From: Catenaria anguillulae PL171
Lineage: Eukaryota; Blastocladiomycota; Blastocladiomycetes; Blastocladiales; Catenariaceae
Assembly (NCBI GenBank): GCA_002102555.1
Contig: MCFL01000001.1
Coordinates: 186,001-250,000 of the forward strand
Direction of reading: 5' to 3'
DNA: 64,000 nucleotides
Below the pieces are notes generated by a model. That model did not search any database and was not told the DNA's origin. It worked only from the letters and a program-made list of their open reading frames with translations. This document shows positions 1-64,000 of this stretch, piece by piece. Position 1 is the stretch's first letter, and each line of letters starts with the position of its first letter. The translations under genes and the position numbers were made by a program.

Positions 1-1951
1 GGGTGAGTTGGGTGCGGATGAGTCGAGATGGCGAATGGCGAGACGGATGACACGGACCGCCGACAGGCTGTCACCGCCGATTTGCGTAAAGTAGGAGACG
101 GTTGGATCAAGGTCGGTAGGAGTGGCAGTACACGTTGTTAGTACTTGAAGAATGGCAGAGAGCGGATCGATTGTCCCAAGGTGGTTTTGAAGGACGAGCT
201 GGGCGACTGCGCGGCCGTCCACTTTCCCGTTGGCCGTGACTGGGACAGAGTCAATGTGAACAATGGTGTCTGGGATGGAATGCGGTGGGCAAGTTGAACG
301 AAAGTGCGACCAGATGCGGTCAAGTGGGAATGACGGCGGATGAATAGCGAGCGTCAATGTGGACATTTGCGGATTGTGGATGGCGATTGCATGTTCCACC
401 GTGGATGCGCCGTCCTCGTCGCAAGGTGTGGAATGAGCAATGGACTCGATTAGCTCGAGTTGAATGCGGTGACCATTGCGTTTGATTTGCCGGTCTATGC
501 GGCCATGGACGATGATATGCTGTTCGTCAATGCCAATAATGCATGCTGCATCGTTGGTGCGATCAAACCTGGCCAAGTCCTGATTCAGTCAGAGCAAGAC
601 AAGGAATGAACATGCAAGAGTGTGTGGCGTACCAAGTCAGCTGCCCATTCACAAAACATTTGCGCCGCTGACCACCAATCGTCACGGCCCCTCCGCGCTC
701 CTCGTCTACCTTGATCTCGGTATGCATCAAAGCCGGATTCACGGGCACACCATGGGTCAAATACAAGTCCTTCCACTTGTTCGGCCGCAACACATGACAT
801 CCGGCCCACACACTGTTTTCCGTCGTTCCATACAGATTTGCCACCTCAATTCGCCACTGATCCATGGGCACAAGGGCGTGGAGTCGAGCAATCGGAAACG
901 GTTCCCCGCCCAGGTACAAGTGCGTGATGGATGCCGCACCCTCAAGGATGCGGACAACGGTGTCACGGCCGAGCTCGAGAAAGAGGCGCGACGGAGTTGT
1001 CGACAAAAGAGTGGCACCAGCGTCGATAACGTCCGCGAGTCGAGAGGCAATAATGAGCGGTAGCTTCCAGCGGATAGCGTGAAAGAGTTCAATGAGATGT
1101 GGGTCGAATGTCAGTGGAGTCGTCAGCGCGATTTTGGTCGTGGATGCATCGGTTGGCCAAATGTGACCAAACTCGGCAATGTGGGTGGCGAATGAAGAGA
1201 AAAGAACAGAGACTCGTGTTGGCAAGGCCGGGTTGGTCGTTCCGCTCGTGTGGACAGTGTAAGCGATATGATCATCGTCTATGCCTTCTCCAATAGCGGG
1301 TGTGGAGGGTACCGGTTCGAGTTTGCAAACGCAAATCCGAGCCGGGTCAAGCTGGAGCGTTTCGTACGCAGAGCCTGGGATAGAAATCAGCAGGTTGCAT
1401 CCTGCGCTAAGAGCGTTGTCAAGCAATACTTGGCATGGATTGTCTGATTCCGAGGTTGATGAGAAGGACGAGAGTGGAACATAAGATGCTCGCAAGCGAA
1501 ATAGGGCCAAGATGACGACAGCGAGCCGAGCGGAGACTGTTCCGCCGTCACGGTTGACAACAGCCACGACATGTTGACGGCCGACCTGTTTCAAAGCATC
1601 GTCGAATGATGAATGATGTGAGCCGAGGCAAGACGGCCGAGAAAACGTCCAGCAACAATTAAATGCTCAAGTTCCTACGCCATGATCTTGCTGTAACCAG
1701 GCTGCCGTCTCAGCAACTGCCCGCCCAACGTCCACCGCCCTGTACTCCTCGCAACGGTTTGAGGAAGCTTGGATCATTGGAATCAGCGCATCATTGTTCA
1801 TGCCGTCGCTACCGTCACTCCCACCAATGGCTGCCCAGAGCTGCGTGACAAATGTAGCCGTTGAATGGGCCGAGTTCGCAGTGGTGGCCACCCCCAGACT
1901 TGGACGTGACGCTCCAGAACGGGCGGCGGTCGAATCCGTCATCGCAGACAT
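1..1951 (-). CDS. AASDH: AASDH-like adenylating enzyme (acyl-CoA synthetase family 4), C-terminus outside window
   Basis: Exons read as complement of 1679-1951, 633-1585 and <1-568, with introns of 93 nt (1586-1678) and 64 nt (569-632). The protein has adenylation-domain core motifs in order: YTVHTSGTT, TTPLTFDP, LGGEPFP, LYGTTE, then GRIDRQIKRNGHR and NGKVDG, followed by a carrier-protein motif GGDSLS (about bases 64-81) whose serine would carry phosphopantetheine. The QIKRxGxR and LTFDP wording fits the AASDH (beta-alanine-activating) family better than Lys2 or ordinary NRPS. Family members normally continue into a C-terminal PQQ-type beta-propeller, which would lie beyond base 1. The start is uncertain: in-frame ATGs lie at 2023, 1951 and 1942, and 1951 is used. 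Substrate in fungi is not known to me. Confidence 0.82.
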
Positions 1952-2308
1952 GGGGAGATCGCGGACGCGGTTGCCGTTGCTGCCGTCACGGTGGCGGATG
2001 CCTGAAGTATCATTGCATTTCATGCTAACGTTGCGGAACAACCGGCATATGCATCTGCATCTGCAAGATCGAGTATCGTTGTCGCCTTATAATGCCAGCG
2101 ATACCGGAATGGCCCGGTCCGACTCATCCGCACGTGGCGTTGTTCCGATCACAAGCCCGCGCCCGCGGGCCTGCACATGTGTTCCATATGCACACGCCCA
2201 GAGACTCGGCCTCGTAACGGTATTGAAAAGGTCCGAATGACCGTTTCCCATGCAAGAACATACTTTGTGCATTTCCACTCTGTCACGAATCCACACGGCC
2301 ACCGAATC
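1952..2308. promoter_or_regulatory. Shared divergent promoter region, AASDH-like / PSAT
   Basis: This 357-bp stretch separates the two outward-facing start codons and must hold both promoters if the chosen starts are right. No convincing TATA box or repeated operator was seen. Confidence 0.4.
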
Positions 2309-3508
2309 ATGACTTCAACACCACAACCCCGCGCCGTCGTCAACCTCAACGCTGGGCCGTCAGCCCTCCCGCCCGCCGTGCTGGCCAAGGCCGCGCAAGC
2401 CGTCGTCGACCTCGACAACTCTGGCCTCTCCATCCTGTGCATCTCGCACCGCTCGCCCGCATTCGACGCCATCGTCGCTCAGGCAAACGCCAACCTGGCC
2501 CACCTGCTCTCCATCCCAACATCCGACTTTTCCATCCTGTGGATCCAAGGCGGCGCCTCAACACAGTTTCACGCCGTCGTTGCCAACCTGGCCGCCCGCG
2601 CCCGCGGCCTCGGCGCACCGCAGGACTGGGTCGCCGACTATCTTGTCACGGGCACGTGGTCGGAAAAGGCCGTTGAGGCAGCCAATGCCGCAGGTATCAA
2701 GACAAACGTGGTTTGGACGGGCAAGCCAAACAAGTACACGAGCGTTGCGCCCGTGAGCCAATGGCAACGGTCGCCCAACCGGCTCTACACCTACGTGTGC
2801 ACCAACGAAACGATCCACGGCGTTGAGCTCAACGACGCCATCCTCCGCGACGCAGCTACCGCAGCGACGACCGAGGATCCGTCCCATTTCAGGCCCTTGC
2901 TCGTCGCCGACATGTCGTCCAACATTCTGTCTCGCCCAGTCGACATCAACTTGTACGACATCATCTTTGCTGGCGCGCAAAAGAACATGGGTCCGGCGGG
3001 TGTCACGATCGCGCTCGTTCGCAACTCACTGCTTGCAGTTCAACCTGACCAAGCACAGTTTCCGCTGCCTCTCATGATCGACTATGCCACGTATGCAAAG
3101 TCAAACTCCATGTACAACACGCCGCCCGTGTACGCCATGTACGTGACTGGCCTTGTTCTGGATTGGCTCAAGGAGCACGGCGGCATCGCGTGGATTCACG
3201 ACCAGAACCAAGTCAAGGCCGATGCAGTGTACAAGGCTCTTGAGGAGGCAAAGCATTTCACGCCTGTGGTGGCACAAGCAGATGTGCGCAGTCGCATGAA
3301 TGTCGTCTTCCAGGTTGTGGACGATGAGGGCAAGCCCCAGGAGGCGCTCAACAAAAAGTTTACCCAGTTTGCCGAAAAGCGAGGCGTGGTTGGGTTGCCC
3401 GGGCATCGCAGCGTGGGCGGGTGCCGGGCGAGCTTGTACAATGCAGTGACGGTCGAGGAAGCGCAGGTGCTGGTTGAGTGCATTCGCGAGTTTGACCGGT
3501 TGTTGTGA
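2309..3508 (+). CDS. SER1: Phosphoserine aminotransferase
   Basis: Single exon, 399 aa, the usual length. It converts 3-phosphohydroxypyruvate plus glutamate to phosphoserine and 2-oxoglutarate (serine synthesis, cytosol). Visible features: the N-terminal NLNAGPSALP, ISHRS at about 45-49, the WIQGGAS phosphate-binding turn near 79-85, the PLP aspartate in ADMSSN (D201), and the Schiff-base lysine in AGAQKNMGPAG (K225). The C-terminus has the family GHRSVGGCRASLYNA segment. The ATG at 2309 was chosen because upstream in-frame codons from 2177 lack family similarity and start with leader-like sequence. Confidence 0.96.
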   Translation: MTSTPQPRAVVNLNAGPSALPPAVLAKAAQAVVDLDNSGLSILCISHRSPAFDAIVAQANANLAHLLSIPTSDFSILWIQGGASTQFHAVVANLAARARGLGAPQDWVADYLVTGTWSEKAVEAANAAGIKTNVVWTGKPNKYTSVAPVSQWQRSPNRLYTYVCTNETIHGVELNDAILRDAATAATTEDPSHFRPLLVADMSSNILSRPVDINLYDIIFAGAQKNMGPAGVTIALVRNSLLAVQPDQAQFPLPLMIDYATYAKSNSMYNTPPVYAMYVTGLVLDWLKEHGGIAWIHDQNQVKADAVYKALEEAKHFTPVVAQADVRSRMNVVFQVVDDEGKPQEALNKKFTQFAEKRGVVGLPGHRSVGGCRASLYNAVTVEEAQVLVECIREFDRLL

Positions 3509-3764
3509 TTGCCGTTCCTGCTTACTTTCACTGCCCATACTTATCCGCAATACACATACTTACATGTCTTGCGCGTTGAATGCATCCGCCATCATATTTG
3601 AGCATGGATTAGCCTCCCCACTCAGCTCCTCGCCCTTTCGTTTCGGCACACACAGCTGATCCGACTTATGGCAGCTATCGACTCTTGAGAGAGTTGTGTG
3701 TTGCTCTGTTGCTCGACTCCATCAAGCACAAGAACATATGATTTGTACGACCGACATTATCACG

Positions 3765-5322
3765 ATGCTACGCTCCATCTATTCCCCCGCCACCCTGCGC
3801 ACTGCCTTCCGGCACCGGCTCCCATCCGCCGCACCAGGATGTACCACCCCTGCCACTGCCATCGTCGCCCTCCAACGACCAGCCGCAGCCCCAGCAACCA
3901 CGACACAGGTCGCACTCGGCGTTCGGTCGTACGCAAAAAAGACGGGCAAAGCAGACAACAAGAAGGGCGGATCCAAGCAACAGACTAACGATGCTGCCGG
4001 AGCTGGTGGATGGGAGTGGACTTCAGACAAGCTTGAGGCCAAGGTTTGTCTCCTTCTCGAACACGATGCTCACACGAGTTCAATAACTCACGGATTGGCC
4101 TGTGTGGACATAGATGGCGAACGCCGTCGAGCACTTGAAAAAGGATTTTGCGCACATCAACGTCGGCAAGGCATCTCCAGGTTCGTCATCCACCGCCGCC
4201 GTCGATGGTGAGCCGTTCCTTCACACTCGCCGGCTCTGACATGGCATTTGCTCGCCCGCACATTTCCGCCCAATCCCACAGCGCTTCTTGACCGCGTCCT
4301 CGTCAAGACGCCCACGGGTACCCACCCGCTCGACGTTGTTGCCCAAATCACCATCAAGGATCCGCACACGCTGATGGCCATTGTTCCTGAGCAGGACGTA
4401 TGGACACGCTGCTCTCTGGCTGTTGCTCTTGTTGTCCCTCCAACCCAAAGACCCCTGACGCCCGACCTTTCTCGTTGCCGTAGAACCTCAAGCATGTCGA
4501 GTCGGCGATTCGCGCGGCCAACCTCAACCTGAATCCGTTGGTTGAGAACAAAAATACGCTCAAGATCCCGATTCCAAAGTGCGTACGCCAACTCGATTTG
4601 TCCCCCCGCATCGCAACCCGGATACGATCCTCCACTTGCACATTTTTGCCTTGCCGGACGGCGGATGCGCAAAGTGCCATTGCCCATATTCCATCGCGCG
4701 CAGCCCGCCGCTACACGATATTCCGAAGCACGATGATTTTCACATCGATTGCACTCGCCAGTCGTCACTGTGCCGCGTCAACATCCTCACATAACCGCGG
4801 CTCTCGACTCTTCATCCCACCTCCCGATCGCGCCAACACCCACCCGTTAGCTCTACACATACTCACCCCGAACCTCCGCCTCACGCCCTCTAGACCCAGC
4901 CAAGACACCCGCGCCGCCGCCGCCAAGCGGGTCCAGCAATCCGCCGAGCAGCACAAGGCACTGATCCGCAATGCACGCCACGACGAGCTCGTGGCCATCA
5001 AGAAGATGAAGGCGACCGATCTTTCCACCGACGACAAGAAGGCATTGAATGTCGAGGTATGTTCAGTTGAGTGTGACTCGCGCGCGCGCATTGACCATGT
5101 ATCTAAGTTTGGCCTGTGTCAATAGGTGGAGAAGGTGACCAAGACGTTTATTGACCAGTGTGATGCCTTGGCCAAGGTCAAGACCAAGGAGGTGATGGGG
5201 TGAGTGAGCCGAGGACGTTTGCGTGGATTGTATTGTATCGGTCGTGTGCTGTTGGGCTTTCTGACATGTCGCCCGTGTGCAGCACTCGCTTCGGCAAGGT
5301 GTATCAAGCCGAACATGATTAG
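3765..5322 (+). CDS. RRF1: Mitochondrial ribosome recycling factor
   Basis: Seven exons: 3765-4043, 4114-4180, 4282-4397, 4484-4578, 4894-5056, 5126-5199, 5283-5322; phases agree throughout and give 277 aa. The N-terminal about 65 residues (MLRSIYSP start, Arg/Ser/Ala-rich, no acidic stretch) look like a mitochondrial presequence. The mature part has the RRF hallmarks: VGKASPALLDRV (bacterial GRASP-type segment), then PLDVVAQITIKDP, LNLNP and IPIPKPSQD, and a long lysine-rich helix AKRVQQSAEQHK to the C-terminus. RRF splits post-termination ribosomes together with EF-G2. Intron 4 (4579-4893) is unusually long at 315 nt for this locus. Confidence 0.93.
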
Positions 5323-5608
5323 TTCGACCTTGATGGCAACCTGGGATGCAGCTGCTGACAACGGGACGCTAAAATGTGTGGAGGATGGTCAATCCGTGTC
5401 TGCGAATCAAGGTCAATACGTGGACCAAGGAGAGAGACAGAAACCAAGTTCAACAGAGTACGAAAACATGAACAAAGCAGGCAATCAGGCAGCAACGCTC
5501 ACAAAGTGCTTGCGGAAGTTTAGGAACACTAAACACGAGAAATCAAGCACGGTCACAGGGCAATTCAAAAGTGGGAAACGGGAATCGTAACTCAGAAAGG
5601 AAAGACAG

Positions 5609-8600
5609 TCAACCGTCTTCTTCCTCGTCGTCATCAGCCGACATCTTCTCGTCCTGCTCGTCTCTTGCCGCCGATTGCACTTGCACCTGCGCATTCCCTG
5701 CGGTTCGGCGATTCGAATCAAGTCCGTTGGCGATACCATTCAATAACCGGCGATAACACTCGCAGCGGTGGCAAAACGAGTCGATGGCTTCGGCAGTGAT
5801 GCCACAGCGAGAGCGGCGGGTCTCGTACTTTTCACGAATCTACATGTGGAAAAAGAACTTGCAGGGTAGACTCGGGCGAAATCTCATGGGAGACGTGAGA
5901 ATCGATTCGAGTAGAATCGTAACATACCGACATGATGGTTTGCCGCACGGAAGCATGTTGCTCTGGCGGCCGATCGGAATGGTGGGCTTCCCGCAAAATG
6001 TCGTCCCAATCCTATCAACCACCAACACCACAATGCCGCCATCAGGTCGACAGGAAGCACAGATGCACCGGATGACTGCAGGATACATACCTCTCGGGGC
6101 GCGATAATCAAAGTCGAGCTCCTCCAGGCCAGCTGCCGATACTCCTGCCTCTCTGGTACCACCTGCAAATTGAACTGCAAACGCTTCCACCGTTTCCTGA
6201 CCGAGCTCGATGCGGCAACGTCCTTCCACTCCTTGCGCAGCTCGACTGAGCTGAACACATCGGCCGACCCCTGCGCCGCCAACTGCAAACATTTTACCAT
6301 TTTCGCATACGCCTCGCGTGTAAACACCAAGTACGAGCGCGACTGCCCGCCGTCCACGGGCTTGCCGCGAATAAACAGACTCGATCCGACCTGGTCGGCC
6401 GGCTGCTTGCGCGGCCTGTGTTTGGTGCTCGGGCGACGACGGCGGCCACGGCCAGTGTCGCGCGTCTCGCCGTCATCGTCGGCCTCGTCATCATCCTCGT
6501 CCAGCTCGTCGCTTTCGCCAGAGCTGCTGCCCGTGGTGGCTGAAGACGCCGCCGCCGCCGCCGATGACTGTTTGGATTTGGATCCCGATCCGGTAGGAGA
6601 CGCCGACTTTGGTACCTTGCCTTTTGCCCCACCAGACACCTTGGATGCACTTGACCGTCGGCCGATCCGCGGACGCAAAGCGTGCAATGGTGCAACAGGT
6701 TCCGGTCGCTGATCAGACCCAACAGAGGCATGCGGCGGGTGCTGTGGCGGCTCGTAATCCTCCGGCGAGTCTGCGCCAAACGGCGCAGACATGGGATACG
6801 CCCCTGGGGGGTGGGTGAACGAGGGTGCAAACGGCGGCTGCGGCGGCGGAGGTGGGTAGTACATGGGTGGATAATACGAGTTGGTGGCGTGCGGGAGAGC
6901 CGGAGGGTAATGGGACCCGGGATAGGGATAGTGCGCATGGTGGTGAGGGCCTCTGTACGCAGAGCCAATAGTGGGCGCAGGCGGACCAGGAACAACCGGT
7001 GGCTGCCGGGAAGGCGTCACGGAATGGCCATGGGCCCCGTTTGCACTGGCAAATGGTGGGATGGTTCGGCGGCCAGGAATAGTTTGATATGATGAGTCGT
7101 CAGCAGCTGAATGTGGGTCAGCTGCTGCGCTCGGACGCGATGGCGTCGCTGGGAAGAACTGGTCGAGTGTCGCTTGAGTGATAGGGTCAAACACGGTCTC
7201 CCCAGACCGAATTCCGCTGGGTGGTGCGTCAACATCCGACACCGCGACAGCAGCAGCAGTTGCAGCAGCGGATGGAGACGGAGGACCGTTAGGCGAGTAT
7301 CCATGACGATCGGGCGGCGGGTGAAAGGGTAGGCCGTGCCATGGATAGTATGCGGACGGATCGCGTGGATGATGCGAGTTCCAGGCTGTAAAAACACCGT
7401 GGGAAACGGGTTATTCATTGGTAATCGTGAAAAGTAAAAGACGACACATTGGAAAAGGTCGAGTACCATCGGGCATGTCGTTTACGCGGTTGTATGTTGG
7501 TGACGATGGCCACGGCCCGTGGCTGGCGATTGAATGGTAACGTTGAGCGGGTGTCATGGGAGACTGGGGTGCCATGATGTCTTCGTCAAGTGGTCGGGTA
7601 TCGCAATTAGCTTGGAGGCTCGGGTTCTGAACCGCAGCAGGCTTCTCTGTCCCAACACCATGCCCATTTGTCGCATCTCGGGGCTCACCGTCGCTTGGAG
7701 TAGAATCCAGCTGCTTGGTCGCAGTGCAATTGGCGTTTTGAGATGAATCCGACGCGACCTTGGAAGACGTTGACGCCGTAAAATGATCAACCTTACTCGC
7801 CATCAGTCGAGAAGACACTCCAACGGCGCCAGCAGGAGGCAGCCGGTGGGAGTCAAATGCTTGAGCTGAACGGGCCGTGTAAACAGACTGGGTTGGTGGT
7901 GGATGCCAGTGCCCATTGTGTCCCCGCCCGGCGTCCATGCCATAGTAAGGCTGGGGATACTGATGGTGATGGTAGTACGGATGCGAGGGCCACGCGGACG
8001 GGTGAGCGGTAGAACGAAGCGTGTGTTGATTTTGCCGTTCGGTGCCTTGATGAGAATCGGGAATGGCACGAGACGCGTCATAGTCTTGAGTGTTGCTTGG
8101 CCGTGGGGGCGATGGGAACGGAACAGACCCTGGAGAAGGTAAGCCCAAAGGATTGAAGTTTGTTAACGAAGGTGCAAATACCGAGCAGTTGGAATCCCGC
8201 GATAAATAAAAGAAACAACAAGTGTACCTGCAGGCGGAGGAGACTGCACGTTGATCAAATCCCTGGAATTGGAACCGGATGACGGTGCGGATGATGGCCA
8301 AGTGTGAGGAACAGGTGCCGGGTGCGTGGGTGCTTGCTGTTGCTCCTCATGCTGCTGCTGGTTTGGCAGAGCCTGCGGTGGTAGTGCGGGTGGTCGCCAA
8401 TGTTGAAATCTATCGTCCATGTGTCCCATGTGCTGCGGGAAAGGGCCGCTCGGATAACCGTGCCACGAATGGTTTTGGTAGGGTGGACCGTACGAGGCGT
8501 GTTGACCAGCTTGATGGATCGGTTCGTGATGCCATGCCAATGGATGGAAATACGGATGCACATGGCGGGGATAGAAAGATGCTCCCAGGCCTGCTTGATG

Positions 8601-9236
8601 ACGACGAGCGTGCGAGTCTCGAAACGAGGCGTCGGCGGCGGAGGAAGAGTGCGTGTCAGGGTGGTACAAATCTCTCCGCTCGGCTTCTCCAAATGCCTCA
8701 TCATGCTCTTGCGTCCTGTTGTATCCAAAGGCAACATCGCGGTGGTTTGAATCCACGCCGTTTGGTTCGCGAGCTGAAGGAAACACGGGTCGGTCACGGT
8801 CGCGTTCTTGATGGTCATGATAAGCTCGAGCATCCATGTTGTCCAAGTGATCCCCGGGTCGGCTGCGGTCCCTCATCCAGCCAGGGTCTTGCCGTGCACC
8901 AGACTCACCACCCCCTCGCTCAGCAACTGCGACACCAGTGGATACACTTTCATTCTTGGCGGCACTGGGTCCGGTCGCATTTCCTTGTTGCGAAAACACC
9001 GACGAACCTGGGGGCGCTGGCACCACTCCGGCTGCAGTCAGGCCGTGCCGTGTTGCCTTTCCGTCAAACCCAAGTATGGCGCTGAGGTTGGTCGGCGCAG
9101 CTGGGGAGATGTTGGCCGAGAGGGAGCAGGGTACATGGGATGGTTGCGTGCTGGCCGTGGGCCGATCGTGATCCGGGTCCGGCAGATACTCGCCCGAGTG
9201 CTCGCTGGAACTCGTGGGCGTATTGGCGGCCACCAT
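5609..9236 (-). CDS. Large His/Pro/Ser-rich protein with C-terminal integrase-like HHCC zinc motif
   Basis: Five exons (minus): 9236-8228, 8129-7467, 7385-6091, 6011-5928, 5839-5609; all phases fit, 1,093 aa. ATG at 9236 begins MVAANTPTSS; the open frame upstream starts only at TTG. Residues 1-750 are low complexity, rich in His, Tyr, Pro, Gln and Asn, followed by a basic/acidic linker with a Glu/Asp run and RRRRP. A globular segment starts near residue 880 (RSYLVFTREAYAKM). Exons 4-5 contain H1000-x7-H1008-x31-C1040-x2-C1043, which fits the zinc-binding HHCC pattern of retroviral/retrotransposon integrases, including a GI dipeptide before the cysteines. No catalytic DDE core is present. The product is unknown; it could be a host gene with a captured zinc module. 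Confidence 0.75.
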
Positions 9237-10918
9237 ATTTAACGAGTAGGTGATTCGGATCCTTGTGACAGTTGGGACGGCAGCAGTGAGCGATGAAGGA
9301 ATGGCCAGGCTGGTGGCCGCCGGAAGACGTTGCAACAAATGAGGTGACGGTTGGCGCGGGATGATTGATCTTGAAGATGGGCGAACAACCAGGGCGCTAC
9401 GAAGGGCTGCGTATATGTCAATTGGCGCAGGCAAAGGGATTGGTTGGGAGAATGTCGGTGCGACAAGCGGGCGACTCGGAGCAGTAATGATGGAGGAGAA
9501 AGGGGCCGTTGTCCTTGTCTGCCAATATCCGGCAATAAATATTCAAGCTGTCAACACAAGCAATGCGATCAACAACCTGGCGGCGCACATTGTGTCCACA
9601 TGCGGGGTTTTTCGGTAAGCCAGAAGGACCGTACCGCGCAATGAATACCGGCTCAAGTTATTGCGAACGGACCGCTGAGTGCGTATTCAAGTTCGACGGA
9701 CGATGCCGAGCCCGCTGTACAATTTTCCAACAAAGAGTCGCTCGTTCGCAATGAGCGGGCGGTAACGAATGGGGCTGGCCTGACGTATGGGAGACCAATT
9801 TTGAGTTGAGATCGACCGCTCGCTTCTGCTCGGACTGGGTTCGGCTGTCTGGATGGCTGTTTTGGCGTGAAGCAAGGGCAAAGGAAAAAAACCGATGATC
9901 AATCTACTTGGCACAGAGGACAACGAGGACACGGTCAGTTCATGCTTCCAGAGCAGAATGGTGGTGATTGCGCAAAAATACAAAGGCAGGCGTGAAAGGT
10001 TGATAAATGTCACGTTGTGGGAATAAATGTCGGTAAACCAAAGCGCAACTACATAGTTCCAATCAAGGAATGCACAAGAAACAAAAGAACGGCCGTGAAG
10101 CCTTGGAAAACAGGAACGGCAGCGAGTCCAAAATGTTGCCAGGGAGGCGGACCTCGTACCGATACTTCTTCTTGACCGCACGGGGATTGTGCTCAACAGC
10201 CAGTCCAATGCAGAGCGATTTTGCATCAAGGTGAAGGGGCGGTCGGAAAGAACGGTCGCATCGTCCAGTGAACGCTGCGAGGATACGGTAAGTCACAGAC
10301 CTGCCGAGCGAGCAAGGTGGTTGGCGGTGGGGCGGGGGAGTTTAGTCGGTGACACCAGTACCACAGGTCGGAGGTACAATCGTGCGATGCTGATCACAAC
10401 GCCGACGACGAAGCCGAAAATTGGACCCACAGCCTAACAAAGAGGCCGCTCGGTCATGTAAATCAAAGTCGCAATCGAAATGGGAGCCAAATGGGAGAGA
10501 GTGAGGTATCGGTAACATTCGCCGTCACGGCCTCCCCCGTACCCCCATGTAAAAACTGCACTGTCGTGACGACGACCGGTATCTGTATGGACTTCAGACG
10601 CCAGCCGAGGCAAAGCACGCGATTGGCAGACCGAAAAAAACCCCGCACCTCAAGCCGACAAGTTTGGTAGCGAGGGGACTGAAAGAAATCACGACTTCGT
10701 GGCTAGGGCCACCACTCGGCACGATTGCACAGCAGAAATGGGCTGGGGGTGCAACGGGCGCAGAAGGAAAATGGAGTGCATCCAACAAATTGGGCAAGCA
10801 TCGAAGAGAAAAGCGACAGACTCAGGGTAGGAAGTGAAGAGCATATTGGAGTGATGTGCAGACAAGGTGGGGAGTATGGGCGCCGGGATTCGATGATCGA
10901 GGGCGCTATGGGTTGATG

Positions 10919-10960
<42 letters not shown>

Positions 10961-11801
10961 TTGGTCGGCAGCAGGGCTAAGGCAACATAAATACAGTACG
11001 TCCAGGTGCTGCCCGGCGGATTCTGAGCAGTGGGTCAGTGATGCTTGACCAAGGCAAGGGCGATTTCAGAGAGTATCATTGGTTCCTTGTGCGCTGGTGC
11101 TTGAAGAGTGGTTCACTTCGTTTTCCCATGACAACAGCATGCATTTGTCGTTCATGCGTTGGTGCAGAGGTCCGCATCTCTTCCCTCCCGCACACATGAA
11201 GGTAATCTAGGTTGAGGATTAAATACCTCTGTCTCTGCCGATCCTCTGCTCCGGTTCCTTGACCGGCTTGAACGGCTGTACTTCCTTGCCTCAATTATGA
11301 TCTCCTGGTGTCGAAGGGACCGAGATGAACATGCACTCTCAGCCTGAGGCTCTCCGTCGTCTCTCCGAGCCATCTCCGTCAACCGCGCAAGAAGGCGGTC
11401 AGGTGCGGAATTGGTCAACTTGAGCCATGTCAGGCGGCCAAAGGCGAATGGGAGGAAGCTTTTAGGGTTTCCATGATGCAGTCAACGTCGACGGTTGGGG
11501 CCAATCCCCTCGGCGTCAACATCAATCCGTCGAGATCTCTGTCACGTTGGTCCCTGTCGCTCGACACCTCTCTCTCACCACGTTTGAGCTTGTAAGTATC
11601 GATGCCTTCTCCCACATCCTGGTCGCACATGGTCAAGTCGTGCGACCCATAACGACCGAGGCCGTAATGAACATTAATAACAACCGCATACCAACAACCT
11701 AATGCCAAAATGATTACATCACGACCGAAAGCACAGCAGAAGTGACATGAGACGACGCATCAAACGTGAAAGCCGGGTTCCGGGGCCAACGAAACGATGG
11801 C
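9237..11801. other. 2.6-kb gap without a supported gene
   Basis: Most of this span has no convincing coding signal. The strongest hint is a hydrophobic stretch on the minus strand at about 10520-10300 (PIFGFVVGVVISIARL preceded by LAPISIATLIYMTER), but an in-frame TAG lies between the two hydrophobic halves and no clean start was found. It could be a small membrane-protein gene with an unresolved intron, or debris. An A40 tract sits at 10919. Confidence 0.4.
10919..10958. repeat. Homopolymer run of 40 A
   Basis: Forty consecutive A residues on the plus strand (T on minus). No terminal duplication or retroelement reading frame was recognised next to it. Confidence 0.95.
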
Positions 11802-12878
11802 TCACGCCGAATGCTTCTGAATCCACCGAGAATGTAAATCGACTAATTTGGGAATCATGTGTGCTTCAATCTCGGCCGTCTTTGCCTGCTCCTCCTTGGA
11901 CAGCTCGATCGTGTCGGTGACCAACTTGTCGCCATCCAACGAGAAAAAGTACACGATAAACTTGCGCGTCTTGAGCATGTTGCCAATCACGAGCTGATGG
12001 CCATACCGATCGAGGGCCTGCTTGGATTTCTTTTCCAACATGGCCGGATCCGTTTCCAGCTTGAACGACACGGTAAACCCACCAGGTGCCCACTCGCCCA
12101 CAAACGTTCGTAGCGTCTTTGGCACCGGGTCCAGCGTCAGCGCAAGCGCTCCACCACGGCTTTGGATCTTGTGCTCGACCATCTTGTGAAGCGGAAGGAA
12201 AAAATCCGACACGGCTGCGGCCAAGTAATACAAGGCCCTGGGCCCCGCCGCTTGGTGAATCCGTTGCACGCACATGCGCAACAAAAACAAGTAGTCTGCG
12301 ACCGTGGTAAACTCGATGGACAGCAATGCCTTGTCCTGCGTCACGAATCGGTGATACTCGGCCAGCAGCTCCCTGGCCTTGTGCTCTAAATCCGCCCGCA
12401 CCTTCACCACGCCCGACCCAGGTTCCATTTCCAACAAGTCAAAGATGGTCTCGCGCGAGTGCGTGTAGTGCCTCGAGAAGGGCCGCAGCGAGTACTGCCG
12501 GTGCATAAATACGACAGAGTATCCTGCGCGCAAAAAATGCTCGGCCGATGTTGCCCCACGCGTGCCGGCTGAGAAGTTGTCGAGAAAGCGGACCGTTTGC
12601 TGCTCCAACGGGACAGTGGTGCCGCCCGATGTGACGAGGACAATGGGCCGCTTGGTGGCATGCTTGAGGAACTCGTCAAGCTGCTGCTCGGCGGGTTGGA
12701 CGCATGGAGGCGCCGGCGTGGTGGCAAAGTATTCATGGCAGTCCATTTCGTAGACTTGACCGCGGCAAGGCGTGATGGAAGGGGATTTTGGGCCGCCATC
12801 AGGAGTTTCGGATCGATCGCCGTCAGCGGAAGCGGCGGTGGCCGTGGACAGTGGTGGAGGAGGAGAGTTTTTGCCCAT
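11802..12878 (-). CDS. CAB2: Phosphopantothenate-cysteine ligase
   Basis: Single exon, 358 aa. It joins 4'-phosphopantothenate and cysteine using a nucleotide (second step of CoA synthesis). The core shows VLVTSGGTTVPLE (near 80-92), VRFLDNFSAGTRGA, and YLAAAVSDFF in the region that contacts the acyl intermediate, with GNMLKTRK toward the C-terminus, as in eukaryotic PPCS. The first 40 residues are Ser/Pro-rich and likely disordered. Eukaryotic enzymes, as here, lack the fused decarboxylase domain of bacterial Dfp. Confidence 0.95.
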   Translation of the reverse strand: MGKNSPPPPLSTATAASADGDRSETPDGGPKSPSITPCRGQVYEMDCHEYFATTPAPPCVQPAEQQLDEFLKHATKRPIVLVTSGGTTVPLEQQTVRFLDNFSAGTRGATSAEHFLRAGYSVVFMHRQYSLRPFSRHYTHSRETIFDLLEMEPGSGVVKVRADLEHKARELLAEYHRFVTQDKALLSIEFTTVADYLFLLRMCVQRIHQAAGPRALYYLAAAVSDFFLPLHKMVEHKIQSRGGALALTLDPVPKTLRTFVGEWAPGGFTVSFKLETDPAMLEKKSKQALDRYGHQLVIGNMLKTRKFIVYFFSLDGDKLVTDTIELSKEEQAKTAEIEAHMIPKLVDLHSRWIQKHSA

Positions 12879-13232
12879 AGTGACGCTTGCTTGAGGTACT
12901 TTGGGGGTGTTGACGGAGTTCCGTTTGGTTGGCAGGCAATCGATGATTGATCGATCAGGTGGACGACTGTGTTGTGCCAGCTCAGCTCACGGGCAAGAAA
13001 ATTCATTCATCGCATGTCAATGATTGATTCATGGCGTAAGAGAGCCGGCGCTGGCTTCCTTTGCCCACTGACGTCGAGATGCGGTCACGTCGGATCGGCG
13101 TGCTTCCATCCGTTGAGCCCAACAGAAAAAAGCACGCAGTGGACGATCTGTCCGCACCAAAGAAATAAGTCGACAGGCCGGTGAGAACACCGCATTTACG
13201 ATAGGAAAAGACTTTGGACAGTGAACAGTGTT
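12879..13232. other. Intergenic stretch, 354 bp
   Basis: It lies between the PPCS start and the stop codon of the next minus-strand gene, so it should hold the PPCS promoter and 5' leader. Nothing else was seen. Confidence 0.5.
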
Positions 13233-16200
13233 CTAACTTTTAGCTTGACCACCTCCACCCACTTGATCCAGTTGTTGCTTTCCCTCCTCACCTGTACTTT
13301 GCCTTACCAAATGACCGATATCCTCTGTCCAGCTCTTCTTGTCATCCCCAGCTGTAGCCCCATCTCTGACGACATTGATGTCGCCCTCATCGTCGTGCAC
13401 AACAATGCTCACCGAACTCTGCTGACGTTGCTGATTCCCCAGCACCTGCAACAACATGCTCTGCTCATCCACGCGCGCCGGCTTCAACCCTCCCGCGTCC
13501 GTGTCTGCTTGTCCTTGTTGGCGATCGGCCATTCCCACAACCATTTCATGCACTTCTACTTTCCCGCCGACAACAACTGCCGTGGCTGCCAACCTATCCA
13601 ACGATCCTCCCACGCTCGCGTTCGACGGGCTCGCTGCCACGCTTTCGCTTTCCTCCTGCTCGACCTTAATCTTACCCTTAACGCCTTCATCCACTGCGCT
13701 CCCTGCCTGCGCCGCGACCCGCTGCAATCTCGCCGCGACCTCACTCGCAAACCGCTTCATCTGCACGACGCTCTCGGACTCGCTCGCCGGCCGGAGCCCA
13801 GGACCAAGCGCCAACCCAGTTGTGGGCGGCGCCTCAACCAACCCGAGCGCTTGCTTTTGCCGCTGACGCGCAGCAAAGATGCCCGGCGGCACATTCCGCT
13901 CCGGTACTGCACTGCTCAAACTTCCGGGCTGGGTCTCTGCCCGCGTCTTTGCAACACTCACGGCAGCTACAGCAGCAGCAGCAGCAGCAGCAGCGGCACC
14001 CGACCGATCAAGCGACGGCGTCTCGCCCATTTCCAGCTCTTCTCCCACTCCCAGCGCCGAAAAACTCGCACGCCGCTCGCCTTTACTCGCGCCGGCGCCG
14101 GCTCGTTGACTGGCTGGGTTGGGGCGCCGAGACATGCTCAAGTGCTGGCCAACAGGAATCATCATTGCCGGCTCGGGTGGCTTAAACGATGCTTCCCCCT
14201 CTTGCTCGTCCTCGCGCAGGTCGGAAATCCGGCGCGATGCCGGTAACATCATGTTGCCTGCATGCCGCATGGCGGGCCCGAGCTCGTGGTCCGAGATGGT
14301 CATTGCCTCTGCCGAGACGCCGGACGAGGCAATGGGCGAGAGAAATGTGGGAAGGCGCAAGGCGAGTGCGGGCGAGATGGCAATCAGGCCCGTTGGACGG
14401 AATGACGAAGGTGCGCCGGCGGGTGCGGTGGACGAAGGCGGTGTCGATGACGTTGGTCCAGGTGCGCCGCCCGCCAAGCTGAATGTGGTCGATGTGGATG
14501 CGCGCATGGATGAGGCTGGAACCATGTTGCCAATGGGATCAAGTGACGCACGGGACTCGACTTCGCTGCCTTGCGCCGACACGATGTATTTCTCACTCCC
14601 CACGACGTCACTGGCTTGCCCCACGGATGCAACCGAGTGAAACTCATCCAACCGGGTCGAATCGCCAACTGCAACCGCCCCACTCGCCTTGGTGCTTGCG
14701 ACCTTGGAATTGCCGCCACTCGACGATCCGCCTACGGTGGCACTCACGGACGCCTCGCTTGTCGACGCTGTCGACGTAGCAGCCATGCTCACTTGACTTG
14801 GAGCCGGCTCGCACGTTTGCACTGCGCTCGCGCTTACACCCGCGTCTTGCTCACCCGACACTCTTGCAAAGACGTTCCCCGACGAGGTGGATTCCGGCGG
14901 CGTGGATGCAACCATGAGCGCCGACGCCGTGGTTGAGCCGATCATGATGGCAATGGACGATGTGGATGGGATGGCCACGTCGCCCGGCTCAGCAACAAGC
15001 GATGAGGCGGCCGCGCGCAGCACAGGTGCAGAAGGTGCTGGATGCGACGCCGTCGCAAGAGGTTGCGAGTCGAGACCTGTGGCGGGGGAATGTGTGGGAA
15101 TGGCTGCCATGGGATCTGGCAAGTGGATCGATACAGACGAGATGGTCGACATGACGGTGGGCACCATTGGGCTGAGCACGCCCAGGCCGCGCCGATTGGT
15201 AGTCTGTTTATTTCGTGGTTCGGTTCCTATTTTAATTGCATTCTTGGTTTAGGTCATAACCCATATGGGAATGTGTAACACGCGGCAAACACTCGTACCA
15301 GGTGCCGAACTCGGTGTCACATCCGGCAGCGATGGCACAATGCTTGCCGAGCTCCGCGGCGAAACGGCCGAATTGATACTTGTCGGAATCGAAAGCCCAA
15401 CCGAACTCGCCGTGAGTCCCGACGAATGCGAGTGCGAATAGTCGACAGACGAGCCCACCGACAAGAGCGACGGAACCAATGAGCTGCCCGAACTCGGACC
15501 CAGCAGCGGCGGCAATCCCAAATGATTCTCTGCCCGGACGCCTGTGCGTGAACCCGAATTGTGTGGTCCAAGCAAGGGATGTTGGACCGATGCACGCGGG
15601 CTCGGGTTCAGCGATGTGGGTGCCGTTGCCATTGGGTGGTCGCACGTCGAGCCTGTGCCAGACGAACGCAGCTGTGGCTGAGGATGGTGAAAGCTCGCAT
15701 GACTGTTCATCTCGCTGCCTCGACCGCCACCCCCTGCCATGCCGGTCATGGCCGCGACATCGCGTGCGGATTGCATGTCATTGAGGGCGTTGAGCGAGAG
15801 GCCACGGCCACCGCCACCGTGGCCCAAGCGCGTACCGTGGACAGATTCCTCCAGCTCGAGCGCTTTTTCATGCTCTGATGTGTGTGTGGGAACACTTTCA
15901 GCCAATTGATCGTCACTGGAAACATTATTTCTGTCCGCACCTCTCGCTGTATGTCCTTCCTGCACCCACAGGCCACCCACCACCACCACTCCAAATACCA
16001 CGCTCACCACGACACTCACGACCTGGCCCGCCATGGCCACTCGATACATGATTGCATACACGGTGAGTGCAAATCCGCCCGCCACCACTGCCTTGATGGC
16101 CGTATCAATCGGCAACCGCTCGGCATCAAACTCGCGCCAAGCGCGGCGAATCATGCCGCGCACGCTTCCTTGAATAAGGGCATGTTGGGACGAGGTCAGA

Positions 16201-16343
16201 TCGTGTTTCGAGACGTAGGCGCCTGAAGAGGTGAGGTCGGCCGACGTGAAACCGCCAATGCCGAGCGCGGCCAGGTGCATAAGGGAGTCGTCGGCGAGGG
16301 CCGTGGACGAGGGCCGCCGGGACGCGGGCGACGAGGTCGGCAT
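13233..16343 (-). CDS. Membrane-anchored low-complexity protein, function unknown
   Basis: Two exons, complement of 15299-16343 and 13233-15226, giving 1,012 aa. The two open frames are in the same phase and separated only by one TAA (15249-15251). A 72-nt GTACGA..AATAG intron (15227-15298) removes it with matching phase 1, so a single gene is more likely than two. Residues about 82-104 and 105-127 are hydrophobic and could be a hairpin of two membrane helices or one long one, after an N-terminal 80-residue soluble part. The remainder is Ser/Ala/Thr/Val-rich and probably disordered, with an Ala8 run encoded by a CAG/CTG repeat near 13970-14003. No family recognised. Confidence 0.68.
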
Positions 16344-16912
16344 TTTGCTTTGGGTTTTCGGCGGCTATGGAGCATGTCGCGTTCAACTTGGCTAGTAATG
16401 GCTCATGTCATTGACGTTCGTATCACTGCGTTGTGGGAAATGGCGAAGATTGTGTCAGAGAACGTGTTCGACAGAGGGACTCCGCAGACATGATCGCATC
16501 CTGGACTTTTGTGTGAATATCGTCAAGTCACTACAAATCATGATTCCCAATATACATTTTGCGGAAAGCGTCACGAATCCAAGGATACATACAAGCTGGA
16601 GGAAGTAGGAACAAACTGTGACAGCAGTGGGCCGGGCATCAGAGAGGAACATGAAAAAATGAACAATGAATAAACGGGCGACCACAAGTGGCGACGGCCA
16701 GGGGGAGAGAGGGATACATACAGGCATGCATACAGGTACGATATGGGTTCGCACAACGCGTTGAGAGTGGGCAGAGGTGAAGGACAGGGGGGGGGATACA
16801 AACAGGAATGTGACAGAGGGAGAGGGAATACAATACAAAAATCATCAACCAGAGAGTGGATATGAAATACTACAAGAAAACAACAACAACAACAACAACT
16901 ACATCCACCACC
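16344..16912. other. Intergenic stretch, 569 bp
   Basis: It lies between two minus-strand genes and should contain the promoter of the upstream-facing membrane-protein gene and the 3' end of the Sec2-like gene. It has a short G8 run near 16787 and AAC repeats near 16881. No gene seen. Confidence 0.5.
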
Positions 16913-19222
16913 TCAAACACCCCCATTGGCCACGGCCGACTTGGCCTTGGCCAACCCAACACCCACAGCGTGCTCCCCATCGACAGCAGCCAAACTGCCC
17001 AACCTGGCATACCCGAGACGCGACCGGAGCGCCAACGAGTCGGCCCACACCTTGCCCAAGCTCTGGCGCGTAAACAACCCGGCGCGCAGATTGCGCGCAA
17101 ACGCAACAAAGTCAGTTGCAGCAACGACGCGGTCACGGCAAAAGGCACACATGGGATAGGTCTTGTTGTCGTTGGTAAGTTGCAGCGTGAATGGCATGGA
17201 CGAGTGGTTGGCACAAAGGGTGCACTTTGTTGGTGCAGCAGGAGGGGTAGGCGAGGACGTGGGCGACACAGTGGCCGTCGCTGAAGGGGTTGCGCGCGTC
17301 ATGAACGAGAAGAATCCACCGCCACTGCCAGAAGAAGCGGGAGACGCAGGTGCACGCGCTGCCGGATCCTCATGCCCCGACGAAATCCCCGAATCGTTGC
17401 TCCCCTGCCTCAAACGCGGGCTCTTTGGCGGCTTACTTGCTGATGCCGAATCCACTTCAAGCTCACCCTGCAACATAGCAGCAACGAGCGCCTGAGCCGA
17501 CGGAGCTTTGGGCGCCGTAAACGCAAGGCACGGGTTCAAATCAGCGGCAAGCGCACGCTGCAAGAAAGGAAGCGAGGTGCACTTGGCGAGCGGTACACTG
17601 GGCGCAGCCGACATGAAATCCAAAAAGTCTTCGAGGGCATACGAGTCGATGGCATCCAGGTCGACTTCGGGTGGGGGTGACGCGGCCAACGCGGGACTGG
17701 CCGACGAGTGAACAAACGAAGACCGATTGGACGCCGAATATTGGCCCGAGTAGTTGGACGCCCATGAGCCGGGCCGAGACGACGCCCCAGCGTCGGTACC
17801 GGGTACGGGGGGCGCGAGAAACTGGTGCATCTTTTCGAGCTCCTTGACCTTGAGCTCGTCGCGCTCGCGCTCACGCTCAAGCACCTCGACCATGCGCTTT
17901 AGCTCGACACACTGATCATGCTGGTCGCGCGCAGCCAACTCGGCCGCCTCGCACCGCGCCCGGAGCTCTCTCATGACCTGATCGTGCTTGCGCGCCTCGG
18001 TGCTGACCATGGAATTGGCCTGCTCAAACAACTGCTGGCTGAGATCTTCGAGCTCATTCTCCACCGCCTGCTTGTCGCTCTGCAATTGATTGGCACGCTG
18101 TCGCTCATGCTCAACACGGCCCGTCAACTCGTCGACTTGCGCCTCAAGGTGCTTGACTTTCTCTTCGGCCTGCAATGCCCGGTCAAGGTACTCATCAGCC
18201 TGGTCCTCGAGCTCGTTGGCACGCAAATGCGACTTTGCGGCCTCGGCCTCAATGCGTGCAAGTTGCGCTTCGCGGGCCGCCAGCCGGGACGAGAGCTCGT
18301 CACGAGCGTCGCGCATATCCAAGAATGCCGCGTGCATGGCCTTAAGGCGCGCGACGGGCGCGTGGCATTGGGTGCAAAGCGGGGAGCCAGCGGCCGAGGG
18401 ACAGAGAAATGTATCGTGCGGGCATGAGTCGTGAGTGGCCAAATCATGTGTGTGTGGTTGCTGTGTGGATGAGGGCGAGGGTGACGTGGCCCGAGATTTG
18501 GAACGCGGTGGGACTTTGAGCGGGGAGGTTGGGGATGCGGGCGATGATGGTTTGGACAAGGAAGTAGCTGGGTCTGCGGGGAGTGTTGCAATGTTGACGG
18601 GGGCGACAGATACGGGGACGGGAACAGATGGGATACGCGACGGCGGTGGTGGGCCGTTTGGGATAGAGGCTGGCACCAAGGGCGGCGGTGCGCTGGAGAC
18701 TGCGGGAGAGGGTGGGAGTGCCCGGGGCAGTGGTGGCATCACTTCGTCCGACGAGGGTGAAGATGCGGGTGATGGCAAGTGCGGGTTTGAGTCATCTGCA
18801 TGACTCTGGCCTGGGGAGGCGTCAGCGGGTACAGTGACGACCGGTCGCAGGCGCGAGCCGAGCATTGCGGGCGAAAAGACCGCGGTCCGTGTGGGAGACT
18901 GGGAACGAGAAAACTGGGGCGGGGCAACAAGGCCGGCCGAGTGCGGGGGTGTAGGCATGGGCCCGGCAGCCACAGCACGTTCCCGGCCGCGGTCGCTTCG
19001 GCGGGTGTCGGCAGCAGTAGGCGTTGCCTTGGCGGCGGTGGGTGCGTTAAGGTTCGGGAAGGCGGCATGAGCTGATGGAGTGGGGGTGGGACCTGGATGG
19101 CATACGGCAGACGCGGAGGAGGAGGCGACCCGCACGGGAATGTTGGCTGGCGGCGGTGCCATGGATTGCGGAGGGTGCGGCAACGACGATGAGAGTGATG
19201 ATAGCATTGGTGATATTGACAT
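16913..19222 (-). CDS. SEC2: Sec2/Rabin8-like Rab guanine nucleotide exchange factor
   Basis: Single exon, 769 aa. Residues 1-255 are Pro/Ser-rich and disordered. About 258-287 is a Cys/His-rich patch (HDSCPHDTFLCP, CTQC). A continuous coiled coil runs from about 290 to 468 and contains the Sec2 signature ELEDLSQQLFEQANSMV at 390-406, the segment that in Sec2p/Rabin8 inserts into the Rab (Sec4/Rab8) switch regions. The C-terminus has a second Cys pair region (KCTLC and MCAFCRD) followed by FVAFARNLRAGL and LGYARLGSL, which parallel the C-terminal part of RAB3IP/Rabin8. It would act in exocytic vesicle delivery. Confidence 0.88.
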   Translation of the reverse strand: MSISPMLSSLSSSLPHPPQSMAPPPANIPVRVASSSASAVCHPGPTPTPSAHAAFPNLNAPTAAKATPTAADTRRSDRGRERAVAAGPMPTPPHSAGLVAPPQFSRSQSPTRTAVFSPAMLGSRLRPVVTVPADASPGQSHADDSNPHLPSPASSPSSDEVMPPLPRALPPSPAVSSAPPPLVPASIPNGPPPPSRIPSVPVPVSVAPVNIATLPADPATSLSKPSSPASPTSPLKVPPRSKSRATSPSPSSTQQPHTHDLATHDSCPHDTFLCPSAAGSPLCTQCHAPVARLKAMHAAFLDMRDARDELSSRLAAREAQLARIEAEAAKSHLRANELEDQADEYLDRALQAEEKVKHLEAQVDELTGRVEHERQRANQLQSDKQAVENELEDLSQQLFEQANSMVSTEARKHDQVMRELRARCEAAELAARDQHDQCVELKRMVEVLERERERDELKVKELEKMHQFLAPPVPGTDAGASSRPGSWASNYSGQYSASNRSSFVHSSASPALAASPPPEVDLDAIDSYALEDFLDFMSAAPSVPLAKCTSLPFLQRALAADLNPCLAFTAPKAPSAQALVAAMLQGELEVDSASASKPPKSPRLRQGSNDSGISSGHEDPAARAPASPASSGSGGGFFSFMTRATPSATATVSPTSSPTPPAAPTKCTLCANHSSMPFTLQLTNDNKTYPMCAFCRDRVVAATDFVAFARNLRAGLFTRQSLGKVWADSLALRSRLGYARLGSLAAVDGEHAVGVGLAKAKSAVANGGV

Positions 19223-21834
19223 GAAGAGCGTGCTCAGGGAATTCTTTCACTTGGTTTTGATTTGATGAGGACGGAAAAAAAAAAAAAAAAAAAGCTTTGC
19301 AACCACTAACCACTGGCAGATCGCGATGGGTTGGTCGGGTTCAAAGTGATTTCTGTTCTGTTCGCAGACTTCTGGGAAACGTTAACGAGGGTCAGCCTGG
19401 CTGGGCGAGATGGGTCGGCATCGGTAGATAAATAGTCAAGCGATATCGACTGCGAGATTGGGCCGGGGGGAAGGAAGGGAAGGGCTGAATGAATGCGCGC
19501 AGGGACTTTGACTGCTTCATCATCGGCCTGACGGATCTCGAGGTCATCATCCGTCCGTGGAAATCTTGGCAAACTGACGTTCGTCCGCTGCCCGTTGCAA
19601 CAGCTGCACTCCATGGGCATCACTGCCTGCAAGCTGCAGCTTTCAAGTTGACAAAAGCGCACACAAACCCACGATAAACAATACTTGGTGGATTGCGGCG
19701 CGAATCGACGACTGGTCACCAACTTGCGACAGCTGAGGGCGAACGACGCAACAACAGAATGGGAAGATTCGACTTTGAAGGGGATATGAGTTCAGGGTGA
19801 CAAGATAACGTACGAGGGCTGTCTATTGTTTGTGTCTATCCAATTCCGCAGTGCTTGAGAGTTGCGAGGTGTCCACGCTGAAAACTTGAACGTATGATCG
19901 CAAAGGGAAAAACGATGATGATGCTGGTTCCACTCGAGAAGGGAATCGAAGAGGGAAAGACGAGCGTCGTAACTCGAGATCAAGGAGCGATTTACGAAAA
20001 CGGTTGCTGCGAGGTACTTGGCAAGTCTCGGCTAGCGGCATTGATATCCGAGAAAATGGACATGCGACGGTTATGTGCGAAACCAGCCTGGCCGCTGTTC
20101 TGAATAGGTACGTCAGCCCCAGGTCTTGGCCAGCAGCGGAAACTGGAATGATTTCCGGGCGATGAAGAAGTGTCGCAAGCCTTTTCGGGTCACAGGCTCG
20201 ACAAAAACGGATGGCCAGAGTCAGTGTCCTTCATGCATCATGAAGAGGCTGATGCCAAGTGAAGTGGGATTGCAGAACGGCGCGACGCGTGGTCGACTTT
20301 CATCAAGTGTCTCGCGTTTGGAACCCTCTCCCCTAGACGGCTGCCCACACGGCCCACGGCAATTGTACTGATACTTGAATCAGTCTCCAGCTGTAGTTCC
20401 GTCAGGCACTAAGGCACCATTAGCCCGTCGATGTCCTTTTCAGCACCCCTGACTCGGTGAAAGAAACGGGCAGTTCTTGCTTGAGGAAATGATTTTGACA
20501 GCCAAGCAGATGACCGTTCTGGCGGTCGGCATTACACTGGCCCATTACAGCTGGGTTCCCGAAAACGAAGTTCGTATGTGCGTCAAACAGAGGCATCAAT
20601 TGCGGTGTGATCCTGCATGGGCTGGCGCCCAGGTTCAGACGTTTATTCGTCGTCTTCGCCAGACCTGGCCCGCCAATTCCCCCATTGGCACATTCTGACC
20701 ACTTGGCAGTGGTGCGGAGGAGAAGGTATTGGGTCATGCGAGCATGTCAAATTGGCTCGTCCTGAACCCCAACGAATCAACAAATCTTGTAGAGATCAGC
20801 TGGAGCAAAGTGGGAGAGAAGGCTTGCACATCAGACGCGAGAAGTCGTCGCCTGAAGTGTTCGACATTTCCACGGCAACCAATTCGTGTGACTTCACGTG
20901 ATGAGACAATGCCCGGAGACGTCTGGCAAATGCGAGACCGCCAGACACAATGCCAACAAAATCGCCGAGGTTTCGCATCACGACGCTCTCACCGACAGCC
21001 AACGTCTCGCAGGACATTGCCATCCATCCCAACTCGTCACGTCAATGGCCCATCCAACAACCACCGAGACGCACCAACGCTGCCGCGACGACAGCCAACC
21101 CAACCCCTCTCGCGCACTCGCTCGCACGCTTGCTGGTTTCATGCCAACCGATGTCCAGTCTCCACGGGATGATTACGGTGTCTGACGTTACACGTTGAAG
21201 ACCAAACCATCTCAATTTTAAGTTTCAGCCTTGTCTGATGGAGCTCGACCTTTTCCCTCTTCCTCCACTTTCCACTGCTACTTTCGCGCATTCATCCAAT
21301 ACTTTCGGTGGAGCTGATGATATCCAACAGAGCGTCGGGCGGACTGACTCGCGACTGTACATCGCATTTTCCATTAGGGAGACAACCATCTCTGTCCTGA
21401 TCCACTCATCCTTCCTTTTCACTTGCTGCTTTTTTGACAAGTATCCGCCTTGCCAGGCTGTGACGATAAACTTCGCTATTAAACCCAGCTCTATGACGAC
21501 ATAATCACCATGATTATTACTAAGTTCGGTTCATTTCTGAGTTCCTGGCCCATCTTGCTATTTCTGTCATTGAGACTCCGAGCCTCATCTGTCACGCAAA
21601 CGACGGTCCCTGAATGAAATCGCTTGAGTTGCTGGCTTACTGCGTTCACATGCCCCAGAGGCAATCGAGACGGAAGGACCGTCTGCATACCAACATAACT
21701 ATGTACATAAATTGGCTGCGACATCATAATCAGCAAGTGCCAACAAGAAGAATGTCACGAGCATGGGTCCATGGTGCTCGTGGATATGCAGACAGGAACG
21801 CGTCCGCTCATTTGTTCCCAAATCCCGCGACGAA
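19223..21834. other. 2.6-kb gap without a supported gene
   Basis: Short open frames on both strands lack domain similarity, intron-consistent extensions or coding-like composition. An A20 run lies at 19275-19294, just upstream of the Sec2-like start. The region should contain the Sec2-like promoter and the 3' end of the RhoGAP gene. Confidence 0.45.
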
Positions 21835-24800
21835 TTACAAACCCAAGCCATTGGCCCCACTCGCCTCCCTCGACACTGCTGGTGAATCAATCGGTGAAAT
21901 GGGCATCAAATCCGGTAACTTTGGCGGCATACCAACGGGGGACGCCGGCATGACCAAAAGCGCGCCCTTTGGCGGGCGAAACTTGGCCGTTGGCGACTTG
22001 GGCTGGTCACCACCGCTTGCCTCGACTCCTGGCTCGCTCTGGCGCACGGGACTCGCAGTCATTTCCTCGCGCTCCTCCTCCACCGGCTCAAAGTACTCGC
22101 CCACATTGGCAATCATCTCTGCCACGACCGCATTCTGCGGCTCGGTATTCACCATGGTCTCCATGCTTTCGACCCTTGGTCGCACAAGCGTTGGCCCAAA
22201 CACAATGGCCAAGTTGCTCGTATCCATCTTTGTATGGTCTGCATACTTGCTGAGCCCATGCAAGTGCCACATGAGCACCCGGAGCACATCCTGATGCGCC
22301 GCAGGCAACCGCGCAATCAATCCGCGAATCACGCCCGCACGCACGGGTCCCGACTCCATTTTACCGGCAAGCACCCATTCCGGGTACATGTTGCACGTGA
22401 GCACGGGATCCTGCAATTCGCGCAAAAACAGCTTGAGAGTGCCCGCAACCACATTGACGTCAAATGCAGCCACGTCGGGCACAGCACCGCCAGTGGAGAC
22501 TTGCTGCCAGGCGGCCTTGTGCCGCTGAATGGCGGCCGCATTGCCCGACAAACGATAAATACCCTCGACGCGTGGCCCGCGCTCGTCGACAATGGCCATA
22601 CACATGGTCACGAGCGGGTGGACGCCCGCGGCGCCCAGCACGGAAAGCGAGCCGCCAAACACGTTGGCGGCCAAGTCGGGCGATGTGGGCGCCGAGTTGG
22701 GCGACGACGACGACGACGACGACGATTTGTCTGAGGAGGATTTCTTGAACAACCACGACAGCGCGCCTTTACTGCCCGATGTAGATGCGGCCGAGTTGCC
22801 GCTGGCGGGCGACGGGTTTGGCGTGGGTGCGGCGACGGATGGGTTGGATGAAGATAAAGACGTCGCGGACGACGAGTGGTCGGTGGCCGACGACGACGAA
22901 CCAGAGCTGCCAATGCCCAGCGAGTTGAGCACGAGCGATTTCGGACGTGCCTTTTCGGGCTTGGTGTTGTCTGCAATCGATGTGGGCAAACGCAGAGCGA
23001 GGTTGGGCGAGTCGGGTTGGGACAGTGATAGGTGGTCCATGGACGAGGTCGATGCAGAGTCGTCAGTGGGTGACGAGTGTTTGGATTTGGATGACTTGTC
23101 TTTCTTGTTTGGTTTAGCTGCGAGCAAACGCGCGACAGGATGTCAGTCCAGAGGCGTGGATGGATTGGGGCCTCGTGCAGACAGGAGACGTCGGTGGCAA
23201 AGTGCGTACAAAAGGAAGGCGACCGAGCGCGCCTCAAAAGCCCACCTAACCCACCTCCCTCCTTGGGTGCCTCGCTGGATGGGACCGAATCTGTACTTTC
23301 TGCCGGACTGGACGGGAATTCGTTGTATGCGCTTGGCGATGGCGAAATGGGTGATGCTACGGGTGACTGCCCACCCTGCGAGACAACTCCACCCGCAGGG
23401 GGTGAAGTCGCTGAGGGCGGCGCAAATGAGAGTGAGGGAACACCCGATTTGCGATGATTTGCATCCGGGTCGGCTTCCCGGTCGCTCGTTGAAGTGGCAT
23501 TGGCCGCAGCGGCCGCTTGGGATGCAGCAACCATGATGTTGCCTTGTGAATTCTGGGTTGCAGAGTTGCTGTGAGCATTTGGCTCTGACACAGCGGATGA
23601 CACAATTTACATACCGCGAGCTTTTTATCCAAATCGACCAAAAACCCACTCATGGTTGACTCGCGCAACTTTTTCGGCGACGGCGGCTTGGACCGTTGCA
23701 GCGGCTGGTCTGCGTTGCCATCATTTTCAAAAGTCGTTTCAATGGGGGCCGGTGGAAATGCAGGCAAGCGTGTAGGCGAAGAAGAGCCTGCCGAAATGGT
23801 CATGGATCTTGGGTGCGGTTGCGGGCCAGCCGAGGCATGAGCTGAAGCTGCCGACTTGGCCTCCGATGAATCGACATGAGATACAGAGAAAGTGCGAGGA
23901 TGTGGACGTGCTTTGTCCGCCGCTTCTGTCGGCGCAGGAGCAGGCGGAAGGGATGGTGCAGGAGGCAGCGGAGCAGGATCTGTATGGAATGCTTCCGAGT
24001 CAAATGGAGGCGGGGGTGGCGGAAGTGGGAGGTCTGGTTCTTGAGCAAGCGGTGTGGACTGGCTCGGAGGAGGAGGCGGAGCAGGCAGCGGGTCGGCTGC
24101 TCCGGGAGGGGCGGGCATAGGGGGTGGAGCTTCAGTGGCCGGCGGCGGCGGGCCTGCCGAATTGGCAGCCAGCACAGACTTGCTGGGATCTGCCTGACTG
24201 GGCACTGTGCTTGCATCCTGGTTGTTGAGCTCCTGAATGGACGAATACACCGACCCACGCTTTGTCGATTGATCCGCCAACTGATTATTCGAACCCGCCC
24301 ACTTGCGCGTCGCGCCAGACGCAGCCTTGTTCCCAGGCGGCGGCGTTGGTGTTGTTGTCTTCTGGGCAAACGCCTGAGCGAGGTCGGCGACACGTTTGCG
24401 AGCCGTTCCGGCTTCTGGAAGATCGGGGGGCGGCGGAGGTATTGCTGAACTGCTGCATGTACCGCCAGTGCTTGCGGGCGACGTGTCGGTTTGAGAATGT
24501 CCAGAGCGAGAGAGCGTGGCAACGCGTTCAGTGATTGATGGGTTGGCGGCGCGTGCAAACGAAGGGGAGCCCTGATGTGCGCAAAAAAAAATGGAAAAGT
24601 GTCAGCCCTTGAAGTCTACATGTGGGGAAAGGAGCAAGGGAATGCGAATCACCTCGATGGATTGATGCCGCGAGAGGGACAAGGAGGTTGGCTGAACCGT
24701 TGGTTGTGAGGGCGTAACAACTGCTGCTGCAGCCTGTGATATCGCATTCTGGACAGGCTGTGAAGGCTGAACAGCTGGCGATGAGGCCGTCGCTGCTGTC

Positions 24801-24964
24801 GGACAAGGCTGTGCCAGGGGTGGATCCCATCTCGTTTCTCGCGTGATGCGATTGTAATAGTACACTTGGCCGTTGGCATCTTTTGTCGCCTTCCAGTTCG
24901 GCGCTAACGGTGGGCCACCATTGGCCATCGGACTAGAAGCCGACGGAGTTGCCGGGGCAGACAT
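21835..24964 (-). CDS. WW-domain RhoGAP protein
   Basis: Four exons (minus): 24964-24653, 24571-23615, 23552-23210, 23117-21835; phases agree, 964 aa. A WW domain lies at about 20-50 (W24 and W46, 22 apart, with YYYN between). A long Pro/Ser-rich middle has several poly-Pro runs. The RhoGAP domain starts near residue 690 and has the catalytic arginine finger in GIYRLSG (R about 726), then LKLFLRELQDP and NLAIVFGPTL. It should speed GTP hydrolysis by a Rho/Cdc42-type GTPase, while the WW domain binds proline motifs. A Ser10-type run precedes the GAP domain. Intron 2 uses the acceptor at 23553 (62 nt); a nearer AG would give an implausible 32-nt intron. Confidence 0.88.
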
Positions 24965-25420
24965 CAGGGTCACCGTAATCAATAAGCGGTCTTGGGGCCT
25001 GAGATGCTTGTTCCTTGACTTTCTCAAGCGCTAAATGAAGGGACTCAAGGTGCTGACAGCGTTGATGCGGTAATCGTCACATCAACCTTGTTGCATGTAT
25101 GACCCGATTGCATGAGGAGATTGAACCGGAAACGGCGGCAAGGATGCAACGAGTATTGCTCAATGGACATTTGAATTCATTCAGGTTATGACTGCTGGCA
25201 GTAAACGCTTGCATCGCAATTTCGCTTTCACAATCGATCTCAACCCTGTTCGCGAGCTTCATCGACGACCATGTTCGCACTCATGCTGGCACGACTTAGG
25301 CTGCCACCACAGAGTCGAGAGGCTGACAGGAAAATATGTTTACACACAGGCACACAAGGCACACAGAGAAATCACAAAACCGCTTCACAGCCAATAAGCG
25401 CAAACTGAATCCATCTTGCT
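24965..25420. other. Intergenic stretch, 456 bp
   Basis: It lies between the RhoGAP start and the GNAT stop codon. It should contain the RhoGAP promoter. No gene, RNA or repeat recognised. Confidence 0.5.
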
Positions 25421-26287
25421 CTACCGCATTCCGCCGCCAATCATCCCTGGCCCGGCCTGCAAATCCACAGGATGCAGCTTGCGGTTCAGCTCCCTGCCCT
25501 CATTCACGCCAAACCCAAACCTGGCATACCCGTCCACATCCTTTTCCCGCTTGAACCCAACCGCCTCGACCACAGCCGCTGCTGCTGCATTGTCGACATG
25601 CAACTTGACAATGACTTTGCGGATCACTTTTTTCACAGACACGACCTCGTGCAAGACGAGCTCAATCGCCTCCTGTGCATACTCTTTCCCCTGGTCCATA
25701 CCCAGGTCTGGGCGGAACGTAAACTCGAGTTTGGCCACATCCGAATCCAGGTCGACAAATGAGAGATCGGTCGGCACAACGCGCACAGGTGTCACACAGA
25801 GGTAGCCCAGGAACGGGTGGCGAGTGGACTGAATCAAATGACAGGCATTGACGTCTGCGAGTTCGGGTGTGCCGAGGGTCGAGATGGTGGCGGGCAAATG
25901 AGTGCTGTGCGGATACACTTGCTGGGGTTTGCGTGCCTCAACAACGTAAAGTCCGGCGCCAGAGTTGAGGACATGTGCCGAGGTGAGGTCGATGGCCGCC
26001 TGGCGTGTGTCGTCGAGCAAGTGTGCCTCTTGGACAAACTGGGGAAGCGCCACGTGGGCGTCCGTGGAGAGTGTGTACGGCTGGTGGGCGAGTAGGTAGG
26101 CGTAGTAGTGCCAAAAGAGGTCGGTGGTGAGGTTGAGGCACGGGAAGATGCGGCAGTGTGCCGACTTGACGAGCGTCTTGTCCTTTTTGGCATGGGACTT
26201 GAGCAGCTTGGACGAGGCGGACGACGATTTGCTGAGCTCAATGGTGAGCAACAAGTCGGCAGGTGATTGTCCGGCAGAGTAGGTCAT
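25421..26287 (-). CDS. GNAT-fold acetyltransferase-like protein
   Basis: Single exon, 288 aa; the ATG at 26287 (MTYSAGQ) is the first ATG after a TTG-only extension. The C-terminal half has the order of a GNAT domain: FTFRPDLGMDQGKEYAQEAI (motif A, acetyl-CoA pyrophosphate loop in degenerate form), then KVIVKLHVDNAAAAAVVEAVGFKR, the usual late strand and helix with the NxxxxxxxExxGF pattern. The loop DQGKEY departs from the RxxGxG/A consensus, so activity is uncertain. Residues 1-150 match nothing I recognise. Substrate unknown. Confidence 0.72.
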   Translation of the reverse strand: MTYSAGQSPADLLLTIELSKSSSASSKLLKSHAKKDKTLVKSAHCRIFPCLNLTTDLFWHYYAYLLAHQPYTLSTDAHVALPQFVQEAHLLDDTRQAAIDLTSAHVLNSGAGLYVVEARKPQQVYPHSTHLPATISTLGTPELADVNACHLIQSTRHPFLGYLCVTPVRVVPTDLSFVDLDSDVAKLEFTFRPDLGMDQGKEYAQEAIELVLHEVVSVKKVIRKVIVKLHVDNAAAAAVVEAVGFKREKDVDGYARFGFGVNEGRELNRKLHPVDLQAGPGMIGGGMR

Positions 26288-26617
26288 GATGATGATGATG
26301 TCGACGCTGTTGCGTGTCAATGGCTATTGCATAGGTATATTATTTCCCTAACCTAACTTTGTAAAGAAGAGGCGTGGAAATGATTCAGGTTTGAGGCAAA
26401 GTGCGAACCAGTGCCCTTGAAAGAGTCAGATCGGTGTCCGCCAAGTCCTCTGCGATAAGCGCACGTGACGCTGATCCGTTGGACGACTCATGTGTGTCTT
26501 CGTGTTTGAAAGGTCCAAAGAGCTTCAAAAAGGGTGAAAAAGAGTGCGAGACTAGTCTGATCCCGGTAGGCACATACAGTACTTACGCTACGTATACGCA
26601 AGTAGTCAAAACCAAAA
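26288..26617. promoter_or_regulatory. Shared divergent promoter region, GNAT / AsnRS
   Basis: The 330-bp gap separates two divergent start codons. A TATATTATTT stretch near 26334-26343 is AT-rich, but no definite element was identified. Confidence 0.4.
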
Positions 26618-28388
26618 ATGAGCACCAAGTCCATCTACATTGACGAGCACGCCGGCTCCGACTCGGCCACTGGCCTCACCCCGGCCGACGCCCTGTGCTC
26701 TGCCCTTCGCGCCCTCGAGCTGTACGGCGACGACGAGGCCAAGCCCGAGCTCCTTGTGCGCAAGCAAGGAAACCAGGACTTTGAGCCCATTGCCAAGGCT
26801 CAGCTCAAGAAGGTCCAAAAGAAGTACGAGGCCGACAAGGCCAAGGCCGCAAAGGGCGCCGCCAAGGCCGCAGTCGATGCCGACAAGATCAAGGCCAAGG
26901 AGGCCGAGGAGCTGAAGCGGTTGGAGGATGCCAAGAAGATTGAGCTGGTGCTCGACGAGTCCTTGCCCGAGGCAAAGGCCATCAAGATTGGTGTTGCCAA
27001 GGAGCACCGTGGCCAGCGGGTAGCCGTATCGGCCTGGGTCCATCGGTTGCGTGTGCAAGGCAAGGACATGATGTTTGCCGTGCTCCGTGATGGCACCGGG
27101 TACTTGCAGTGTGTCTTCACCGGCCGTCTTGTACGATGATTCATTTTGCTCAACCGCACTCATGGCACCCCGCTTCTTCTCCATAGGCATTTGGCTGACC
27201 AATAATGTAAATCTTTCTATGTAGTGCCATACTTACGACGCACTCACGCTCACCACCGAATCCACCATCAAAGTTTTCGGCACGCTTCACCCGGTTCCCG
27301 AGGGCAAGAACGCCCCCGATGGCCACGAGCTCGTGGTCGACTACTGGACTGTGCTCGGCAAGGCGCCCGGCGGTGACGAGGCATTCACCAACCGCCTCAA
27401 CGCCGAGTCCAACCCGGACGTGCTCTACGACAACCGCCATCTCATGATCCGCGGCGAGACTGCCTCGGCCGTCCTCAAGATGCGTGCGCTCGTGCTGCGC
27501 GCCTTCCGCGAATTCTTTTACGCCGAGGGCTTGACCGAAGTCAACCCGCCGCTCATGGTGCAGACCCAGGTCGAGGGCGGATCCACCTTGTTTGGATTCA
27601 ACTACTATGGCGAGGAGGCGTACCTGACGCAGTCGTCGCAACTGTACCTCGAGACCGTGTTGCCCGCCGTCGGCGATTCCTTCACCATCTCGCAGTCGTT
27701 CCGTGCCGAAAAGTCGCACACGCGCCGTCACTTGTCCGAGTTTACACACATTGAATCCGAGCTCGCATTCATCACGTTTGACGATCTCCTCAACCACCTC
27801 GAGCGCATGTTTGACTTTGTGCTCGATTTCGTGACCCAAGACCCCGTCGGCAAAAAGTTGCTTGCCGAGCTCAACCCTGACTTTGTGCGCCCGCAAACGC
27901 CGTTCCGCCGCATGAAGTATGTTGATGCCATCCAATGGCTCAACGACAACAACGTGCTCAAGGAGGACGGCACGCCGTTCCAAGTGGGCGATGACATCCC
28001 CGAGGCGCCCGAGCGCAAGATGACCGACACGATCGGCGTGCCCATCTTCCTCACCTACTTCCCGCGCGAAATCAAGTCGTTTTACATGAAGCGCGACCCG
28101 AACGACACTCGGTTCACCGAGTCGGTCGATGTGTTGATCCCGAACGTGGGCGAGATTGTGGGTGGATCCATGCGTATGGCCGGGCACCAAGAGTTGTTGG
28201 ATGCGTATGAGCGCGAGGGCATGGACCCTGCCCCGTACTACTGGTACAATGACCAGCGCAAGTATGGCACCACTGAGCACGGCGGATATGGACTCGGTTT
28301 GGAGCGGTTCTTGGCCTGGTTGTTGAACCGGTACACGGTGCGCGAGTGCTGCCTGTACCCGCGGTTTGTGGGCCGCTGCAAGCCGTAA
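26618..28388 (+). CDS. DED81: Cytosolic asparaginyl-tRNA synthetase
   Basis: Two exons, 26618-27130 and 27225-28388, with a 94-nt intron in phase 0; 558 aa. It charges tRNA-Asn. A eukaryote-type N-terminal extension with a Lys/Ala-rich helix (about 68-110) precedes the OB-fold anticodon-binding domain (GQRVAVSAWVHRLR). The class II core shows motif 1 (FREFFYAEGLTEVNPP), motif 2 (SQSFRAEKSHTRRHLSEF) and motif 3 (GYGLGLERFLAWL), and the C-terminus ends YPRFVGRCKP, as in AsnRS rather than AspRS. Convergent with the eRF1-like gene, 248 bp apart. Confidence 0.96.
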
Positions 28389-28636
28389 GCTTGTTTGCCT
28401 GCGCGCCTTTGTTGTGTTTTGGTGTTGGTAGAGGTCAGGTGTGCAGGCGATTTCTTGTGCGCCCCTTCTTGCCTGCGTCTTATTTAGCATTCTCGTCAAT
28501 CAATCAATCAATCATCAAATATTTTATGTAGTGTCTCTTTTGCAATCGGTACTAGGCCGTCTGCCTGTAGGAATAAGACCTTGGCACCAAGTCCCCTCTG
28601 TGCAGACCACAATCACCTTTCACACATGTACCGGGC

Positions 28637-29610
28637 TTACTGGCCCAGATCCAACCTGTATCGCAACAGCCCGCCAATCCCGCCGTACTCGCTCACAAAC
28701 CTTTGTCCTTCTTGCAATTGGCCCGTAACCAGCTTGAGCTTGGCGCCGAAATCAGCAACATTCGCAGTGAACCATGCCAGCAGCGGCTGCTGGTCAATAA
28801 TCTCCAATTTCTGGCCGTCCTGCGCAAAGTGTTCCTGCTCTTGCGCTTGCGCCGGCGTCAGGTGCTTGATCAGATGCTTGTCACTTGGGCCCGCCGCCGG
28901 GTTCTTGAGCACGTAGCGTTGGATTTCGAGATGTTCCGATAGGATGAGCGTTTCGACGGCACCAAGGTCGAGCGCCTGGAATGGACAGCAAGCATTGGAT
29001 CGTGAGATGTTGACGGTCCGGCCATCCCGGCGTGACGGTGGCAAGTGCACGGTACCTTGAGCGTCTCTCGAATGCCAAAGCAGCACTTGCCTGACCCAGA
29101 CAAATGCTCGTCAAAGAATCGTGCCAGCATCTTCTGTTGGCGTTCCATTTTGAGCTCATGTGCAAAATCAGCATCGGCCATCTCTTCGAGAGCTTCAACT
29201 AATACATCGACGCTAAACGCCTTGTCACACATGTACATGAACTGCTTGACGGGCACGACGGGCTTATACGCAACGTCGACCACCTGCTGCTCTTGGTCGG
29301 GCCGGCCATGTACTGTTCCGCAATACACATAGACTCCATTGACAGGCACCTGAGCGAACTGGGCGAGTTTGGCTTGGGTAAGAGCTATGGCCGACGTGAT
29401 TGCGTGGCGATTGGGTGCGGACTTGATCCGTGACGCTGCTCGGTGTTCGTCGGCGAGCAGATTGGTAACATGCGTAAGTGGGATTGCAGGCGGGATAGCG
29501 AGCGAGATGAGCGAGCTCATGGTGCTGATGGCATGGGCGGGTTCGAGGGTGGAGATGAGATGGCGCAAGTCGGCCACTTGGGCGGCAGCATCGTTGTCCC
29601 GCGAGGTCAT
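28637..29610 (-). CDS. eRF1-like protein lacking the central GGQ domain
   Basis: Two exons, complement of 29056-29610 and 28637-28975 (80-nt intron, phase 0), 297 aa versus about 440 for canonical eRF1. The stop-codon-recognition domain is present: SLISLAIPP, LLADEHRAAS, a variant NIKS motif reading RIKS (61-64), VYVYCGTV and the YxCxxxF motif as YMCDKAF (126-132). The C-terminal eRF3-binding domain is also present: ARFFDEHLSGSGKCCFG, ALDLGAVETLILSE, LLAWF, GGIGGLLRYRLD. Between them, where eRF1 has domain 2 with the catalytic GGQ loop, there are only about 15-20 residues (near 140-160), all inside exon 1, so no missed intron explains the loss. The GTS motif is not conserved and the acidic tail is absent. 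It probably cannot release peptides itself; the true eRF1 should be elsewhere. Confidence 0.88.
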
Positions 29611-29795
29611 GGCGAAGAAATTCTTGAGTGACAGTAAGTAGACTTGGTCCTTGATGTATATAGTGAAAATGGGAATCCGCAGGCTTTAAGGCGGTAGACG
29701 GATAGAATTCATTGAAATCATGTAAATATGACGCACACCAAAAAGTGGACTGACTTGGCGACAAATCAGAGGCAAACGTGACACACAGGCGCAGG

Positions 29796-31618
29796 TCAAT
29801 TCCAAACAATGTGCAAGCATTGCTTCAACCTGACCAACCCCCACACCGGGCCATGCCTTCTCACCTCATCACTCGTATCGCCGCCCGTAACCTGTGCCGC
29901 CAACACTTTGACCATCAGGACCGGATCCACGCCAGCCAAACAATCAAAGGTCGCAAACCCTCGCGTCCCCGGCCTTCCCTCCTTGATCTCTGTCTCCCAG
30001 TCATCGGCCTTGACCATCCTGACCCCAAACTTGCTCGCATCCCTCCTCTCATCCACCGTCAGCGTCTCGGTCTTGTTGTACACCCATTGGTCCGAATCCT
30101 CCAAAAACCGCGACGCGCCCGTTTGCGCCGCATACACATCCACATGCACGCTGCGCGCCTTGACTTGCACAAACCAATCGGACCGTGCATTTCTACTCAG
30201 GGACCACATGGCTTCGCCACCAGGATAATTGAAGCTCGAAACTGCGGCCATGCCTAGCGACACGACCAGGGATGCGGCCAGCGAGCCCAGAACCAACATT
30301 TGACCCGCATACCGCCACGCGCGCTTGGTCGCCACAGGCATACTCCACACGCTCGCCATGCCCACAGCCGCACATGCGTTGAGCAAAGGGACCGCATAAA
30401 CGATAAACCTTGTTTCCTTGTGCGGCAACATGGAATACATGCCAACAAACGCGGCAACCACCAAGGCCCAATCGCGCGCGCGAGGATGGTGCGCAATGCC
30501 CACGGGAATCCATGGCAATCCACCCATGACAAGTTTGGGGACGTGCCACGCCGCGTACGCATACCAGGGCTGCGTGCCCCACTTGTGCGACTGGTTGTGC
30601 ACCGTGTTGAACAGGAGCACGTCGAGTTCGGGCCACATCCATGGCCGTGCCCAAAAGTACGAGTCAATGGCAACGCTCAGCACAATGCTGCCGGCGGCTG
30701 CAAGCCCCGCGCGAGCAAGAAAGCGCGGCGTTAGTTTGAGTGTGCCTTTGGCCAGAGCTTGCAGGTACAAGGGCCCGGCGAGCAGAATGAGTTCGGAGCG
30801 AAAGATGAGACCCGCGATGGCAAACAGGGTGGTGGTGATGCGGGGCAAACTGGTGGGTTTGTGGATGGTGGCGGCCAGGGCGAGCGTGGTTGGAATGAGT
30901 GCAAATGTGTTTGGAAGCGTGCGTGTTGCCCAAAAGGTGGTGTGGAACTGTGAAGCGGTCAACAGTAGGTAGATTGCCGAGGTCGAGAGAGAGGACGTCA
31001 AGTCAAAAAGTGAGATGGAGAAGGCGAGGTGCGAGAGGGTGACGAGCAGGCCGAGAGTTGCGCGTGCTGGGAGCAGTTGCTTTGTGTCAACTCAATTTGT
31101 ACGTCTTTTTCGAGAATGGAGTGAGAGGAAAGCCGTCCAGTACCAGCGTAAAGCATGATCATCTTTTGCCTCATCAGAGACGAGACACCGAGGACATGGC
31201 GAGCGGTCCACAGTAAAGGCGAGACAAGCCCCGAAACGGTCAATGCGCCGAGAAATGTACGGGGAACGACGCCAGGAAATGAATGGTGGTCGTACTAGAG
31301 CGCAAATCGTGATAAGCCGGAAGGATCGTTGCCAAGTTTTGAATCAGATGTCGTGAGCCTGAGGAGACATACTCGGGAAGTGTCCTGAACCCCAAGAAAC
31401 AAAATGTCGTGAATGGCCTGCATGTTGAACGATTCTTCCACCTTGGAGTAGGGGGCCAGCCCCAGATAGAGCAGCTGGACGGTCCATAGAAGCAGAGCGC
31501 ACGCCGCCAGAGTGCGATACGGACGTGCGACTGGGCTGGCGGTCGTGGTAACTTGAATGCGATCACGACGGTGGTCCTTGTTGACTGGCGGCATGCTTTT
31601 GTTTTGTATGTTTTCCAT
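29796..31618 (-). CDS. ALG12: Dol-P-Man:Man7GlcNAc2-PP-Dol alpha-1,6-mannosyltransferase
   Basis: Three exons (minus): 31618-31373, 31294-31144, 31066-29796; introns of 78 and 77 nt with matching phases, 555 aa. GT22 family, multi-pass ER membrane protein acting in the lumen on the N-glycan precursor. Motifs: [19 protein letters not shown] in the first luminal loop after a membrane helix, [42 protein letters not shown], and [16 protein letters not shown] in the conserved late segment. About ten hydrophobic segments alternate in the first 300 residues. A decayed copy lies directly upstream. Confidence 0.94.
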
Positions 31619-31839
31619 GAGACCTTGTCAGCTGGAAAAGCTATTGTGAACTGCGAATGGTCCAAGGCTTCATTTAGGTCGCTGCCATCCATTGATGTGG
31701 TTGAGCTAAATACATGGCCGATGGTCGTGGAGAACTCAGTCAAGCATGATCCATGATCCATCCACGGTCAACCAGAATAAGAATGGCAGACCGGAGGAAA
31801 GAATCAGGTTGATGGTAAACGGGTCTATTCCCGTGGGTT

Positions 31840-32500
31840 GTTGTACACACACACACAGCTGCACGTGCGACGTCCCCCATACGGGCCGCATTGGCGCCGC
31901 GGCCAGATTGGTCCACACGGAAGTCAGCAAATTCATCAACCCGAGCTGATGTACCTCGGTCACGCACTCAAAGCACACCACATCGCTCGTTGCCCCAGAC
32001 TTCCCCTCCTGAATCTCTACCCGCCAATCGTCCCACTTGACCATTCGTACACCAAACAAGGCCGCATTCCTGTGCACTTCCCGCCGCACTCACTGCCTGA
32101 TTCTTGTTCAACTCCCACCGGCCCGAATCCTCCAGCAACCGCGACGCACCGCCCATCATCCGCAACGCATAGACTCATCCAAGTGCACAGTGCGCGTCGT
32201 GACATTTGCCAACCATCCCGAATTGGCGGGGGTACTGAGATACCGCATCGCATGTCCACCAGGTTGCTCCAAGCTCGCGATCCGAGCGATACCCCAGGAC
32301 ACTGTATGCGACCCAACGAGCGACACAAATATTAATACGATCCACAGCATGGGCGTCAGGATCCATGAAATGAACAATGGACCAACAAACGTTCGCGGTG
32401 TGGCATTTGGTGTGGACGTGTTGCCGACGCCAAGGAACAGAATGTCGTGGATGGCGTTCAAGCTGAAGGCTTCGTCTGGGCTCGAGTAAGGTGCTACATA
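31840..32500 (-). pseudogene. Decayed, internally deleted ALG12 copy
   Basis: On the same strand and about 0.2 kb upstream of intact ALG12, three blocks of ALG12-like protein appear in order but in different frames: [15 protein letters not shown] with PRTFVGPLF (32460-32360), LEQPGGHAMRYLS with TRTVHLD (32290-32170), and ASRLLEDSGRWELNKNQA, then FGVRMVKWDDW with EIQEGKSG (32150-31990), fading near PVWG. The transmembrane and catalytic centre, roughly ALG12 residues 95-270, is missing. Frame changes and a TGA near 32156 interrupt it. This is a tandem-duplicate pseudogene rather than a second enzyme. Confidence 0.82.
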
Positions 32501-32559
32501 GTCTCATGCAGGGGAGTTGAATGCCCAACAGGAGCAGGACGCAAAGAAACGGCCTGTAA

Positions 32560-33489
<930 letters not shown>

Positions 33490-34460
33490 GCCTTCCCCTC
33501 GTCTCGTTCTCTCTTGTGCGTGTGTGTGTGCCCTTGGCACCTTCCACCCTTGGTTTGTTGTTCGGTTGGGTCGGTGGTGTTGTTTCTTGGATGTCATTGC
33601 GTATTCAGGGAATGTATATATCACCCATCTTGGTTTCTTGAATCTTTGCGCTCTTCCTTTGCACCACAAGTCGCTCACGCGAATGCGAATGCCAAGAAAG
33701 TTTATTGCCTTTGTCGGACGTTCCAGGCGAGCAGTCAATTTTCACCAGAACTCCTGGCTTCACGCAGGCCCAAATCTCAAGCGCCACGCCCATTCGCAGC
33801 ATGACAGCCTTGCCATGTCAAATGTCGCAAGGGCAGGAAGGGGGCGGCTCGATTGTGCCTCGCGACACTTGGCTGCCACAATTCAAAGATCCATTTCGGC
33901 AGCACCCTTCCACAATCCTTTGGACATAGTTTCTTGCAAACTAATGATCGCTCTGAACCTCTCAAGCGTCATGACTCGTCAAAGTTCAACGCTAGGTAAC
34001 AATGGTTCCGCGAGTGCGGAGATGGCACGAATGATGGCAGACAGATGCCCGTGTTATGTATGTAAGTATGTAAAACCGGAGGCGTGCCCGTTTCCTTGGC
34101 AGGCCGTCAAGTTGGTTGGTCAGTTGGGTCAGTGGTCGCGGGACGATTCCCACACATCGAGCGGCCGGATGGAGAGTGCGACAAAGCGCTCACCGTTGAA
34201 AGTCCACTTGAATCACTCAGTGAGCCTTTCAATTTTCCAGCGGTCGGGCTTGAAAGAGTGTCCACAAAGGAGAAAGAATCTTGAACAAGGAGAGTTCTTG
34301 TCCCCAGTCAGGTTGAGGCGAACGCGTTCGCAAGCAAGACGCTGTCAAAACCACCTCCATCTCACCATTTGACATGGAACTCCATTCACATTGCCATCGG
34401 AAAATACCCAAACACTGTCAAATACAAGTCAATCAACAACAAAAAAAACTCATTACTACC
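33490..34460. other. Intergenic stretch, 971 bp
   Basis: It contains the 3' end of the ubiquitin fusion gene (T/G-rich) and the promoter of the dehydrogenase gene. Open frames here have no domain similarity. No RNA gene recognised. Confidence 0.5.
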
Positions 34461-35597
34461 ATGGGAGGCAACTTTTCCGTCGAACAAGTCCCACCCGTCC
34501 ACGGCAAGACGTTTGTCGTCACGGGCGCCAATGCAGGTATCGGCTATCACACGGCGAAAACACTGGCAATGCGTGGTGGAAATGTCATTCTTTGCTGCCG
34601 TTCTCAAGAGCGTGTACGTCTTTCTGTGCACAACGACGTTGGCCGTTTGCTCGTGATCCCTGTATGTCTCACGACTCACCTCCCGTCGTATACCTGCTTG
34701 ACACTCCAGGCCAACGAAGCCATTGCCAAGATCAAATCCGAGATCGAAACTGCCAACATTCCAGATGCAGGCACACTCGAGTTTCTCGCGCTCGACTTGC
34801 AATCGCTCAAGAGCTGTGAAGCAGCCGCGCGCACCTTGCTAAGTCGCAAGCAAACCATCCATGTACTCATCAACAATGCCGGCATCATGGCCACGCCCTT
34901 TGCCCTGACCAAGGACGGGATCGAGGCCCAGTTTGCAACCAACTACATGGGCCACTTTGTGCTCACCATGCTGCTGCTGCCACTGCTCCCGCGCGACGGA
35001 ACTGGCCGCATTGTCAATGTCTCGTCGATTGCGCACAACACGCCCTATTCGCAAGGATTGCTAGACATTGACCAAATCATGGTCAAGTCGACACCAGCGC
35101 AAGGCGAAAAGTCGGAACCCGAAAAGGTGTATTCGTCGTGGCCAGCGTACGGCCAATCCAAGCTGGCCAACGTGCTTTTCACACGGTTCCTCGCTGAGAA
35201 ATCCCCCACCATTCAAGCCTACTCGGTGCACCCAGGATGGGTCGACACAGAACTCTTCAAGAACATTCGCGAATCGTACGGCATCATCGCTGACTGGATC
35301 TTCAAGGCCATTGGCGCGCTTGTCGCAACACCCCCGAGCAAGGGCGCGCTGTCGTCGCTGTGTGCCGCGACGCATGTGGACCTAGGCACGGAAAAGGCGG
35401 CAAAGTGGGCGCCGAACGGAACGTATTTTGTCCCACATGGACGCCCGTCGACTCCGTCGGCAATGGCACAGGACAAGGAGATGGGAGACAAGATGTGGGA
35501 ATTGAGCGTCGAGATCACGAAAAGGGTGTTGGGTGACAAGGTGACCAAGGAGATTCAAGACAACTTGGCGGCCGCTGCTACTGCTGGGAAGGCGTAA
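34461..35597 (+). CDS. Short-chain dehydrogenase/reductase, retinol-dehydrogenase-like
   Basis: Two exons, 34461-34613 and 34710-35597, 346 aa. Classical-type SDR with the nucleotide-binding TGANAGIG (21-28), CCRS after strand 2 (pointing to NADP preference in this subgroup), NNAG (106-109), catalytic Ser near 156, and Y198xxxK202 in AYGQSKLANVLF, then SVHPGWVDTEL. The pattern resembles the RDH11-14/WWOX group, but the substrate cannot be read from sequence. The intron is 96 nt and stop-free in frame, so its retention would insert 32 residues after the second strand. The ATG at 34461 sits at MGGNFS; upstream ATGs give no family match. Confidence 0.9.
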   Translation: MGGNFSVEQVPPVHGKTFVVTGANAGIGYHTAKTLAMRGGNVILCCRSQERVRLSVHNDVGRLLVIPVCLTTHLPSYTCLTLQANEAIAKIKSEIETANIPDAGTLEFLALDLQSLKSCEAAARTLLSRKQTIHVLINNAGIMATPFALTKDGIEAQFATNYMGHFVLTMLLLPLLPRDGTGRIVNVSSIAHNTPYSQGLLDIDQIMVKSTPAQGEKSEPEKVYSSWPAYGQSKLANVLFTRFLAEKSPTIQAYSVHPGWVDTELFKNIRESYGIIADWIFKAIGALVATPPSKGALSSLCAATHVDLGTEKAAKWAPNGTYFVPHGRPSTPSAMAQDKEMGDKMWELSVEITKRVLGDKVTKEIQDNLAAAATAGKA

Positions 35598-35848
35598 CCA
35601 CATGCTGACCTCGGCTCCATGGCGATTTGAGTAAGTCTCTGTGCTTCATGTTGAACAGGTTCATCAATGTTTATTGACGAGTGACTCAAAGAGCTGTTGT
35701 TACGCATGATACGTTTGAATTCAGTAGTATAGAGAGTGAGTCCTCTGTTGAAACATGAGTCTATATATCTAGATCGGTCGGATCCTGTTTCCATCGTACA
35801 GGCAAAGATTCCTATCCGCCATTGGTTCTTCTGCAGACCGCCTATCAA

Positions 35849-36595
35849 TCAGCCGGCAAGCACATTTCCCACAACAATGGCCAACCCAACCACAACAGCC
35901 AATCCGCACACAATCATGATCAACATCCACTCCTCACGCCGCACCTCAAGCGCAACGCCCATGGCCACCATGACCGCCGCCACATCGACGCCCGGCGCAA
36001 TCGTCAACTGGCCCGTCTTGCTCTCGAGCGTCGCAAGCACAGGACTGCCTGAATCGTCTTGATCGTTTCCGCTGCCGTGGAACAGAGCATACCCCTCATG
36101 CTGGTCCAGCTCACCCAGCGTCATGACTGGCGCAGCGGTTGCCGGGTGCGCTTGCCGGTCAAACCCGGGAGCCGTGCCTGGCGGGTAAAAGTCAAACGTC
36201 CATTTCGGTGGGATCCACTTTGAGTACTGTTGGTCGATATCCAACACAATCGATTCGGATTTTGCACTGGCGTCTGTTCCACGAGCTACACGCATGCCAG
36301 AAAAGCCCGACAGCCGAATTGTGTGTTGGTCTTGTCCTGAGCGGATCCCCGACGTAACACTTGAGACGGTGATTGTGGCTATGGTCCAAGTGGTTCTAAC
36401 TTGAATGGAGTAGGTCAATACTTGACCCGGTGCGGCTGCGGCGGCCGGACTGGAGGTGAACTGGAAATGCTTGGAGAGGAAGCCGGTCTTGAGGGTAAAA
36501 ACCAGCGGCTCGTCGAGTTTGCCTGGTCGATTATCTGGTGCCAAAAGGACGGCCAATGGATGGTTGGCGTAGGCGGATGTGACTGGCGGGAGCAT
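35849..36595 (-). CDS. Small tail-anchored protein, unknown family
   Basis: Single exon, 248 aa from the ATG at 36595; another ATG at 36670 would add 25 residues. The body reads as a beta-strand-rich domain (LVFTLKTGFLSK, YSIQVRTTW, ATITVSSV, WTFDFYPPG). A single strongly hydrophobic segment MLIMIVCGLAVVVGLAIVVG lies close to the C-terminus, so the protein is probably tail-anchored with its domain in the cytosol. The strand pattern vaguely recalls Tubby-C/LURP-one-like lipid-binding barrels, but this is only an impression. Function unknown. Confidence 0.62.
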   Translation of the reverse strand: MLPPVTSAYANHPLAVLLAPDNRPGKLDEPLVFTLKTGFLSKHFQFTSSPAAAAAPGQVLTYSIQVRTTWTIATITVSSVTSGIRSGQDQHTIRLSGFSGMRVARGTDASAKSESIVLDIDQQYSKWIPPKWTFDFYPPGTAPGFDRQAHPATAAPVMTLGELDQHEGYALFHGSGNDQDDSGSPVLATLESKTGQLTIAPGVDVAAVMVAMGVALEVRREEWMLIMIVCGLAVVVGLAIVVGNVLAG

Positions 36596-39500
36596 GCTTG
36601 ACTCAACAAAATGCGATGGATGGGCTTGTTTGAAGGCAGCAGCCTTAAGCTTCCTTTGTTTGTTGTGCATAGACCATATGTAAACGGTACACGGGAGCGA
36701 GAATGGGGGCAACACAGTGGCTGCAATATGTAGTGGAAGGTCAGCGGTCTTTGGGGACGTCGATCATGGACGGTGAGACCGCCAACTGCCTTGATGCGAG
36801 ACAGGCCATTACTGCATATCTCACGACGAACGACTCGGAGAGCTGGTCCATACACAATAGGTCGCAAACCAACTGCCAAAGCTTCTTTTGTACCAGGGAA
36901 GACACGCCAACGGTCGAACAATATCTCAAAGCGTATTCATCGTCGGGATTCAGGACTCTGGCTGCTTCGTGACAGCGGTCTGCACGAAGAGCAATAAAAG
37001 TGTTAGTCGCATCACCATCGGCCCCACATGTACATACATGAACGAAACGAGACGATGCAAGATATGGTGCGGTACTAGATCCAGTCTCAAACCCACCCAT
37101 TGCCCTCAGAAGTCGCAAACGGAACCAGGCCGAACTACGACATCGTGGCTGAGTGACGGTAAAGGTGAATATGAGCCTGGGAATCGCCGCAAGCGCGCAA
37201 CGGACATTGCGGGGGAAACTAGAACCCTGGTGACAGCATGCATCTCTTCTGCAAGACGGCACAAGGCCTATGTAAACCACATGATTCGAGCACGGTTGAA
37301 CTTTTCGCTATCGCTGATTCCGTGGAGGAAAGCAGAGTTGACCACCGGGCCGCGCCGAAAGTTAAACTTGGAGGTGAAGGCCAGGGTCTGCATTACTGCA
37401 TACAACGTGCGACTTGATTGACCATTGTCGGGGCGGAGGAAATGATTGTTCGCAGCCAACTGCGCGTTGGCAAGCGAGCGACTACAAAATTTCACGTGTT
37501 GTTCATTGAAAGACTATTGCATCATGGACCCTGCCTTTTGTTGTTGTAGAGTAAAGCGCTTAGCGCATGTGTGGCGTTGTTAAATGACGCCACAATACTT
37601 GACAACATGCCGCGAACAGCGTGTGTGAAAATTTCCCACCACTACTCCTGCTCAAGAATGCATACGGCCACAAATACGTCTTGATTCCAACTTGAAGCTG
37701 CTGTGATGGTTCTTGCAACATTTTATTGAACGCACGCGGAGCAACAAAACCAGGGTGGTCATGAGGATGTCGGACGTGTGAAAATCGAAACCAAGTTGAG
37801 AGACAAATGCTTCGGGATCTCGCCAAGAATAATTAGGTCGAGTCCATACTGGAGCCGGGATTACTGGCCGTGTACGACCTAACAAGTGCAAGCAAAGTCG
37901 ATAAGTAAATAGTTGTCAGGGCAAAACATTCCGTTGTGTATAAATGATAAAGTGGCTGGCCACTGGATGATGAGGATGATGATGGCGACCATTTGCGACC
38001 ATCAGGATCGGTGCCAAGCCAACGCACTGACTTTGAAGAAACTCAAGAAACACCACTCGCTCGAGCTTTGGCAAGTATCCTCCTGGCTCCCAGCGGACCG
38101 AAATCGACGTCACTCGGCCCCACATGCTACGAGAGGTGACTTGCATCGTCCTTCGAAAACCGAAACAAAAGACTCTTGACACCAACGCCTCCGCCTCCGC
38201 GACCCGCACGTCTCCTCCTCGCGAGCTTCAATCGCTGTATTTACATTATCGGCGTCGAGCATCCCTACTTGACGGTGTGTTTCCAGTTTCCTCACCTTGG
38301 ACTCGGGCAAAGGTTTCCCGGCCAAGCTTGGAGTGTTTGCCCACAAGTTTCTTGCGTCTTGCGCCCTCATCATTCGAATTGCACCAGTTTGACCCACTTG
38401 AGACAGGTATTGCTTGCTGACCACGCATACTAAATAACAAGGGTCATGCATGGATTTGTGTGCTAAATGTGTGCGCATAATGCAGCCTTTGTGAATGCTT
38501 CCAGCTCAATTTCCCTCAAGCAACGCAACTCGTTTCGACCTTCGACCACCCGTCCTCTCTCAAATTGAATTGGTATGTAAGCACGCCCGCCCGCTTGGCT
38601 TTGTTAAATCTACTCGACCGAACCCAACCACCCGCCCTTATTTGGCGATTCATGCTCAACTTCGACGGTCAACTCTGCCCTCCTGCAGATCAAAGCACCA
38701 AACCTCAGCGGCAGTCTCAAAAGTCCAGGCCAGCTTGCGATACTGTGGCAATCCGTTTTCTTGCTGGTACGTCTGCCGTTTTCCTTGACTCGTCGTATAC
38801 CTGCGTCGTACCACACGTGGCCCACACTCGGACTCTGGGACTCGGGCAGCCAGCGGGTTGCGTTGGGAGCATTGAGGGGCAACGCGCAACAATGGGCTGG
38901 CGTCGCCGATGCGCTGGACCGAGCCTTGCCCTTGCCTCTTGACGTCGGCGAACGAAGCGAACGCGCGCGGTAAGGCCGCAGTTGACTTGACGGCCGGTAA
39001 ATTGACGGGGCAGAAGGTGATCGAAGCAAACGCACGGAGGGACCAAGGGTGAATGGGTGCGGCTTGATTTGGACGCGGACAGGAAACATGAAACGGCCTC
39101 ATGTGGGTAAGAAAAGTGATGGAAACGTCTCAGCGTGACCTGCGTCATTTCCGTTTTCTTGCTCCATGCGAGGCGAGGCGGTCCGATCGTGACGAGAGCG
39201 GTTGACGGTTGTGTCTGGTCAGTCAAGCGGCATGGGCTGGGGCCGACGGCTGTCATTGGCCACGGCGACGTCGCCGGTGCCAAGTGGCCGGGCCGGAACA
39301 GGCCGAGACAGATGATCATGACGTCTGCTCCTGGGCCGCAAGGCCCCAGCCGGCAGCTCGCTTCTGGCAGTCGGACCGTTTGTAACCGCCAAGTTCTGCC
39401 GACACCCGGCGCATGCAATGTCGGTGCGGAGTCCAAGAAAGCGGCTGCCTCAGTCTACTTGAGGTCCCAAGGCTCTCGTTCCAAGCCGGCCCGGCCGTTG

Positions 39501-39799
39501 CTCCCAATCCCAAGTGTCCAGGGTCCTGGCTGCAGCTGCCCTCTCTGGACCAACTCGCTACCGACATGTTTGCTGTCGGAGGCACAGGTTCCCGGCCGTG
39601 TATTCATGCACCCATACACTCACTCACGTTCTCCATTATTCCCTGCAGATCACTCTCGTCGTTTCATTTCGCCGTCAGATCCATCCTCAGCTGACAGACT
39701 GACCGCGCCGGGCCGCCACCACCACCCGCAGTGTCTCCGTTCCCGATAACCGTAACCGTGCCAAGTTCCAACGCAAGTTACGCAACAGCATCCAAAACC
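36596..39799. other. 3.2-kb gap without a supported gene
   Basis: The longest gene-free span in the left part. Several open frames overlap on both strands near 36740-37280 and 38490-39440, but none shows a recognisable domain or consistent splice extension. The last about 500 bp are probably the promoter and leader of the bHLH gene. The bases near 39720-39800 remain open in its frame, but only with a GTG start. Confidence 0.45.
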
Positions 39800-42523
39800 A
39801 TGTATCAGCCCATGAATTCATCTGCGGGCAACTTTGCGCACTCGCACGCGCACTCCCTGCCAAGTCCCCTCACCTTCTCCACACGGTCGCCGCGGCTCCC
39901 ACACCCGCCGCCACCACCACCACCACCGCAGCCGCCAACATCCACCTCGAATGCAAATGCCAATGCCAATGCACCCGCATTCCACGTGCCGGTCCTTTCG
40001 CAGCGCGCCCCGCCACCACCAGCCAGCTTGCTCCACTTGGCCACACCGCCCAACTCTTCCTCGTCTGCGTCGTCCTTTGCGCACTCGCACACACAGTCGC
40101 ATTCCCATACTCAACCTGCAGCCACCATGCCAACAGCAGCTTCTGCAACATCAAGCTATGCCATGCCGGGCCCTCCACCATCCCCTGGCCTCGGCTCGGG
40201 CGACGCTTCCTGGCTCACAGGCGGTCAAGACCTCTTCTCTGGCTTTCTCGCAGACGATCCCGCCCCTGGCGAGTCGCTCCTCACAGAAACCGAGCAAAAG
40301 TACTTTGATATGTTCCTCGATTGGATGGCCACGGGCACCGAGCCAAGTCATGATGCCGTTGAGGGCATGGCCGCTGCTGCCAACGCTGCCGTGGTGTCTG
40401 CCAGTCGACACCCAACACCAGATACTTCGCTGCCTTCACCCGCAGCCACGACTCATGGAAGCATCAAGAGCGTCGCAAGTGCAGGCGGGAGTGGATCGCA
40501 GCCTTCTTTGCAGCAGGTGCAGTATGCACACGATCAGCACCAATCGCAATTTTCACCGCCGTCCATGCACTCATCGTTGTCGTCGTCATTCTCTGCTCGA
40601 CGACACGCACCGCCGCCTATCCAAGTTCCGTTTGGTAGCGGGCAGCAGCAACAGCACCACCATCTGCAGCCATCGAGTGCCTCTCGATCCGCATCGTTTT
40701 CGCACCACACTCCGCTGACGGGCCCGATTCTGTCGCCAACGTCCACCTATCTGTCAACCTCGGATCAACCCTTGGAGTCTCCCTACATGCCCACCTCGCC
40801 CGCGTCATCCTATCCCACACCGCTTACGCATGTGCATTCCCAACAACCGCCCACATACCCTCCTTTGCAACCCCAACCCCAAAATGGAGCCAACTCTTCC
40901 CAGCCCATTCAACAACTCTACGCCCTCACACCCGCAGGCATGGTTCCTGTCCACGTGCCGACGGCCGCGCTGACGGCCGCTCTCGAGGCACAGGGTATGC
41001 ACACCCCTCCCAGCACTGGCGAGCAACACCAACAGCCCGGTGCGGCTGCGCACCATGTCATGTATCATCCCCACCACACTCACCAGCAAGGCCAGGCAAC
41101 ACTGGTTCTGGCATCGCCACCGCCAGCGGGCACGTCCGGCCCGGGCCTTGTACAACCCGGCGCAACCTTGCTTCAGCCCGCCGTGGCTCACGCGCACGCG
41201 CATCAGCAATCGCAGCAGCCAAACGGCCAACCCATGCTTGTGCAACTCATCCCGCTCGCATCGCCCTCGCCGTCGCACTCTGGTGGTGTGCTTGGACTCC
41301 CTTCTCCAACCTATCAAATGTACACACTCCCCTCGCAACATGCGCACCAGCCACACAACGTGCCCGTTATGGGCACCGCCGCGTCGGCTTCTGGTTCGGG
41401 TGCAGACGCATACGCAACGCCCGCACCTTCAACGCCTTTTGGGCATGCCCCGCACCTTGCGGCTGGCGGCAGCCACACGGGCCGCCCACGCACGCTCAGC
41501 ACCGTTTCGGCCATGGCCCTGGACATGGGCCATTTGGGGCTCACAACGCCCACGGCGCCCACACATGGCCAGCCGGCACATGCGTTCTTGGAGTCGTCCT
41601 TCTTTTTGCACAATCACGGACACGCCCAGCAGCACCAAAGTGCAGCCACAACCGTGCATGCACCGTCAACAACACTCTCGGTTGCGCCGGTTCTGTCACA
41701 TTCTGTGGTGGCCGATGTACACATGGACCAGACTCGCGACCACGACACGGACCAGGTCCACGACTTTGCGATTCCGGCACACGCGCCAACGCTCGAGTCG
41801 CCCACCTTGTCCTCCACAGGTGCACCTGTGCCTGCCCCCGTCACTGCTACCGCCAAGCCCGCGAACAGAAAGCGCTCGGTCGCGGCGCCGGCCGCAAGCA
41901 AGCCGTCCACGACGGCCGCTGCAGTGCCTGCATCAAGAAAGCGCGCGCGGCCGTCGCCCGACACAGGTTCCGCTGGGGCCGACACCAACAAGGACGCAGA
42001 GCTCAAGTCGACGGCTGCAGGATCGGGCAAGGTTGCCAAACGCAAGCCCTCAAAGGCCGCCAAGGCATGCAAACCATCGGCCTCGGCAGATACGCTCACT
42101 GCGGCCGCGGCAGCCGCGGCAGCCGCTGATGGTGTGCCAGGCAACTCGCACTCGGAAAAGCGCCGGCGTACCTTGATCCGGCTCGGGTTCCAGCAGCTCG
42201 TGGACCTGGTGCCTGAGCTGCGCGAGACGGCGCGTGTCATGGCGAAACCCGAGGCATCGGCTGCGGCCACAGCCGCGGGTGGCGACAAGGTGGTTGGCGG
42301 GCACACCGTGTCGAAAGCCACCATTCTCACAAAGTCGTTCGAGTACATGCGGACCGTGCAGCGTAAGATTGCAAAGTACGAGGCGCTCGTGTTGCAGTTG
42401 GAGGCGTATGCTGCGCGAATGGACGTGCCCATCCCACCCGGACCGGCCCATGAGGATGGTATGGATCAGGATCCTCAGCAGCCGGTGGTGGCACACTTGA
42501 TTCCGGCGCTCGGGTCGTCTTGA
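39800..42523 (+). CDS. bHLH transcription factor with long disordered N-terminus
   Basis: Single exon, 907 aa. The ATG at 39800 was chosen because the frame upstream begins with GTG at 39731. Residues 1-750 are low complexity (His/Ser/Pro/Gln runs, PPPPPPPPQPP, Ala-rich blocks), as in many activation regions. A basic helix-loop-helix lies near 782-870: HSEKRRR supplies the E-box-contacting H-E-R set, helix 1 is TLIRLGFQQLVDLVPEL, an unusually long Ala/Gly-rich loop follows, and helix 2 is TVSKATILTKSFEYMRTVQ, running into a short zipper-like KYEALVLQLEAY. The SKATIL/GF wording resembles Mlx/Mondo and fungal Ino4-like factors. Lys-rich stretches before the domain may be nuclear signals. Confidence 0.85.
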   Translation: MYQPMNSSAGNFAHSHAHSLPSPLTFSTRSPRLPHPPPPPPPPQPPTSTSNANANANAPAFHVPVLSQRAPPPPASLLHLATPPNSSSSASSFAHSHTQSHSHTQPAATMPTAASATSSYAMPGPPPSPGLGSGDASWLTGGQDLFSGFLADDPAPGESLLTETEQKYFDMFLDWMATGTEPSHDAVEGMAAAANAAVVSASRHPTPDTSLPSPAATTHGSIKSVASAGGSGSQPSLQQVQYAHDQHQSQFSPPSMHSSLSSSFSARRHAPPPIQVPFGSGQQQQHHHLQPSSASRSASFSHHTPLTGPILSPTSTYLSTSDQPLESPYMPTSPASSYPTPLTHVHSQQPPTYPPLQPQPQNGANSSQPIQQLYALTPAGMVPVHVPTAALTAALEAQGMHTPPSTGEQHQQPGAAAHHVMYHPHHTHQQGQATLVLASPPPAGTSGPGLVQPGATLLQPAVAHAHAHQQSQQPNGQPMLVQLIPLASPSPSHSGGVLGLPSPTYQMYTLPSQHAHQPHNVPVMGTAASASGSGADAYATPAPSTPFGHAPHLAAGGSHTGRPRTLSTVSAMALDMGHLGLTTPTAPTHGQPAHAFLESSFFLHNHGHAQQHQSAATTVHAPSTTLSVAPVLSHSVVADVHMDQTRDHDTDQVHDFAIPAHAPTLESPTLSSTGAPVPAPVTATAKPANRKRSVAAPAASKPSTTAAAVPASRKRARPSPDTGSAGADTNKDAELKSTAAGSGKVAKRKPSKAAKACKPSASADTLTAAAAAAAAADGVPGNSHSEKRRRTLIRLGFQQLVDLVPELRETARVMAKPEASAAATAAGGDKVVGGHTVSKATILTKSFEYMRTVQRKIAKYEALVLQLEAYAARMDVPIPPGPAHEDGMDQDPQQPVVAHLIPALGSS

Positions 42524-43258
42524 TTTTCCTTTTCTCTTTGGATTTCATTTGCGCGTTTTGCGTACTGTTTTCTTTTTTTGTTATTGTTTTATTTGCTGTG
42601 ATCCCCCCTTCCCACATTTTTTGCGCTGTCTGTTGGTTGCACTCACTGTCTTGCGTAGTTTATCATTTTCCTTGTCATTCAGTACCCCTACACGCAACGA
42701 TCCCTTTATTCTTTACTCTTGCTCGCTCAAGGTCCTACCTTTCTTGTATCATTCTTTTCCCTCCTTTCTCCCTGCCTACCACCACCACCATCACGAACGG
42801 ATGTTGGTGGCCGCCCCGCCCGGCATTTTTTTTCTTTTGGCAACAGCGCGTAATCAATACATTGGAGTTTGCGGTTCCATGGTGCAAAACGGTTTCTGTG
42901 TTAATGTCATCCGGAAGCATTTACCCAAGCCCTTGCTTGGCTCTCCCAATAGTTAGCGCACTCTGTGGGCAGTGAGATGACCACACGGCATGCGCCGACC
43001 AAGTGCTGCCGTTTTCAGACCCGCCTCGGGGCGTTGGCGGCGCGTTGGCATCACCATCCACGGCATTTGGCGTTGGTCGACCAACTTGTCACCCTCACTT
43101 CTCGTTAACGTTGTCGCCGCAGAACAAAACGTCTCTGCACGACGAATTCGTTTGGACAAACTTTCTCTTTGCAACGAAGAGAATCACATCATAACTTACT
43201 CAATGCACACGCTTCCGCTGCCACGCCAACCCCCATCCACCACAACACAATCACAATC
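42524..43258. other. Intergenic stretch, 735 bp
   Basis: A strongly pyrimidine-rich 3' region follows the bHLH stop codon (42525-42840), then the promoter and leader of the kinase gene. No gene seen. Confidence 0.55.
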
Positions 43259-44702
43259 ATGACCCGCCTGCCTGACGCCGTCTGGGACAAGATCCGGCAC
43301 TTTGCGCGCTTCCCACAAACGCCCGTGTCGCTGCGACAAATGACCGAGTTTGGGACACGGCCCACGCACGCCGTGATGCTCAAGGGGACCACCTTCTTGC
43401 GTGAGGAGCTGCCCATTCGCCTGGCACACCGCGTGGTCGAGCTCGAGTCGCTGCCCCACAATCTGTCAAAGATGGAGTCGGTGCGCAAGGTCCGCGACTG
43501 GTATGCCACCTCGTTCCAGGAACTGGTCGAGTTTCCGCGCATCGACAATTTGCCGCCAGAGTTCAAGTCGCGCGAGCGCATGACCGACCCGAGCAATGTC
43601 AATGGCGCCGCGCCGTCTTGCCATCGGCACGTAAATACTTGATTTATCCATCCATTCTGGCTTGGGGACCTCGCTAGCTAACGGGACAGACTGATGGATC
43701 TCGAAAACACAGATACTACACGTACATGGACCCATCGACTCAAGTCAACGACGACATTGTTGCCTACAACCGGTCGTTTGTCGACCTCATCTCCAACATC
43801 AAGCGCCGCCACGATCCCGTCGTCTCAACCATTGCCCAAGGCATCAAGGAGCTCAAGGCCACGCGCGGCCTCGACAACATTGATGCTCCCGTGCAATCCT
43901 TCCTGGACCGATTCTACATGTCGCGCATTGGCATTCGCATGCTCATCGGCCAACACATTGCCCTTTCCAACATGACCACCTTGCCCTCGGGCTCTTCCTT
44001 GTCCATGCCAAAAGCCAGTGGTGCAAACACGGGCAACGACTATGTCGGCATCATTTGCCTGAAAACCAACATTGCCCAGGTCGCGCAAGAAGCCATCGAC
44101 AATGCCCGATTCATCTGCGAAGACCACTATGCGCTGTTTTCCGCCCCGCAAGTTCAGCTCTACTGCCCCGAAGACTTGCACTTTATGTACGTGCCAAGCC
44201 ACTTGCATCACATGCTGTTTGAGCTGCTGAAAAACTCGCTGCGTGCCGTTGTCGAGCGGTACGGGCCCGATGCGGATTCGTTTCCGCCAATCAACATTGT
44301 GGTTGCCGAGGGCCAAGAGGATATCACCATCAAGGTGAGCGATCAGGGCGGCGGGTTGCCGAGGTCGGGCATGCCCTTGATTTGGACATACTTGTACACA
44401 ACGGCAAATTCCGCATTGACGGGATCGGCAGAGGCCTTGGGGCAGCAGCAGCATGTCAATGATTTCAAGGCGCCCTTGGCCGGGTATGGGTATGGGTTGC
44501 CCTTGTCGAGGTTGTATGCGAGGTATTTTGGTGGCGATTTGAGGTTGATTTCCATGGAAGGGTAGGGTTTTTTTTTTCTTCTTGCTTTGACTCTTGGTCA
44601 ATCATGACGGGGCTAACGCTTGTGTGTGCGCACCACAGATATGGCACCGACGCTTACCTGCACTTGTCACGGCTTTCCGATTCGGAGGAACCATTGCCGT
44701 AA
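43259..44702 (+). CDS. Mitochondrial PDK/BCKDK family protein kinase
   Basis: Three exons, 43259-43630, 43690-44561 and 44639-44702; introns 59 and 77 nt; 435 aa. This GHKL-fold kinase family phosphorylates pyruvate dehydrogenase E1 (or branched-chain ketoacid dehydrogenase) on serine in the matrix. N-terminal helical domain: PQTPVSLRQM and RLAHRVVELESLP. ATP-binding motifs: N-box HHMLFELLKNSLRAVVE, G1 DQGGGLP, G2 GYGYGLPLSRLYARYFGG, and SMEGYGTDAYLHL split by intron 2. The intron 1 acceptor at 43689 is chosen for phase and for a CTAAC branch-like site just upstream. PDK and BCKDK cannot be separated with certainty here. Confidence 0.93.
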
Positions 44703-44953
44703 AGGGCAGGTTTGGGCTTTCTGTGGCGGATTGTGTCGTTTGGCTTGGTGTACATAATAGCGCCCAACGGATGAGTGCAATTGCTGCCCACTATTGCTCC
44801 TGCATATCTCACCTCGTACTTGTCGATTCTTCAAAAAACCAATACATACACGTTGTGTGTACCACATGGATCATTGGCAGTCACGTAAATGGATAAATAC
44901 TCAGCTGAAGAAAAACATTGGCACTGGGGTCAGATCTTGATGACCTGACACAA

Positions 44954-47212
44954 TCAAATGACCCGCTCATGCCTCGTCCCCTCTCGACACCACATGCTCA
45001 CCTCCGCCTTGCGATACCCCTTGACCATGCCCCCACAACTGCCATCCATATCGACGCGACCCGACTCGCGCGGACTGCACATGGGACACATGATGAGCGC
45101 GCTCGACCCCGCGGCGCCTGCCAACCCCATCTGCATCATAGCCTCGTGCATCCCGGGGACCATCATGCTCATGCCGCCCAACATGCCTGCCAATGCATCC
45201 ATCTGGCCCGCGCCAAACATGTCCACGACCAGATCACATTTCGGACACGTGTCGCGCTTGACGCGCGACCCGTCCCGATATTGTGTTGTGCTGGCCCCGG
45301 CCCCAGCCCCGGACCCGCGCGGCAACCTCCCGCTCAAGTCCGCCTCGACTGCCGTGTGCGCAAACGCCACCTTGGCGATTCCGGTCCACGCGTCCGGATA
45401 CGCATCCAACAGATCCGTCAAGTGCGGCACCGACACAAGCTGCCCGCGCATCCCCGGCTCGCCATTGCGGTCAAATTGGTCCACATTCAAGTTATCAATG
45501 ATGAGGTTGCGCAACCTTGCGCCAGGCCACCCGAACGCCTTGGGCGGACTCAAGACTTGGCGCACAATTTGCTGCAGATCGGCCTCGGCCAGTTCCGTGT
45601 ACGCGATACGTGCACGGACAAGCCTAGGGTACCGCAGGAGGGTTGGCAAAACGTTCGGCGCGTAAAACGACACGTGCTTGGTGTCGGTCGATATCAAGAG
45701 CAAGTGCGCGAGGTTTGGCGCGTTTGGCAGCGAAGAGGGAATGCGGTATGGCGGATGGGCAGAGCGGAATCCGAGAGGCGCAAACGAGTGAGTGCAGGTT
45801 TCGAGCCGGATCAGGTTGGGCAGTGTCAAGTGCTCGAGCGTCAGTGGGGTGCGTTTGGTCACTTTAGGGTCGCACAAAAAGGCTGACAGTGGTAAGAAGG
45901 ATGGAGCGTTTGGATTGGCGAGATGAGGAGGCATCACAGCAAGCTTGACGAGTTTCAGGTAAATGTTTTCGATGCCATGAAGCAAGCCTGGGTGAATGGC
46001 CACCGTGGGACACTCGTAATGTGCCAGCTGGTGCGGGCCGCGTCCTTCGACTTCAAGGCTCAGGCTGCGGAGATGATTGCGAGTCGGGCGTGTTGAATCA
46101 AGCTTGGTGCGCGCAGTGGTATTGGCCGCGGGCAACGAGTACGAGGCCGTGGATAGAGGCGGATCCGTCCGGTGCAGGGTGATCGCAGTCAAGTAAACAG
46201 ACTGCAAGAGCGTGCCTCGATAAGCTGGACGGCGCAGAAAGCAATCAAGGTTGGCCAGGAGAAAGTCCAAGGGCACGCGCAGGTTGCGCAGCTCGAGGCT
46301 CACGAGGTTGGGCATGGCATTTGCCAGTTGTGCGAGCACATTGGATGCGTTGTCCATCGTGAGAAACATGGAGTTGCTCGCAACAAACTCGGTCAAGCCC
46401 ACCCAAGGTCCGTACGCGCCAAACTGGAGCAGTTGGTTGACGGCACGCTGGACTTGGCTGGAAAACATGTATGTGTTTTCCGGGTTGGTGCCCACCCAGA
46501 CCAACTGTGAACAATTGCTTTGAGCGCGAATGTGCCGGCGCTCGAGCATATCGTGACTTTGGCCCACATCGGTGGTGATGAACGAGACGGCGGCAGCCGT
46601 GACCTGGTTCGGCTGCGATAGGTCAAAGATCCGGTCGGCACCATTGACACGAATACCGAGGCGGGTCCGCGCACGCTCGGGAGTACCCAGTGCGGCGGCC
46701 TTGCCCATTTCTGTCGTGATTTCGGCCCGACGAATGGTCCACTTGTGTTGTTCGTCCAAGGACAAGGACGTGAGGTCGGAAAATGGGACAATGGCAATGT
46801 GGCCCTGTTCAAAGATGTTTTCCACATCACTTGTAATGTCGACTTGCTTGCGACCCCAGTCCATGGCTGCCACATAGTAGACGCCGCGCGCAAATCCATT
46901 CCAAGAGGCCCCGTTGGTGTAGTCGTTGACGACCACAGCGGAAAACGGCGCCTTGGATGACGACAAGAGCTTGCCGCGGCGACCGCGAAGAATGCGCGCA
47001 AGGTCCAGGACGCCAAAAGTGAGGCATGGCAACGCCACATCAAGGTCTGGCACGCGCGTTGGCAACGCTGGACGTACAGTATCGATGGAAGGCTCGTTGA
47101 GTGTTGAGTGTGATTGAATCAATGCGTTGCGACTGGCACGTTTAGTGTGTGCCGTCTGCACATAGTAAGGGACAATGACAATGGAAAGATGACTTGGACC
47201 AACTAAGTGCAA
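44954..47212 (-). CDS. Leu-rich F-box/LRR-like protein with Cys/Met-rich C-terminus; start unresolved
   Basis: An open frame of 752 codons on the minus strand. It begins at a TTG (47212); the first in-frame ATG is far inside at 46864, yet the sequence before it (LPTRVPDLDVALPCLTFGVL) looks like real protein, so a short 5' exon with the true ATG is probably missing. The body has many irregular leucine-rich segments (LVSLELRNLRVPLDFLL, LEHLTLPNLIRLET, LAHLLLIS), as in F-box/LRR proteins. Near the C-terminus a CPKC and a CPMC pair flank a loop of about 50 residues with many methionines, a possible zinc ribbon with an unusual Met-rich insert. Function unknown. Confidence 0.7.
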   Translation of the reverse strand: MHLVGPSHLSIVIVPYYVQTAHTKRASRNALIQSHSTLNEPSIDTVRPALPTRVPDLDVALPCLTFGVLDLARILRGRRGKLLSSSKAPFSAVVVNDYTNGASWNGFARGVYYVAAMDWGRKQVDITSDVENIFEQGHIAIVPFSDLTSLSLDEQHKWTIRRAEITTEMGKAAALGTPERARTRLGIRVNGADRIFDLSQPNQVTAAAVSFITTDVGQSHDMLERRHIRAQSNCSQLVWVGTNPENTYMFSSQVQRAVNQLLQFGAYGPWVGLTEFVASNSMFLTMDNASNVLAQLANAMPNLVSLELRNLRVPLDFLLANLDCFLRRPAYRGTLLQSVYLTAITLHRTDPPLSTASYSLPAANTTARTKLDSTRPTRNHLRSLSLEVEGRGPHQLAHYECPTVAIHPGLLHGIENIYLKLVKLAVMPPHLANPNAPSFLPLSAFLCDPKVTKRTPLTLEHLTLPNLIRLETCTHSFAPLGFRSAHPPYRIPSSLPNAPNLAHLLLISTDTKHVSFYAPNVLPTLLRYPRLVRARIAYTELAEADLQQIVRQVLSPPKAFGWPGARLRNLIIDNLNVDQFDRNGEPGMRGQLVSVPHLTDLLDAYPDAWTGIAKVAFAHTAVEADLSGRLPRGSGAGAGASTTQYRDGSRVKRDTCPKCDLVVDMFGAGQMDALAGMLGGMSMMVPGMHEAMMQMGLAGAAGSSALIMCPMCSPRESGRVDMDGSCGGMVKGYRKAEVSMWCREGTRHERVI

Positions 47213-47270
47213 TCCCGTCCCTCGCCATCGCCATCGCTATCCTCCAATTCCAACACAATTGTTGACAAGA

Positions 47271-49763
47271 ATGCTGGCCGCTCCTCCCGCTCACTCTCAA
47301 GCCCACCCGCGACACGCCCGCGCAAAGTCCGCTCCAGGCACGCCGGGCACGGGGACTGTAGCGAGCAAGGCCTCGGCCTCACCCCCGGCCCCAACCGACC
47401 TCACAGCCCACTTTCACGCCCTCGCAAAGGCCGCCGCCCACCACCCAGACTGTCCCGCCCTCGCCAGGGCCATCACGTGCATGCAAAACGGCAACGGGTC
47501 GCGCTTCCTGGCACACGTGCGCCAAAAGAAGATCCACCACCAGCTCGCCGACCTCTCGCAGCACCACCTCGCACACATTGGCCTGCTCGCCGCCTTCAAC
47601 AATTGCCCCGACGCTCTCTCCTGGTTCCTCAAGCACACGCGATGCGACCCGGCCGACTCGCTCCTCTTTTTTGTCCTTGCCAATCCGGACAGATCACACT
47701 TTCTGCGCCTCGCCCTCGAGTCGCCAAAGCTCAACCTGCACGACGACCGTGTCACGCATGCCTTCACCAGGGCCCTGTACGCCAGGCGCGAGGCTGCCAT
47801 TCATGTGTTTATGGACTTTCCGACTCCCAAGCTCATCCACCTGGCCTTTCGCTCGGCACTCTTTCTCGAGTCGATTGGCGACGAGCCCCTCATTGACATT
47901 CCCGAAGTGTGCGCCAAACTGCTCGAGTATACCTGCATGCAATGCCCCGAACCTATCCCTGTCCCGCCCTGTGCGACCTTGCCGCTGTTTCCTCAACTCC
48001 CTCCACCGCCACTCTCCTTGTCCTCGTCGTCGTCAAGGCGCTCTGCGTCTGCAGCTCGCGCGCGGCTCACATGCATGCCCAAACCCGTGCTCAAGCGCAT
48101 TGTGCATTACTTGGATGCGCACGCCGCGTATGCCCTTCGATTCACTTGCACACGCATGTACAAGCGTGTCCCCGTGGATCATCTTGTCCCCGACCGCTTC
48201 TTGCTGCTCGCTTACACCATCTTTCACCGCGACTTTGCAGCTGCGTCCGAGTCGGGCGATTCTGAGGATGACGACGGAGATGGCGAGTATGAGCCAGACT
48301 CGGACGACGACGATGACGACGACGAGATCTGGGAGTCTATCCACGACTCGCTACACTTGCTTGCGGTCCACCCGCGCGTCATGCGATCTACACATCTCCG
48401 CACACTTGCCCTGATCTTGGCCATCCGTGAAGGCCTTTGGTCACTTGCCTCAGACATTCTCAGCGGCGTCACCTCCACCTGCACCAACGCACTGACACTT
48501 TCCGCCAACGCCGATGCACGATCTCGGTCGCGATCCCGCCGCCCACCCGTCCTTGCGCGCCTTGACCCTGCCGTGTACATTTGGGCCATATGCACGCAAC
48601 TTGGACTGCTGTCTTCACCCGACGACACGGCCGCCGCATGCGGCAACCACGAATGCTGCGCGCACGTGTGCGATGCATCGTGTCCCGTGTACCACGCCAG
48701 TCAATCCACATTTACAGCTGCTCGACGCACGGGCGGCACGGGCACGGCTGGATCCACCTCGTCCACCGACTCGGAGTGCACCAACAACCAAACACACACC
48801 CCGCACCATCACCACGTGCACCGTGGGTCGCCCGTCACGCCGCCCGCCCTGCACACACTCTCCTTGCTCGTGCGTCACCTCGGCACGCGCGCGTGGCTGT
48901 TTCTGCACCACCCGGACTTTGCGCGGCTGCTCGCCCTGCTGCCTCCCGACCCATCGGTCGACTCGGACCGTGCACTTGTATTTTCCGTGCTGGTGCCACT
49001 TGTCCGCGGACAATCCGACCTCGTTGTCCAGCGGCTCAAGTCGCTTCCCCCGGAAATGCTCGCCACTATGGACGTGGACGAGGGCGCCGTGCGCAACATC
49101 TTGTGTGCGGCCATTCGCCTTGGCAGCGTGGCACCCGTCCGGTGTCTCATTGACACGCTCAAGGTGCGGCCTTGGGACGTGGACGTGTACGGACACGCGC
49201 ATTTGTGCCGGTTGGCGGCGGCCAGCGGGTCGCGCGACATGCACGATTTGGTTGCGCGATGGTTGGGCACGGATGGCAAAGTCCCGCCGTATGCTGGGTC
49301 GGGGGTCAAGTCGGCCACGGCCCAGCGGCTGCGCGCCAAATCGGCTGCGGCCGCGGCGGTCACTTGTTCGGCAACCGCTTATGTCGACGAGTACGAGGCA
49401 GGGACGGTTCCGCCGCCCCCGCACCGCGAGTGTATCATTGCGGCCAAACTCAACGGGCACGACGACCTGGCATTGCACATTTTGAAGCAGTGTGAATACC
49501 CTGTGGACGATCCAAGGATTGCCGCCTTCTTTTGTCCGTGCTGCGTGGCAGAGAGCTTGGATCCTGAGGGCGTCAAGACCGTCAAGGAAGGGCTCAAGGC
49601 CATGGCCGGATTGGCGGTGGCGGCAGCCGCGTCGTCGGGATGTAAATCGGCGGCGGCCGCCAAACAGACTGCCCAACTGCACGGGCAGAATCAGGCTCAG
49701 CAGCAGCAGGGAAAGCCAAGGGGTGCAGGCAAGGGTAAGGCGTCCGGTGCGGCCATGTCGTGA
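47271..49763 (+). CDS. F-box-like protein with acidic insert, unknown function
   Basis: Single exon, 830 aa; ATG at 47271 (MLAAPPAHS), since the frame upstream starts at TTG. Residues about 269-305 (MPKPVLKRIVHYLDAHAAYALRFTCTRMY) fit an F-box-like pattern: proline start, IL-x-YL, then a cysteine/threonine helix end. An acidic Glu/Asp run (about 325-347) follows. The rest is a series of helical pairs with ankyrin-like or HEAT-like character, for example HLCRLAAASGSRDMHDLVARWL. A Cys/His cluster (CGNHECCAHVCDASC) lies near 460. The C-terminus is Gln/Lys/Gly-rich. It faces the LRR-like gene with little intergenic space. Confidence 0.72.
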   Translation: MLAAPPAHSQAHPRHARAKSAPGTPGTGTVASKASASPPAPTDLTAHFHALAKAAAHHPDCPALARAITCMQNGNGSRFLAHVRQKKIHHQLADLSQHHLAHIGLLAAFNNCPDALSWFLKHTRCDPADSLLFFVLANPDRSHFLRLALESPKLNLHDDRVTHAFTRALYARREAAIHVFMDFPTPKLIHLAFRSALFLESIGDEPLIDIPEVCAKLLEYTCMQCPEPIPVPPCATLPLFPQLPPPPLSLSSSSSRRSASAARARLTCMPKPVLKRIVHYLDAHAAYALRFTCTRMYKRVPVDHLVPDRFLLLAYTIFHRDFAAASESGDSEDDDGDGEYEPDSDDDDDDDEIWESIHDSLHLLAVHPRVMRSTHLRTLALILAIREGLWSLASDILSGVTSTCTNALTLSANADARSRSRSRRPPVLARLDPAVYIWAICTQLGLLSSPDDTAAACGNHECCAHVCDASCPVYHASQSTFTAARRTGGTGTAGSTSSTDSECTNNQTHTPHHHHVHRGSPVTPPALHTLSLLVRHLGTRAWLFLHHPDFARLLALLPPDPSVDSDRALVFSVLVPLVRGQSDLVVQRLKSLPPEMLATMDVDEGAVRNILCAAIRLGSVAPVRCLIDTLKVRPWDVDVYGHAHLCRLAAASGSRDMHDLVARWLGTDGKVPPYAGSGVKSATAQRLRAKSAAAAAVTCSATAYVDEYEAGTVPPPPHRECIIAAKLNGHDDLALHILKQCEYPVDDPRIAAFFCPCCVAESLDPEGVKTVKEGLKAMAGLAVAAAASSGCKSAAAAKQTAQLHGQNQAQQQQGKPRGAGKGKASGAAMS

Positions 49764-50110
49764 GATGAACGCGCCGTCATCCCCTGAAGGGCTCGTGTGT
49801 CATGATTCAGTACCCCAAGTTCCTCGTGTTTGTTTTCTCTTCTTGTTTTACCCCCCATCCATCCGTTATATCACATATCCGCTCCTTTTTTGTTTCTCGG
49901 GTTAGCTCCTTCGTTACTTTTTCCTCTGTGAGCCTTCCGTTTGAAACAGGCTCCGGTAGTATCGTTTTACCTTACCCCATTACGGCGTAATCTCGAGCGT
50001 CTTGACTCTTTTGTCGTGTTTGTATGTATTTATGTATGTAACACTATCCAATTCTGGTCCATTCGTCCGTGAATGCCTGGCAGCTTAACGACGTGCCCTG
50101 TGCAAAAAAA

Positions 50111-50220
50111 TGTCCGGCAAGCCGGACATTCCACGGCCGGACAAAATGTCTGCGATAAATCAAGCCACCTCAACCAGCGTTTGCTGCCGGACATCCTGAC
50201 TGATCGCCGGACATATAAAT
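50111..50220 (+). promoter_or_regulatory. Cluster of GCCGGACA motifs ahead of a TATA-like box
   Basis: Five copies of an 8-bp word: TGTCCGGC (50111, inverted) and GCCGGACA at 50121, 50136, 50186 and 50206. The first two form a perfect inverted repeat with a 2-bp spacer. The last copy is directly followed by TATAAAT (50214-50220). The layout looks like a binding-site array for a dimeric regulator, but no gene was found immediately downstream. Confidence 0.5.
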
Positions 50221-50671
50221 GGACTCACGACCTGGCTCTCGCTGGCTAGCTTGCTAGCTCATGCTGGCATGAATATGAATATGCCAGAATATGCATTGCG
50301 GCGACATGTACGGAAGCTCGCAGCAACTTAGCACAAAGGATATAATGAAATGATGAGTGTTCATAGGAGGTAATAAGACATAGGTCCAAACGGGATGGGA
50401 ACGGGAAACGAAGTCTTGCTTGGCACTTGGAAACGTTTGTACATCCTGTTGGCGACATAGAGCGTCAGTAATGTGTGGGTCAATACAGGCAATTGAAGGT
50501 GGAGGACCGACCAGAAGATACACACCTTGGGTTACGAAGACATTCGTACAACAAGTACTTCACATTGATGACATGTTGTCATCGTCGCGAAGCCAGGAGG
50601 ACATGGCTGTAGAACACAGGAAAAAACACTTGAGAATGTGATATGTATGTGCCTGTTGATGGTGGGCAGCT

Positions 50672-51143
50672 GCCAAACGAATGAGAGCAAGTGCGAGAAT
50701 GCAACGAACCGTTGGTGGACTGGCGAGCAGCGGCCAAGCAAATGAGAGCAAGTGCGAGAGGGCAACGAACCGTTGGTGGACTGGTGGCAGGCAGCCAAAC
50801 GAATGAGAGCAAGTGCGAGAGGGCAACGAACCGTTGGTGGACTGGCGGGTGGCGGCCAAACAAATGAGAGCAAGTGCGAGAGGGCAACGAACCGTTGGTG
50901 GGCGGCCAAACAAATGAGAGCAAGTGCGAGAGGGCAACGAACCGTTGGTGGGCGGCCAAACAAATGAGAGCAAGTGCGAGAGGGCAACGAACCGTTGGTG
51001 GACTGGCGGGTGGCGGCCAAACAAATGAGAGCAAGTGCGAGAGGGCAACGAACCGTTGGTGGGCGGCCAAGCAAAGAGGGCAACGAACCATTGGTGGACT
51101 GGCGAGCGGTGGCGGGCAGCGGGCGGCGGCGGCCAAGCGAATG
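50672..51143. repeat. Minisatellite with 61-bp and 50-bp unit forms
   Basis: Copies of a unit starting ATGAGAGCAAGTGCGAGAG occur at 50681, 50742, 50803, 50864, 50914, 50964 and 51025, followed by a degenerate copy. Spacing is 61, 61, 61, 50, 50, 61. The short form lacks the 11-bp ACTGGCGGGTG-type segment. Units are very similar, so the array is young. Confidence 0.93.
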
Positions 51144-51883
51144 AATGTTTGGGGCATCACAGAATCGAGCATCACAAACTTCCTTTGTGCAGTTTGCTGT
51201 TGGAAGGATGGAACGAATTCGAACTGGCGACGGACGGTGGCTACGGCGGCAGTAAGCCGTAGGAGAAGTTGGAGTGCTTTGCATATGGTACCGGTCTGGT
51301 CATTGCGGCGGGTTCCGTACGCTGTGGCATCATTTCTAGCTTCCATCTGTCTTTCGACATTGTTTGTGAGGGGCCAGAGAAGAGGATGCGATGAGTTGGG
51401 CTAGCCCTGATGTAAATATTGTGTGTTATGTTTCGCGATTGTGTTGACGCAGCCAGATGTGATCGGGTCGAGGAACAGTGAACTGTCGCCCCTCGTCGAC
51501 TATTTCCATACGTGTACTTCTCTCCACTCGATAAAATCGGCCCAAACTTGGATATGTTGTGCCAATAAGTCTGAGAAATACTTTCAAATTGGTTGTAGAC
51601 TTGTGTAAGCTCGGGCTCGCACTGCATTATGTTTCGCGATTGTGTACACTGCACATGCCTCCATCGTAAATCGTGTCAACCGCCTGTCTGCCGCAGTTGG
51701 GCACAGATGAGTGGATCTGTGAAAGGATCGGTCGCCGACGCGCGCCTGTGCCGACCTGTGGACATCTGTTCGCAGCTGTCGGGGGGTCATCTTCAGATCA
51801 ATACAGGTGTCCACAGATTGCCACAGGGAGCACAATAGAACAGAGAAAAGACAACTTTAGTGCATTAAGCTCTTATTTCCCTT

Positions 51884-54800
51884 TTATTCCAGATTATACT
51901 GCCAATGCGGCTGGCGAACCATATGGAACACCTCGCGATCAACAAACTCGTTCAGCAACCATTCATCACAATCATGCACAATCCAACTGTCTCTGTCCTC
52001 GTCGTCTTCCCCTTCTTCAAACACGTGATTGGCAAAGTGCGGCACAAGGTGAATGGGAGCAATAAACGAATCAATCCCAACCGCCTCCAGCTTACTTTCC
52101 TTTGCCAAAACAATCAGCCCGCTATTTGGTTCCTTTGCAATCATGTCGCGCGAACGGTGACGGAAACGGGAATACATGGTCCCAACAGCGACATGAAAGC
52201 GATTGCAATCAGGCGGTGCACTATCATATGAGAAGGAGAGAAAGACTTGAGGGCGAAAAACTGCGTGCTTGCCTCCAGGCCGCATGACCTACATGACGCG
52301 TGGTATGTGTGAAAGAGCGATGTAAATGCGCTATGACGTTGAGCAGACATACCACTGCAAAGTCCCTTCGCATTGAGCCGTGGTACGAAGTGAGCCGACC
52401 ATGGATTGGCTCAGTCATGGTGGTGTTTTCAAGGCGGCTCCAGCGGCGAAGCTCCAGGAGCTGTGATGGCATGATCTAAATCCAAGATGAAAATGCATAA
52501 TGCAAAATGCGAGATTGAGTGATTTGCTTGAGCATATTGGTTTTGCAGAAACAGGCGCACCGAATGAATGTGCGGTAGCACACGCTCAATGGCCTGCCGA
52601 TTCACATGTCCAAGTGGCCTGGGGAAGTGTCGGGTGTGTCAGTTTTCCCTCACCTTCAACCACACAATGAGAAGGACGACATACGGATTTGCAATCTGGG
52701 TCAGGACGAACCTGGCCAAGGCGTCCCTGGTGCCCGTGGCGATTGGGAAATCTTCCTCCAGTTTGGACAGGTCGACCCCTTTGCGACGCCGCCGATACTT
52801 GGGCACAATAAAGCGCAATGACACGGCGCCTCTCTCCTTCACACGCACCTCTCCACCCTCACCTGCGCTTGCTATCTCCTTCAACCGTACGTCTTTTGCG
52901 AGCCCCAAGTCGCGGTCTGTGTCGCGACTGCTACCGGCTGCGTTGTCCTGCGGTTGCGATCGCGATGTCGACTTGGCTGCACGCCGCATCCGCGCCGTCG
53001 TCTGCTCAATGAGCGTGTCGAAATCGCCCTCCCATGGGTCAAACTCGTCTTCGTCGCTGTCATCACCACCTGCGTCCTCGCCAGTGTCATCATCATCAAC
53101 ATCTGACACTGACATGGTTTCCAAGCCGGCCGCAACAGGCCGGACGCGCTCCAATGGCACTCCAGGGAGCCCGAGGTCACGGACGCTGTCAATCTTGCCA
53201 ATGAGCGCCTCCAGATCGCGGCTAAATGTGCGGCCGCGCATGAGCGCAGGGTGATACGTGGCAAGGAATGCAAACTGGCGGGTGATGGCGTCACGGGCGA
53301 CGACATAGCGAAACGCGCCATGCTCAAGCACCGTCCTGTTGCTCGTCCGTTTTGCTGGCGCTTTCACGCCGGCCTTGTGAGGTAATTCAACCGTGACCTC
53401 GGTCGATGTGCGCATGGGCGTGCCAAACTTGCGAATGGACGAAGGGTAGTGGACAATCATGTGGAATGTGAGAGCTTGAGGCATGTTGAGGTCAAGGTGC
53501 TTGTAGAAATCGGGCACGAGCGAAAAGAAAGTGGTGATTTCTGCTTCTGCTGCATTGATGATCGAGTCCGAAGAAATGGGAATGCAAAGCAAGTTGACGA
53601 GCTGTAGACGGGAGAATTGTCAGCTGACTGTTGTGTAACTCAGTATGATGTAGGTCAGTAGCCGGCAACGCACCCTGGCGAAAGAAGCAAATATTTTGGT
53701 AACTGCCGAGTTCACCTCAGGGTCGGCAAAGAAACCAACGAGAATGGCGGGCATGACCTGTGATTCATGCACACGGTGTGAGAATGCTGCATTTGCTGGA
53801 GCACGAGAACAAACATACTGCAAGTAGTGAACGCCATTCATGCCCGGTGAGACTCTCAAATGCAGCGCCGTTTGACGGAAGACGAATCGGTCGAGATGAG
53901 AAGCACGGAACGGAGCGCAACCGGCTGTTGAGAAGCTCGCGGGACTTGCTGGTTAGGCTGTCGCTGAGTGCGCCCATGACATGACGGCCAAAGACTCCAA
54001 TATCGAGCTGATGCAAAGAATCAACGGCAAGTGAATTGAATACGTCAAACATGGGGTGCAACTTCCAGAACGGGCTCTGTAATGTCAATTCCACGTGAGT
54101 TAGGGTTTGGCTGAAATCCGTTCGGGGAGAGCGAGCGAGAGGCTGCAACAGGCAGGGCGCTCATTTGAGCAAGAGAGCATGAGAGACGGGGAGAGTGTAC
54201 CATGCGCAAATGAACACCTAGTTTTGCCTCCATCTTTTTCACTTCCGCCTTGGGTTGATTCCGACTCTCTGCGTGTGCCTGTTGCACGCGAGACGACGTG
54301 TGCAAATTGTGAGGGCAGGTCACGCGAATCATCATGTCACCATCCAGTGTCAAACACATGGGGCATGTAATGCCAGACTTGGTCAGCGTAATGATTGCGA
54401 GTTCGGGTAGGTCGGCAAGGTAAGCGAGAATGTATGGATGTGCAAGATACACATTGCCGTTTGGCAGACGAACTTGGAAACCCCTGTGTGGAAAACACAG
54501 TTACACTGGTTAGGGGACTGGACAGTGTAACATAGTAAGAAACAAAGAGCTGATATACCGGTGCATTGCCTTTCGGAAATCGTTGTCGAAAAGTGCTTCC
54601 ATGAGTGCACCAAAGACACTTTTGTTAATGGACGAGGAGGACGATTTGTTCGCGACATCAGCATGGACCTTTTCGGGCTGGACGAGGTAGCCAAGGAGAA
54701 CAGATGCGAGGAGGTGTGGCTTGCTGCGATCGGTCGACGAGTGAATAGGGAGTGAAAGGTAAATCGGATGCAATGAGCGGCGATTGTGAACCTATGCGAG

Positions 54801-57800
54801 TGAAATAAGTCAATCAGCTCGAGTGTTAGTCCAAGCTGGCAGGCTCGTCAGTATGAAAGCGACTGACAGTACTGTAGTGCTGCGAATAGACAGAACGCCC
54901 GCCGCAGGCGAACGCAAAAATGGTAAGCAACAACACGCACAGAGACCGTGACCAAATTCACGATATGAAACAACAATGCCATGACCTGTGACACATTAAG
55001 AGGCTCAGGAAACGGGTGCGCTGTGACGCACAAGGTTGTTTTTGGAACAAGCCGTGGCTCACTCTCGGCTTGCAGCATCGGACCTGCATGACATGCATCA
55101 AGATGCATGCAAGGAATGCAAGGAATGGCTCGATCATGAGAAGGCGATGGAAAGGGTCATCGGTGGGCAGCACAAACAACAACCGGTCCCACATATTCAA
55201 TGACACTTTCTTCAAATGGTCACTATGTATTCTAGCTGAATGGTAGCCTTTCCTCAACTGTCCCCATCGATAGTATTCTCCAACAACCACAGACTGCACT
55301 ATAGCCCCGAACCAGCATGGCTTCTTTACCTGACCTTCCATCGTCATTGCATTGCGACTTCTTTGCCGACTGTGGCCGTGCCTACGTTTCGAACTGCGAC
55401 GATTGCGAAATCTGCTGCTGCGAAGAGCACCAGTCCCGTCACCACCCTGGTTGCCCCCAGTTTGCTTCTGGCCCTGACTCCAAACCAGATGCCACCAGTC
55501 AAGACCCTGATCACCAGCGTTTGGCCAAGGCATCATCCAAATCGCTGCCCGACAAGAACAAAAAGAGGAAGCTCAAGCAGACCACCTTGACTTCATTCGC
55601 CGTTCGGGTCACAAAGGAGGACATCGCCAATCAGCATGAACAAGCTCATGCCCGGCTCTCTGCCGCTCAGCAAGAACGCAAGGAGAAGGCTGCAGCCACG
55701 AAACTGCGCAAGGAGGCGGCCAAAAAGGAGCGCGCCCGCCTCCGCCAAATCAAGTGCCGCCAGCTGAAAAAGCAGCGCGAGATTGAGAGCGGGATTCGTG
55801 GTCTGGATGGCAAGATTAATGCCAAGAAGCGACGCGTACGTTGGTTGCAATGCTTGTCAAAGCTGCATTTGTCTCACCACTCGGTGCCGATCGACTTTTT
55901 TCACAGTTGGATGACGTGCTCCAAGATCATTCCGATTCTGCTGTTGGCAAGATTGTCGAGGAGAAGGCGTTTAAAACCAAACGGACAAACTGGTTTGCGC
56001 CGCACCTTATTTACCTTATTGACCGCGAGCTCAACAAGTGGTCATCCCTTGATCGCATGGTTAATGCGCTCAAGCGGACCTACCCAGGCCTGTTCAAACA
56101 CGTTTCACAAGTCGTTTGTGTCCAAGTGGACTGACAAGGAGGATGGTAAGCTGAAATGGAAGCCAGCTGCCCTCTTGAAGGTCAAGGCCAGTAAGACCTA
56201 CCTTACATCAGCCAAGGTTGGTCGGAAAGACATCTTGGCACCATACCCGGCTGTCAAGAATGAGCTTGTCACAGCTCTTCTCAACTTGCGTGCTGCTGGT
56301 ACATTGCCTGCTTGCCAACCTGTTTTACCACCCAAGCTCACTTTTCTTTTGTCTACATCTCTACCAGGAACACCAATCAATTCCTCCATCATCCGCCCAT
56401 TTGTTCTTGGCCTGCTGCAGGCCCGATGCCCTCAAATCTTTGATGTACCTGTTGGCAACAAATCCGCTCCTTTCGTTGCCTCCCGCCAGTATGCTTCATA
56501 CACTCTCAGGCCTGTTTTGCGAACAAATGAACCAGTCTCCTTTCTTACTGTTCTCCCTAATATCTTGTGTGTAGATGGATTCGCGCGTTTGTCGCTGAGA
56601 AACCGTTGAACTGGTCATTTCGAGTTGGAACAACGGCATCGCACAAGCTTCCATTGGATTGGCAAGAGCAAGCCATCAACTTTGTGCGTCATTGTGCCAA
56701 GATCGTGACCCTCAATCGCATCCCGGCCACTCAAGTCGTGAACTGGGACCAAACGGGTGTGTCATACACGCCTGTTGGCAACCAACGCACGTACGAGACA
56801 AGGAACTCGCGGGATGTATCCATCATTGGCAAGGAAGAGAAGCGCGCTTGTACGGCCACCTTGACGTCTGCCCTGTCCGGTGATGTGACACCAGTTCAAG
56901 TCGTTTTCCCTGGCAAGACCAAACGCGCGCTGCCGTCAATTGACTCCGAAACCGTCTTGCCGGTGCCCTCAGGTAAGGCAGGCAATCATTGGGCGAACTT
57001 TGATACGCTCAAGGACTATGTGACAACTGTTCTTGCGCGGTATTTGGTCAAGGCGTGTGAGAAGTCTGGAGTCAAGCACACACTCTTGATCTTCGATTGC
57101 TGGTCGGTGCACCGCACTGATGAGTTCCGCACGTTCCTCAAGCAGCACCTGGCAGACCTTGGCATCACAGCCCACATTCGGTATGTTCTCATCATTTTTT
57201 TCCGTTGGATCATTTGCATTGACATTATTTACCCTTATTTACCCGCTTGATCATGTCAAGGTTTGTCCCAGCCCACTTGACAGGCAAGTGCCAGCCGGCT
57301 GACGCAACCTTGCAACGTGTGTACAAGCATGCCGCCAAGCAGGCATGGTGCCAAGTATTCGCCGACATTGTCAAGAAGGAGATTGACAATGGTGCAGACC
57401 CCAAGACGCTCAAGCTCGAAGAAGGCGTGGATGTCGTCCGTGACCGCCTGGCGCGTTGCATGGTCAAAGCTTTTGACAGCATCAATGACCCAGAGATTGT
57501 CAAGGCGGCCTGGCGTGCATGCAAGGTTGGCGAATACTCGCTGGGCAGCATTTGTGACATGGAGTTTGGCTTGCGGTGCATCCGCGAGTTGGATGAGATT
57601 GAGCGCAGTGTGGGTGGTGCAGGTGCTGGTGAAGATGAGGACAAGGACAAGGACGAGGACGAGGACGAGGACGTGGGTTCCATGGAAACCGCGTTTGGAT
57701 CGTGGGATGATGGGGACGAGGTGACCGTGGATGAGTTGAAGCAGGCACTGATGGGTGGTGAGTGTGCCAATGGCGGTGAAGATGGAGGTGAGTTGCTGGC

Positions 57801-60800
57801 AACCGTTTTTGAAAGCCCAGTGCGTCACATCGCCTTTCCATCTGCTCTTGTCGGCTTTTTCTAAATAACTCATTTGTGCTGTGTGTAGGACACCGACTTG
57901 CCCTCCCGTGAGAGGATTAAGCTGAACCAACCCATGGTTCGAATTAATGTTCCTGGGTCTGTGCTTGATCCCGATTTGGACAGTGACGACGAAAATGCCT
58001 GCTGGTCTGGGGACGACATTGACTCCTCAGTCCAGCTTCATATTGGCACCAAGGCTGTTCAGCAGTAACATGATTCGTCAACTGTGTCTATTTTGTATTT
58101 TATCTTAGTGGCCCAACCAATGTAGCACACCGTTTGGATCTAATACATCCACAGATCCGAGCCGAACAGTTTGGTCGACGGTACACCCATGAAGGCGTGC
58201 GAATTGAGCAATGCCATTGTGCGTGCGCGAGTAAATGAATTTCTGCGCATCTTTCTGTGCTAATGGCATGAGCATAGTCCGTCGGGAACCTGGTTTAGTG
58301 CTTTCGCCGCGGCCGCCGCACAAGAAACACGTCCAGTTGCATTCACAGATCCGAGTCAAACAGTTTGGTCGACGGTACACCCATGAAGGCGTGCGAATTG
58401 AGCAATGCCATTGTGCGTGCGCGAGTAAATGAATTTCTGCGCATCTTTCTGTGCTAATGGCATGAGCATAGTCCGTCGGGAACCTGGTTTAGTGCTTTCG
58501 CCGCGGCCGCCGCACAAGAAACACGTCCAGTTGCATTCACAGATCCGAGTCAAACAGTTTGGTCGACGGTACACCCATGAAGGCGTGCGAATTGAGCAAT
58601 GCCATTGTACGTGCCGAGTAAATAGATTTCTGCGCATCTTTCTGTGCTAATGGCATGAGCATAGTCCGTCGGGAACCTGGTTTGGTGCATGCGTTGCTCG
58701 TGCAGCGCAGTAAACACTTCAGCAAGGGACATTCATTTGTGGACTCTCAAAAGGCTGGCGTGCCAAGGGTGCGGACAGACATTGACAGGAGCGAGCATAT
58801 TCTCTACCTGAGGCTCAGACCAGATCTCAGGCCTGCTCCCGCAAGGTAGACAGGGCAAAAACCACATGTGGGCTGTCTGTGGGTCACGGATGAGGGTGAG
58901 TGAGACTGAGTTTCTATCAGGCTATACAAAACATGGCATGAAAAAATGTGTAGAGCATTGTGAAGTCAATCATGTCGCAGTTAGTATTCATGAAGACGCA
59001 GCGGCACTGTACGACTGAATGACTCTTTTAGGAGAACGCCGTGAATTGACGGCTGTCTACATATTCTCCGGCAGTAAAAAAAGTGGCAATCATGACCAGT
59101 TTGCTGTCATCAAGAATCGAACCCGTGCCACCAGGGCAAGCGTCTTGGGCTTGTCCGTTGTACCAGAGAACCTCGCTTGGAGGCTCAACCTCGACGTTTG
59201 TATTGGCCCTGGTTGTACATAAGGCTGCGTGTCCAGGATTGTTCTCGCTTGGAATGGACAGTCGCTCCACCCCTGGTCGCTCCTTTGCAAAATGCCCCAG
59301 CCGTGTGTTGACACAGTTGCATTGCACCTCTCTGTGTGAGCCCTGTTCCCACCCTGCTATGGCTATGTGGTAAGTGTCACAACTTGCAAGGATCAAGACA
59401 TGTGTAGTGCCACTCTGTTTGATCAGTGTCCCATTCCCAAACCTGATCAGGCAAGGAAGATGAAGTTAATGTACAGCCTTCTAAGTAATGGGAGGCAGCC
59501 CTACCACGCTCAGCTAGACTTCTTGTTCCCTTCTCTGCTTGCCTATGCTTTGACGGGCTGGAAGTCGATCACTCATTGTTGCGTTTTAAACAAGCGTTTG
59601 TGTCCCACCCGTCAAGCCGGCCCGTTCTGGCTCGAGGGGCAGCGGTTCGAATCGCCCAGGTGGAGGCATCGATTTGTTGTTGGTGCCTTCTCCGCCTCTT
59701 GAAGACTCCGGCAAGGGGGTTTTGCTATTTTATGTGACATGTCTCACGCAACAACGACAGCGTGACGGAAAATGATGGTCACAAAGCAACAACGGCGCTG
59801 TGACAGTTTGCGACGAGGAACGGCGTGGCTGTGACATGTGACGGCAATGCAACAGACAAGGTGGGGTGTGACGTGTGACTGTTTCGACTATTCGCAGCAC
59901 TACAGTACCCTCGACTTGTCTGATGACACAATCAGTGGCAACATCAAAGCTCCATCCTTTCCGAATTCCATTTGCGCATCTGCCCATGCGTCACCTGTAT
60001 ACATGTCGGAATACACCCGCTCGGGCCCATCAGGGCCATGACGAATATGGACTTCCGCCGACAACTGGATATCACGCGCGAGGTGAACCTGCCCGGCAAG
60101 ATACTTGACCGCATCAAGAACTTTTCGATGGACAAAGACGTAGGACCGCCCTTCCTCGTCCTTGATCACGGTTTGGCAGGTTGGAAGGGCAAATGGACTC
60201 TTTGCGAGGCGTGAGCGGATTGTTTTTGCTGAGGGAAGGGACACAGTCGAGTCACCAAGGAGTGCACTGACGGCTGAACGCAAGATTTGCTCATCCGCAT
60301 CCGAGTTTTCCATGGTGAAATGGTTGAGCGCCCAGAAGAATTCGTGGTGATCGTTGAAAGGATAAAATGGATTCTTTTTCAGGCGCTCGTCGTCGAGAAG
60401 AGGGTCTGCGATACCTGAAAAGTCGACGAGGGGGACAGGTCGGGTGGTGCCTGGCGCTGGGTAGCGACCAGGTTTGGCGAGTGCAACACCCCGAAATGAA
60501 GGCGGCGGCGGAGCGGCGGCAGAGGGCGTTGGTGCAGAGGGTGTTGGAATGCCGGAATCAACATCCATGGGATCGTCAACCTCCATGTGGTCAATGCCAT
60601 CTGCTTCCCCGTCCGTTGCTTCCGCCATTACTGCATCCAGTGCGTCGGTGGTTGGTGGCGGCGGCGGCAGTTCGGAAGGAAGCAAAATGGTGGCGGCCAA
60701 CGGTGCTGGCGGCTCTCCATTCGGGAAGTCGGGATGCCTGGCCGTACGTCCGCGGCGGCGACCGGCCGCACCATTCGCGGTTTGAGGCTGGGCGGCGGAC

Positions 60801-60934
60801 GATTGGTTGCCTGGCCGTTTCGGGCAACTGTTATCATGGGTGCGCAGCCCGCGGGTGGTATGGAAGCGACGACCACAGTGTGGACAAGGCGGGCCATCGG
60901 CGGGAGCATTGCTGCGAGTCTTTTTAGTTTTCAT
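51884..60934 (-). CDS. Plavaka-like transposase gene, intron 1 invaded by another transposon
   Basis: Exons (minus): 60934-59909, 54791-54559, 54483-54201, 54076-53819, 53757-53674, 53601-52654, 52593 onward, ending at a stop at 51884; the last splice(s) between about 52450 and 52240 are not resolved. Exon 1 has an N-terminal C2H2 finger (CPHCGRRFHTTRGLRTHDNSC), then FYPFNDHHEFFWALNHF and YTGDAWADAQ...LPLIVSSDKS. Exon 2 continues HPIYLSL...LLGYL; exon 3 GNVYLAHPYILAYLADLPE with CPMC; exon 4 SPFWKLHPMFDVFNSLAVDSLHQLDIGVF and SLTGHEWRSLL; exon 6 VPDFYKHLDLNMPQALTFHM. This order is that of Plavaka (CACTA-related) transposases of fungi. Phases agree for exons 1-7. Intron 1 is 5,117 nt because of the nested element. 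Confidence 0.85.
54870..54871. other. TA target-site duplication, left copy
   Basis: TA directly outside the left inverted repeat, matched by TA at 59906-59907. TA targets are typical of the Tc1/mariner/pogo superfamily. Confidence 0.88.
54872..54889 (+). repeat. Left terminal inverted repeat of nested element
   Basis: CTGTAGTGCTGCGAATAG, an exact reverse complement of 59888-59905. Confidence 0.95.
55317..58068 (+). CDS. DDE_1-type (pogo-related) transposase, one frameshift
   Basis: Six exons: 55317-55835, 55907-56298, 56368-56488, 56575-57180, 57261-57819, 57889-58068; introns 69-86 nt. All phases agree only if one extra base (G at about 56111) in exon 2 is discounted, so this copy is frameshifted (about 791 codons otherwise). 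N-terminus: a Cys-rich cluster (CDDCEICCCEEH) then a basic coiled-coil region. Catalytic core: first Asp in NWDQTGV, second in LIFDCWSVHRTDEF, third in GKCQPAD, with VFPGKTKRALP between, the wording of fungal DDE_1 transposases. A Glu/Asp-rich C-terminus follows. Confidence 0.88.
58151..58686. repeat. Three tandem copies of a 194-bp unit
   Basis: Copies start at 58151, 58345 and 58539 (each ACAGATCCGAG); the third is cut after about 148 bp where it diverges. The first two are nearly identical across the full unit. The array lies just 3' of the transposase inside the nested transposon. Confidence 0.95.
58687..59887. other. Non-coding right part of the nested transposon
   Basis: No gene supported in this 1.2-kb span. 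It contains two pol III B-box-like words (reverse of 59113-59123 and 59644-59654), the first beside a 5-bp stem with 7-nt loop. These look tRNA-derived but do not fold into a complete tRNA. Confidence 0.5.
59888..59905 (-). repeat. Right terminal inverted repeat of nested element
   Basis: CTATTCGCAGCACTACAG, an exact reverse complement of the left repeat; followed by the TA duplication at 59906-59907. Confidence 0.95.
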
Positions 60935-61009
60935 GGTGAATGATAGGTGTACTGGCACTGGCAGAGTACCCTCGGAAATATTGTATGGTGGTAGTTAGGA
61001 CTCTGTCAA

Positions 61010-61040
61010 GGTGCCACATTGCAACTTGCAATGTGGCACC
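61010..61040. repeat. Perfect 15-bp palindrome with 1-nt spacer
   Basis: GGTGCCACATTGCAA (61010-61024), C, then TTGCAATGTGGCACC (61026-61040). It lies 76 bp upstream of the Plavaka-like start codon and could be a regulatory site, a sub-terminal element repeat, or a footprint of an excised element. Confidence 0.9.
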
Positions 61041-61473
61041 ACTGAGGTGGAAATGTCAGTCTGCTCATGCCAGCCTCGGCCTGCAGCTGAGTGCGTGGCG
61101 ATCATCTGAGACCATCGCATTTGCGTTTGCAAGCAGTGAGACACGATCTTAACTGAAACGATCCGCTCATTCACCTTCCTTTCTGGGAAGGTGGATGCCG
61201 CCACCTTTACATTTCGGTCGATGAGGGTCACCACCATCGAAAAATGGCACATACCCGGTCCCAGTCGCATTTGTCAGCCAATTGCAAACATCCGCCAGCG
61301 CATCGCCCAAGTCCAGTGGGCAAGCGTGTCGAGTCGCCGCCTCCCTTCGAATTCTCGCGGCCGCCTTCAGTCTTTCATCTCTCTCTCGCAGCTCTTTTCG
61401 CCCAATCTATCATCCAACTCACCCAACTATCCCACCCAAAGACACCGCCTCTACCAAACAACCGACGCTGACC

Positions 61474-63118
61474 ATGCCCGCATCCCCGAAATCCGCCGCC
61501 GCCGCGTCCACCGGCACGCCTGTTCAAGCAGCCGCTGCCCCCCTCGGGCATCCTTCCGTCACGGCCAGCAAGTCCAAGGAGAAAGCCCGCAGCTCCAGCG
61601 ATGCCGTACCCGAGGGTGAGCCCAGAAGGCAGAGGCCAAAGGTCGCCGAGGTGAAAAAGAGCCGGAAGGACAAGAAAAGCAAGAAGGACAAGAAGGACAA
61701 GAAGGACAGGAAGAAGAGCAAGGAAGGTGAGGAGAGCAGCGGCGTCGGTGAGTCGATTGGTGCTGGCGTGCATCCTGCTCCAAGTCATTTGGACGACTAT
61801 TCGGTATGCCCATTTTCTCTTTGCTTGCTTTCATTTGTTGGGGTGTATTCCTCGCTGTTAACTGCAGTGCAATGTTGTTGGAGACAGCTTGCACAGTCGT
61901 ATGTCGATGTCAAGTTCTCCGACGAGGATTCGGATCCGCCTTCAACCTTGGGCTCTACGCTTGTCGAGCCCACCGCCACCGCCCCGGTCACACCCAAGCC
62001 GCCGACCGGCGCATACGCCGCCGTCAAAGACGAGCCGGGCGCGATCCCGTCGCCACTTGACAACCAAGGCGTCTATTGCACGCAATCGCTCACGTACGCG
62101 ATTGCGATCACTGCAATGGGCCTCAACGACGGCTCGAGGGATGGTGACAGCCTCTACCAGGTCTACTTGTCGGCCAAGGCTGTTTCCCGTAAGAAGGGTA
62201 GGAGCCCTGTTCCGAGGGCCAAGGTACCTTCATCATGTTTGTTGCTTCCGATCGTTGTCTCGCATGCCAGCAATATCTCACCACCACCACCATGGATCCT
62301 CATCTTGTACACTCCAGTTCATCGGCCACCTCGGCCGTGGCACGCCTCAGGCCAAAGTTCGAGTCAAGGAGACCCTGGGTCGCATGACCGCCGCCAAGCA
62401 CAAGGAGGGGAGTCGCTTTGCCGTCAATAACGGTGCCGTCGTTTTGGACGAGGTCAAAGCGGCGGTTGGCGCGGCGCGTGCGGACAACATCGTTGAATGT
62501 TCCGTCTGGCGCCGTGGGATCGTTTTGGACGACCTCACTGGGGCCACAGGTACGCTCAGCGAGTTGATGAGGCTTGTCATCGTGGACTTCTTGTTCCCGG
62601 AGGGATCACATACGTCATTAATCTAGTCATTGATCTTGACCTCGTCTGTCGCTTGGAACTTTCTTATGTTTGTTTACCATTGATTCCTGTAGACTTCCCG
62701 CTGGGCGAGGCCGTGATTGACGTCACTCACGCCATTCACGGCGGCCCTCTTCGCTCGGATTGCCTCCGCCCGTATGCCGTGCCCATTGTGGCAACTGTCT
62801 TTTCCCTCGTACGAACAATGGTTTCAATTATTGATTCAGTTGAGCTCCTTATTCATCCTTACCTTTACCTTTACCATATCGTGCCTTTAGCTCTCTCCAT
62901 TGCTTGCGGAGCATTTGGGTATGACCGAGGTTGGCAAGGCGGTGGGCTCGTGCGTGGATGGGCTTTACAAGCGTTTCGTTGCCGGCTTGGATCGCAAGGA
63001 GGCGAGTGAGCAAGTCGTGCAGGTTGCGGATGAGTTGGAGGCGAGCTTCGTGGCGCTGTTGGAGGAAGAGGTGCGGAAGAAGATTGGGCTGCATCCGGCG
63101 GCAGGGCAGGGGATTTGA
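61474..63118 (+). CDS. Multi-exon gene of unknown function with Lys-rich N-terminus
   Basis: Five exons: 61474-61803, 61888-62223 (or from 61897), 62318-62549, 62693-62808, 62891-63118; phases agree, about 413 aa. Residues 1-40 are Ala/Ser/Pro-rich. Near 65-95 a dense Lys/Asp block (KKSRKDKKSKKDKKDKK) may be a nuclear or nucic-acid-binding tail. The C-terminal 230 residues look globular and mostly helical (LTYAIAITAMGLNDG, VKETLGRMTAAKHKEG, VLDEVKAAVGAARADNIVE, LHPAAGQGI at the end). No catalytic or zinc motif and no family recognised. It lies between the Plavaka element and further repeats. Confidence 0.7.
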
Positions 63119-63855
63119 AGGGCGTGTATGTGTCCGTGTGTCGTGTACTTCGGTAGATTGCATGGTGGATACTATACAAATTGATTTATTTCGTCATTTT
63201 CCTGTAATATGCTCCTAGCATCGCTCGCCATCTGGATCTGCAGTGACATTCTTTGAGCCGCTCACATATCATTACACCTGTGTACATCTGCGGGTATACG
63301 CTGTGTAAATACGAGCCTGGAATCTGCAAGCATCTGCAAGCATCTGCAGTGATTTCTTCACATCTGAGTACATATAGCCTCGACCTGTTGCACATGCGGT
63401 CACCTGTGGCGACCTGCGAAAAGAGGCCGATCGGCGACGCGACACTGTCAATATCAGCACATCTGTCCACATCTGTCCACATCTGTCCACATCTGTGTGC
63501 ATCTGTTTACATTTCCACGTTGACGCGATTTACGATGTCTATCATGATTAATGTGTTACAAGACAGACGGACGGACAGAGAAATTGGTGACCAGTAAGGC
63601 CAGAGGGCCAGCATATCATGGACAGAAAAGGAATGCTCCAAAGCAGCCAAACCAACCGCGATGTCTTGGCTCGGACACACGACACTGGGTTCCTTGCCCA
63701 TGCACTCAGGTTCGATACCAGCTGGCGGCGCCGAAATGTTTTGATGGCGGGAATGCTGCTTGGGATTCTTTTGCTTTGATTTTGTGTGAAACAATTTCAC
63801 CGAAATGACTTCTATTCCGAAGAATAAACAGTAGAAAAAAAGGAGAGAACCGTCC
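63119..63855. other. Gap with decamer repeats
   Basis: No gene supported. It holds a CACATCTGTC decamer array (63458-63497) and a related ATCTGCAAGC array near 63322-63348. A B-box-like word at about 63702 was examined as a tRNA and rejected. Confidence 0.55.
63458..63497. repeat. CACATCTGTC decamer, four copies
   Basis: Four consecutive decamers, the last ending in G, followed by degenerate copies to about 63510. The ATCTGCAAGC decamer 120 bp upstream shares the ATCTG core and the 10-bp period. Confidence 0.9.
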
Positions 63856-64000
63856 CTAGTTGAATGTATCATCATCAGCTTCAAATGCATTGTGCCCAAA
63901 GTTCTTGATGAGTAGGTAGCGCCGAAGACTCTCATCAATCCCACCCGGGCGACCAGGTACATCAAAGTAGCCCACGAGCTCCATTACCTGTGGGAATGAG
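63856..64000 (-). CDS. Last exon of an unknown gene, 5' part outside window
   Basis: On the minus strand a CCCACAG acceptor (just above 63987) is followed by 43 open codons (VMELVGYFDVPGRPGG start) and a TAG at 63856-63858. The end is acidic (FEADDDTF). The upstream exon lies beyond the window. No family recognised; confidence rests on the acceptor and protein-like composition only. Confidence 0.4.
   Translation of the reverse strand, partial: SFPQVMELVGYFDVPGRPGGIDESLRRYLLIKNFGHNAFEADDDTFN

Follow-up and report, generated by a model that had tools for sequence, protein, structure and literature searches.

A divergent eRF1 paralogue without the GGQ domain in the zoosporic fungus Catenaria anguillulae

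The analysed window is a stretch of 64,000 nucleotides from Catenaria anguillulae PL171 (positions 186001-250000 of contig C1, in a 41-Mb assembly of 457 contigs), and positions below refer to it unless a contig is named. Its minus strand carries, at 29610..28637, a two-exon gene for a 297-residue eRF1 paralogue that lacks the M domain. Exon 1 (29610-29056) encodes residues 1-185, comprising the N domain, a short junction and the start of the C domain, and exon 2 (28975-28637) encodes the remaining C domain (residues 186-297) followed by a TAA stop. The exons are separated by an 80-base GT-AG intron of phase 0 (29055-28976), located after the sequence ETLK. The spliced product is identical to P0002, a database protein annotated as '50S ribosomal protein L30e-like protein [Catenaria anguillulae PL171]', so the coordinates, strand and length of 297 residues proposed in an earlier sequence-only reading were right. 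The splice donor of this gene, GTACCG, is unlike that of the canonical eRF1 gene (GTATGT).

The paralogue adjoins a gene for an Alg9-like mannosyltransferase (PF03901; 29799-32503, minus strand), which is followed by two shorter related reading frames (31739-32089 and 32159-32503), perhaps representing a tandem duplicate that has decayed. On the other side (25421-28388), a class II D/K/N-type tRNA synthetase gene converges on the paralogue with about 250 bases from stop to stop, and a GNAT-like frame was matched weakly, with 21.9 bits (cut-off 25.4).

The protein consists of a stop-codon-reading N domain (29182..29610, minus strand, residues 1-143) and an eRF3-binding C domain (28640..29163, minus strand, residues 150-297, interrupted by the intron), both recognized by Pfam above the cut-offs: eRF1_1 matched residues 31-141 with 35.8 bits (cut-off 23.8) and eRF1_3 residues 157-293 with 81.9 bits (cut-off 25.8). 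The model of the M domain, which carries the GGQ motif (eRF1_2), gave no match to the protein even at E values up to 1, and this domain was likewise missing in the alignment with eRF1s. Against the human eRF1 chains 2lgt and 1dt9 (numbering of the 437-residue chain), residues 9-143 of the paralogue align with human residues 11-142, and residues 150-295 with human residues 275-419. Human residues 143-274 are thus replaced by the six residues of the junction (29164..29181, minus strand, residues 144-149). The Pfam matches and the human alignment bear out the sequence-only reading in that the N domain and the eRF3-binding-type C domain are kept and the peptidyl-tRNA-hydrolysis domain is gone. The replacement lies inside a single exon, as had been supposed, with the junction within exon 1, but it comprises about six residues rather than the 15-20 suggested.

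In ribosome-bound eRF1, Asp142 is reported as the point about which the M domain turns, and residue 276 as the centre of the M-C hinge (PMC5119991). The M-domain cut in the paralogue is located at or beside these two positions, and the lost part therefore corresponds to the piece between both hinges. The paralogue also lacks the acidic tail at the C terminus of canonical eRF1, which is reported to make a main contact with uL11 (PMC5119991). The stretch MADADFAHEL of the paralogue was paired in one alignment with the M-domain stretch MAGSADFKTEL and in another with the start of a C-domain helix; by its sequence, it may possibly be a remnant of the former. Against the NCBIfam equivalog model for aRF1/eRF1 (TIGR03676), which spans all three domains, the paralogue scored 172.3 bits, below the cut-off of 234.7, and the canonical eRF1 of the same genome (P0003) 436.6 bits. 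Its scores were also below the cut-offs of the pelota equivalog TIGR00111 (20 bits, cut-off 177.65) and of the Rv2629-family model NF052289 (21.6 bits, cut-off 320). An AF2 model with a mean pLDDT of 83.5 predicts a fold for both domains, each of which superposes on its eRF1 counterpart.

In the whole genome, the M-domain model matched only the canonical eRF1 gene (C1:160109-160504) and one gene on contig C212, which excludes a missed M-domain exon at the paralogue locus. The two exons of the C212 gene match the pelota model end to end with 144 and 86.9 bits, covering positions 7-208 and 209-337 of the 351-position profile, each alone below the whole-protein cut-off of 177.65; by this match, the gene is the genome's own Dom34/Pelota. 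The N-domain model hit three places in the genome, and the C-domain model had four matches to exons of these three genes. The full-length eRF1 that the sequence-only reading had suggested looking for is present on the same contig and strand, about 54 kb from the paralogue. An error of assembly or gene model, with a full-length paralogue whose M exon was missed or collapsed, is barely credible. The database model is presumably automatic, which leaves some room for such an error, but the M-domain matches lie in the canonical eRF1 and Dom34 genes, the junction is within one open exon, and 45-61% of residues in the flanking domains are different from those of canonical eRF1, a divergence that collapse of a canonical copy cannot explain.

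The eRF3 gene was found on contig C414, in two exon pieces whose best matches are solved eRF3 chains. A pattern search for the eRF3 motif GRFTLRD gave no match in the genome because this gene reads GRFTIRC there (C414, around 194659-194958). The motif is reported to lie close to helix 8 of eRF1 (PMC3950680), which is missing from the paralogue; the change in eRF3 alongside this loss is possibly a coincidence. Two EF1-family GTPase genes are each present on two contigs (C33/C58 and C2/C36). The two copies of each gene have equal scores (103 and 103; 100.2 and 100.2 bits) and frames of similar length, which would suit allelic or recently duplicated contigs in the assembly. The eRF1 loci have no such two-contig pairing.

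The paralogue and the canonical eRF1 gene share an intron of the same position and phase (phase 0, after ETLK and DTLK, respectively), which identifies the paralogue as a DNA-level duplicate and rules out a retrocopy. Separate trees of the N and C domains were built with 27 rows of the 45-row alignment A2, namely 25 fungi including the paralogue and two arthropods as outgroup. In each, the paralogue has a very long branch and clusters with eRF1 sequences from Catenaria, Blastocladiella and two Allomyces (support of 97/99 and 95/99). In the two-domain tree of all 45 rows, where its branch is extreme, the 40 eRF1s from outside the Blastocladiomycota group without it (91/81). The duplication thus arose within the Blastocladiomycota. 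Inside this phylum, several places of the paralogue are compatible with the data: p was 0.43 to 0.52 in five AU tests, and three other groupings were already in the best trees. The same contig also carries a family of four long reading frames, all on one strand (window 44957-47236; C1 143159-145903, 165685-168390 and 168667-171225). They are 28-50% identical to each other, and the one scanned had no Pfam match. This four-member family (143-171 kb and 231-233 kb) forms no clear block that would indicate a duplication of both eRF1 neighbourhoods.

Over 290 aligned codons, the paralogue and canonical eRF1 have 48.6% identical residues, with 109 differences at first, 82 at second and 153 at third codon positions. 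The compared codons contain no stop and no frameshift, despite 51% amino-acid replacement. When the canonical eRF1 sequence was randomly mutated to the same protein divergence, the mean number of stops was 7.29 (kappa 2) or 6.64 (kappa 4), with at least one stop in every run of 300 in both simulations. At the same nucleotide divergence, 9.9 stops were obtained and 0 of 1000 runs were stop-free. The replacements are also milder than neutral ones, having a mean BLOSUM62 score of -0.04 versus neutral means of -0.64 and -0.57 (highest neutral runs, -0.29 and -0.17). Conserved hydrophobic positions are still hydrophobic in 24 of 27 cases in the N domain and 24 of 25 in the C domain, a count without neutral control. 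Together, the absence of stops and frameshifts, the conservative replacements and the predicted folds indicate that the paralogue has evolved as a protein during most of its existence. Judging from its sequence it is an old gene, constrained over most of the branch since the duplication, on which these tests take the time before and after the loss of the M domain together. A recent pseudogene of canonical eRF1 is ruled out by this long divergence without stops, and constraint and predicted fold speak against both a simple pseudogene and an assembly deletion, in agreement with the sequence-only reading.

A gene in decay is a different matter. A divergent full-length eRF1 may have been functional over a long period and now, after a recent loss of its M domain, evolve neutrally or nearly so, and the simulations leave room for such a history: with 30% of the replacements neutral, 11% of 300 runs were stop-free (2.7% with 40% neutral and 4.3% with 50%). 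The unusual splice donor, the fast divergence of the N domain and the finding of the paralogue in one species among the matches listed (see below) are also consistent with decay. On the other hand, conservative replacements without a stop or frameshift extend across the whole gene, the intron borders are intact, and the cut is located at domain hinges, a position that a random deletion would not necessarily take. We consider decay somewhat unlikely.

The two domains have diverged at different rates. The N domain shares 39% identity with canonical eRF1 and keeps 42 of 84 conserved columns, and the C domain shares 55% identity and keeps 40 of 62. Among canonical eRF1s, conservation of the N domain equals or exceeds that of the C domain in five of six comparisons, and the sixth (two Allomyces rows) has a reverse difference of under 1%. 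The faster divergence of the N domain in the paralogue, unlike in canonical eRF1s, suggests relaxed or changed decoding.

The known stop-codon-reading motifs are partly altered. The NIKS motif is present as RIKS (29419..29430, minus strand, residues 61-64) and YxCxxxF is kept as YMCDKAF (29215..29235, minus strand, residues 126-132); alignment and residue mapping agree with the sequence-only reading on both. The same reading had considered the GTS motif absent, which holds for G31, changed to Ser, but not for T32 and S33, which are kept in an altered loop, STMSS (29512..29526, minus strand, residues 29-33), with two residues inserted between them (a placement that depends on the aligner). In eRF1, Lys63 is reported to be held by Arg68 and Glu55 to interact with Tyr125 during stop-codon reading, and Cys127, Ile35, Ile62, Val71, Ala74 and Ile75 form a hydrophobic cluster of the pocket (PMC5681627). 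This ten-residue set was taken from that paper before mapping onto the paralogue, where nine of the ten residues are identical and Val71 is replaced by Ile. Such retention has a hypergeometric P of 0.007 against the columns conserved at 90% or more in 44 canonical rows (42 of 84 kept) and 0.017 against those conserved at 97% (35 of 63 kept), although these are small numbers. A broader decoding set of 20 members, which adds the GTS loop, M51, G57, N61, S64, S70, L126 and F131, had 13 of 19 residues kept (P 0.058, 90% pool) or 13 of 18 (P 0.079, 97% pool), so that its enrichment is only suggestive. Changed in the N domain are G31, G57, N61, R65, V66 and S70, and decoding, if it persists, is thus probably altered. 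The altered codon reading proposed from the sequence alone is supported by these changes and by the faster divergence of the N domain, whereas the nearly intact pocket argues against it.

In the C domain, the GGIGGLLRY motif is kept (28658..28684, minus strand, residues 283-291). This motif has been implicated in eRF3 binding (PMC2613156, PMC4081094), and the yeast eRF1 mutations F401S and G403D were reported to abolish two-hybrid binding to Pneumocystis eRF3 (PMC4081094). By motif-based mapping, yeast G403 corresponds to a kept Gly of the paralogue and F401 to the residue just before the motif, where Phe is replaced by Tyr. The minidomain pair of eRF1, Arg330-Trp377 (PMC5119991), is also kept, as R205 (alignment numbering) and W253 (by motif). 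The better preservation of the C domain, both in identity and in conserved columns, together with its eRF3-binding motif, would suit a protein in which this domain alone matters, titrating or regulating eRF3 (or ABCE1, or the P stalk) off the A site, with the N domain a passenger or in a new role. A passenger would have no need for nine of the ten pocket residues or for hydrophobic residues at 24 of 27 conserved N-domain positions (again without neutral control), and we regard this explanation as decidedly unlikely.

Protein databases were searched for other proteins of this architecture. In the first search (8000 candidates scored), all 119 other proteins among the best 120 of 267 matches carry the M domain. 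A profile with the M domain deleted, used with a length limit that excludes full eRF1s and with domain calls from a precomputed Pfam list, revealed six proteins with N and C domains only, besides P0002, among the best 120 of 3748 matches (P0123, P0216, P0218, P0224, P0229 and P0234). In protein alignments, these have near-canonical sequences with ragged cuts inside the N, M or C domain, such as fragments, decaying copies or faulty gene models would produce, and a wider group of M-less eRF1s based on them was set aside at the protein level. A search with the paralogue core (125 candidates scored) returned seven proteins, from which only P0002 has the N and C domains without M. The conserved orthologues in related fungi to which the sequence-only reading had looked were not found among the matches listed in the protein searches, of which the word-based one reaches relatives sharing exact 5-residue words. 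Thus, the M-less eRF1 architecture is real and unusual, and has so far been seen in one species. Among the titles listed in literature searches, mostly from outside subscription journals, no described case of an M-less eRF1 was found, and the matches listed for the Catenaria anguillulae genome included no title on release factors.

Several known systems resemble the paralogue in part. It shares with canonical eRF1 (ETF1/SUP45; P0003) the N and C domains, the intron position, the eRF3-binding motif and most of the pocket, and differs by the substitutions N61R and G31S and by the absence of the M domain with its GGQ motif and of the acidic tail. Laboratory eRF1(AAQ) mutants, which are release-dead (PDB 3jag and 5lzv, both among the structural-chain matches of the paralogue), are expected to be like it in occupying the A site without release. 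They are engineered point changes with an intact M domain, whereas the paralogue is natural and the whole domain is gone. Another natural shortened eRF1 is human isoform 2, which lacks 33 N-terminal residues through alternative splicing and keeps the M domain that the paralogue has lost (PMC11277123). This isoform is reported to release poorly, to bind eRF3a, to stimulate its GTPase activity worse and to inhibit translation in lysates, with a context-dependent effect on readthrough in either direction (PMC11277123), which shows that translation can be affected by a defective eRF1. The ciliate eRF1-2 paralogues are likewise divergent second eRF1s with a variant NIKS and a kept YxCxxxF, but their GGQ is described as conserved (PMC2613156). 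Dom34/Pelota has an eRF1-like C domain and does not release peptides, like the paralogue, but its M domain is shortened rather than lost, and its N domain is a different one that lacks NIKS and YxCxxxF (PMC2613156).

More distant members of the aeRF1 superfamily have also lost domains. The baeRF1 and VLRF1 families dropped the N domain, the C domain or both and kept the central RNase-H-fold domain (PMC6514570), whereas the paralogue has lost the central one; the aeRF1-family members described in the papers cited here keep this domain even when others are lost. The hibernation factors Balon and Rv2629 are related to aeRF1, lack release activity and occupy the A site (PMC10901736). A similar role for the paralogue, as a hibernation or protection factor in the empty A sites of resting stages, is very unlikely. 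These factors are bacterial, with three domains including M and no NIKS, and Balon is reported to keep and use the middle domain in the peptidyl-transferase centre (PMC10901736). In addition, the paralogue falls far below the cut-off of the Rv2629 model and keeps stop-codon-reading residues.

We propose, tentatively and with a probability of roughly 0.4, that the paralogue is a non-releasing eRF1 which has been kept as a protein and would compete for eRF3 or A sites, slowing termination. The sequence-only reading had pointed to such a non-releasing paralogue, and that part of it fits the domain architecture, the presence of a separate full-length eRF1 and the absence of an M-domain match at the locus. 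The roles it suggested, as a termination antagonist, readthrough factor or ribosome sensor, are conceivable for the paralogue. In the proposed mechanism, a duplicate of eRF1 would have diverged and lost the M domain as one unit. Its C domain may still bind domain 3 of eRF3 and perhaps the P stalk, and its N domain could still occupy the A site, perhaps preferring stop codons to some extent. The M domain of eRF1 is reported to contact the switch regions of eRF3 (PMC5119991, PMC3950680), and because both this contact and GGQ are missing, a complex with the paralogue would be expected neither to release the peptide nor to trigger GTP hydrolysis properly. The paralogue would thus act as a built-in competitive inhibitor of termination, and its expression would be expected to slow termination or to increase readthrough. 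The more specific version, in which a genome-encoded brake on termination recognizes stop codons, engages eRF3 and cannot reach the peptidyl-transferase centre, delaying termination or favouring readthrough, seems unlikely on present evidence.

If true, this would be a termination brake used by a zoosporic fungus at chosen times. A natural N-C fusion maintained by constraint would demonstrate a use for decoding and eRF3 docking without peptide release. It would also offer a direct way to examine whether occupying the A site or titrating eRF3 is by itself sufficient to regulate termination.
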